From contig NZ_HE611017.1 of the NCBI RefSeq assembly GCF_000236865.1, forward strand, positions 178,060 through 217,944: 39,885 nucleotides of DNA, read 5' to 3'. A program made the translations under genes and the position numbers. The DNA comes from Senegalimassilia anaerobia JC110. GTDB lineage: Bacteria; Actinomycetota; Coriobacteriia; Coriobacteriales; Eggerthellaceae. Positions 1-39,885 of the stretch are shown one piece after another; position 1 is the first letter of the stretch, and each line of letters begins with the position of its first letter. A model generated the notes under the pieces. It saw nothing but the letters and a program-made list of their open reading frames with translations. It ran no database searches and was not told where the DNA came from.

Positions 1-759
1 GCGCAGGCGGCGGGTGCGCCTCCAGCGAGCCGCGAGGCCGCTAATACCGGCACGCAGGCTACAGGGGTCGGCGTCCGGGCAAGCAACACCCGAACGGCAA
101 GCGTATATTTCGCCGTCACCGATCGGGGCGTGGGCATCGCCGAGGAGGACATCGAGCGCATCTTCGCCAAGTTCGAGCAAGTAAACACCGCGGACGCCCG
201 CCAACAGGGCACGGGCCTGGGGCTTGCCATCAGCAACCGCATCGTGCTCATGATGGGCGATCGCATCCGCGCGAACAGCCGCCTGGGGCATGGCAGCACG
301 TTTTATTTCGAAATTCCCCTGACGATAGCCGATGCGGCCGACAAGTCATCGTGTGCAAACGCCGAGCAGGTCGATTTCACCGGGAAGCGCGCCTTGGTAG
401 CCGAGGACAACGAGCTGAACATGGAGATCATCGCGTACGTGCTCGACGACATGGGATTCACCGTGGATAAGACGACAAACGGCCAGGAAGCGGTGGACGC
501 GTTCGAGCAATCCCCTGTTGGGCGCTACGACATCGTCTTGATGGACGTCATGATGCCGGTCATGGACGGGCTTACCGCCGCGCACCGCATCCGCAGCCTT
601 GGCCGCGCCGATGCCGCCGACGTGCCCATCGTGGCGACCAGCGCGAACGCGTTCGCCGAGGACGTGAAACGTTCGTTGGCCAGCGGCATGAACGCCCACG
701 TCTCCAAACCCATCGACCCGGAAAAGCTGGCGAAGGTGCTGGCCAAGGTGATGCGATAA
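1..759 (+). CDS. Hybrid sensor histidine kinase, C-terminal part (ATPase + receiver)
   Basis: The frame is open from base 1, so the 5' end lies outside the window; 252 residues are visible. The first third is the end of a HATPase_c domain: a G1-type box (DRGVGI, around residue 41) and a G2-type box (GTGLGLAIS, around residue 70). A response-regulator receiver domain follows. It has the acidic pair E135-D136 (AEDNELN), phospho-acceptor D182 in VLMDVMMPVMDG, a T/S-containing switch (VATSANAF) and the conserved lysine in SKPID. This is the usual order of a hybrid kinase in which the kinase phosphorylates an attached receiver. No output domain follows the receiver, so signal is probably passed to a separate histidine phosphotransfer protein or used internally. 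The sensed stimulus cannot be told from this end. Confidence 0.93.
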   Translation, partial: AQAAGAPPASREAANTGTQATGVGVRASNTRTASVYFAVTDRGVGIAEEDIERIFAKFEQVNTADARQQGTGLGLAISNRIVLMMGDRIRANSRLGHGSTFYFEIPLTIADAADKSSCANAEQVDFTGKRALVAEDNELNMEIIAYVLDDMGFTVDKTTNGQEAVDAFEQSPVGRYDIVLMDVMMPVMDGLTAAHRIRSLGRADAADVPIVATSANAFAEDVKRSLASGMNAHVSKPIDPEKLAKVLAKVMR

Positions 760-788
760 GGGCGGCCGCAGGTGGCCGATGCACCGGC

Positions 789-810
789 GCGCGGCTGACG
801 CCGCGCTTTA
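789..810 (+). terminator. Possible weak terminator after the hybrid kinase
   Basis: A 7-bp GC stem (gcgcggc/gccgcgc) with a 4-base loop is followed by ttta, 30 bases after the kinase stop codon. It is short and the T-run is poor. The rest of the gap 760-945 shows nothing recognisable. Confidence 0.35.
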
Positions 811-945
811 CAGCTTGCCGCCTCACTCAAACCGAGCGCTACAACTGCCGACGACGCCTTCTGACCATAATCATGCCATTCGATCGGCCATCCCGAATCA
901 GCTCATGCGCATCGTTACCCGCATCGTTCGCGCGCCCCATAACGT

Positions 946-974
946 ACGGGGGCCGCTGATTAGCGGCCCCCCGT
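946..974 (-). terminator. Terminator of the gatCAB operon
   Basis: A 12-bp GC-rich stem (acgggggccgct with its complement, one extra C in the other arm) closes a 4-base loop. It lies about 25 bases beyond the gatB stop codon on the minus strand. A strong U-tract is lacking, but the stem strength and position fit a factor-independent terminator. Confidence 0.7.
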
Positions 975-997
975 TTACGTATACGTTTACGCTTGCA

Positions 998-2575
998 CTA
1001 CTCAGCCAGCTTCTTCGCCAGCAGCTGGTTGATGATCTTCGGATTGCCCTGGCCGCGCATCTCCTTCATGCACTGACCCACGAAGAACCCGATGACCTTC
1101 GTGTTGCCTTCCTTGTAGCGGGCAACCTCGTCGGGGTTCGCCGCGATGATGGCATCCACAACGGCCTCGATGGCGCCGGTGTCCGACACCTGCTTCATGC
1201 CGCGCTCCTCGACGATAGCCAAGGGATCCTTGTCCTCATCCATGATGGCGGAGAACACCTGCTTGGCCTGCTTGGACGAGATGGCGTCCTCGGCGAGCAG
1301 CTTCACCAGCTCCACCGCACGGGCGGGCGTGAGCGGGCTTTGCGCAAGGTCGGCATCCTCGCTGGCGTTCAGCCATGCGGTGACGTCGTTGATGGCCAGG
1401 TTGGCAACAGGCTTCGCCAGCTTGGCGGCATCCTTGCCCGCAACCTCCATGCACGCCTCGAAGAAATCGGCCGTAGCGCGATGATCGACCAGGTGGCGAG
1501 CATCGTAGGCGGACAGGCCGAACTCATCGGCGAAGCGGGCGGCCTTCTGGTCGGGCAGCTCGGGCAGCTTGGCGCGAACGCCTTCGATGAACTCGTCGGA
1601 AAGGTCGTAGGGCGCCAAGTCGGGCTCGGGGAACAGGCGGTAGTCGTCAGCGGTTTCCTTCACGCGCATGACGATGGTGTGCTTCATGGTGGGATCCCAA
1701 TGGCGGGTTTCCTGGTAGATCTGACCGCCCTCTTCCAGAACCTCGGCCTGACGGCAGATCTCATAGGCCAAGCCGTCGTGCAGATTCTTGAAGGAGTTCA
1801 TGTTCTTCAGCTCGGTCTTCACGCCCAGCTTCGTGGAGCCGCGGCGGCGCAGGCTGACGTTGCCGTCGCAGCGCATGGAGCCTTCCTCCATGGAGCAGTC
1901 GGAGATGCCGATGGCCAGATAGATCTGACGTAGCTTCTGCATGAACAGGCGCGCCTCCTCGGGCGTGCGCAGGTCGGGCTCGGTGACCAACTCGATGAGC
2001 GGCGTGCCGGCGCGGTTGTAGTCCACCAGCGAATGCGTGGCGCCCGCGATACGGCCCTCGTCGCCGCCGATGTGGATCATCTTGCCGGCGTCTTCCTCCA
2101 TGTGGATGCGCGTGATGCCCACGTGCGCCGTGTAGCCGGAATCGGTGACGGTGACGTTCTCGCACGCCTCACCCGGCTTCAGGCCGGCGATATCACCGCG
2201 CTCCTTAGCTGCCGGACCGTCGACGTCCAGATCAAGATGGCCGCGCATGCAGAACGCCACCGGACCCTGCGTGGTCTGGAAGTTCTTGGCCATGTCGGGG
2301 TACATGTAGTTCTTGCGGTAGAACATGCTGTGCTTCTCGATGTCGCAGTTCGTGGCCAGACCGGCAAGCACGATGGACTCGATAGCGGCCTTGTTCGGCA
2401 CGGGCAGAGCGCCCGGGAGGCCCAGGCACACCGGGCAGGTGTGCGTGTTCGGGTCGGCGCCGAACTCAAGCTTGCAGCCGCAGAACATCTTCGTGTTCAA
2501 CGTGGTCAGCTCGGCATGGATCTCCAAGCCGATGACCGCCTCCCAATCTTGCAGCACTTCTTCGAGCTTACGCAT
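998..2575 (-). CDS. gatB: Asp-tRNA(Asn)/Glu-tRNA(Gln) amidotransferase subunit B
   Basis: GatB activates mischarged Glu-tRNA(Gln) or Asp-tRNA(Asn) by phosphorylation within the GatCAB heterotrimer; it binds the tRNA and receives ammonia produced by GatA. The 525-residue protein opens with MRKLEEVLQDWEAVIGLEIH, holds the zinc-site cysteines (FCGC, then CPVC about 16 residues later) and ends in the GatB/YqeY helical tail (GNPKIINQLLAKKL). The start at 2575 is preceded by GGAGGTG at good spacing; the frame continues upstream to 2653, but only through an inserted element. The gene is last of gatC-gatA-gatB. Its first 10 codons are duplicated 119 bases upstream (see the direct repeats). Confidence 0.97.
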   Translation of the reverse strand: MRKLEEVLQDWEAVIGLEIHAELTTLNTKMFCGCKLEFGADPNTHTCPVCLGLPGALPVPNKAAIESIVLAGLATNCDIEKHSMFYRKNYMYPDMAKNFQTTQGPVAFCMRGHLDLDVDGPAAKERGDIAGLKPGEACENVTVTDSGYTAHVGITRIHMEEDAGKMIHIGGDEGRIAGATHSLVDYNRAGTPLIELVTEPDLRTPEEARLFMQKLRQIYLAIGISDCSMEEGSMRCDGNVSLRRRGSTKLGVKTELKNMNSFKNLHDGLAYEICRQAEVLEEGGQIYQETRHWDPTMKHTIVMRVKETADDYRLFPEPDLAPYDLSDEFIEGVRAKLPELPDQKAARFADEFGLSAYDARHLVDHRATADFFEACMEVAGKDAAKLAKPVANLAINDVTAWLNASEDADLAQSPLTPARAVELVKLLAEDAISSKQAKQVFSAIMDEDKDPLAIVEERGMKQVSDTGAIEAVVDAIIAANPDEVARYKEGNTKVIGFFVGQCMKEMRGQGNPKIINQLLAKKLAE

Positions 2576-2577
2576 TA
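2546..2577. repeat. 32-bp direct repeat, copy 1 (start of gatB)
   Basis: This 32-bp stretch is perfectly repeated at 2665-2696. Read on the minus strand it starts TAATG and carries the first ten codons of gatB. The copies flank an 87-bp insert. Confidence 0.95.
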
Positions 2578-2694
2578 GCAACGCACCTCCGAACCCTTCA
2601 TCATCCCAAGGGCCTGCGCCCCGCTTCGCGGTGCTCGGCCTGCAACAGTCCACTGGACTGTTGCATCTTGCAGCACTTCTTCGAGCTTACGCAT
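2575..2694 (-). CDS. 39-codon bridging frame between gatA and gatB
   Basis: This frame starts at the duplicated gatB ATG, which overlaps the gatA stop as TAATG. It reads the first ten gatB codons, crosses the insert without a stop, and ends in a TAA that overlaps the true gatB ATG, again as TAATG. It could therefore carry terminating ribosomes from gatA to gatB. The peptide has no recognisable function. It is most likely a by-product of the insertion, kept because it preserves coupling. Confidence 0.45.
   Translation of the reverse strand: MRKLEEVLQDATVQWTVAGRAPRSGAQALGMMKGSEVRC
2578..2664. mobile_element. 87-bp palindrome-containing insert between gatA and gatB (MITE/REP-like)
   Basis: The insert lies between two 32-bp direct repeats. 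On the minus strand it begins GCAAC and ends GTTGC, so its ends are inverted. It contains most of a perfect palindrome at 2641-2665 (12-bp arms around one base, core cagtcca/tggactg) and a second GC hairpin, gccccgcttcgcggtgc. It carries the GGAGGTG ribosome site now serving gatB. The structure suggests a short non-autonomous palindromic element or a replication-slippage insertion. No transposase is nearby. Confidence 0.6.
2641..2665. repeat. Perfect 25-base palindrome
   Basis: Arms 2641-2652 and 2654-2665 are exact reverse complements around a single centre base. The palindrome lies in the middle of the gatA-gatB coupling region and could fold in the mRNA. Confidence 0.9.
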
Positions 2695-2696
2695 TA
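2665..2696. repeat. 32-bp direct repeat, copy 2 (end of gatA)
   Basis: Exact second copy of 2546-2577. Its TAA is the gatA stop codon. The ancestral arrangement was presumably gatA-TAATG-gatB with one copy. Confidence 0.95.
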
Positions 2697-4181
2697 CTCA
2701 ACCACCTTCCCGTCGGCGAAGTTCGGGGCCACGGGGGCTTTGCCGTAGGCGGCCTCGAGCGCCATGGCGGCGCGGAACATGTTCTCGTCCTTGAACTGCG
2801 GGGCGATCAGCTGCACGCCCACGGGCATGCCGCTTTGCGCGCCCAAGCCGCACGGCACGCTCATGCCGCCGTTGCCGGCGATGTTGATGGAGATGGTGAA
2901 CACGTCGGACAGGTACATGGTTGCCGGATCGGCGATCTCGCCGAACTTGAACGCCGTGGCCGGGGCCGTGGGCGCCATGATGACGTCACACTGCTCGTAG
3001 GCGTTGCGGTAGTCCTGCGTGATGAGCGTGCGGACCTGCTGGGCCGGGTAGTAGTACTGCTCGTACACGCCGGCGGAAAGCAGGTAGCTGCCCAGCATGA
3101 TGCGGCGCTTCGCCTCTTCGCCGAAGCCATGGGCTCGGCTTGCCTCGTACTGGCTGCCCAGGTCCTTGTGGCCTTCCTCGCAGTAGCCGTAGCGCACGCT
3201 GTCGAAGCGGGCCAGGTTAGAGAACGCCTCGCACGGGCCCAGCACGTAGTAGGCGCTGATGGCGGCGTCGATATGCGGCAGGTCGACCTCGACGATGGTG
3301 GCGCCGGCAGCCTCGAGCTTGGCAGCGGCCTCGGACACGCGCTCCGAAACCTCGGAGGACAGGCCCTTGGCGTCCATGAAGCTGCGCACCACGCCGACGC
3401 GCATGCCCGCGACATCCTGCTGGCATGCAGCGCGGAAGCCGGCCTTCACGTCCTGCGACGTGCAGTCCAGGGGGTCATGGCCGCACAGGGCGTCCATAGC
3501 GGCGGCGGCATCCTCGACGCTGCGCGCGAACGGGCCTACCTGGTCGAGCGAACTGCCGAAGGCCACGACGCCGTAACGGCTGACCGTGCCGTAGGTGGGC
3601 TTGACGCCCACGATGCCGCAGAAGCTGGCAGGCTGGCGGATGGAGCCGCCCGTGTCGGAACCCAGCGTGACGCATGCCATGCCCGCAGCGACCGCCGCCG
3701 CAGAGCCGCCCGAGCTGCCGCCCGGAACACGACCCAGATCCCACGGGTTGCGCGTGGGGCCGAACGCGGAGGACTCAGTGGTGGAGCCGAACGCGAACTC
3801 GTCCATGTTCAGCTTGCCCAGCGGCACGCCACCGGCGTCGATGATGCGCTGCACGCACGTTGCGGTGTACGGGGACACGTAATTTTCCAGCATGCGGGAG
3901 GAGCAGGTGGTGTGCGTGCCCGTCATGTTCATGTTGTCCTTGAACGCCACCGGCACGCCGGCCAACGGGCCGAGTGCATCGAACGTGCCGTCGGCGATTG
4001 TCTGATCAACGCGCTGCGCGGCGGCCATGGCGGCCTCGGAGGTGACCTCCAGGAACGCATGCACCTGAGAATCGGCCTGCGCGATGCGGTCCAGGCTTGC
4101 CTGCGCGACCTCGCAGGCGGTGAACTGCTTGGATGCCAGACCCTCGCGGATCTGCGCGATGCCCATATCGGAGATGGCCAT
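2694..4181 (-). CDS. gatA: Asp-tRNA(Asn)/Glu-tRNA(Gln) amidotransferase subunit A
   Basis: GatA is the glutaminase subunit of GatCAB; it releases ammonia, which passes to GatB for transamidation. The 495-residue protein has the amidase-signature catalytic triad: K81 (VAFKDN), cis-Ser S156 in GGSSGGS, and nucleophile S180 (SDTGGSIRQP). Length is normal for the family. The start ATG at 4181 overlaps the gatC stop by one base (TAATG), a sign of translational coupling. The stop likewise forms TAATG with the duplicated gatB start. Confidence 0.98.
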   Translation of the reverse strand: MAISDMGIAQIREGLASKQFTACEVAQASLDRIAQADSQVHAFLEVTSEAAMAAAQRVDQTIADGTFDALGPLAGVPVAFKDNMNMTGTHTTCSSRMLENYVSPYTATCVQRIIDAGGVPLGKLNMDEFAFGSTTESSAFGPTRNPWDLGRVPGGSSGGSAAAVAAGMACVTLGSDTGGSIRQPASFCGIVGVKPTYGTVSRYGVVAFGSSLDQVGPFARSVEDAAAAMDALCGHDPLDCTSQDVKAGFRAACQQDVAGMRVGVVRSFMDAKGLSSEVSERVSEAAAKLEAAGATIVEVDLPHIDAAISAYYVLGPCEAFSNLARFDSVRYGYCEEGHKDLGSQYEASRAHGFGEEAKRRIMLGSYLLSAGVYEQYYYPAQQVRTLITQDYRNAYEQCDVIMAPTAPATAFKFGEIADPATMYLSDVFTISINIAGNGGMSVPCGLGAQSGMPVGVQLIAPQFKDENMFRAAMALEAAYGKAPVAPNFADGKVVE

Positions 4182-4492
4182 TACGCATCGCCTCCTTCGC
4201 CCAGGATGGACGGGATCAAGAAGCTGCCGTCCTGCTGCTTCGGCGCGTTCTCAAGCGCAACCTGCTGCGTGAACGATTCGGTTTCCACGTCCTCGCGCAT
4301 GACGTTGGACAGGCTTCCGATGGGATGGAACGTAGGCTCCACGCCCTCGAGGTCCAGCTGCTTGATGGACTGCAGCGTTTCGATGATGTTGTTCAGATCG
4401 ACCGTCATCTCGGAGAGCTCCTCCCCGGAAAGGCCGATACGCGCGTATTCCGCGATTCCGCGGACCTCGCGCTCGGTAAGGTATTGGGTCAT
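4181..4492 (-). CDS. gatC: Asp-tRNA(Asn)/Glu-tRNA(Gln) amidotransferase subunit C
   Basis: GatC is the small subunit that wraps around and stabilises GatA-GatB. The 103-residue protein starts MTQYLTEREVRGIAEYARI and has the family's pattern of an N-terminal helix pair (…ARIGLSGEELSEM…LNNIIETLQSIKQLD), then V-E-P-T-F-H-P and a C-terminal strand with P-S-I-L. The start at 4492 was chosen over 4516 because AAAGGAAAG sits at ideal spacing before it. It is the first gene of the operon. A clear promoter was not found upstream. Confidence 0.95.
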   Translation of the reverse strand: MTQYLTEREVRGIAEYARIGLSGEELSEMTVDLNNIIETLQSIKQLDLEGVEPTFHPIGSLSNVMREDVETESFTQQVALENAPKQQDGSFLIPSILGEGGDA

Positions 4493-4795
4493 TGGTTTCT
4501 TTCCTTTCGATTCCAACGCACGTGTTAGCGGCTACGCTGCAAAACGACGACTACCCCGCATCCGATTGCCGCCAGCACAATCGCGACACTTGCGGACGCG
4601 CCCGGGGAAGCCGACACAATGGCGGCGCCTGCGGACACGCCGGGGAAGCCGGCGCAGCTCAGCTTCACGCACGCTGAAAGCGGTTAGACCGTTAACTTGG
4701 CTATGATAGCAAACAAGCCCACCCATCAGGCCGCAAACCCTCAGGCGACAGCGATTCGATAGACACGGAACCCAGCCCCATCGCGACGCTGACCG
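4493..4795. other. Intergenic stretch with an imperfect direct repeat
   Basis: No gene is credible here. It holds an imperfect 23-base direct repeat at 4591-4613 and 4630-4651 (tgcggac-cgcc-ggggaagccg). The gatC promoter should lie here. A minus-strand TATCAT around 4701-4706 is a possible -10 but has no good -35. Confidence 0.5.
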
Positions 4796-5089
4796 CTACG
4801 CAATGCCAGCGAGCTTCAAGTCTTCATCTACCAGATGGCGAAGATATTCCGACCGCTTCATTCCCAGCTGCGCTGCGCGGATGTCGATGAGCAGGATTTT
4901 ATTCACCGGCTCCTTAAACCCCACCTGCTTCATTTCCTCATCGAACATGAGCGGGCGGCCGGGACCATATGTAACCGGCCCGCTAGGTTCTCCATGCAAG
5001 ATGCCGGCAGCGGCATCCGCCTCCCATTGGTCAAGCTGTTCAGGCGTAATGCCGAATTCTTTTTTGATTTCATCCGCAGACATTGCCAT
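4796..5089 (-). CDS. Antitoxin, ribbon-helix-helix-like, of a type II TA pair
   Basis: A 97-residue protein. The N-terminal half (IKKEFGITPEQLDQWEADA…GILHGEPSGPV) is typical of an antitoxin family common in actinobacterial type II pairs. The C-terminal half (MKQVGFKEP, then IRAAQLGMKRSEYLRHLV) reads as a strand plus two helices of a ribbon-helix-helix DNA-binding fold. Its role would be to neutralise the partner toxin and repress the operon. It starts 2 bases after the toxin stop, and its GGAGG lies inside the toxin's last codons. The toxin-first order resembles brnT-brnA. Family assignment is from memory of the pattern, so moderately sure. Confidence 0.75.
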   Translation of the reverse strand: MAMSADEIKKEFGITPEQLDQWEADAAAGILHGEPSGPVTYGPGRPLMFDEEMKQVGFKEPVNKILLIDIRAAQLGMKRSEYLRHLVDEDLKLAGIA

Positions 5090-5091
5090 GC

Positions 5092-5358
5092 CTACCGCCT
5101 CCTTGCCAATAGCCCAAGTTCGAACAGCACTCTTTTCGTTGGCGGCTCCATTGCATGGTAAATCACTACCGCAGAAGGTTTTTGGGAGCCGATTAACTCA
5201 ACAACCCTTCCGTCTTCCGTAAGCCCGATAGCAACGACTTGGTCTTCATACGGAGCCTTTCGGTGCTGCGACGCCATTCGATTTTCCCAGGCAAACCGTA
5301 TGCTCTCCTCACTTAGGCCGTGCTTAAATGCATGCTCTGCAACGACGAGTCTGCTCAT
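5092..5358 (-). CDS. Toxin of a type II TA pair (family unnamed)
   Basis: An 88-residue basic protein starting MSRLVVAEHAFKHGLSEES. It matches a recurrent actinobacterial toxin pattern: AEHAxKHGLSEE at the start, DQVVAIGLTEDGRVVEL in the middle, and VIYHAMEPPTKRVLFELGL at the end. The layout recalls BrnT-like small ribonuclease-fold toxins, but I cannot point to a proven catalytic residue. The start at 5358 has GAGG six bases upstream; an upstream ATG at 5394 in the same frame lacks a site. The gene is the first of the pair. Confidence 0.72.
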   Translation of the reverse strand: MSRLVVAEHAFKHGLSEESIRFAWENRMASQHRKAPYEDQVVAIGLTEDGRVVELIGSQKPSAVVIYHAMEPPTKRVLFELGLLARRR

Positions 5359-5384
5359 TAATGCCTCGAATTTCGTACAACGAT

Positions 5385-5413
5385 ATTTTAGCATGCCTTA
5401 TCTGCGAAAACTA
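5385..5413 (-). promoter_or_regulatory. Possible promoter of the TA pair
   Basis: On the minus strand TAAAAT (5385-5390) follows TAGTTT (5408-5413) with a 17-base spacer. The -10 is reasonable and the -35 weak. It lies about 25 bases before the toxin start. Confidence 0.35.
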
Positions 5414-5455
5414 TCGTTGCATTCCGTGGTTTCGAGGATCTTGCAGCATATGCGA

Positions 5456-5491
5456 AAGGCCGCATCGCCTTCGAAACGGCGATGCGGCCTT
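5456..5491 (-). terminator. Terminator of the moeA-like gene
   Basis: A perfect 14-bp stem (5456-5469 with 5478-5491) with an 8-base loop, followed on the minus strand by a short T run. It lies about 90 bases past the moeA-like stop and could also insulate the TA pair downstream. Confidence 0.8.
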
Positions 5492-5577
5492 AGCAGCTGC
5501 GGGAAGCCCGCGAGCTCATCAAACGACGTCGCAGACGTCGCCCCCAGGCGGGCGCAGCGAATTCCGAACAGGTCGAG

Positions 5578-6972
5578 CTATCTCCACTCCGCCCAGATCA
5601 CGTCGCCGCGCTCGGGGGCCTTAATGCCCGGGCCGTTGGGCAACATATAGTAGGCGTTGGCCTCGAAGCTCTCCGGGCTGCCGGGGCGCCCGGGCACGGG
5701 CCAGGCGCGCAGCGTGCCGTCCTCGGCACGCTCGGCACGCAGCAGCTTGATGCCGAAGAACTCGGGCTCGCCGGGCTTGTGCGCAGGATGCTCCGCGGGC
5801 CTATCCTCGCCGCGGACCGTGCCGCCATGCCCCTTCGGGCCGTGCCCACCCGCCGGGAACGCCTCAGCCAGCACCATGGGCGTGCGCGGAACCTCGGGAT
5901 CCAGGCCCGAGAACGCGCGCATGAGCGGACGCAGGTAGAAGTTCAGCGTGAACGACGCGCCGGCGCTGGGGCCCGAGATGCCCACAATGGGCGTGCCGTC
6001 GACGATTGCAAAGCTGGAATGGTGCCCTGGGCCGTGGTTCGTCTGATGGCAGATCATCTGCCCCATCTGCTCCATGACCTCGCAAGACCAGTCGTCGCTT
6101 CCCTTCGACGACCCGGCGTTGAGCACCACGATGTCGGCCTGCTCGACGGCTTGCGCGATGGCCTCCTCGATAGCGTCGCGGCGATCGGGAACGATGTCGA
6201 ACGGGATGAAGCACCCGCCCCACTGCTCGCACTTCGCCTTCACAAGCACGCTGTTCGTCTCGAAGTTGCGCCCGCGGGCGGCGAAGGATGCAGCGCGCTC
6301 GGGGTCGAACGGCACGCCGGGGGCCACCAGCTCGTTGCCCGTGGGGATGAACGCCACACGCGGGCGGCGCACCACCGGCACCGACCCGTTGTTGCCTGAA
6401 CCCATGCGCGCCGCCAGGTCGGGCGTGATCAGCTGGCCTGCACGGCCCAGCACGTCGCCGCGACGCATGGCGCTGCCCACCGGACGCGTGCCCGCACCGG
6501 GCTTCGACGGCGCCGCGTCGATGACCACATGCTGCTCATCTGCGGAAACCTTCGCATGTTCGATGACGATGGCCGTGTCAAACCCCTCGGGCATGGCGAC
6601 TCCGGTGTTGGCGAACTCCCAATCCCGGCCGCGCACCCACGAGCTGGTGTCGGGCACTTCGCCATCTACCAGGTCGGCAAAATCGGACCAGTGCAGCGCG
6701 ATGGAATCCATGGCGCAGGTGAGCGCGCTCGGCATGTCGTTCACGGCGCACACGTCGTACGCCAGCACGCGCCCCACCGATTCCGCCAGGGAAACGCGCT
6801 CCACCAGCTTGCGTTCCACCTTGCCCACATGGAATTTCCCGGCATCGACGCCTTTTGCCTGCGCCTGCACGCCGCGCCAGCCGAAGCCCTCCGGCCGTGC
6901 GTCCAACGCCGCCAACGTCGCCGCAACCGCCTCCTCGCGCGACAGCTGTATATGTTGCGAATGGTCCTTCAT
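5578..6972 (-). CDS. moeA: Molybdopterin molybdenumtransferase, MoeA-like, divergent
   Basis: MoeA inserts molybdate into adenylylated molybdopterin to make the molybdenum cofactor, which the formate dehydrogenase in this window would need. The 464-residue protein has the MoeA domain order: an N-terminal region with NDMPSALTCAMDS, the MPT-binding fold (VAFIPTGNELV; VVLNAGSSKGSDDWS; GISGPSAGASF) and a C-terminal barrel. The motifs differ from E. coli MoeA: the usual TGGVSVG-type loop reads NAGSSKGSDD and the usual D-G-Y/F-A reads M-D-S-I-A. A Gly/His-rich loop (GGHGPKGHGG, then several His) sits before the last domain. GAGG precedes the start at good spacing. The gene stands alone, with a strong terminator after it. 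Confidence 0.85.
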   Translation of the reverse strand: MKDHSQHIQLSREEAVAATLAALDARPEGFGWRGVQAQAKGVDAGKFHVGKVERKLVERVSLAESVGRVLAYDVCAVNDMPSALTCAMDSIALHWSDFADLVDGEVPDTSSWVRGRDWEFANTGVAMPEGFDTAIVIEHAKVSADEQHVVIDAAPSKPGAGTRPVGSAMRRGDVLGRAGQLITPDLAARMGSGNNGSVPVVRRPRVAFIPTGNELVAPGVPFDPERAASFAARGRNFETNSVLVKAKCEQWGGCFIPFDIVPDRRDAIEEAIAQAVEQADIVVLNAGSSKGSDDWSCEVMEQMGQMICHQTNHGPGHHSSFAIVDGTPIVGISGPSAGASFTLNFYLRPLMRAFSGLDPEVPRTPMVLAEAFPAGGHGPKGHGGTVRGEDRPAEHPAHKPGEPEFFGIKLLRAERAEDGTLRAWPVPGRPGSPESFEANAYYMLPNGPGIKAPERGDVIWAEWR

Positions 6973-7204
6973 GGCCGCCTCTTTCCCTGATGCTCAGCAC
7001 GAAGCCGACGCATTGCGCGCACGCAACCCGCCGCCCGGCACCCGACCGCCCGGATGACGACGAGGCGCAACACGCGCGTCGCCCGCTCGCGCCGGGGACT
7101 TGCCCTCGGCAAGCTATTCTCGGTTGAATACAACCCAAACTATAGTCCAACTTCATGCGTTTGCGTGCCTTTCATTTGGATTCGGAATCGAATGCCCATG
7201 ACGC
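6973..7204. other. Divergent intergenic region upstream of moeA and the pan operon
   Basis: No gene is supported. A small hairpin cttgcc-ctc-ggcaag lies near 7099-7113, and an inverted repeat ggttg-aata-caacc near 7120-7133 could be an operator for the moeA-like gene. No convincing moeA promoter was found, although its AT-rich stretch (7113-7160) is the likely place. Confidence 0.35.
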
Positions 7205-7234
7205 TTGCATCGGCGCTTCGCCACGGCGTATACT
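7205..7234 (+). promoter_or_regulatory. Promoter of the pantothenate operon
   Basis: TTGCAT (7205-7210) and TATACT (7229-7234) are separated by 18 bases, close to the housekeeping consensus. Transcription would start near 7241 and give a leader of about 74 bases with a small hairpin (cggg-tga-cccg). Confidence 0.7.
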
Positions 7235-7314
7235 GCCCCCTCGTAAAGGAGCGCGGGTGACCCGGAACAAGTCCAGGCATCCAGCCTCGCAGCAAAGAAA
7301 CGAAAGGCGCTGAC

Positions 7315-8247
7315 GTGACCGTATCGGTTGGTTCGTGCCCCGCAGAACGTGACGCGCGCTTGCGCGTGGGGTTCGTGGGAGCCGGCAAAATCGGGTTCGC
7401 CCTGGGAACGCATCTGTTCGAACACGGTTCGAAAGTCTCAGGTTATGCAAGCCGCACGCAAAAGGCGGCGCTTTGGGCATCGCAGTGCACGCATTCCGTT
7501 TCCTTTTCCTCGCTGCAAGCGCTTCTTGATTCCACGGACCTCATCTTCATAACCGTGCCCGATGGCGCCATCGCCGAAACGGCAGGCCAGCTGGCCGATG
7601 CCGCGGCGAGCACGCCGGCAGGCGACCTTTCCGGGAAACTGGTGTGCCACGCAAGCGGCGCGCTGACCTCCGGAGAACTCGACGCATGCCGAAAAGCCGG
7701 GGCAGCCTGCGCGAGCGTTCACCCGCTGTGCGCCGTGCCCGACGTCCCGACCAGCGCCGATGCGCCCGATCGCCTTGCAGGCATGTTCTTCACGCTTGAA
7801 GGCGACCAGGCCGCGGTCGACGCGGCGGGCGCGCTGCTGGATGCGGCGGGCAATCCGCACTGCACCATCGCGGCCGACGCAAAGGTGCGCTACCACGCCG
7901 CGGCGGTGTTCCTGAGCAATCTGGTGTGCGGCCTTGCCTCCGAGGGGCTGGGCATCCTGGAGGGCTGCGGGTTCACGCCCGAGCAGGCCCTGCAGGCAGC
8001 CGGCCCCCTGTTCACCGGCAATTGCGCCGCCATCGCGCAAAAGGGCCCGCAAAACGCCCTGTCCGGCCCTATCGAGCGCAACGACCTTGAAACGGTGCGC
8101 AAGCATCTGGCCGCATTGGACGGGCAAGCGCGCGAAACCTACGCCACGCTGTCGCTTTCCGTTTGCGAACTGGCCGCGCGGCGCCACCCCGAGCGCGATC
8201 ACGCTCCGATGAGGAATCTGCTGGAATCAGCACAAACCCGCAGGTAA
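7315..8247 (+). CDS. Rossmann-fold/DUF2520 protein, probable ketopantoate reductase
   Basis: A 310-residue soluble oxidoreductase-like protein. The N-terminal half is a Rossmann domain (GFVGAGKIGFALGTHL, a G-x-G-x-x-G NADP-binding loop, around residues 19-34). The C-terminal half is helical and matches the DUF2520 layout, with YHAAAVFLSNLVCG and a final ALDGQARETYATLS. It starts at a GTG behind GAAAGG and is the first gene of a tight run with panB (18-base gap). No panE is present here, and the missing step, reduction of ketopantoate to pantoate, fits this fold. I recall that the enzyme PanG was reported to fill this role in some bacteria, but I cannot confirm that it is this family. Confidence 0.8.
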   Translation: MTVSVGSCPAERDARLRVGFVGAGKIGFALGTHLFEHGSKVSGYASRTQKAALWASQCTHSVSFSSLQALLDSTDLIFITVPDGAIAETAGQLADAAASTPAGDLSGKLVCHASGALTSGELDACRKAGAACASVHPLCAVPDVPTSADAPDRLAGMFFTLEGDQAAVDAAGALLDAAGNPHCTIAADAKVRYHAAAVFLSNLVCGLASEGLGILEGCGFTPEQALQAAGPLFTGNCAAIAQKGPQNALSGPIERNDLETVRKHLAALDGQARETYATLSLSVCELAARRHPERDHAPMRNLLESAQTRR

Positions 8248-8265
8248 AGCGAAGGAGAAAGACCC

Positions 8266-9093
8266 ATGAAGAACACCGTGGCAACGTTCGCCCAGGCCAA
8301 GGCCGAGGGCCGCAAGCTCGCCATGCTCACGGCCTATGACTATTCCACCGCAAAGCTCGAGGACGAGGCCGGCATCGACGGCATCCTCATCGGCGACTCG
8401 CTGGGCAACGTGGTGCTCGGTTACGAGGACACCCTGTCCGTGACCGTTGAGGACATGATCCACCACAGCGCCGCCGTCGCCCGCGGCGCCAAGAACGCGC
8501 TGATCGTCTGTGACATGCCGTTTCTGTCCTACGAGGTCAGCGTGCCCGACGCCGTGCGCAACGCCGGCCGCCTGCTCAAGGAAGGCCGCGCGAACTGCGT
8601 GAAGTTGGAAGGCGGCGAAGAAGTATGCCCGCAGGTTGCCGCGATGGTGGCCGCCGGCATCCCCGTCATGGGGCACCTGGGCCTGACGCCGCAGTCCATC
8701 AACGCGTTCGGCGGCTTCAAGGTGCAGGGCAAAAGCGAGGCCGCTGCCCGCAAGCTGATCTCCGACGCGAAGGCGCTTGAGGCCGCCGGCGCGTTCGCCA
8801 TCGTGCTCGAGGCCGTGCCCGCCAAGCTTGCCGCCCTGGTCACCAAGGAAGTGGGCGTTCCCACCATCGGCATCGGCGCCGGCGCCGGCTGCGACGGCCA
8901 AATCCTCGTCTACCAGGACATGCTGGGCATGTTCAGCGACTTCTGCCCGAAATTCGTCAAGCGCTTCGCAAATGTGGGAGAGGCCATGCGCGACGGCTTC
9001 GCCAGCTACATCAACGAGGTGCGCGAGGGTTCCTTCCCCTCTGCCGAGCACACGTTCAAGATCGACGACGAAGTGCTCGAGAAGCTGTACTAG
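8266..9093 (+). CDS. panB: 3-methyl-2-oxobutanoate hydroxymethyltransferase
   Basis: First committed step of pantothenate synthesis: transfers a hydroxymethyl group from 5,10-methylene-THF to alpha-ketoisovalerate to give ketopantoate, in the cytoplasm. The 275-residue protein is normal in length. Metal and substrate residues are present: D44-S45 (LIGDSLGNV), D83 (VCDMPF), K113 (VKLEGG) and the catalytic E182 (LEAVP). The start has GGAG eight bases upstream. The gene follows the DUF2520 reductase and precedes panC after a 238-base gap that holds a hairpin. Confidence 0.97.
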
Positions 9094-9102
9094 CCGATAA
9101 CG

Positions 9103-9142
9103 GGCGGGCGCGACTCGGCCGAGATGCCCCGGCGCGCCCGCC
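9103..9142 (+). terminator. Hairpin between panB and panC (partial terminator or mRNA-processing stem)
   Basis: A 10-bp GC stem (ggcgggcgcg/cgcgcccgcc) begins 10 bases after the panB stop; its 20-base loop contains the palindrome ctcggccgag. There is no T-run, so full termination is doubtful. It may set the panB:panC ratio. The remainder of the gap to 9331 shows no gene. Confidence 0.5.
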
Positions 9143-9331
9143 TTCCCAAACGATTCGCAGGCACTCTGCATCCCGTGGCGCGACGAACGCCGACGCGCCC
9201 GGATGCGCCGCGAGTCGCTCAGGACCCTAACACGACAAACCGCGCGTCGAAGCGCCCAGATGTGCTACATCCACGGCACTTCGACTCCCGCCGCCTCACG
9301 ATTTACCGAACCCGAAAGGAAACCTACTGAA

Positions 9332-10180
9332 ATGCTTACCGTTGCCACCACCCCTGAACAGGCGAAACAGGTTATCAGCGAGTGGAAGGCGCAAGGCCTG
9401 ACCGTGGGCCTCGTGCCCACCATGGGCTACCTGCACGAGGGCCACGAGAGCCTGATCAAGCGCGCCGTCGCCGAGAACGACCGCGTCATGGTCAGCGTGT
9501 TCGTCAACCCCATCCAGTTCGCCCCGGGCGAGGACCTGGAAACCTACCCGCGCGATTTCGAGGCCGACAAGCGCCTGATCGAGGGCGCCGGCGCCACGCT
9601 GGTGTTCCATCCCGAGCCCGCCGACCTGTACTTCCCCGATGCGTGCACCTACGTCAACGTCGAGGGCATCACCGCCGAGCTGTGCGGCAAGACGCGTCCG
9701 ACGCATTTCCGCGGCGTGTGCACCGTTGTTAACAAGCTCATGAACATCTCCCAGGCCGACCGCGCCTACTTCGGCCAGAAGGACGCCCAGCAGCTGGCCG
9801 TCATCCGCCGCATGGTGCGCGACCTGAACATGAACGTGCAAGTTGTGGGCTGCCCCATCGTGCGCGAGGAGGACGGTCTGGCGAAAAGCTCGCGCAACAC
9901 CTACCTGTCCGCCGAAGAGCGCACCGCCGCGCTCGTGCTCTCGCGCGCCGTGGCCGAGGGCCAGCGCCTGATGGAGGCCGGCGAGCGCTCCGCCGCCACG
10001 GTGCTGGATGCCATGAAGCAGCTTATCGGGGCCGAGCCCCTGGCGCGCATCGACTACGTCGAGATGGTGTCGTGGGACGGCATCAAGCCCGTTGAGACCG
10101 TCGACGGCCCGGTTCTGGTGGCCATGGCCGTCTACATCGGCAAGACGCGCCTTATCGACAACTTCATCTTCGGCGAATAA
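9332..10180 (+). CDS. panC: Pantothenate synthetase
   Basis: Joins pantoate and beta-alanine using ATP, the last step of pantothenate synthesis. The 282-residue protein has the ATP-binding HxGH motif (TMGYLHEGHESL, H35 and H38), FVNPIQFAPGEDLETYPRD, the core AYFGQKDAQQL, and the KSSRN signature (GLAKSSRNTYLS). The start at 9332 was chosen because homologues begin at this M and AAAGGA lies about 11 bases before it; the open frame to 9203 has no support. panD follows 36 bases later. Confidence 0.97.
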   Translation: MLTVATTPEQAKQVISEWKAQGLTVGLVPTMGYLHEGHESLIKRAVAENDRVMVSVFVNPIQFAPGEDLETYPRDFEADKRLIEGAGATLVFHPEPADLYFPDACTYVNVEGITAELCGKTRPTHFRGVCTVVNKLMNISQADRAYFGQKDAQQLAVIRRMVRDLNMNVQVVGCPIVREEDGLAKSSRNTYLSAEERTAALVLSRAVAEGQRLMEAGERSAATVLDAMKQLIGAEPLARIDYVEMVSWDGIKPVETVDGPVLVAMAVYIGKTRLIDNFIFGE

Positions 10181-10216
10181 TTTCAATCTCCAAAACCTAC
10201 GAAAGGACCAACCACC

Positions 10217-10612
10217 GTGTTCTCTACCATGCTGAAAGGCAAGATCCACCGCGCCACCGTCGTCCAGGCCGAGCTTGACTACGTGGGCAGCATCACCGTC
10301 GACGAGGACCTGATGGACGCTGCCGGAATCCGCGAGTACGAGCAGGTGCAAATCGTCGACGTGAACAACGGCCAGCGTTTCGAGACCTACGTCATCGCAG
10401 GTCAGCGCGGCAGCGGCATGATCTGCCTCAACGGCGCCGCCGCTCGCTGCGTCTCGGTGGGCGACAAGGTGATCATCATGTGCTACGCCCTGATGACCCC
10501 CGAAGAGGCCGACGCGAACCCGCCGCGCGTGGTGTTCGTCGACGACGACAACCGCCCCGAGCGCATCACGCGCTACGAGCGCCATGGCCGACTGGAGGAC
10601 ATGGATCGCTAG
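10217..10612 (+). CDS. panD: Aspartate 1-decarboxylase proenzyme
   Basis: Makes beta-alanine for PanC by decarboxylating L-aspartate; it is a pyruvoyl enzyme formed by self-cleavage. The 131-residue protein shows the cleavage pair G24-S25 (YVGSITVD), K9, R55 and Y59, and the LNGAAAR segment of the active site. It starts at GTG with AAAGGA nine bases upstream. It is the last gene of DUF2520-panB-panC-panD, so the operon provides both branches of pantothenate synthesis. A strong terminator follows. Confidence 0.97.
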
Positions 10613-10635
10613 CGCGCCGACAGAATCGGGCGCTT

Positions 10636-10655
10636 AGCGCTACGTCCCCGAAGCG
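10636..10655 (+). repeat. Interspersed intergenic repeat, copy A
   Basis: Contains GCGCTACGTCCCCGAAGCGG, close to the core shared with copies at 38018-38046 (minus) and 38971-38999 (plus). Confidence 0.6.
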
Positions 10656-10707
10656 GTCCGCGCAAAGCGCACGGACCGCCAGCGTGCTTTGACGGAATGA
10701 CGGTCAG

Positions 10708-10726
10708 GGTTACGTCGCCAAAGCGG
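10708..10726 (+). repeat. Interspersed intergenic repeat, copy B (degenerate)
   Basis: Reads GGTTACGTCGCCAAAGCGG, a diverged form of the same core, 72 bases after copy A. Confidence 0.45.
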
Positions 10727-10761
10727 CTCGAAGCTCAAAGACAAAGGCGTCGGAAACAAAC

Positions 10762-10807
10762 AGAGGCCGGGATGCGCAGAGCAGCTGCGCATCCCGGCCT
10801 CTTGCTT
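10762..10807. terminator. Strong bidirectional terminator between panD and apt
   Basis: A perfect 18-bp stem (10762-10779 with 10785-10802) with a 5-base loop, the strongest hairpin in the window. It lies between the convergent panD (+) and apt (-) and can end both transcripts; the plus side continues tgctttgtt. Confidence 0.85.
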
Positions 10808-10827
10808 TGTTGAAACGGTGCTAGCTT

Positions 10828-11361
10828 TTAGTGCACCTGCACAAGAGAGAAGACGTCGGCATCGGTAACCTTGGCGATTGCCTGGCGCGGATTCAAGAAC
10901 GCCAGCTCCATGAGGAAGCCCATGCCTGCCAACGAGGCGCCGAACTGCTTGATGAGCTTGGCCTGCGCCTCGGCGGTGCCGCCCGTAGCGACCAGGTCGT
11001 CAACGATCAGCACCACGTCTTCGGGATCGATGGCGTCGGCGTGGATCTGCAGCTCGTCGCTTCCGTACTCCAAGTCATAGCTTTCGCTGCGAACCTCGCG
11101 CGGCAGCTTACCCGGCTTGCGCGCGGGCACGAAACCGGCATGCAGGCGATACGCCACCGGCGCGCCGATCATAAAGCCTCGAGCCTCGGCGCCGACAACC
11201 TTGGTCACGCCCGCATCCTTAAAGTGCTCGGCGATGGCATCGATGGTGGCCTCGAAGCCGTCCGGGTCCTTCAGCAACGTGGTGATGTCCTTGAACACCA
11301 CGCCCGGCTTCGGATAATCGACGATGTCGGTGATGCGGCCTTCAAAATCGAACGACGACAT
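10828..11361 (-). CDS. apt: Adenine phosphoribosyltransferase
   Basis: Salvages adenine to AMP using PRPP in the cytoplasm. The 177-residue protein has the PRPP-binding motif VVLIVDDLVATGGTAEA, the N-terminal signature DYPKPGVVFKDITTLLKDP, and the hood segment with GAEARGFMIGAPVA. Length matches the family. AAAGGA lies five bases before the start. A minus-strand TACAAT near 11393-11398 could be its -10, but the -35 is poor. The gene is single, with the SEL1-like gene ending 92 bases upstream. Confidence 0.97.
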   Translation of the reverse strand: MSSFDFEGRITDIVDYPKPGVVFKDITTLLKDPDGFEATIDAIAEHFKDAGVTKVVGAEARGFMIGAPVAYRLHAGFVPARKPGKLPREVRSESYDLEYGSDELQIHADAIDPEDVVLIVDDLVATGGTAEAQAKLIKQFGASLAGMGFLMELAFLNPRQAIAKVTDADVFSLVQVH

Positions 11362-11453
11362 GGCGGTCCTTTCCTAGAATATGCGACCACGCCATTGTAG
11401 CGCCACCGGGCGAACCAGGCGCCGCAGCGCGCCAAAATCGGACGCTTCCGGCG

Positions 11454-12641
11454 TTAATGCCCACGAACCCACATGTTCGCCACGCCGAAACGCTGCAGCT
11501 CCTCGAACAAAAACGGCAGGTAATACGGCCAAGCACCGGAACCTTTGCTGGAAAAGCCCTGCGCATCGCTGAGCACCTCGACGCTCCACTCCAAGCTATC
11601 ATCCTGAGCGGCATACGGCTGATAGGCCTCCTCCCATGAGGCCAGCTCGAAGCCGAGCAGCTGCCCGCGCAATGCGGCGGCGTCCTCGGGGCCCAGCTGC
11701 AAAAACTCGCGCTGCCCCATCACGCCCAGCTCCTGCTCGAGCGCTGCGCCCAGCTCATCGAACGTGATTCGCACGGTGCTGCGATTCTCCACAGAGCCGC
11801 GCATGGCCAGGTTGAACTCCACCATGCGCGCGCAGCGCAAAACGTCGAAACGCCGGTCCACGCGCATGCCCTCATCTACATCGTGCTGGCCCACGATAAG
11901 CTGCTCACCCGAACGGGCTCGATAACACCCCGCCGGGACCAGCGAGTCGCCATCAATGCGCAAAATGCCGTCGACATCGAACTTCGCGCCCGAGGGCAGC
12001 GGCTTCCATTGCGCGTACGAGTCGGAACGCTCGCCCAGGCGCCGCAATGCGCGGCGGCATTTCCCCAGGTTGCCGCGATAATAGTCGAACCCATCGTCAA
12101 GAGCCGCCTCGAAGTTCGCCGCCGCCTGCACGTAATACGCCTGCGCCAGCGCATAATCCCGCGCACAGCCGCGCCCGTATTCGAAACAACCCCCGAGCCT
12201 GAAGGCCGAGCTTCCCAGCCAATCGGGCTCATTGCGGCCCTGCGCAAGCCGATGCGCCTTGCCGTACAGCGCAAACGCCTGGATATCTGCAGCCGATTCG
12301 TCCTCAACGTCGATATTGCGCCAATACAGCATGTCGCCGAGCTTGTACAACGCTTCCGGATGTTCGCAAAACGCCGCCTGTTCGAACAGCTCCAATGCCT
12401 GTTCGGCATCCTCTTCACCCAAACGTCCGTATTCGTAGATGTAACCAAGGTTCACCGCGGCTTGCGGATTGCCGAAGCTCAGGCTCTTCTCGTAGAACTG
12501 TCGCGCCGCCTCGAAGCACCGCTTGTCATCGGAGGCAAGCCCGTCGTTGTAAAACCGCGCGCCGATATCCAACGACAAGCCGCCGCGTTGCTGGCTGTCG
12601 CGCGCTTCGTCGTATGAGGGGTCAAGATTGCGTAGGTCCAT
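11454..12641 (-). CDS. SEL1-like/TPR repeat protein, function unknown
   Basis: A 395-residue cytoplasmic protein without signal peptide or membrane segments. Residues about 40-200 hold helical repeats of SEL1 type (AVNLGYIYEYGRLGEEDAEQ; ALYKLGDMLYWRN; AFRLGGCFEYGRG…DYALAQAYYVQAA). Such repeats normally mediate protein-protein contacts. The C-terminal 190 residues (from PLPSGAKFDVDGILRIDGDS) form a separate domain that I do not recognise. The start at 12641 has GAAGGGA upstream; an in-frame ATG at 12812 would overlap the WYL gene and is rejected. It lies 100 bases downstream of the WYL regulator on the same strand and may be its target or operon partner. Confidence 0.75.
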   Translation of the reverse strand: MDLRNLDPSYDEARDSQQRGGLSLDIGARFYNDGLASDDKRCFEAARQFYEKSLSFGNPQAAVNLGYIYEYGRLGEEDAEQALELFEQAAFCEHPEALYKLGDMLYWRNIDVEDESAADIQAFALYGKAHRLAQGRNEPDWLGSSAFRLGGCFEYGRGCARDYALAQAYYVQAAANFEAALDDGFDYYRGNLGKCRRALRRLGERSDSYAQWKPLPSGAKFDVDGILRIDGDSLVPAGCYRARSGEQLIVGQHDVDEGMRVDRRFDVLRCARMVEFNLAMRGSVENRSTVRITFDELGAALEQELGVMGQREFLQLGPEDAAALRGQLLGFELASWEEAYQPYAAQDDSLEWSVEVLSDAQGFSSKGSGAWPYYLPFLFEELQRFGVANMWVRGH

Positions 12642-12741
12642 GTGGTTCCCTTCAAGGTATACCGTTCCACCATAGCAGAGAATCAGCAAGGACGGCCCGA
12701 AGCTGCTATGTGCAGGAGGGAACGGGGCGAACGCGATGCCG

Positions 12742-13725
12742 CTATTCGTAATCCTGCAGGAGCTCATGCAGGTAACCGGCATACCCTTGTCGCAAGCTTG
12801 ACGGCGACTCAACCGTGATCTGACCGGCGAACTGGGCTATCCAGCCGAAGAACACCGGCGTCGCCATGGCTGCCACGCTTACGCGGGCAGTGCCGTCGCC
12901 CATATCGCTCACGCGCGCGTCCTTCCCGAAGCGATCGATCACGACGTTCATGGCGCTTTCCCTCACGCGCAATACCGCACGCACCGAGCTGCCCGAGAAC
13001 ATGCCGAACACGCGCCGGTCGTACTCGTCCGCGTCGAACGTGGCAATGCGGGCGTTTCGCGTTGCGCGCTGCTGCGTCACGTGGATGTCGCACATGCGGT
13101 CGACGCGGTAGTTGGCGAAGTCGTCGTACTTCTCGCTGTAGCAGACCAGGTAGTAGAAGCCGTCGGAGTACATCAGCTGCACCGGCGTTTGGGTGTACGG
13201 CTGGCCACCGTGGCGCAGCTGCACCCGAGCGGAGCAATCGTAGCCGGTGTATTTGAACGACAGCATGCGCTTGGCGGCGATGGCTTCTTGGATGACGTCG
13301 ACGTTGCGGAACACGCTATCGTTTTGGCTTTTCACGCGCCCGCCCACGTGCACGTGCTTTTCCAGGCCTTTCACCTGGTGCTTCGAGCCCAGGCTTTTAA
13401 TGGAGCGAACGAGCGAGGTCGATTGCCGTGCCGTGATGAAGCGGCTTCCCTGAACCGCATCGATGAGCAGCAGCAGCTCGGATTTGGTGAACGGTCGCTT
13501 GGCCAGGAAGTAGCGCACGGGCTTGACGTGTTGCCGCCGAATCTCGATGCCTGCGTTGTTCAGCGCCTCGAAATCGCGATACAGCGCCTTGCGCTCCGCG
13601 GATACGCCCGCTGTCTCCAGCTCCTCGAGAATCTGCTCGAGCGTCAGCCCCTGCTCGTCGTCGGTGTTCTCGAACATGATTTTCAACAGCGCCAACAAAC
13701 GCTCTTTGCTGACTTCCTTCGCCAT
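12742..13725 (-). CDS. WYL-domain transcriptional regulator
   Basis: A 327-residue regulator. Residues 1-80 form a winged-helix/HTH of DeoR type (LTLEQILEELETAGVSAERKALYRDFEALNNAG). Residues about 135-230 form the WYL sensor domain (IAAKRMLSFKYTGYD, then YSDGFYYLVCYSEKYDDFANYRVDRM), which binds nucleic-acid-like or nucleotide ligands in known members. A WCX-like C-terminal part follows. WYL proteins often control defence or DNA-damage genes, but no defence gene is adjacent; the nearest is the SEL1-like protein. GAGGGG precedes the start. A tetranucleotide repeat sits at its promoter position, which suggests variable expression. Confidence 0.88.
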   Translation of the reverse strand: MAKEVSKERLLALLKIMFENTDDEQGLTLEQILEELETAGVSAERKALYRDFEALNNAGIEIRRQHVKPVRYFLAKRPFTKSELLLLIDAVQGSRFITARQSTSLVRSIKSLGSKHQVKGLEKHVHVGGRVKSQNDSVFRNVDVIQEAIAAKRMLSFKYTGYDCSARVQLRHGGQPYTQTPVQLMYSDGFYYLVCYSEKYDDFANYRVDRMCDIHVTQQRATRNARIATFDADEYDRRVFGMFSGSSVRAVLRVRESAMNVVIDRFGKDARVSDMGDGTARVSVAAMATPVFFGWIAQFAGQITVESPSSLRQGYAGYLHELLQDYE

Positions 13726-13771
13726 ACAGACCCCTCACGCAGCTTCCTTCGCGCACATTGCGCACCTTCAT

Positions 13772-13777
13772 ATGATA
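13772..13777 (-). promoter_or_regulatory. Candidate -10 of the WYL gene
   Basis: Minus-strand TATCAT, about 47 bases before the WYL start. With a 17-base spacer the -35 position (13795-13800) falls entirely inside the TGAG repeat and has no consensus match. Confidence 0.4.
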
Positions 13778-13783
13778 GGCGAT

Positions 13784-13842
13784 TGAGTGAGTGAGTGAGT
13801 GAGTGAGTGAGTGAGTGAGTGAGTGAGTGAGTGAGTGAGTGA
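13784..13842. repeat. Tetranucleotide microsatellite (TGAG)14 plus TGA
   Basis: Fifty-nine bases of perfect TGAG repeat (CTCA on the minus strand). It starts 59 bases upstream of the WYL start codon and ends 17 bases before the 3' end of the next upstream gene. Perfect arrays of this length are prone to slippage and are known elsewhere as phase-variation switches. Confidence 0.97.
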
Positions 13843-13859
13843 TGGTCACGCAGGCAACC

Positions 13860-14495
13860 CTATGCTGCTGGCGGGAAACTGGCATTTGCAGCGAAAATCC
13901 GCCTGAAGTCCTCAAGGTATGGGCCGGTTATGCCCAGTCTGCAAACCTCATCGAAGCTGGCAATGCCGAAGCTTTCCAGATAGTCGCGCACGTCGTAAGC
14001 CACGGCATTCTTATCGCCCAGCATGCCCTCGTCGTACAGCTCGCCAATGGCAACGGCAGCGCCCATGCGGAAAAACTCCTGGAACATGCCCTCCAGCTGC
14101 GCAGAGGAAACCTTCTCGTGCGATGACGCATCGTCTGCGGTTTCGTTCGATCCCCCGCCCAGCAGCAGGTCTTCGGCGGCATACTGCTCGGTCGCCCGAT
14201 CATACGGCGCGTACGCGCCGTACCCGTCGACCAGAAACTCGCCCTCGTCGAAAGAGAGAGGCCGCGAGACACGCTCGCCCGCAAAGGTCTGAACTTGCCC
14301 TGGCTGCCCCTGGATTGCGCGGCGCACGGACCGTGAGGCGCCCTGGCTTGCAAAGGCCTGAGCCCGCCCGGCCGAACCCTCGAGTGCACAGCGTGCGGGC
14401 TGCGGACGTCCTTCCATACGCGCATGGCGGCCATGGGATACCTTCGAATCAATTGCAAATGCTCCGAACATGGACGTGTGCTTCTTGGCGAACAT
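13860..14495 (-). CDS. Hypothetical protein
   Basis: A 211-residue protein I do not recognise. The N-terminal part (residues about 1-90) is basic, low in complexity and probably disordered, with Gly/Arg/Gln-rich segments that repeat loosely (AQAFASQGASRSVRRA; VQTFAGERVSRP). The C-terminal part (about 110-211) is acidic to neutral and looks helical (QLEGMFQEFFRMGAAVAIGELYDEGMLGDKNAVAYDVRDYLESFG…). No signal peptide or membrane segment. The start at 14495 has AAGGAG six bases upstream; the frame to 14570 lacks a site. It is transcribed towards the WYL gene. Confidence 0.7.
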   Translation of the reverse strand: MFAKKHTSMFGAFAIDSKVSHGRHARMEGRPQPARCALEGSAGRAQAFASQGASRSVRRAIQGQPGQVQTFAGERVSRPLSFDEGEFLVDGYGAYAPYDRATEQYAAEDLLLGGGSNETADDASSHEKVSSAQLEGMFQEFFRMGAAVAIGELYDEGMLGDKNAVAYDVRDYLESFGIASFDEVCRLGITGPYLEDFRRIFAANASFPPAA

Positions 14496-14574
14496 TTCAG
14501 GCTCCTTACCTGCGTGTTTCTTAGTTGATGCTTCGCATGGTACGCCGTCCCGATGATTTAACTGTCCCATCCAA

Positions 14575-14612
14575 GGGACTCGAGAAAAGTTCGCCGGTTT
14601 TTCTCGAGTCCC
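14575..14612. terminator. Perfect 14-bp hairpin, possible terminator or operator
   Basis: Arms 14575-14588 and 14599-14612 (gggactcgagaaaa and its complement) enclose a 10-base loop. It lies between the hypothetical gene's start and the decayed tandem array. It could end minus-strand transcripts coming from the dehydrogenase or act as an operator for the hypothetical gene. Confidence 0.5.
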
Positions 14613-14658
14613 CCGTGAATGCTGAATGGAAACCCCTATATGAGAGACACCCGCAAAG

Positions 14659-14902
14659 CCTGGTTGCAGCGGAAGACGGCTTCATAAAGAAGCAGCCTCA
14701 CGGGTCTAACTGCACCGGGAAACGACCTCGCGAAGAGACGGGCCTCAGAAGCCTAGTCGTAGCAGGAGACGAACTCCTAAAGAAACAATCCCACAAGCCT
14801 AGTTGTTGCAGGAGGTAGCCTCACAAGGAAGCAGCCTCACAAGCTTAGCCGTTGCTGAAGACGACCTCGCACAGAAGCGGGTCTCATAAGCTTAGTTGTA
14901 GC
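14659..14902. repeat. Decayed tandem array, period 46-47 bp, built from the dehydrogenase 3' end
   Basis: Units begin at 14659, 14705, 14752, 14798, 14844 and 14891 (spacings 46, 47, 46, 46, 47). Each starts with a variant of cctagttgtagc and runs to …cctcacaag. The sixth unit is the last codons and stop of the dehydrogenase gene. The array therefore grew by repeated tandem duplication of the gene terminus and then diverged. Confidence 0.85.
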
Positions 14903-15830
14903 GATAGAACCCTTCGCCCGCGTCAACGCCCGTTTTGCCTGCGTCGATGCGCTCCTTAAGCGCCGCCGCGATCTTCGCGGGAACGGAATCGGGGTCTTTC
15001 GTGCGCGGGTCGAGCACCACGATGTTGTACACCGTGGTAAGGCCCACGATATCCAGGATACGGAACGGGCCCAAAGGCGCGCCCGTGCCCAGCATCCACG
15101 TTTTGTCGATAGTCTCCGGATCGGCGACACCGGTTGCATACAGCGCCTCAGCAGCGTTCAGGAACGGCACGAGCATGCTGTTCAGGATATAGCCGGGCTG
15201 CTCCTTGTGCAGCTGCAACGGAACCATGCCCAGATCGGCGGCGAAACGAACCACCTCGTCGTAAGCAGCCTGATCGGTTCCGGGATGCCCCATGACCTCG
15301 GCAGTGTTGTTGCGCCAGATGCGATTGGCGAAATGCAGCGCCAAGAACTTCTCGGGGCGACCCGTGGATGCCGCGATCTGGCTAGGCAGCAGCGTGGAGG
15401 AGTTGGTGACGAGGATGGTGCTTTCCGGCAGATACTTTGCCAGCTCCGCGTAGAACGCATCCTTTTGCTTGGGGTCCTCCGCAATGGCCTCGATCACCAG
15501 GTCGGCATCCTTTGCCGCAGCCTCATAGCTGGTGGTGAACACGATGCCCTCGAACGCCTGCTGCGCGCGCTGCTTGAGCTGCTCGATTTCTTCAACGGAA
15601 AGCTCAGGCGTATCGGCCAAGCCACGGCAATACGCCGCGGGATCGATTTTCATCGCCTCGAGCGTTGCCAGATAGGTTTGACGCAGCTGCTCGAACTTCG
15701 GCTTCGCGCGCTCGACGGACCCTTCGCTTCGCAGCCACACCGTAACGGCGAAACCCTTGTATGCCGCCTGATATGCGATCTGGCTTCCCAGCACTCCGCC
15801 ACCGGCGACGACAACGTTCTTGATAGTCAT
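14892..15830 (-). CDS. 3-hydroxyacyl-CoA (3-hydroxybutyryl-CoA) dehydrogenase
   Basis: A 312-residue soluble NAD-dependent enzyme interconverting 3-hydroxyacyl-CoA and 3-oxoacyl-CoA, in fatty-acid oxidation or butyrate-type fermentation. The N-terminal Rossmann loop is GGGVLGSQIAYQAA (around residues 10-23). Further on are EAIAED, the serine pair TNSSTLLPSQIA, the HFANRIWRNNTAEVM segment in place of the usual HFFNP, and the C-terminal domain with N-x-M-L-V-P-F-L-N-A-A. The start at 15830 has GGAGGT at ideal spacing. No other beta-oxidation gene is nearby, so the in vivo substrate is open. Confidence 0.9.
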   Translation of the reverse strand: MTIKNVVVAGGGVLGSQIAYQAAYKGFAVTVWLRSEGSVERAKPKFEQLRQTYLATLEAMKIDPAAYCRGLADTPELSVEEIEQLKQRAQQAFEGIVFTTSYEAAAKDADLVIEAIAEDPKQKDAFYAELAKYLPESTILVTNSSTLLPSQIAASTGRPEKFLALHFANRIWRNNTAEVMGHPGTDQAAYDEVVRFAADLGMVPLQLHKEQPGYILNSMLVPFLNAAEALYATGVADPETIDKTWMLGTGAPLGPFRILDIVGLTTVYNIVVLDPRTKDPDSVPAKIAAALKERIDAGKTGVDAGEGFYRYN

Positions 15831-15863
15831 ATCCGACCTCCAATCCGCGCGTATGTTCATCTT

Positions 15864-15904
15864 GCTTATGGCGCGAGACCGGATTGTGGCCCCGCGCCAT
15901 AAGC
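15864..15904. terminator. 12-bp hairpin between the helicase and dehydrogenase genes
   Basis: Arms gcttatggcgcg/cgcgccataagc with a 17-base loop. It lies about 170 bases past the helicase stop and 34 bases before the dehydrogenase start. It has no T-run. It may end the helicase transcript or fold in the dehydrogenase leader. Confidence 0.5.
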
Positions 15905-16076
15905 CTAGCACGCCTCTAGGAAGCCACATCGATTTGTCACGCAAACGGTGGCAATTCGTTGCAACCGGCCTTTACCATCCGCCGTTACGAAGAATAGCCG
16001 CCGACGAGCACCCGAAACCCGCCGCTCGCCCATATGCCCAGCAGCGGCGACGGCAAGCATACAGCCGGCGAACCGG

Positions 16077-18695
16077 CTAGAACTCGTCGAGCAGCTCGTC
16101 AGCAAAGCCCACGCGATAGTTCGCAAACACCACGCCGTCGCCTTCCTGCGTGGCATCCAGGTCCACATCGGCGACGATAACGAAATCGTTATCGCCCGCC
16201 TCGTCATGGAAGATCTGACGCACGTGCCACACGCGCAGCTCCTCCTCATCCGCCTCGTCGAACATGAGATAGGCCTTCGAGCGCGCGTCGGCGTCCAGCA
16301 GAATCTCCTCATGCGTCTCGTAATACTCGTCCAAGGCCTGCATCCAGGCACGCTCGCCGAAGCCCCAATCGCCATCGGCCTCGCCAAGCCCCGCCGCATC
16401 GCGATGAGCTGCCATGCGGACGCGGCTGAACAGGGCGTTGCGCACGAGCACGGTGAGCCCGCGTCGGTCGCGCACGACCGCTTCGACGCCGGCGGCGTCG
16501 GGCGGGGCGGCGTCCAGCACCGCTCCGGCGTTCTCCCACTCGTCCACCAAGCTGCTATCGACGCCGCGCACGATCAAGCCCAGCCAAGCAATGATGTCCT
16601 TCAGCTGCTCGGTGCGCTTATCCTCGGGGATGGTGCGGTCAAGGCCGCGGAACGCCTCGGACAGGTAGCGCAGCAAGATACCCTCGTAGCGCATAATGCC
16701 GAGCTTCTGGATGTACCCCTTGAAGTCCGCCGCGCTTTCCAGCATGTCGCGCAGCACCGATTTCGGCCGCAGGCAATAATCGCGCGCCCACGGCACCGCA
16801 TCGCAGTACTTCGAGAACGCCGCATCCAGCAGGTCCTCCAGTGGCTTGGGATACGTGACATCGGCAATGCGCTCCAAACGCTCGTCGTAGTCCACGCCGT
16901 CCATCTTCATCTCCGCCATGGCTGCATCGCGCGCCTTGCGCTCCTGCGCGCGCAGCACCTGCCGCGGGTCCTCCAAAGTTGCCTCGACCATGGACACCAG
17001 GTCGAACGCATATTCGGGGCTTTCGGGGTCGAGCAGCTCCAGCGCCGCCAGCAAAAACGGCGACAACGGCTGATCGAGCGCAAAGTCCTCCGGCAGGTCC
17101 ATGGTGACCGAGTACACGTCCTCGCCGTTCTCGTCCACCTCATGCACCACCACATCGGCATCGATGAGCGTTTGCAGCACCTCGGCGGCGCGCACGTGCA
17201 GCTTGACCTTCTCCTCCGCCGGCTGCAGCGAATCCTCGATAAGCTGGTCGACGCGGGCGCGGGCGTTGCCGCCCTGCTCCACTTCGGCCAACACCATGGA
17301 ATGCGTGATGCGCATACGCGGCGTCAGCTGCTCGGGAACCGATTCGATGAGCTTGTTGAACGTGTCCTCGTTCCAGTTCACGAAGTTCTCGGGCGGACGC
17401 TTCTTCTTGATCTTCTTGAGCTTCTTCGGATCGCCGGCAGCTTTCACCTCGGCCTTGTGATTCTCAATCTCGTGCTCGGGAGCCTCGGCTATGACCACGC
17501 CCTCGGTATCGAAGCCCGAGCGGCCTGCGCGACCGGCGATTTGATGGAACTCACGGCTGCGCAGGCGGCGCATCTTGCGACCGTCGAACTTAGTGAGCTG
17601 CGTGAGCACCACCGTGTGGATGGGCACGTTGATACCGACGCCTAGCGTGTCGGTGCCGCAGATGACGGGCAGCAGGCCCTGCTGCGCAAGCTTTTCCACC
17701 AGCAGGCGGTAACGCGGCAGCATGCCGGCATGGTGCACGCCCACGCCGCAGCCCAGCAGGCGCTTCAGCGTTTTGCCGAACGCCGTGGAGAACTGCGCGC
17801 CCTTCATGGCCTCCTTGACCGCCTCGCGCTGCTCCTTGGTTGCCACGCCGTAGCTTGCCAGGTTCTGCGCACTGGTAAGCGCCGCATCCTGCGAGAAATG
17901 GACGACGTACAGCGGGCCCTCGTCCTTACGCAGCGCAAGCTCGACCGTTCCCTCGAGCGGGGTGAGCGCGTATTCGTACGACAACGGCACCGGACGCGGG
18001 GCGTCGGTGACGTTCGAGACATCGCGCGTGGTTTGACGGCGCAGCAGATCGGCGATCTGCGTGACGTCGCCCAGCGTGGCGCTCATGAGCAAGAACTGCG
18101 TCTTCGGCAGCGTGAGCAGCGGCACCTGCCATGCCCAGCCGCGGTCGGTATCGCTAAAGAAATGGAACTCGTCCATGGCAACGCTGTGGACGAGGGCATC
18201 CGGTCCTTCGCGCAGCGCCTGGTTCGCCAAAATCTCCTCGGTACAGCAGATGACGGGCGCCTCGGTGTTGATATGGACATCGCCCGTGATCATGCCCACG
18301 TTGTCGCGGCCGAGCAGCTCCACCAGATTAAAGAACTTCTCGCTGACCAGCGCTTTAATAGGCGCCGTGTAATACGATGTCTCGCCGAAGCACATGGCCA
18401 TGAAGTGCATGCCCAGCGCGACCAGGCTTTTGCCGCTGCCTGTGGGAGTGCCCAAAATGACGTGGTCGCCCACCATGAGCGACATGAGCGCTTCCTCCTG
18501 GTGGGGCCACAGCTCGATGCCGCGGTCAGCAACCCAGTTGGTGAACGCCTCGAACGCCTCTTCCTCAGTGAGCTCCGGGTTCGTATCGTACAGATGGTAA
18601 GCCAGCGCGCCCAACTCGCCGGGCTCGTGGCCTTCGGCTTGCGCGGCCAGCGTCTCGACGATGTCCTCGCCTTCGAACATATGAATATCAGCCAT
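16077..18695 (-). CDS. DEAD/DEAH-box (Ski2-like) helicase with DUF3516 C-terminus
   Basis: An 872-residue superfamily-2 NTP-dependent helicase. Walker A is GTPTGSGKS (82-90), Walker B is MDEFH (174-178), motif III is SAT (205-207) and motif VI is QIAGRAGRSG (385-394). The long C-terminal region (about 490-872) fits DUF3516, seen in actinobacterial Ski2/Mtr4-like proteins that are presumed RNA helicases. Its substrate is untested. A basic linker KKLKKIKKKRPPENF precedes the C-terminal region. The start at 18695 has GAAGGA upstream; the frame continues to 18746 without a site. It is monocistronic as far as seen. Confidence 0.92.
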   Translation of the reverse strand: MADIHMFEGEDIVETLAAQAEGHEPGELGALAYHLYDTNPELTEEEAFEAFTNWVADRGIELWPHQEEALMSLMVGDHVILGTPTGSGKSLVALGMHFMAMCFGETSYYTAPIKALVSEKFFNLVELLGRDNVGMITGDVHINTEAPVICCTEEILANQALREGPDALVHSVAMDEFHFFSDTDRGWAWQVPLLTLPKTQFLLMSATLGDVTQIADLLRRQTTRDVSNVTDAPRPVPLSYEYALTPLEGTVELALRKDEGPLYVVHFSQDAALTSAQNLASYGVATKEQREAVKEAMKGAQFSTAFGKTLKRLLGCGVGVHHAGMLPRYRLLVEKLAQQGLLPVICGTDTLGVGINVPIHTVVLTQLTKFDGRKMRRLRSREFHQIAGRAGRSGFDTEGVVIAEAPEHEIENHKAEVKAAGDPKKLKKIKKKRPPENFVNWNEDTFNKLIESVPEQLTPRMRITHSMVLAEVEQGGNARARVDQLIEDSLQPAEEKVKLHVRAAEVLQTLIDADVVVHEVDENGEDVYSVTMDLPEDFALDQPLSPFLLAALELLDPESPEYAFDLVSMVEATLEDPRQVLRAQERKARDAAMAEMKMDGVDYDERLERIADVTYPKPLEDLLDAAFSKYCDAVPWARDYCLRPKSVLRDMLESAADFKGYIQKLGIMRYEGILLRYLSEAFRGLDRTIPEDKRTEQLKDIIAWLGLIVRGVDSSLVDEWENAGAVLDAAPPDAAGVEAVVRDRRGLTVLVRNALFSRVRMAAHRDAAGLGEADGDWGFGERAWMQALDEYYETHEEILLDADARSKAYLMFDEADEEELRVWHVRQIFHDEAGDNDFVIVADVDLDATQEGDGVVFANYRVGFADELLDEF

Positions 18696-18845
18696 AGGGC
18701 GGTTCCTTCGAATTATGGCACGCGCAGCCTTTCGGCAAAGCCGCAAAGCAACGCAGCCCTTTCTTTTCCGGCGGGCACCGGCACCGATGCCCGCTTCGAC
18801 TATTCCATGATTGAAAGACGCTCCGGCACCGGGCCAAAAGCACGC

Positions 18846-19127
18846 CTAATCGGCAACGCCCAGCACCAGCGAATCCTCATACAACGACTCGGGAGCTATA
18901 TCCTGCCCTTCAGGCCACTCGACCGTATCACCGAATTCGCTCACACGGACCTTCTTGAAGTAATCCGGATCATTGAGGCGCGCAAAGTAAGGGCCGCAGT
19001 CTTTCAAAAAGGGTTTTACATCATATTCCCGGGAAGACCCGTCCGACCATTGCGCGACAACCGAAAAACTATCAGTGGCCTTAACGGACAACACCCGACA
19101 ATCAACATCCCATTCCATCGAGAACAT
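18846..19127 (-). CDS. DUF2442 domain protein
   Basis: A 93-residue protein with the DUF2442 pattern (VDCRVLSVKATDSFSVVAQWSDGSSREYDVKPFL, later FKKVRVSEFGDTVEWPEGQDIAPESLYE). These small beta-rich proteins usually sit beside DUF4160 proteins in a two-gene module that resembles a toxin-antitoxin pair; their biochemical role is not known to me. GGAGG lies five bases before the start. It begins 9 bases after the DUF4160 stop and shares its promoter. Confidence 0.88.
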   Translation of the reverse strand: MFSMEWDVDCRVLSVKATDSFSVVAQWSDGSSREYDVKPFLKDCGPYFARLNDPDYFKKVRVSEFGDTVEWPEGQDIAPESLYEDSLVLGVAD

Positions 19128-19136
19128 AGCATCCTC

Positions 19137-19403
19137 CTACTTGAGGGGAGATATCCGATAGCAAGCGCACTTACTTGATGCCAGATACCAGTTTTCTTGC
19201 AATTCCTGCTCGTGTAATGCCATCCAGGCTAGAACAAGCTTGTGCTGCTTCGAAGGCATTTTACCCCGCAATAGGTCTCCTTGCAGAGAATACACCGCCC
19301 TCATGTTTCCGTATCTCACGTGGATATGAGGCAACGAATGGTTGCCACCCGCTTCAGAATACATGGTGATGACGATCCCGTAAAACCTGCTCAGCTCAGG
19401 CAT
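19137..19403 (-). CDS. DUF4160 domain protein
   Basis: An 88-residue protein starting MPELSRFYGIVITMYSEAG. It has the DUF4160 hallmarks: I-x-I-x-M-Y near the start, H-x-x-P-H-I-H-V-R-Y (HSLPHIHVRYG) and W-M-A-L-H-E-Q-E-L-Q-E-N-W near the end. The conserved histidines could be catalytic or metal-binding, but no activity is established. The start at 19403 has AAGGGG six bases upstream; the longer open frame to 19571 runs through the promoter and is rejected. It is the first gene of the DUF4160-DUF2442 pair. Confidence 0.88.
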   Translation of the reverse strand: MPELSRFYGIVITMYSEAGGNHSLPHIHVRYGNMRAVYSLQGDLLRGKMPSKQHKLVLAWMALHEQELQENWYLASSKCACYRISPLK

Positions 19404-19542
19404 GCCCGTCCCCTTCCCAGGCGGCACGCGCCGCCTTCCCGTGATGAAGAGGATCTTGCGAACGTGGTATGGGCGAAGGCGGGACCCTTCGCCAGCTTGG
19501 GCACGGCAGACCGCCGAGCGTTCGCACTGGCTCATTGCAACC

Positions 19543-19571
19543 AGTATAAAAGCGAACGCCTGTACTGTCAA
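19543..19571 (-). promoter_or_regulatory. Near-consensus promoter of the DUF4160-DUF2442 pair
   Basis: Minus-strand TTGACA (19566-19571) and TATACT (19543-19548) with exactly 17 bases between, the best promoter match in the window. Transcription should start near 19536, giving a leader of about 130 bases. Confidence 0.88.
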
Positions 19572-19588
19572 TACAAACGTTCGCTTTT
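19548..19588. promoter_or_regulatory. Inverted repeat overlapping the DUF4160 promoter (likely operator)
   Basis: Eleven-base arms aaaagcgaacg (19548-19558) and cgttcgctttt (19578-19588). One arm fills the promoter spacer and the other sits just upstream of the -35. A further GCGTTCGC occurs downstream of the -10 at 19518-19525. The layout suits a repressor covering the promoter. A strong minus-strand promoter makes a terminator role less likely. Confidence 0.6.
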
Positions 19589-19626
19589 TAGATGCCGCAA
19601 CGTTTATCGGGGGTAACGCCGACCAG

Positions 19627-19959
19627 CTATTCCGCCTTCAGGCTCACGATGCCCAGCGTGGCCTCCTGGAAGCACCAGGACTTCGAAAGCTCGGCCACCT
19701 GACGCAGCTCCATGCCGCGTAAATCCTTCTTATACGTGCGCTTCCCGCCTCCGCGCACGGTGAATGCCACGCCCATGCCGCAATCCGCCTCGACACAGGA
19801 CCAGTTCAGCCCCGAGCAATAATCACGTAAGAACACGCCCTCGGGAATGCCCGCGATCATCTGGTTGTACAGGTCCCACGCGGTCCCCGGCGCTTCCGTG
19901 CCCGGAAACGCGATCGTCGCCGCCTCCCGCAAACCCGCCTGCTCCTGTTGCGCTGCCAT
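19627..19959 (-). pseudogene. Truncated DUF364/DUF4213-type protein
   Basis: A 110-residue frame resembling only the N-terminal domain of DUF364 (putative heavy-metal chelation) proteins: WDLYNQMIAGIPEGV, then a C-W-S-C segment, GMGVAFTVRGG, and ELAxLSKSWCFQEATLGIVSLKAE, which matches the usual lead-in to the Rossmann-like second domain. Full-length family members are roughly twice as long. Nothing of the second domain follows; the sequence passes straight into the DUF4160 promoter. A GGAGGGG site precedes the ATG at 19959. It is probably a remnant cut at its 3' end by insertion of the neighbouring module, although a stand-alone N-domain protein cannot be excluded. Confidence 0.55.
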
Positions 19960-20093
19960 AACGCCCCTCCTTAACGACATCGAAAACGCCAGCTCGTGGC
20001 TATTCTTTTATCAGTATTATTGCCGCTTACCTATAGCGATTCGTTATGCTCAGGATCATAAAAGGAAAGGCCGCCGTTGTTCTTTTTTAGGCC

Positions 20094-20117
20094 GTCCAAG
20101 TTTTGGGGTGCAGTTCA
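20094..20117 (-). mobile_element. Relic terminal inverted repeat of an IS3/IS150-type element
   Basis: On the minus strand this reads TGAACTGCACCCCAAAACTT followed by GGAC. It closely resembles the terminal repeat of IS150-group elements, which share TG-ACTGCACCC and TTGGAC. Only one end is present and no transposase is nearby, so this is a relic. The rest of 19960-20195 shows no gene. Confidence 0.5.
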
Positions 20118-20195
20118 CGTACGGTCGGCTCTCGTGGTTTCAAGAGGCAAAACATATCGCTAGCAAAACTTCCCCTGTACCACTGGTTCGCAGAT

Positions 20196-20241
20196 ATGCC
20201 AGGCGGGGCTTCGGTACACACTCATCTGCCCCGCCTGGCAT
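20196..20241 (-). terminator. Terminator of the ECF/ABC transporter operon
   Basis: A perfect 14-bp stem (20196-20209 with 20228-20241) with an 18-base loop, starting 11 bases after the last transporter gene's stop codon. There is no long T-run. Confidence 0.72.
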
Positions 20242-20251
20242 TGCCTTTGCG

Positions 20252-22006
20252 TTAGAGCACCCACGCCTCGCTTTCGCGCTGCAGCTCCAACATGCGGCGG
20301 TATCTACCATCGGGCTTCTCACGCAGCTCTGCCGGGCTTCCCTGCTCCACCACACAACCGCCTTCAAGCACCACGATCTTGTCGGCATTGTCAACCGTAC
20401 GCATGCGATGTGCGATAACGAGGACCGTCTTGCCTTGAAGCAGTTCAGAAAGAGCAGCTTGCACGTATGTCTCGTTTTCCACGTCAAGTGAGGCCGTTGC
20501 TTCATCGAGCAGCACGATCGGAGCGTCTTTCAGCAGGGCGCGCGCAATCGAGATACGCTGGCGTTCACCACCGGAAAGCCTGCTGCCGTTTTCCCCGATC
20601 ATCGTGTCGTAGCCGTTGGGCAAACGCTCCACGAACTCGTCGCAGCGCGCCGCCCTCGCCGCAGCGAGAACCTCCTCGTTCGTAGCATCCTTCTTCCCGA
20701 GGCGAATGTTCTCACGCACGGTGTCGTCAAAGAGCACCACGTCCTGGAACACCTCGGAGAATGCAGAAAGCAGCGTTTCCGGATCGACAGTAGAGACGTC
20801 AACGCCGCCCACGAAGATCGCGCCAGAGCTTGCGTCCCAAAAACGTGAAGCGAGCTTGACAGCCGTGCTCTTGCCCGAACCGGACGCGCCCACAAGCGCT
20901 GTCACCTGCCCTTCCCGCGCCTTGAACGATACGCTGCCCAAGACGTCCTCGCCGTCGGCGTATGCGAAGCCCACGTCTTCGAAGACCACGTCATAGCCCT
21001 GAGGCTCAAACGAGGTGCTGCCCGTCTGGACCGGCTCGTTCTCGATGGCGCGCATGCGCTCCAGACTTAAGCTCATGTCCATCAGCTCGGCGATGGCCTG
21101 CAAGATTACGTTGATGGGATCGTAAACCCTTGTCACCGCCAACAGATACACGAAAAACACGAGGAAGTCGACTTGTCCCGCCACGAGCAGCACAGTACCC
21201 ACCACGATGACGGATGCGATTCCCAGACGCAAGAATCCTTGGGCGGAGCACACCGCCACACCCATAGCCAGCTCGGCACCAATTTTCTCTCGCTCGAAAC
21301 GATCGATGCGGCAATCAAGCTCATCCTGGAATACGCCCACCTTGTTGAGAGAGCGTATCTCACGGTGGCATTCAAGGTATTCCTGCAGCGCGTCGGCGAA
21401 TGAAAGGGACGCCGCGTTCTTCTTCGCAGTATGCGACTTCTGGATATGCGCGGTCAAAAGCAACGCCACAAGCGCCACGGGGATGGGCCAGAGCGCAGAT
21501 GCCGCCAGTCTCCAGTCGAACGCGAACATCATGACAGCGAACACCAGCGTCGAAGCGCCCATGCCGAAAATCTGCGGCATAGTGTGCGAGAACAGGCGCT
21601 CCTGATCGGAGCAATCCTTCATGATAACGCTCGTCAAGTCGGCCAAATCGCGCTTCCCGAAAAACGAGAGCGGAAGCAGGCGCAAACGCTCGGCGATGGA
21701 GATGCGCTTGCGGGCGCTTTCTTGGTACACCACCGTGTACGTCCCCCGATATTCCCACATTTGCGTGACAAACATCACGGCAAGTGCCGCTACAATGCCC
21801 GCTGCGTAGAGCGCCATGCCTGGCAGGCCAACTGAAGGGTTGTCCAGGTACCTGACAAAATCGCTTGCGACGAAGTACAGCACCACGATGGGCAGCATCA
21901 GCATTAGGTTCGCCAACGCACAGAACCCAGCACCGCGTATAAAATCCTTCATGCCTTGATCGGTCAAGGCAAAAGCATCTTGAATCCTACGCCACACGGC
22001 TGTCAC
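20252..22006 (-). CDS. ABC exporter-fold half-transporter 2 (TMD-NBD)
   Basis: A 584-residue membrane protein with six predicted transmembrane helices in the first 300 residues, then one nucleotide-binding domain: Walker A GASGSGKST, Q-loop FSEVFQD, signature LSGGERQR, Walker B VLLDEATASLD, and the H-loop histidine in IAHRMR. It pairs with the preceding half-transporter to form a heterodimer. The fold is that of type IV exporters, but members linked to siderophore systems (YbtPQ, IrtAB) import. The GTG at 22006 overlaps the previous gene by 20 bases; a GTG at 21997 is an alternative start. The open frame to 22144 lies wholly inside the upstream gene. Last gene of the five-gene operon. Confidence 0.88.
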   Translation of the reverse strand: MTAVWRRIQDAFALTDQGMKDFIRGAGFCALANLMLMLPIVVLYFVASDFVRYLDNPSVGLPGMALYAAGIVAALAVMFVTQMWEYRGTYTVVYQESARKRISIAERLRLLPLSFFGKRDLADLTSVIMKDCSDQERLFSHTMPQIFGMGASTLVFAVMMFAFDWRLAASALWPIPVALVALLLTAHIQKSHTAKKNAASLSFADALQEYLECHREIRSLNKVGVFQDELDCRIDRFEREKIGAELAMGVAVCSAQGFLRLGIASVIVVGTVLLVAGQVDFLVFFVYLLAVTRVYDPINVILQAIAELMDMSLSLERMRAIENEPVQTGSTSFEPQGYDVVFEDVGFAYADGEDVLGSVSFKAREGQVTALVGASGSGKSTAVKLASRFWDASSGAIFVGGVDVSTVDPETLLSAFSEVFQDVVLFDDTVRENIRLGKKDATNEEVLAAARAARCDEFVERLPNGYDTMIGENGSRLSGGERQRISIARALLKDAPIVLLDEATASLDVENETYVQAALSELLQGKTVLVIAHRMRTVDNADKIVVLEGGCVVEQGSPAELREKPDGRYRRMLELQRESEAWVL

Positions 22007-23861
22007 CCCCTTCAATCCTCCACGTCGCGCTCGTTCGGTAGTCTCGCCACATGCGCGCATACAGTCCACCTTGCGCGACAAGTTCTTCGTGAGCACCCTG
22101 CTCCACGACAGAGCCACGGTCGACGACGAAGATGCGGTCCGCATTCACTACGGTTGACAGACGGTGTGCGATCATAAGCACCGTCTTGTCTTCGCAAAGC
22201 GTCGCAAGAGCGGCCTGGATCAGTGCCTCGTTTTCGGGGTCGGCAAACGCCGTTGCCTCGTCGAGAACCACGATTGGGGCTCCCTTCAGAATGGCACGCG
22301 CAAGCGCGATGCGCTGACGCTCTCCCCCGGAAAGGTACACGCCAGCTTTTCCTACCACGGTGTTCACGCCATCGGGGAACTTGGCAATGATGTCATCGCA
22401 TTGGGCCGCATGAAGAGCCGCGAGCACCTCGGCATCACTCGCATTGGGGCGGCCGGCACGCACGTTATCAGCCAAGCTTCGCTTGAACAGTCGATCGTCT
22501 TGGAACACGAAAGAAACGGCACCCATCAATTCCTCGGCAGGAATGCGTCGCACATCCACCCCGCCCACCAAAACGGAACCCTCATCTGCGTCCCAAAAGC
22601 GCGGGACGAGCGACGCGAGCGTCGACTTGCCTCCGCCCGACGGCCCGACGAGAGCCACCGTCGCTCCGGCGGGAACAGATAGCGATACATCGCGAAGCGC
22701 CGGTTCCCTGGAACCGGGATACGAGAAGCTGACACCCGAAAGCTCGATGCTCGCCTCCTTCGGATGGAGAGCCTTGGCAGACTCAACCTCGACGATGGGA
22801 GCAACTTCCATGATCGTGTTCATCCGCCGCAGCGCGTCTTCGGCGATCATGACCGCCTCCGACGAATACATGACCTTCGACATCATCGTCGTCGTCATCG
22901 CCGAGAAAAACGCATAGAACAGGAAGTCAATCAGAAACGCCGGGAAATCAGGCGCGACGGAGGCAAGCACAATGCCTGCAGGTACGAGCACCGCAAAGGT
23001 CGAGTTGATCGCAACCAGCTGCACGACTTGGGGTCGTCGGCAATACTCGGTATAGTTCGTCGCCATATCGCGATAGTCGATGATCGCCTCGTGGAACGCC
23101 TTGAACGAAAGCACCGTCTGCTGGAATACCTTTACCACGGGTATGCCGCGAACGTATTCGGTTGCCGCAGCGCTCATGCGCATGAGAGCCGCCTGGTAAA
23201 GTTCCATGAAATGGCGGCCGCCTTTTTCGTCCTCGCGGCCCATCATCCACCACATCGCAGCAAAGGAAACGGCGATGGGGACAAGGCACAGAAGCCCCAT
23301 CCTCCAGTCGAACAGGAACGCCACGACGAAGAAGATCACCGGGGTGGCGAAAGAGCCAACGAAATCGGGCAGCTTATGGGCGATGAGGTCTTCTGTCTGG
23401 CCTGCACACCCGTCGATCACGCGGCGCATCTCCCCCGACGAGTGCACGCTGAAATATCCCATTGGGATCCGCGCCACGTGGCGAACCATCGCTTTGCGCA
23501 TATTTGCCGCAATACGGAAAGCCGCCAGATGCGAAGCCATGAGCGCACCGAAATACACGATGATGCCCAACACGGCAAACACCACAGCAAGCACAGCCCA
23601 CATCGCAGCGGATGACGCTCCTGCCCAGTTCGGGTACACCGAAATCAAGTCGCGAACCACGAACCATACGCAAACAAGCGGCATCACGGTGAGCACGGCG
23701 TTTAGGATCGAAAGACCGCATCCTACATACGCCAAAACCCGCCGCTTGCCAGCAAACCCCAACAGCTCGAGAATCGCGTTTTTCTTCTTGGCGGGACCTT
23801 CCTTCCCCATGCCCTTTCCTTCCCAAGCCGTTGGAGCACCGTCTTCCGGGGTCATTGCCAT
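21987..23861 (-). CDS. ABC exporter-fold half-transporter 1 (TMD-NBD)
   Basis: A 624-residue half-transporter: a short cytoplasmic lead with KGMGKEGPAKKK, six transmembrane helices (about residues 40-320) and one NBD with Walker A GPSGGGKST, Q-loop FVFQDDRLF, signature LSGGERQR, Walker B VVLDEATAFADPEN and H-loop IAHRLS. After the Walker B glutamate the usual SLD of the D-loop reads FAD. GGGAGG precedes the start at 23861. It follows the S component by 21 bases. The pairing with ECF genes suggests import of a bulky ligand such as a metallophore or tetrapyrrole, an inference from gene order only. Confidence 0.88.
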   Translation of the reverse strand: MAMTPEDGAPTAWEGKGMGKEGPAKKKNAILELLGFAGKRRVLAYVGCGLSILNAVLTVMPLVCVWFVVRDLISVYPNWAGASSAAMWAVLAVVFAVLGIIVYFGALMASHLAAFRIAANMRKAMVRHVARIPMGYFSVHSSGEMRRVIDGCAGQTEDLIAHKLPDFVGSFATPVIFFVVAFLFDWRMGLLCLVPIAVSFAAMWWMMGREDEKGGRHFMELYQAALMRMSAAATEYVRGIPVVKVFQQTVLSFKAFHEAIIDYRDMATNYTEYCRRPQVVQLVAINSTFAVLVPAGIVLASVAPDFPAFLIDFLFYAFFSAMTTTMMSKVMYSSEAVMIAEDALRRMNTIMEVAPIVEVESAKALHPKEASIELSGVSFSYPGSREPALRDVSLSVPAGATVALVGPSGGGKSTLASLVPRFWDADEGSVLVGGVDVRRIPAEELMGAVSFVFQDDRLFKRSLADNVRAGRPNASDAEVLAALHAAQCDDIIAKFPDGVNTVVGKAGVYLSGGERQRIALARAILKGAPIVVLDEATAFADPENEALIQAALATLCEDKTVLMIAHRLSTVVNADRIFVVDRGSVVEQGAHEELVAQGGLYARMWRDYRTSATWRIEGGDSRVA

Positions 23862-23882
23862 AGTTACCTCCCGGTCGTAAAT

Positions 23883-24506
23883 CTACATGCCAAGTTTGGC
23901 AAAGTGCTTCGAGAACACCTTGGTACCGATGAATCCGCCGACGAGGCCGCCAGCGATGGTGGCAGCGCCGGTAACGACGCCCATTGGGCTTAGAATCGAG
24001 TTAACGAGCGTTTGGCCGTACTCGAGGGTCATGCCAGCTTGAACGCACATCTCGGCATAAGCCTCGCCCATCATAAGGATGAGAGAGATCTGCCCCAGCC
24101 AGAAGCAGAACGTGAACGCGGCAAAGGCACAGATAAGCTTGGTCTTGGTGCGCTTCTGCGGATCGCCTGCGATAAGGTCTGCCACGATACCGCCCACGAC
24201 AATGCCGACAGGACCGCTCCAGAACATGCCCATCAGAAGGCCGACAGCACCAACGATGATGCCCATGATGGCGATCGCGCCACGCTTCGGGACGCGATAG
24301 GCCAGGTACATGAACACGGTACCGGCGAACAACGCGCCTACCGTGTGAGTAAACCAGCACAGGTTGGCATTCGCGCTGAAGATAATCGAGAACACCATGA
24401 ACACGAGGAACAAAAGGATGCCGAACACGGCGATAAAGACGAAGTCTTTCGGGTTCAAACCATTACGTTCCTTGGCGGCAGAACCGATTGTTGCTTTGCT
24501 TGTCAT
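23883..24506 (-). CDS. ECF transporter S component, MptD/Trep_Strep family
   Basis: A 207-residue integral membrane protein with about six hydrophobic segments (FVFIAVFGILLFLVFMVFSII; a later GIIVGAVGLLMGMFW; FAAFTFCFWLGQISLILMM; GVVTGAATIAGGLVGGFIGTKVF). The glycine-rich C-terminal helix and overall pattern match the Trep_Strep/MptD family of S components, which capture the substrate and work with EcfT and EcfA. The ligand is not known for this family as a whole. GAGAAAGG sits seven bases before the start. It lies between the energising module and the two ABC half-transporters. Confidence 0.82.
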   Translation of the reverse strand: MTSKATIGSAAKERNGLNPKDFVFIAVFGILLFLVFMVFSIIFSANANLCWFTHTVGALFAGTVFMYLAYRVPKRGAIAIMGIIVGAVGLLMGMFWSGPVGIVVGGIVADLIAGDPQKRTKTKLICAFAAFTFCFWLGQISLILMMGEAYAEMCVQAGMTLEYGQTLVNSILSPMGVVTGAATIAGGLVGGFIGTKVFSKHFAKLGM

Positions 24507-24524
24507 TGTGAAACCTTTCTCTTG

Positions 24525-26096
24525 TTACTGTATTTCCGCAAACCCGAAATTGAGCTTCAACTTCGGAAGTGTTGCCTTGTTTAAGGGGAAGCGCTCGGCG
24601 ATGCGCCCGTCTTCGACCAGGGCTATCTCATCGCATGCCGAGCAGAGGAACTCATAGTCGTGCGAGACAACGCAGACGGCGATTCCCGCATCGCGCATGC
24701 GCGCGATCTGGGCATCTATTCGACGCATGTTGCGATAATCCAAGCCACTCGTAGGCTCGTCGAGAATCATCGCGCGGGCACTCGAAAGCAAGCCGGCAGC
24801 GATGGAAAGCCGTTGGCGCTCCCCGCCCGAAAGGGAGAGCGGGTGCCTGTCGGCAAGACCTTCGAGAGCAAGCGCAGCCTTTATTGCTGCAATCCGGTCC
24901 TTATTTCCTAGGCTGTCTTCCGCGCCATCCGAAGAGCACGCGCTTGCAAGCTCATCGTCGACTGTGTTGCTGAACAACTGGTATCCCGGTTCTTGCATAA
25001 CCAGGTACACGCGCCCCGCCCGTTTCCTTGCGCGAAGCGGCACGTCGTCGACCTCGATCACCCCCGCCTTTTCCTTGAGAAGGCCGGCCATGCACCGGGC
25101 AAACGTCGTTTTCCCAGCCCCGTTGTGCCCCACAATACCGACGACGCTACCCGGAAGGAGGCAGAAATCGAGACCGTTCAAGACCGCAGGCGCGCCGCGG
25201 TAGCCGGCAACTACGCCGCTCATACGTACGACGGGTTTCCCGCAAGAAGGCAAGCCGGAAACGGTCGAATCGGCCACATCGGCCGAGGGCCGCACCGCCA
25301 CAATAGAGTCGATTTCAGCAAGAGAGGCGGCGCGCAGCCCCATATCGGTTCTCGTTTCAAACGGCAGAGCAAGGAACTCTGCCGCCGCCCAGTCTCCTAT
25401 AACCGAACCATCGCCTAAAACCACATAGCGGTCTGCGATGCCGTCAAGCCACCACAGGCGATGCTCGGAGATAAGCACGGTCTTCCCCTGACTCTTCAGA
25501 AGCGCAACCGTGCGCGCAAGATTCCGCATCGCATGCACATCGAGCGACGCGGTCGGCTCATCAAGCACGAAGATGTCAGGATGCACCGCATAGGCCGATG
25601 CCAGGATAACCGACTGCTTCTGCCCGCCGGAAAGCGCCTCGGTGCCGCGCCCGAGCAGGCCCTCAATACCGAGCGTTGCCGCTGCCTGCGCCACACGTTC
25701 AACCATTTCCTCGCGATCGATTCCGAAGTTCTCGCATCCGAAGGCGATTTCCGAGGTCACGTCGAGATTGACGAACTGGCTACGCGGGTTCTGGAACACC
25801 GACCCGACATGCGCGGAAAGCTCGCCCATCGTCCATGCGGAAACGGGTTTTCCCGCAACAAGCACCTCACCTTGAAGATCCCCTTCGTACATAAGAGGAA
25901 TAAGCGCATTAACGAGGCGCGTAAGCGTTGTCTTGCCACATCCTGACTGCCCGGTCACAACAACGCATTGACCGCGAGGGATCTTCAGCGAAACGTCACG
26001 AAGCGATGGACGGGAAGCGCCTTTGTAGCAAAACGTGCATCCATCGAGCTCGATAGCATAGGGCGAAGCCTTCGCCGCGGCGGCATTTTCCATCAT
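24525..26096 (-). CDS. ECF transporter ATPase, fused double NBD (EcfA-EcfA')
   Basis: A 523-residue cytoplasmic ATPase containing two complete ABC nucleotide-binding domains. NBD1 has Walker A GQSGCGKTT (49-57), signature LSGGQKQS and Walker B FVLDEPTASLD. NBD2 has Walker A GHNGAGKTT, signature LSGGERQR and Walker B MILDEPTSGLD. The fusion supplies both ATPases of an energy-coupling factor module. Its ATG overlaps the EcfT stop (TGATG), so the two are translationally coupled. The S component starts 18 bases after its stop. Confidence 0.93.
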   Translation of the reverse strand: MMENAAAAKASPYAIELDGCTFCYKGASRPSLRDVSLKIPRGQCVVVTGQSGCGKTTLTRLVNALIPLMYEGDLQGEVLVAGKPVSAWTMGELSAHVGSVFQNPRSQFVNLDVTSEIAFGCENFGIDREEMVERVAQAAATLGIEGLLGRGTEALSGGQKQSVILASAYAVHPDIFVLDEPTASLDVHAMRNLARTVALLKSQGKTVLISEHRLWWLDGIADRYVVLGDGSVIGDWAAAEFLALPFETRTDMGLRAASLAEIDSIVAVRPSADVADSTVSGLPSCGKPVVRMSGVVAGYRGAPAVLNGLDFCLLPGSVVGIVGHNGAGKTTFARCMAGLLKEKAGVIEVDDVPLRARKRAGRVYLVMQEPGYQLFSNTVDDELASACSSDGAEDSLGNKDRIAAIKAALALEGLADRHPLSLSGGERQRLSIAAGLLSSARAMILDEPTSGLDYRNMRRIDAQIARMRDAGIAVCVVSHDYEFLCSACDEIALVEDGRIAERFPLNKATLPKLKLNFGFAEIQ

Positions 26097-26869
26097 CAGA
26101 GCACCCCCGCTCTAAAGCAAACGGAAAGCGCAAGGAGCACCATCGCAGCGATGAGACACGCAACATCGATAGCGCGCACCCTCAAGCGGTAATACGAGGT
26201 GCGGTGCGCACTCGCCCCCACGCCGCGGACGACGACCGCGTTCCCCAGTTCGTCGGCGATCTGGCCCAAACGCGCGATCACGGGCACAAGGAAATGTTCG
26301 GCGGTCTTCGCGGGATGGCGCACGACCGACCTCGGCGTGAGCGCGATACCGCGCGTCTTCATCGCGTCAGCGACGGCGGAGAATTCGCGTCCCATGGTGG
26401 GAAGGAAACGAAATGCCACGCACACAGCCACCGACACGTTCACAGGAACATGCATCGCCTGCAGCGCACAAGCAAGCTCACCAAGACGCGTGGTTGCGAT
26501 CATATTGAAAGCGAACATGAAGGCGGGCAAAACATGGCGGTACATGAGAAGCGACGCCGCAAAGGGCGAAAGCAGGGTGTTCCCGCTCGCCACGAACAGC
26601 TGCGCCGTCACGGCGAACAGCGCATAGAAGGCAAGCCAGCGCACGATCGCGGAGAAGCGGCGGCAATATGCCATCACGACAACGGTAAGCGCCAAAACGC
26701 CCATCTCGGCGAACAGGCTTTGCGTAAGCGCCATCTGCACGTTGATCGCCGCCAGAACCGCAAGCGACGTACGCGGGTCAAGATGGCGCGGTGCAGCGTT
26801 GGCAGACGTCGAAGGCTGCGTCTGCACTACCGCGTTCAAGGGCAAAGGCGCGCCCATCGAAAGAGCCAT
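26096..26869 (-). CDS. ECF transporter transmembrane component EcfT
   Basis: A 257-residue membrane protein of the CbiQ/EcfT family. Five or so hydrophobic segments are visible (SLAVLAAINVQMALTQSLF; VLALTVVVMAY; FYALFAVTAQLFVASG; AIDVACLIAAMVLLALSVCF). The two coupling motifs with an Ala/Arg-Arg-Gly core appear as DAMKTRGI and VVVRGVGA, the helices that dock on the ATPases. First gene of the operon; GAAGGA lies about ten bases before the ATG. It is divergent from the AraC gene. Confidence 0.9.
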   Translation of the reverse strand: MALSMGAPLPLNAVVQTQPSTSANAAPRHLDPRTSLAVLAAINVQMALTQSLFAEMGVLALTVVVMAYCRRFSAIVRWLAFYALFAVTAQLFVASGNTLLSPFAASLLMYRHVLPAFMFAFNMIATTRLGELACALQAMHVPVNVSVAVCVAFRFLPTMGREFSAVADAMKTRGIALTPRSVVRHPAKTAEHFLVPVIARLGQIADELGNAVVVRGVGASAHRTSYYRLRVRAIDVACLIAAMVLLALSVCFRAGVL

Positions 26870-26963
26870 GCGATTATCGTCCTTCTTCCTACCAGTTAGC
26901 CATATATAACTCTTTACGATAAAATACAGCTCAATAAGGCAATGCGAAAGACGGAACGGGAAG
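26870..26963. promoter_or_regulatory. AT-rich divergent promoter region of the ECF operon and araC-type gene
   Basis: A 45-base AT-rich island (about 26895-26940) in otherwise GC-rich DNA. It contains a plus-strand TAAAAT near 26921 and minus-strand TTGAGC followed 17 bases later by AGTTAT or, slightly further, TATATA. Both promoters must lie here. Control by the adjacent AraC protein is likely but no operator is proven. Confidence 0.5.
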
Positions 26964-28007
26964 ATGGAAAACTACGCCGAAAAGAATTCAAGTTCTGCCG
27001 AAAAATCAAACGGAAGCTACGCCGCAGGACAGGGAAACCCACTTTACGACATGTTCGTCTCACAGCTTACGCAGCTGCACACTGTATGCGCGAAGGAAGC
27101 GCTCGCGCGCGGATTCGGACGGGCCGACCTGGTGCGAAGCGTCGGCGAGACATGGTTCGTCGACCCCCAATACGGCAGGGGCTCCTACTGGTTCTATCTC
27201 ATGGACGGTGACACCATCGTCGTGTCGATGGACATCACATACGAACGCGCCGTGGAGGCAGTCATAGAGACTATTCCCTATCTGGGGTTCGGCCTCTATG
27301 AGCATGCGATGCCCATGTATTGCTCGCCCGAGTGCGCCGCATCCAACTGCAAGCTCATGGGGCATGACTGGGATGGCGGCCCCTACATAAGCTCGTTCGA
27401 GCCCGACAAGCGGCTGTCATCGGCATCGATCACCATAGCCCCTGAAGCGATACACCGCTATGCGGATGCCTTGCACTGCGATGAGAAGAAACTGCACCGC
27501 GCCATCGGACGGCTCACCACGTCGGAGGGCGTGCCCGGCTTGCCCTCGGCGCTTCGAGGGCTCGACATCACCTACCCCGCCGCATCGGTCGCCGATTCGT
27601 ATTATCACGCCAAGGTGATTGAATGCTTCGCGCTGCTGGCAAGCAGCATTCCCGAAAGGGTCACGTCAGCCGATGCCGTGAACATAAGCGACAGGGACTG
27701 CGTCGAGTGCCTCTGCTCCTACATCGACGACAACTTATCATCCGATCTCAGCACGAAAACGTTGTGCGACATCGCCCATGTAAGCGAGGGGAAGATGATA
27801 TCGGCGTTTCGCAATGTGCAGGGGGACACCCCGCAAAGCTACATCCGCGCACGGCGCCTGGAGCACGGACGACGCCTTCTCCTTGATGAAAGCCGCAAAA
27901 TCAGCGAAATCGCCAAAAGCGCGGGCTACCGCAACCAGGGAGCGTTCACTGACGCGTTCAAGCGCGCCTACGGCACGACGCCACGCACCTATCGCAAAAG
28001 ACTATGA
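26964..28007 (+). CDS. AraC-family transcriptional regulator
   Basis: A 347-residue regulator. Residues about 245-345 form the double helix-turn-helix of the AraC family (LSTKTLCDIAHVSEGKMISAFRNVQGDTPQSYIRARRL, then ISEIAKSAGYRNQGAFTDAFKRAYGTTPRTYRK). The N-terminal 170 residues form a ligand or partner domain I cannot name, with several Cys (MPMYCSPECAASNC) that could bind metal or sense redox state. It is transcribed away from the ECF/ABC operon across 94 bases, so it most likely controls that operon according to substrate or metal supply. The ribosome site (GGGAAG) is weak. Confidence 0.9.
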   Translation: MENYAEKNSSSAEKSNGSYAAGQGNPLYDMFVSQLTQLHTVCAKEALARGFGRADLVRSVGETWFVDPQYGRGSYWFYLMDGDTIVVSMDITYERAVEAVIETIPYLGFGLYEHAMPMYCSPECAASNCKLMGHDWDGGPYISSFEPDKRLSSASITIAPEAIHRYADALHCDEKKLHRAIGRLTTSEGVPGLPSALRGLDITYPAASVADSYYHAKVIECFALLASSIPERVTSADAVNISDRDCVECLCSYIDDNLSSDLSTKTLCDIAHVSEGKMISAFRNVQGDTPQSYIRARRLEHGRRLLLDESRKISEIAKSAGYRNQGAFTDAFKRAYGTTPRTYRKRL

Positions 28008-28050
28008 ATCGAATAGGAATAGCATCAAGCGATGGCCACTCGCCGATTCG

Positions 28051-29430
28051 CTAACCCAGGCGGCGCGACTTCGTCTCGGGGCCGATCGCCAGTGTAACGG
28101 CGGCCGCCACCAGCGCGATGGCCACGATGCCGAAATAGATGACGTTGGGCTGCAGGTTCGCCAAGACCCACGTGACGGCGAACGGCATGACCACGTTGAC
28201 GGCCTTGCCGGCGCCCTGCGAGATGCCAGCACCGCGGAAACGGTACCTGGTGGAGAACAGCTCGCCCACGTACACGCTGATCACCGACGCGTTCAGCACG
28301 TAGAAACCGATGGTCATCAAAAAGCCCAGCACGGTGATGAGCGCCGTCGAGCCGGCGTTGAGCGCCATGGCGTAGGCGAACGCGAACACCGCCACCCAGA
28401 TGAACGCACCGGAAACCTCGACGCGACGGCCGAGCTTCTCGATGAGCAGCGCGCCGATGAGCGCTCCGAGCGGCGCGGCAAGCATGGTGATGGTGGTGGA
28501 CAGCAACGAGGTCTGCGTGGCCAGGCCGATGTTTTTCAGGATGGACGGGCCGAACGTGGTGTAGGTGTACTGCGTCAGCGACGTGCCGATGACCACCACG
28601 ATGCCCAGGAACAGGTTGCGCGCCAGATGTGCGTCGGAATCCATGGCGCTCTTTTCGAAAACCACCTGCTCAGCAGGAGAAATACCGGCTTCCCTCATCT
28701 CACACTCGATGCGGGAGATGATCGCCTCGGCGTCATCGAAGCGGCCGTGCTGGATGAGCCAGCGCGGGCTTTCCGGCATCGCCTGACGCGCGATGCACAC
28801 GATGATGGCCGCCACGCCGATGACCGCGAACACCAGACGCCACGATTCCTGCCCAAGCGGGCTCCAAATGGTGATGAAGAACAAGCACAGGAACATGCCG
28901 ATGGGCGAGCCGCAGTTGGCGATGGTCGAGCCGATGGCGCACCAGCGGCCGCGGCGCGCGACGGGCGCGAACTCGTTGATCATGCTGAAGCTGGTCACCA
29001 GCTCCGACCCCAGGCCAAGGCCCACGAAAAAGCGCATGGCTATCATGAACGTCATGTTCGGGGAAAGCGCGCCCAAGATGGTGGCGAAGCCGAACAGCAG
29101 CAGGTTGAACTGGAACGCCTTGCGACGCCCGAGCTTGTCGCCGATAAGGCCGGCGATCAGCGAGCCGATGAACAGGCCCAAAAAGCCCGCCGACAGAAAC
29201 GCCGCCGTCTGCTCGTTGGTGGCGAACCCGGTTTCGGCCAGTGTGCTCTTCACGCCGCCCGCCAGGTAGACGTCCATGGCGTCCACGAACACGCCGGCCG
29301 AGGTCAGCGCCATCACCTTCTTGAACGTAGCCGTCGGTTGCGTGGCGTCCATGCGGTGCATGAGATGCGCGGCGCGGTCGACGCCTTCGCCCGCCTGCCC
29401 GCTCGACGCGGTTTCGTCTGCTTGCGACAT
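28051..29430 (-). CDS. MFS transporter, sugar/organic-acid porter type
   Basis: A 459-residue, 12-helix major facilitator. The family loops are present: LIGDKLGRRKAF after helix 2, ESPRWLIQHGRFDDAEAI at the end of the N-half (typical of the sugar-porter/organic-acid branch), LLIEKLGRRVEVSG in the C-half, and PETKSRRLG at the end. The substrate is unknown. The start at 29430 has AGAAGGGA upstream; the frame stays open to 29613, but that region forms two strong hairpins and is read here as an untranslated leader. It converges on the AraC gene with a 43-base gap lacking a terminator. Confidence 0.88.
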   Translation of the reverse strand: MSQADETASSGQAGEGVDRAAHLMHRMDATQPTATFKKVMALTSAGVFVDAMDVYLAGGVKSTLAETGFATNEQTAAFLSAGFLGLFIGSLIAGLIGDKLGRRKAFQFNLLLFGFATILGALSPNMTFMIAMRFFVGLGLGSELVTSFSMINEFAPVARRGRWCAIGSTIANCGSPIGMFLCLFFITIWSPLGQESWRLVFAVIGVAAIIVCIARQAMPESPRWLIQHGRFDDAEAIISRIECEMREAGISPAEQVVFEKSAMDSDAHLARNLFLGIVVVIGTSLTQYTYTTFGPSILKNIGLATQTSLLSTTITMLAAPLGALIGALLIEKLGRRVEVSGAFIWVAVFAFAYAMALNAGSTALITVLGFLMTIGFYVLNASVISVYVGELFSTRYRFRGAGISQGAGKAVNVVMPFAVTWVLANLQPNVIYFGIVAIALVAAAVTLAIGPETKSRRLG

Positions 29431-29465
29431 GGTTTTCCCTTCTGCTTCTGCCTGCAACCGAAAAC

Positions 29466-29533
29466 AAAAAAAATCCGCACGAGGGCATGCACGGCTAACA
29501 ACAATGCGGTTAGCGTGCAGCCGACGAGCGGAT
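29466..29533 (-). terminator. Intrinsic terminator inside the MFS leader (attenuator)
   Basis: On the minus strand a long imperfect stem (about 22 pairs: 29509-29533 with 29473-29499, two bulges, three mismatches) is followed at once by eight T (29466-29473). It ends about 36 bases before the MFS start codon and points into that gene. No gene upstream on this strand needs ending, so it fits a regulated attenuator. Confidence 0.72.
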
Positions 29534-29551
29534 TCATCGTTCTTGGTTGCG

Positions 29552-29600
29552 GGCTCCTTGCCGATGGCCGAAGGATCGCTTCGGGCATCGGCAAGGAACC
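29552..29600 (-). ncRNA. Long hairpin in the MFS leader (candidate attenuator sensor)
   Basis: A stem of about 22 pairs with a 5-base loop: arms ccttgccgatg-gccgaag and cttcggg-catcggcaagg, extended by ggct/aacc. It lies 19 bases upstream of the terminator stem. It could be the sensing half of a cis-regulatory RNA. It matches no riboswitch class I can name. Confidence 0.5.
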
Positions 29601-29633
29601 TGTTTCGTAACACCTATCGTTCTACGGCGCCAA

Positions 29634-29639
29634 ATCATA
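29634..29639 (-). promoter_or_regulatory. Candidate -10 of the MFS transcript
   Basis: Minus-strand TATGAT; start near 29627 would give a leader of about 197 bases. The -35 is weak. Confidence 0.4.
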
Positions 29640-29644
29640 CTACT

Positions 29645-30029
29645 TTGCTTTGGGTTTGGGATTTTCCGCAGGCGAACCCGGGAGATAAGACACAAACCCG
29701 CCACACAGCAGGGTCGATGGAGAAGGGGCCGCAACGTGAACGAATCGCGTTTCGCCGTCCGGGCCCCAGTTCGCGCGCCTCACCCGCCGCACCCCTCGCC
29801 AGCCGCCGGCAGCCGTCGAAGCTCGCTTCGCCCGCACCCGCAACACGCCCTTCGCCATCCGCCTCCGCTCCGCCCGCACCCGCGCACCCCTCAGCACCCT
29901 CGCAAGGCCGTCGCGCAGCGCCTGCCGCCTCGCGCCCTCTCTTCCGCAAGCCCTTCCGCTCCGTCGCGCCAGCGCTCTGCGCCCGCGAACCCCCGCGACG
30001 CCCGTTAATTTCGCATTCCAAAATCCCTA
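29645..30029. other. Strongly C-over-G skewed non-coding stretch
   Basis: A region of nearly 400 bases between the divergent MFS and APC genes. From about 29750 to 30000 the plus strand is dominated by C (cgcacccgc, gcctccgctccgcccgc) and G lies mostly on the other strand. Open frames on both strands are low-complexity Arg/Pro or Arg/Gly strings without ribosome sites. I see no gene. Confidence 0.5.
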
Positions 30030-30057
30030 TTGCTTTACTACGGTAGAGTGCTAAAGT
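30030..30057 (+). promoter_or_regulatory. Promoter of the APC permease
   Basis: TTGCTT (30030-30035) and TAAAGT (30052-30057) with a 16-base spacer, in a locally AT-richer patch. Confidence 0.5.
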
Positions 30058-30077
30058 GATTTCATCGTATCCGCATG

Positions 30078-30142
30078 GCGCTGTCGCATGCACGATAGGC
30101 ATCGGGCATGCGACAGCGCGCCGACCCGCCAACACGGTCGGC
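30078..30142 (+). promoter_or_regulatory. Two hairpins in the APC permease leader
   Basis: First, a perfect 14-bp stem (30078-30091 with 30106-30119). Second, a 7-bp stem gccgacc/ggtcggc (30120-30126 with 30136-30142). The ribosome site AAAGGA follows 7 bases later. There is no T-run; a role in translation control or mRNA stability is possible. Confidence 0.55.
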
Positions 30143-30160
30143 ACGCTGAAAGGAACGCCC

Positions 30161-31669
30161 ATGGGCAACCAACCGAACGAAGGCGGCGCGCAGAAGGAGC
30201 CTGCCGTCGGCCTCAAGCGCACGCTCGGCCTGCGCGAGGCCATCACCATCACCGCCGGCACCGTCATCGGCGTCGGCCTGTTCACCACCGGCGGCAACGT
30301 CGTCGGCGAGATGGGCCCGTTCGTGGTGCTCGCCACGGCGCTTGCGGCGCTTATCAGCATCTACCCGGCGCTCATGTACGGCGAGATGGGCGCGGCGCTG
30401 CCCTTCGCCGGCGGCACGTACCAGTACGCGTCGCTGGGCCTGGGCCGCCCCGCTGGCTTTCTTGCCGGATGGAACTTCATCATGTCGCTCATCGCCGTCA
30501 CCGGCGGCGAGGCGCTGGCGTTCAGCTACTACTTCAAGACCATCTTCCTGGCGTTCGGCGTAGAGCTTCCCGTCGATGACGCGGTCATCGCCATCATCGC
30601 GCTGGTCGCGTTCATCATCGCCAACGTGCGCGGCGTGGAGCTGACGGGCAAGCTCCAGAACGGCTTCATGTTCTTCTTCTGGGGCGTTGCCGCCATCTGG
30701 TTCCTTACCATGATCCCCAACGTGCAGCTGCCGAACTTCGTGACCGCGCCCGACTTCATGGGCGACCTGGGCGGCGGCGGGTTCATCGCCGCCGTGGCCA
30801 TGATCTGGTGGTGCTTCGCCGGTTTCGAGACGTGCTGCGCCATGGGCGAGGAGATCCGCCACCCGCAGATCAACATCCCCCGCGCCATGATGCTCTCGCC
30901 GTTCATCATCTTCGTGGTGAACGCCCTGTTCCAGTGGTTCCTCGTGGGCATCGTGCCCGCCGACGGGCTGGCCGCCGTGGCCGAATCGTCCGCACCCTAC
31001 GCCGAGGCCATGATGAGCGCCGGCATCCTGGGCCTGCCGCTTGCGCTGCTGGCGCTGGGCGTGGCGTTCGGCGGCGATTTCTCCACCCTGAACGCGTCCA
31101 TCGCGGTGCCGCCGCGCTACCTGTTCACCATGGCCCGCGACGGCAGCCTGCCCGCCGTGTTCGCCAAGCTGCACCCGAAATACCGCACGCCCTACGTGGC
31201 CGTCATCACGCTCGGCGTGCTCACAGTGGCGCTGGTGGCCACGTCGACGCTGGACTACATCGCGTCGCTTTCCCTGTTCGCCGACCTGTTCTACTACGTC
31301 ATCGGCATGGTGGCGTGCCTGGGCCTGCGCCGCAAGCTGCCCGATCTGAAGCGTCCGTTCAAGGTGCGCGGCATGGTGCCCGGCGCGGTGATCAGCATCG
31401 GCATCTACCTGGTCATGATGACGCAGCTTGACACGGACGCCCTGGTCACCGGCGTGATCTACTGCGTGGTCGGCCTGGTCATCTATGCGGCGTGCGCGAA
31501 GGTGTACGGCACGCGAGCCATCGACGTGAACGCCGTGCAGGACACCAGCGAGCCCACCCCCGCCGAGCGCGCCAAGATGGACCGCGAGTTCCACATCTGG
31601 ATCGCCGCGGCCGCCATCGGCTGCGCGCTGGTAGCCCTGCTCTACCTGCTGCCCAGCGTGCTGGGATAG
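30161..31669 (+). CDS. APC-family amino-acid permease
   Basis: A 502-residue, 12-helix transporter of the amino acid-polyamine-organocation superfamily. The first helix has the substrate-binding break ITITAGTVIGVGLF, helix 3 follows with FAGGTYQYASLGLGRPAGFLAGWNF, and helix 6 contains CFAGFETCCAMGEE with the polar loop EIRHPQINIPRAM. The amino acid carried cannot be told. Start chosen at 30161 because AAAGGA sits six bases before it and the charged tail (MGNQPNEGGAQKE) fits; an open frame from 30056 covers the hairpins and is rejected. Monocistronic. Confidence 0.92.
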   Translation: MGNQPNEGGAQKEPAVGLKRTLGLREAITITAGTVIGVGLFTTGGNVVGEMGPFVVLATALAALISIYPALMYGEMGAALPFAGGTYQYASLGLGRPAGFLAGWNFIMSLIAVTGGEALAFSYYFKTIFLAFGVELPVDDAVIAIIALVAFIIANVRGVELTGKLQNGFMFFFWGVAAIWFLTMIPNVQLPNFVTAPDFMGDLGGGGFIAAVAMIWWCFAGFETCCAMGEEIRHPQINIPRAMMLSPFIIFVVNALFQWFLVGIVPADGLAAVAESSAPYAEAMMSAGILGLPLALLALGVAFGGDFSTLNASIAVPPRYLFTMARDGSLPAVFAKLHPKYRTPYVAVITLGVLTVALVATSTLDYIASLSLFADLFYYVIGMVACLGLRRKLPDLKRPFKVRGMVPGAVISIGIYLVMMTQLDTDALVTGVIYCVVGLVIYAACAKVYGTRAIDVNAVQDTSEPTPAERAKMDREFHIWIAAAAIGCALVALLYLLPSVLG

Positions 31670-31712
31670 GGCGGCGAAGGCAAGCGACGCTTGAGCGCAA
31701 AAGTACGGGACG

Positions 31713-31748
31713 GCGCTTGGCGGCGGCACCCTTAACACCGCCAAGCGC
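31713..31748 (+). terminator. Terminator of the APC permease
   Basis: An 11-bp stem gcgcttggcgg/ccgccaagcgc with a 14-base loop, 44 bases after the stop codon. No strong T-run. Confidence 0.6.
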
Positions 31749-31916
31749 TTCACCCCTCACTCGCAATAAAGCTATCGCTTGCCAACGGCTTTACCAGCGC
31801 TAATGCACGAATCGGGAAATAGTATCAGATGAATTCTGCACTTTTCAGCAAATAGCGCGAATACACGGAGCGGCTATCGTTGACACACCCCGCAAAAACG
31901 CCCCGAGATCGGCAAC

Positions 31917-31951
31917 GGCCCGTTGGCCTGCCCCACGCAGGCCAACGGGCC
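31917..31951. terminator. 15-bp perfect hairpin in the convergent gap
   Basis: Arms 31917-31931 and 31937-31951 with a 5-base loop. It probably ends the asparaginase transcript (minus), about 215 bases past its stop, or backs up the permease terminator. Confidence 0.65.
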
Positions 31952-32065
31952 ATCTTGCAACGCCGCGCCTATCGCCACAGCGCCGAAACCCCAATCGCGA
32001 AAAGCGGCACGCTCTCCCGTCTCTTTTCACGTATGCGTATGCGTATGCGCCTTCCTTGCGATCCC

Positions 32066-32140
32066 GTCCTTAAAAATGTGATGCATTGCACTTTTAAGGG
32101 ACGAGTATTTGCAATTAATAACATTTTTCAGGCTGAGATG
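32066..32140. other. AT-rich imperfect palindrome in the convergent gap
   Basis: Centred near 32086: gtccttaaaa…tgatgcattgca…cttttaagggac, followed by an AT-rich run gcaattaataacattttt. A triple gtatgc repeat precedes it at 32031-32048. No gene is evident between 31752 and 32164 and both neighbours end here, so an operator-like palindrome is unexpected. Confidence 0.5.
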
Positions 32141-32164
32141 AGATTCGAGACTATCCCCTCGCCT

Positions 32165-33154
32165 TTAGCAGCTGGCGAACAGTTCCGCCAATTTCTCGCG
32201 ATCGACGACGCCGTCGGGGTCGGCCGCTTGCGCAAGCGCCCACATAGTCTTCGCCAACAGCGCCTCGGTGGTAGCACTGCCGCCCATGAGCACGCCCGGG
32301 CGGTCGCAGAACGCGCGACCCACCTCGTACACGCTCAGGTCGGCGCCCTCGTACGGGCACTGCGTGGTCATAACCAGCGTTTTCCCGGCGTCCACCCACG
32401 CGAGCAGCGTTTCGGTGATGCCGTCGTACTCCGGGATGCCGCCCAGCCCGAAGGCCTCCACCACCAGCGCGTCGCACGCAGGGCGCAGCGCGTCGACGAC
32501 CAGCGCGTCCATGCCCGGCGTAAGCTTGAGCACCGCCACCCGCGGGTTGAGCGCATCGTAGAAGCGCGCGCTCGAAACTGCGCCGGCTTCTGCGTCAACG
32601 GCCCAGGTCACGCGTCCGTCATGCACGTACCCCAAGTCGGGAACGTTCAAGCTGTCAAACGCTTCGAAGCTGCGCGTGCGCACCTTGCGCGCCGCCGTGC
32701 CCGAGATCACCTTGCCGCCGAACGCGACCATGACGCCCGCGGCGGCATCGTCGCAGGCCACGAGCACGGCGTCGAGCAGGTTGCGCTTGCCGTCGGTTCC
32801 GGGGTCGCCTATGGGCAGCTGCGAGCCAGTCAGAACGATGGGCTTCGGCCTGCCCTGCACCAGGTACGACAGCCCTGCCGCCGTGTACGCCAGGGTATCG
32901 GTGCCGTGAAGGACCACAAACCCGTCGAAGTCGTCGTAGCTCCGACGCACCTCGCCCGCGATGGTCAGCCATCCCTCCGGGCGCATGTTCGTGCTGTCCA
33001 CGTTCATGACCTGCGCCACCTCGACATGGCAAACCTGCGCCACCTCAGGCACGAACGCCACCAGCTGCTCGCCGGTCAACGCCGGCGCAAGCCCGCTGCC
33101 CTCCTCGGCCGACGCGATGGTCCCGCCCGTCGCAATCACCAAAACCCGTTTCAT
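32165..33154 (-). CDS. L-asparaginase
   Basis: Hydrolyses L-asparagine to aspartate and ammonia. The 329-residue protein has the first catalytic threonine in ATGGTIAS and the second catalytic set in HGTDT (VVLHGTDTLAYTA), with GSQLPIGDPGTDGKRNL typical of the family. No signal peptide is seen, so a cytoplasmic type I-like enzyme is likely. GAGGGG lies five bases before the ATG. It starts 31 bases after the formate dehydrogenase stop and is probably on the same transcript, an odd pairing with no obvious metabolic link. Confidence 0.92.
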   Translation of the reverse strand: MKRVLVIATGGTIASAEEGSGLAPALTGEQLVAFVPEVAQVCHVEVAQVMNVDSTNMRPEGWLTIAGEVRRSYDDFDGFVVLHGTDTLAYTAAGLSYLVQGRPKPIVLTGSQLPIGDPGTDGKRNLLDAVLVACDDAAAGVMVAFGGKVISGTAARKVRTRSFEAFDSLNVPDLGYVHDGRVTWAVDAEAGAVSSARFYDALNPRVAVLKLTPGMDALVVDALRPACDALVVEAFGLGGIPEYDGITETLLAWVDAGKTLVMTTQCPYEGADLSVYEVGRAFCDRPGVLMGGSATTEALLAKTMWALAQAADPDGVVDREKLAELFASC

Positions 33155-33185
33155 ATGCGCCCCTCGCTCGATCTCGCTCTATCCC

Positions 33186-35897
33186 TTACGCCTTCTCCAC
33201 ACGCACGGCGCACACCTTGTACTCCGGCGTGGCCGAGATGTTGTCGAGCGCTGCGTTGGTCAGCCAGTTTGCGTTGCCATCCTGGAAGTGGAACGGCATC
33301 CACACCTCGCCGGGATTGGTCTTTCCCGACACGCGAGCCTGGCTCTCAATGACGCCGCGGCGGCTGCTCACGCGCACACGGTCGCCGTCGGCGATGCCCG
33401 CGGCGGCGGCGTCCGCGTCGTTGATCTCGATGAACGACGTGCCGTCGATCTGGTTGAGCCCCTCGGTGCGGCCCGTCATGGCCTGCGCGTTGTACTGCGC
33501 AAGCACGCGGCCCGTCATCATGATGAGCGGGAACTCCTCATCGGGCTGCTCGGCCGACGGACGGTACTGCGCCAGCGAGTATCCGCCCAAGCCGCGCGAG
33601 AACGCCCCCTCGTGCATGATGCGCGTGCCTGGATGGTCCGGGCCCGTGCACGGCCACTGCAGGCCCTGCCCCGCCACGGCGGCGGAGTCCAGGCGCGCAT
33701 GGCTGATGCCCGCGTACGACGGCGTCAGGCTTGCCACCTCGTCCATGAGCTGCGCACCCGTGAGCGTGGGCTGGTCATACCCCATGCGGCGCATGATGTC
33801 GGCGAACACCTCGGTGTCCAGGCGCGCGCCCGCCGGGCCGTCCACCGCCTTGCGCACGCGCTGCACGCGACGCTCGGTGTTGGTGAACGTGCCTTCCTTC
33901 TCCGCATAGCTGCGACCAGGCAGGATGACATCGGCGTACTTCGCCGTCTCCGTCATGAACAGCTCCTCGCACACGAAGAAGTCCAGCGACTCCAGCGCGC
34001 GGATGACATGGCCCGTGTCCGGGTCGGTGCGCACCGGGTCCTCGCCGAACAGGAACAGGCCGCGGATACGCCCGTCGATCATGGCGGGGAAGCACTCGGT
34101 GGCCTTCAGGCCCGCGGCCTGGTTCAGCTCGACACCCCATGCGGCCTCGAACTTCGCGCGCATCTCGGGGTTGGCCACCTTCTGATAGCCCGTGAAGTCC
34201 GCCGGGCCCGCGCCCATGTCGCATGCGCCCTGCACGTTGTTCTGGCCGCGCAGCGGGTTGATGCCGCAGCCGGGACGTCCCAGCTTGCCCGCGGCCAGCG
34301 CCAGGTTCGACAGCGCCATAACGCCCTCGGTGCCCGTGGAGTGCTCCACCACGCCCAGGCAATAGACGATGGGGGCGCGATCGGCCGTCGCGTACATCTC
34401 GGCGGCCGCCTCCAGGTCGCGCGCGTCGATGCCGCAGATCTCGGCCACGCGCTCGGGGGTGTAGTCGGCCACCATGGCGGCAAGTTCGTCGAAGCCCTCG
34501 GTGCGGCTTTCCACGAACTCGCGGTCCACCAGGCCCTTCTGTATCAGCACGTTCACCATGCCGTTCGCGAACGCCACGTTCGTGCCGGGGCGCAGCTTCA
34601 GGTGGATATCGGCCTTCTTCGCCAGCCCGATCTCGCGCGGGTCCACCACGATCAGCTTCGCGCCGCGCTCGACCGCCTGCCGCAGGCGCATGCCCATGAC
34701 CGGGTGCGCCTCTTCCGGATTGCTGCCCACCAGCAGGATGACCTGCGAATCCTCGCACACATCCTTGATGGAGTTCGTCATTGCGCCCGAACCAAGTGTA
34801 GTTGCCAGACCGGCAACGGTGGGGGCGTGTCAAACACGTGCGCAGTTATCGACATTGGGGCTGTCGAATGCGCACCTCGCCATCTTCTGGAAGAGATAGA
34901 TATCCTCGTTGGTGGAACGCGAGCACGCGAACGCCGCGATGCTCTCGCCGCCGTGCTCCTCCTTGAGCTCGGCGAACTTGCGCGCCACCAGGTCGAGCGC
35001 CGTATCCCAATCTGCCGGCTCGAACTCGCCGGTCTCGGGGTTTTTCACCAGCGGGGTGGTGATGCGGTCGGGGGAGTTCACGAAGTCGAAGCTGCCGGAA
35101 CGGCCCTTCACGCACAGCAGGCCGTCGTTGGACGGGCCGTCGGCGGCCTGCACGTCCACGATCTGGTCGCCCTTCACCACCAGGTCGAGCTGGCAGCCCA
35201 CGCCGCAATGCGGGCAGGTGGTGCGCACGGTATGGGTGTCCCACTCGCGGTACAGCCCGCGGCGCTTCTCCACCAGGGCGCCCGTCGGGCACGCCTGCGC
35301 GCAGTTGCCGCAGCTCTCGCAGATGGTGGCGTCCCAGTTCGGCCCGAACGGCGCGCGGATGGTGGTGCGCACGCCGCGCTTGCCCGTTTGCAGCACGTGG
35401 TTGCCGGCCGCGTTGTTGCACGCGCCCACGCAGCGCTGGCAGGCGATGCACAGGTTGGGGTCGAAGCGCAGGAACGGGTTGGAATCCAGCACCGGCTTGC
35501 GCATTTGCGCAACGGGGAAGGTGGGGTGCGAAACGCCCACCTCGCGCGCCACGGCCTGCAGCTCGCAGGCGCCGTTCTTCACGCAGCTGAAGCAGTAGTC
35601 GGTCGAATCCAAGCCGTGGTTGGAGATCAGCAGGTCAACGGCCATGCGGCGGTACTTCAGCACGCGCTCGGTGGCCGTTTGCACCTGCATACCGTCGACC
35701 ACGCGCGTGGTGCACGCGGGCACGGGGGCGTCCTGCCCCTCGACGTCGACCACGCACACGCGGCACGATCCGATGGCGCTGCGCTCGGCCAGGTAGCACA
35801 GCGTGGGGATGTGGATGCCGGCCTCGCGGGCGGCTTCCAAAACGGTCTGGCCCTCGCGCGCCTCGAGCGCGCGGCCGTCGATGGTGATGTTAAGCAT
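33186..35897 (-). CDS. fdhF: Selenocysteine-containing formate dehydrogenase, catalytic subunit
   Basis: Oxidises formate to CO2 (or the reverse) at a Mo/W-bis-MGD centre. The 903-residue chain runs through one in-frame TGA (34830-34832), read as selenocysteine 356 in CARV-U-HAPTVAGL. In order: a plant-type 2Fe-2S domain (C34, C45, C48, C62), a NuoG-like His/Cys cluster (H94, C102, C105, C111), two 4Fe-4S clusters (C150/153/156/160; C193/196/199/203), the cofactor-proximal 4Fe-4S (C228, C231, C235, C262, then K264), the molybdopterin domains and the C-terminal dinucleotide-binding domain. No signal peptide, so cytoplasmic. The ATG overlaps the upstream oxidoreductase stop by 8 bases. Ordinary translation would split it into 355- and 531-residue pieces. 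Confidence 0.96.
34801..34832 (-). promoter_or_regulatory. UGA selenocysteine codon and bacterial SECIS hairpin
   Basis: Downstream of the TGA on the minus strand is the stem GTTGCC/GGCAAC (34801-34817) with apical loop GGTCT. The stem begins 12 bases after the TGA, the same spacing and loop as I recall for E. coli fdhF. SelB would bind this hairpin to insert selenocysteine. Confidence 0.93.
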
Positions 35898-37770
35898 ACT
35901 GAATACGCCCCCCTTCGCAGGCGCCGGCGCCGAAGTGGTCGCAGCGCAGGCAGCGGCCGCATTCCTGCATGGCCTCCTCCGTGCTCATGGGAACCTCGAC
36001 GGCATCGAAATCGTTCTTGCGCTCGCGCGCGGGGCGCTCGAGCACCTCCACGCGGCCGTACGCCGCGCGATCGTTGGGCTGGGCCGGCGGAACCGTCACG
36101 CCGCAGTCGAGCGTATGGTTGAATCCCAGCATATGGTCGATGTTGCGCGCGGCAACCTTGCCGGCGGCGATGGCTTTGATGGCCGATGCCGGGCCGGTTT
36201 GGCAGTCGCCGCCCACGAACACGTTCGCGCCCGCGAAGGCATCGGCGCCGCGAGCGGCAAGCGCCTCGGCGTCCATCTGCGCATGCAGCTGCTCGTCCGC
36301 CTTGAACTCGCCCCATTCGGCCGCCATGCCGAACTCCTCGAACGGCGCGGACACGATGTTCTGGCCCACGGCGATCAGGATGATGTCGGCGGGGATGCGC
36401 ATCTGCGGCTTGTCGGCGGCCACGGGCGCGGGACGGCCGCGCTTGACCGGGCCGATCATCTGCGGGTTCGTCAGCAGCGCGCAGCAGCGGCCCTGCTCGT
36501 CCTTCTCGATGGCGGCAGGCGCCTGCAGCGTGATCATCTCCACGCCCTCGGCGATGGCCGACTCGATCTCGGCCGGCAGCGCCGTCATGTCCGAGATGCG
36601 GCGGCGATACACCACCGACACCTCCTCGGCGCCGGCGCGCACCGCCGTGCGGCAGCAGTCCATAGCAACGTTGCCGCCGCCGATGACGGCCACCTTCTTG
36701 CCCGTGAAGTCGGGGTAATCGCCATCGCCGATGCGTCCGAGCAGGTCAACGGCCGAAAACACGCCTTCGGCATCCGTGCCGTCGATGCGCAAGCCCTTAC
36801 CGGTTTGCGCGCCGATAGCCACGTACACGGCGTCGTAATCCGCGGAAAGCTGCGCCATGCGCTCGGCGTCCACGGGGCTTTCGGTATGCACGGTGATGCC
36901 GCCCACGGCCAGGATGCCGCGAATATCCTCGTCCAGGCGCTCGCGCGGGAAGCGGTACGCGGGGATGCCGTAGCGGATCATGCCGCCCAGCTGCTTGCGC
37001 CCCTCGAACACGTCCACGTCGTGGCCCATCAAGGCGGCGAAGTACGCGCAGGTCAAACCGGACGGGCCGCCGCCAACGACCGCCACGCGGCGGCCGGTTG
37101 CGGGCAGACGCTTCGGCACGGGCACCTGGTCGGCGCGCGCGTGCTCGCAGGCGAACTCCTTGATGCCGCGGATGTTGAGCGGCGCGTCGATGAGCGTGCG
37201 GCGGCAGCGTTGCTCGCAGGGATGCTCGCACACCAAGCCGCACGCGGTGGGGAACGGATTGTCCTTGCGGATCATCTGCACGGCGCCGGCGTAATCCCCC
37301 TGCGCCACCAGCGCGATGTAGGCGGGCACGTTCACATGCGCCGGGCAGAACGTCTCGCACGGCACCGACTGGCCCACGCTGCGCTGGCATTCATGCTTGC
37401 TCACGTGGCTTTCAACCTCGGCGGCGAAGGCATCCAGGCCTTCCAACAGGGCGTTCGCCGACTCGTAGCCGATGGCGCAATCCGATGTGTCGCGCACCAT
37501 CTCGGCCAACGCGCGCATGCGCTCGACCTCGGCCGCGTCGGCCTGGCAATCCACCAGATGGCGCAGCATGCCTGCCAGCTGGGGCAGGCCGTCACGGCAC
37601 GGCACGCATTTGCCGCACGTTTGCAGCGCGCCCTCCTCGAGCAGCGTCAACTGCTGCGCCAGAGGGCACATGCCCGGCGGCATGGCGTCGACGCGACGCT
37701 TCTGCCGGTCCAGGAACCCGCCGATGCGGGCATCGTCCGCCGAAGCGGGCGCAATGGACAATCTCGTCAT
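35890..37770 (-). CDS. Iron-sulfur FAD/NAD(P) oxidoreductase, NuoF-Fe-S plus GltD-like, partner of FdhF
   Basis: A 626-residue flavoprotein that should pass electrons between FdhF and NAD(P) or ferredoxin. Residues 45-100 match the C-terminal 4Fe-4S domain of NuoF/HydB (C52, C55, C58 in TCGKCVPCRDG, C98), but no FMN/NADH-binding NuoF domain precedes it. Residues about 125-210 are the GltD-type Fe-S domain (C138, C142, C177, C181, C185, C189). Then come FAD motif VVGGGPSGLT and NAD(P) motif VIGGGNVAMDCC. A Cys-rich tail (CGRCLRCDHFGAGAC) ends it. Start at 37770 has GGGGGAG upstream. First gene of the operon. Confidence 0.88.
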   Translation of the reverse strand: MTRLSIAPASADDARIGGFLDRQKRRVDAMPPGMCPLAQQLTLLEEGALQTCGKCVPCRDGLPQLAGMLRHLVDCQADAAEVERMRALAEMVRDTSDCAIGYESANALLEGLDAFAAEVESHVSKHECQRSVGQSVPCETFCPAHVNVPAYIALVAQGDYAGAVQMIRKDNPFPTACGLVCEHPCEQRCRRTLIDAPLNIRGIKEFACEHARADQVPVPKRLPATGRRVAVVGGGPSGLTCAYFAALMGHDVDVFEGRKQLGGMIRYGIPAYRFPRERLDEDIRGILAVGGITVHTESPVDAERMAQLSADYDAVYVAIGAQTGKGLRIDGTDAEGVFSAVDLLGRIGDGDYPDFTGKKVAVIGGGNVAMDCCRTAVRAGAEEVSVVYRRRISDMTALPAEIESAIAEGVEMITLQAPAAIEKDEQGRCCALLTNPQMIGPVKRGRPAPVAADKPQMRIPADIILIAVGQNIVSAPFEEFGMAAEWGEFKADEQLHAQMDAEALAARGADAFAGANVFVGGDCQTGPASAIKAIAAGKVAARNIDHMLGFNHTLDCGVTVPPAQPNDRAAYGRVEVLERPARERKNDFDAVEVPMSTEEAMQECGRCLRCDHFGAGACEGGRIQYA

Positions 37771-37861
37771 TTCTCCCCCGTTTCGCCTGCTTATGCAGGC
37801 TCGCAACGCTTGCATGGGGACGGCAATGGCACAAGCCGCCCCATCGTACTCCTAGTGTTTT

Positions 37862-37878
37862 GATACTTGCGCAGTATC
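37862..37878. promoter_or_regulatory. Inverted repeat upstream of the formate dehydrogenase operon
   Basis: gatact-tgcgc-agtatc, 6-base arms, about 95 bases before the oxidoreductase start. It overlaps promoter-like hexamers on the minus strand (TATCAA; GATACT), so it may be an operator. Confidence 0.4.
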
Positions 37879-37947
37879 CTATGACATAAGGCGAAGGCTC
37901 AGGTTTCGGTCTTGTTAACCCTCCGAACAAACACAAGCCGCAAAGCG

Positions 37948-38003
37948 AAAAAGGCCGTCGCCCGAAGCGCAAGCCGTCAAGGCGAACGTTCCGGGCAACG
38001 GCC
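37948..38003 (-). terminator. Terminator of the thrH transcript
   Basis: A 12-position stem with one mismatch (37953-37964 with 37992-38003), followed on the minus strand by five T (37948-37952). It lies about 220 bases past the thrH stop and insulates the formate dehydrogenase operon. Confidence 0.6.
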
Positions 38004-38017
38004 CTCATAAACCGGAC

Positions 38018-38046
38018 ACTTCGGGGACGTAGCACTATCTGTCAGG
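38018..38046 (-). repeat. Interspersed intergenic repeat, copy C
   Basis: Minus strand CTGACAGATAGTGCTACGTC then CCCGAAGTG; 25 of 29 bases match the copy at 38971-38999 and all four differences are transitions. A shorter piece (GATAACGCTACG) recurs at 38081-38092. No gene is seen in 38004-38223. Confidence 0.75.
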
Positions 38047-38223
38047 AGCCAGCCTCGAAAAGCCCAAACGCCTCGAACGCGTAGCGTTATCTACCCGAGC
38101 AATCCGGACGCTTCAGATATGCAGCATCAATCGCCCAAAATGCACGCATCTCAAACGCGCAGCCCTACGCGCCCGGGGCCTCCGCCCCACGCGGGCCCGC
38201 GCCCCTTCCGCGCAAAGCCCGCC

Positions 38224-38829
38224 TTACAGCGCGGCCTTGATGGCGCGAGACAGGTCCTCGAAGGTCTCGTACGCGGGGATCTCCGGATGCTCGGCCTTGA
38301 TGGTGACGGTGCTGCGGAACAGGAAACCCGCCTTCGACGCTTTGATCATGCCCAGGTCGTTGTAGCTGTCGCCCGAGGCGATGGTCTCGAAACCGCAGGA
38401 ATGCAGCGCGCGGACCGTGGTCAGCTTCGTCTGATCGCAGCGCATGCGGTAGCCCGTGATGGTACCGTCGTCGGCAACTTCCAGCGTGTTGCAGAAGATG
38501 GTCGGCCAGCCGAGCTTCTCCATGATGGGCTGGGCGAACTGCTCGAACGTGTCGCTGATGATGATCACCTGGGTCTGCGCGCGCAGGTCGTCCAGGAACT
38601 CCTTGGCGCCGGGAACGGGTTGGATGTCGGCGATGACTTCCTGGATCTGCGGCAGGCCCATGCCGTGGCGGCGCAGCACGTCTAGGCGGAACTTCATGAG
38701 TTTGTCGTAGTCGGGCTCATCGCGCGTGGTGCGCATAAGGTCGGGGATGCCGGCCTTCTCCGCGAACGCGACCCAGATCTCCGGTGCCAGCACGCCTTCC
38801 AGGTCCAGACATACGATATTCATTCCCAT
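38224..38829 (-). CDS. thrH: Phosphoserine phosphatase/homoserine phosphotransferase
   Basis: A 201-residue HAD-superfamily enzyme of the ThrH type, which dephosphorylates phosphoserine and can transfer the phosphate to homoserine, linking serine and threonine synthesis. The first HAD motif has the ThrH form D-L-E (VCLDLEGVLAPEIW, nucleophile D9, E11), motif II is IIISDTF, and motif IV is ASGDSYNDLGMI. Length fits the family. The start at 38829 has AAAGGA six bases upstream; a start two codons later is also possible. Single gene, terminated near 37948. Confidence 0.9.
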   Translation of the reverse strand: MGMNIVCLDLEGVLAPEIWVAFAEKAGIPDLMRTTRDEPDYDKLMKFRLDVLRRHGMGLPQIQEVIADIQPVPGAKEFLDDLRAQTQVIIISDTFEQFAQPIMEKLGWPTIFCNTLEVADDGTITGYRMRCDQTKLTTVRALHSCGFETIASGDSYNDLGMIKASKAGFLFRSTVTIKAEHPEIPAYETFEDLSRAIKAAL

Positions 38830-38970
38830 GAGGGTTCCTTTCACGTTGCCGTTGCTTTCGCAAGCCTTCTATGCGCATAAGCATAGGCCAACCCGCCGGC
38901 GCGCCCGACCACGTTCCGGCCAGTGCCGCGAGCGAAAGGGGAAACGGCACCCGATAAGGCAATCGCGTCT

Positions 38971-38999
38971 CTGACAGATAACGCTACGTCCCCAAAGCG
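38971..38999 (+). repeat. Interspersed intergenic repeat, copy D
   Basis: CTGACAGATAACGCTACGTC then CCCAAAGCG. Lies in the intergenic region between the divergent thrH and response-regulator genes, about 80 bases before the regulator start. Confidence 0.75.
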
Positions 39000-39077
39000 T
39001 CAGGCTTATGACGAAACGCCGGCAACCCGCGGCGTTGCGCTATCATCGGCTCATCCGTTCGATATGGAAGGGGACCG

Positions 39078-39752
39078 ATGGCGCGGTTGTTCATTGTCGA
39101 GGACGATGCCTCTTTGCGGGAGAATCTTGTGCGCATGCTCAAGCTCAAGGGGCACGAATGCCTTTGCTGCGAGTCGTTCGCGAACGCCGCGGGCGAGGCT
39201 TTGGCCGCATGCCCCGATTGTATCCTGCTCGATCTTTCGCTCCCCGGCGCGTACGGCCACGAGGTCTGCCGATCCATCCGCCAGGAAAGCAACGTCCCCA
39301 TCATCGTCCTGACCTCCTCCGATAGCGAGTTCGACGAGGTCATGAGCATGAACGTCGGCGCGGACGACTACGTGGTCAAGCCCTATCGCCCCGCCGCGCT
39401 GCTTGCCCGCATCGACCGCGCGCTTGCGCGCAGCGGCTCTGCCGATTCGGCGCGCAGGCAGCTGGAACGCGACGGCGTTTTGCTCGACCCCGTGCGAGCC
39501 GAGGTGTCGTATCGCGGCAAAACCGTCGAGCTGTCGCGCAACGAGCTGCTGATCTTGCGCATCCTCATGGAGAATGCGGGCTCCATCATCTCGCGCAGCG
39601 AGCTGATGGACGAGCTGTGGCAAACCGACGCGTTCGTCGACGACAACACGCTCACGGTGAACGTGAACCGCCTGCGCCGCAGCTTGCAGTCCGCAGGCAT
39701 CCCCGACGATTTCATCACCACCCGCCGCGGCCTGGGCTACGTGGTCCGATGA
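39078..39752 (+). CDS. OmpR/PhoB-family response regulator
   Basis: A 224-residue regulator. The receiver domain (1-115) has acidic residues D9-D10, phospho-acceptor D52 (ILLDLSLPG), T79 (VLTSSD) and K101 (VVKPY). The winged-helix DNA-binding domain (about 130-224) ends with the typical DDNTLTVNVNRLRRSL and TRRGLGYVV. GGAAGGGG lies just before the start. Its TGA overlaps the next ATG (ATGA), so it is co-translated with the following gene, presumably its kinase. The signal and targets are unknown. Confidence 0.95.
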   Translation: MARLFIVEDDASLRENLVRMLKLKGHECLCCESFANAAGEALAACPDCILLDLSLPGAYGHEVCRSIRQESNVPIIVLTSSDSEFDEVMSMNVGADDYVVKPYRPAALLARIDRALARSGSADSARRQLERDGVLLDPVRAEVSYRGKTVELSRNELLILRILMENAGSIISRSELMDELWQTDAFVDDNTLTVNVNRLRRSLQSAGIPDDFITTRRGLGYVVR

Positions 39753-39885
39753 ACGGCTCGGTTCGAGAAAACGTCGCGGCCACGCAGGCGCACAGCTCAC
39801 CCTCCTGCCCGGAGCCGGGCTCGGCGGCGGCCGCGCCCAACTCGCCCGTCGTCCCGCTGCGCGACCCCGTGCCCGCTTCGCCCGG
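39749..39885 (+). CDS. Probable sensor histidine kinase, N-terminal fragment
   Basis: Only the first 45 residues fall in the window. The start ATG overlaps the response-regulator stop by 4 bases. The visible part is Ala/Pro/Ser-rich and not diagnostic, with no membrane segment yet. It is called a kinase from its position after an OmpR-type regulator. Confidence 0.55.
   Translation, partial: MNGSVRENVAATQAHSSPSCPEPGSAAAAPNSPVVPLRDPVPASP

Follow-up and report, generated by a model that had tools for sequence, protein, structure and literature searches.

A conserved, structured 5' leader of probable attenuator type upstream of a rare MFS transporter gene

The MFS transporter gene in the window, by which we mean the whole 39,885-nucleotide stretch analyzed here (it lies on contig C4 of an Eggerthellaceae-type genome of 2.4 Mb), is preceded by a structured leader that is best read, with a probability of roughly 0.6, as an attenuator-type 5' leader. 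This reading draws on the strong fold and its U8 shortly before the gene, on the conservation of promoter block, leader and gene together in one ortholog (L013), on compensatory changes in the stems, on the single copy in the genome, and on a 19-bp hairpin followed by U7 in another ortholog (L014). The elements of the leader and its gene are the following:

28051..29430, minus strand: MFS transporter gene, 459 aa, downstream of the leader (Pfam Sugar_tr 5e-51, MFS_1 6.8e-33)
29438..29443, minus strand: Shine-Dalgarno sequence AGAAGG, with the ATG 7 nt further on (from the sequence; SD-like sequences are equally spaced in L013 and L014)
29466..29473, minus strand: U8 tract of the terminator (from the sequence and a terminator scan)
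29472..29534, minus strand: terminator hairpin AAUCCGC...GCGGAUU (from folding; conserved in L013)
29454..29550, minus strand: outer helix around the terminator and U-tract in the full-length RNA (from folding and the L013 comparison)
29552..29600, minus strand: hairpin 1, 21 bp with internal mismatches and the loop CGAUC (from folding and the L013 comparison)
29634..29639, minus strand: putative -10 box TATGAT, with a probable start near 29627 (TATGATTT in the window, L013 and L014)
29685..29705, minus strand: conserved upstream block TGTGnCGGGnTTGTGTCTTAT, a possible activator site (19 of 21 bases identical between the window and L013)

The leader spans 197 nt between the likely start site and the MFS start codon at 29430. 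The two stems and eight U's that a sequence-only reading had described before this start codon are present (29600-29552, 29534-29472 and U8 at 29473-29466), with 35 nt between U8 and the ATG; as in an intrinsic terminator, a stable hairpin and a U-tract lie in the 5' UTR and are oriented into the gene. Absent from that description is the outer helix, in which GCAACC (29550-29545) pairs with GGUUGC (29459-29454) over six pairs, and AGAACGA pairs with UUGUUUU. The transporter itself scores above no subfamily cut-off in NCBIfam. A sigma-70 scan found no full promoter at the leader and no good -35 element. With no good -35 in the promoter, and with the conserved block TGTGnCGGGnTTGTGTCTTAT positioned 46-66 nt ahead of the -10 box, initiation may be under the control of an activator too.

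The region upstream of the MFS gene contains no co-directional gene for about 700 bp. The next gene is an APC permease (ATG at about 30161) which is divergent, so that no co-directional gene needs a terminator, as the earlier reading had stated. In the leader of this permease gene (30078-30123, plus strand), some 15 bp recur almost perfectly in inverted orientation (GGCGCTGTCGCATGC ... GCATGCGACAGCGC) without a T-run, a putative hairpin or operator. The absence of a co-directional gene bears on the possibility that the terminator merely insulates the transporter from stray upstream transcription, with the gene's own promoter lying in or after the hairpin. Such a role is favored by the presence of a co-directional upstream gene in both L013 and L014. 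The window, however, has no such gene, the 35 nt from U8 to the ATG contain no promoter-like site, and the -10-like sequence upstream of the leader is common to all three orthologs; insulation is thus an unlikely account of the terminator.

The structure of the leader is beyond chance. The leader region folds at -100.7 kcal/mol, compared with -66 +/- 4.6 kcal/mol in 200 dinucleotide shuffles (z -7.5), and the 197-nt leader taken alone gives a z of -8.0 against shuffles. A background of 440 kb from the host genome (a 400-kb sample and the window, with genes and terminators called by crude in-house means) contains 160 terminator-like sites. The terminator hairpin (-35.2 kcal/mol) shares second place among these in stability, and of the 12 sites directed into a gene start no more than 80 nt away it is the strongest. 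In the host genome, leader terminators are not rare and a terminator close before a gene is not unique: a crude scan of 400 kb yielded 11 other candidates, some of them downstream of tRNA or other genes. Further attenuator candidates are strong terminator-like hairpins 28-32 nt before crude gene starts at about 4754 of L024 and about 17409 of L041 (plus strand); at both, the gene upstream has the opposite orientation and Rfam gives no match. The outer helix is not unusual in itself, as 124 of the 160 terminator-like sites have some pairs across the U-tract, and only compensatory changes can therefore count in its favor. A mobile or repeated palindrome was also considered and rejected, since the leader is present in a single copy in the genome and no such palindrome occurs in relatives.

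The closest MFS ortholog, L013 (UBA5906; 88% protein identity), keeps the promoter box, leader and gene as one homologous block amid neighbors that differ from those in the window. The homology begins at window position 29705, the first base of TGTGnCGGGnTTGTGTCTTAT; in L013 this point lies 18 nt beyond the stop codon of a co-directional gene that is unrelated. Because the block spans the promoter box, leader and gene amid other neighbors, the leader belongs to the transporter and not to its surroundings. This inheritance also bears on whether the region is a small-RNA gene of about 160 nt, with two hairpins and its own terminator, that acts in trans while the MFS mRNA arises by read-through. 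A promoter-like box, two stable hairpins and U8 do make up a complete small-RNA unit, yet the leader accompanies the MFS gene where the neighborhood differs and is absent wherever the MFS gene is absent, which makes a trans-acting RNA very unlikely.

Among 50 consensus pairs compared between the window and L013, four show two-sided changes, five show one-sided changes and none is broken, whereas simulated substitutions break 5.3 pairs on average and leave every pair intact in 0.1% of trials. The comparison favors the consensus, which comes from these same two sequences. If the structure of either sequence is used by itself, there are still more two-sided changes than in the simulation (P 0.0065 and 0.003), but the counts of broken pairs (7 of 55 and 3 of 53) are only marginal (P 0.06 and 0.02). 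The changes are distributed over all three elements: hairpin 1 contains two two-sided changes; the terminator hairpin contains one two-sided change (GC to AU) and one one-sided change; and the outer helix contains one two-sided change (AU to GC), two one-sided changes and no broken pair. The covariation is that of a single comparison, since just two homologous leaders exist. A lack of stem conservation in relatives had been named as an observation that would count against a regulatory RNA; the stems are kept in one relative, L013.

Translation of the long frame from 29613 had been named in the same way. One could suppose that this frame, which is open in both the window and L013, is translated, or that the frame from 29537, for instance, encodes a leader peptide, and one stretch of the terminator with seven of nine substitutions in a single codon phase points in that direction. 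This bias also falls on paired positions, and is only partly accounted for. Indels of 1, 2 and 2 bases, however, break the frame from 29613 locally, no start codon is common to the window and L013, the substitutions in hairpin 1 lack codon periodicity (7/7/2), and a Shine-Dalgarno sequence precedes the downstream ATG in all three orthologs. The long frame is thus not kept as a coding frame and its translation is unlikely; a coding explanation of the leader as a whole is highly improbable. The frame at 29537-29313 (minus strand) runs through the terminator hairpin, and begins with the hydrophobic MNPLVGCTLTALLLAVHALVRIFFVF, which has rare Leu codons; the corresponding stretch of L013 shares its reading frame with the transporter, and the start codon and Shine-Dalgarno sequence are not common to the two.

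The transporter is rare. It occurs in 3 of 138 genomes of the family (E <= 1e-90) and in 2 of 396 genomes of the class sample (E <= 1e-80), with the window's genome counted in both. The third ortholog, L014 (79% protein identity), contains a 19-bp hairpin and U7 directly before the Shine-Dalgarno sequence. The similarity of its leader to the window leader is no better than that of shuffles, and the L014 leader was rejected as a homolog; conservation with the downstream gene therefore extends to the whole block in L013 and to architecture alone in L014. The L014 hairpin could simply end transcription of an upstream purM-like gene. A covariance search with homologous leaders, which the sequence-only reading had proposed, matches only the window and L013 among the 138 family genomes and the window alone among the 396 class genomes, under the strict filters used for searches of more than 40 genomes, with which weak matches may be lost. 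A blastn search of phage and plasmid records found nothing, and a 19-base pattern searched in viral contigs identified three stretches, none of which fits the covariance model.

The suggestion of a cis-regulatory RNA with an attenuator is borne out in that the leader is structured and conserved, ends like an intrinsic terminator and is inherited with the MFS gene; that it senses anything is not supported so far. A metabolite-sensing riboswitch of unknown class, perhaps one whose aptamer lies within the terminator like that of HMP-PP riboswitches, draws support from the high conservation of the apical half of the terminator between the window and L013, from the transporter function of the downstream gene, and from the precedent of a terminator-embedded aptamer without a separate platform (PMC6478431). 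Against it, folds of the growing transcript in the window and L013 form hairpin 1 first and the terminator next, and pseudoknot-free folds of truncated and full leaders from the two species contain no antiterminator that competes for the terminator arm, before or after that arm is made. The leader also matches no Rfam family, the motif is confined to two examples of one gene in two species, and the leader is not kept in L014. As had been noted earlier for known riboswitches and T-boxes, Rfam 15 (T-box and riboswitch classes included) gave no match above the gathering cut-off and nothing relevant at permissive thresholds; the same library does detect a SAM riboswitch elsewhere in the genome, where an aptamer at 327-421 of L024 (G000:C1) scores barely above the gathering score. 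A riboswitch is accordingly rather unlikely, and a sensor role of the leader is unsupported so far. Equally doubtful is the proposal that the two hairpins and the terminator-wrapping helix constitute a cis-regulatory RNA of a new and very rare sort (either an aptamer or a protein-binding antitermination site) that is specific to the transporter and senses its substrate. That the leader is wholly different in L014, yet a hairpin and U-tract recur before the Shine-Dalgarno sequence, would suggest that a brake is kept and not a specific sensor.

Candidate protein factors were searched for in the host genome. No BglG/LicT-type RNA-binding domain (CAT_RBD) was found, and the positive controls matched; a search for ANTAR proteins gave no match, and likewise none in the control genomes. 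The neighboring AraC gene (26964-28007) was rejected as a linked regulator, as no such gene adjoins the orthologous transporter genes in the stretches examined. The genome encodes one NusG paralog, a second NusG-domain protein of 178 aa (L022 1498-2034, G000:C3), which is located beside a sugar-transferase gene and resembles the RfaH/LoaP/UpxY type tied to polysaccharide clusters.

Taken as an attenuator, the leader most likely works by default termination with partial or factor-assisted read-through. Transcription would start near 29627 and hairpin 1 would fold first; the terminator hairpin would then fold when the polymerase reaches U8, and most transcripts would stop near 29466, with a length of about 160 nt. 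Those that continue past this point would bear the Shine-Dalgarno sequence and allow the transporter to be made. The default state would be OFF or low, since hairpin 1 and the terminator are not mutually exclusive. The extent of read-through would depend on polymerase and NusA/NusG-like factors, or on some RNA-binding factor, and not on an alternative RNA fold. Alternatively, the leader may be a constitutive brake. If the attenuator proposal is true, it adds an uncharacterized attenuation leader in Eggerthellaceae, a family whose RNA regulation has received little study, and could help to find the substrate of an MFS transporter that is so far unassigned.

Leader terminators and transcription attenuators of transporter genes have been found by synteny (Naville and Gautheret 2010, PMC2965389), and attenuating terminators before transporters are a recognized, mostly uncharacterized group (PMC2965389). 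The MFS leader resembles these in having an intrinsic terminator in the 5' UTR, near the start codon of a transporter, that is conserved with the gene between relatives. It differs in that the ABC-leaders described there can form an antiterminator, none of which was found in the MFS leader, and in that the gene here is of the MFS type and the host belongs to the class Coriobacteriia. Like the HMP-PP (thiS motif) riboswitch, it consists of a conserved terminator hairpin directly before the gene with no separate platform (PMC6478431); the thiS motif, however, is known from hundreds of examples across two phyla and has a conserved loop and a pseudoknotted fold that competes (PMC6478431), whereas there are two examples of the MFS leader and its folding revealed no competitor. 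With ANTAR-, BglG/LicT- and LoaP-type antitermination leaders it shares a terminator whose read-through could need an RNA-binding factor. Unlike BglG/LicT-type systems, the host genome lacks the BglG-type RNA-binding domain, and unlike LoaP, a specialized NusG paralog linked to its target operon, the host's paralog is on another contig from the transporter. Leader-terminator control of this kind is common; the leader described here is real, conserved and ordinary in kind, and is a new orphan example of the attenuator type.
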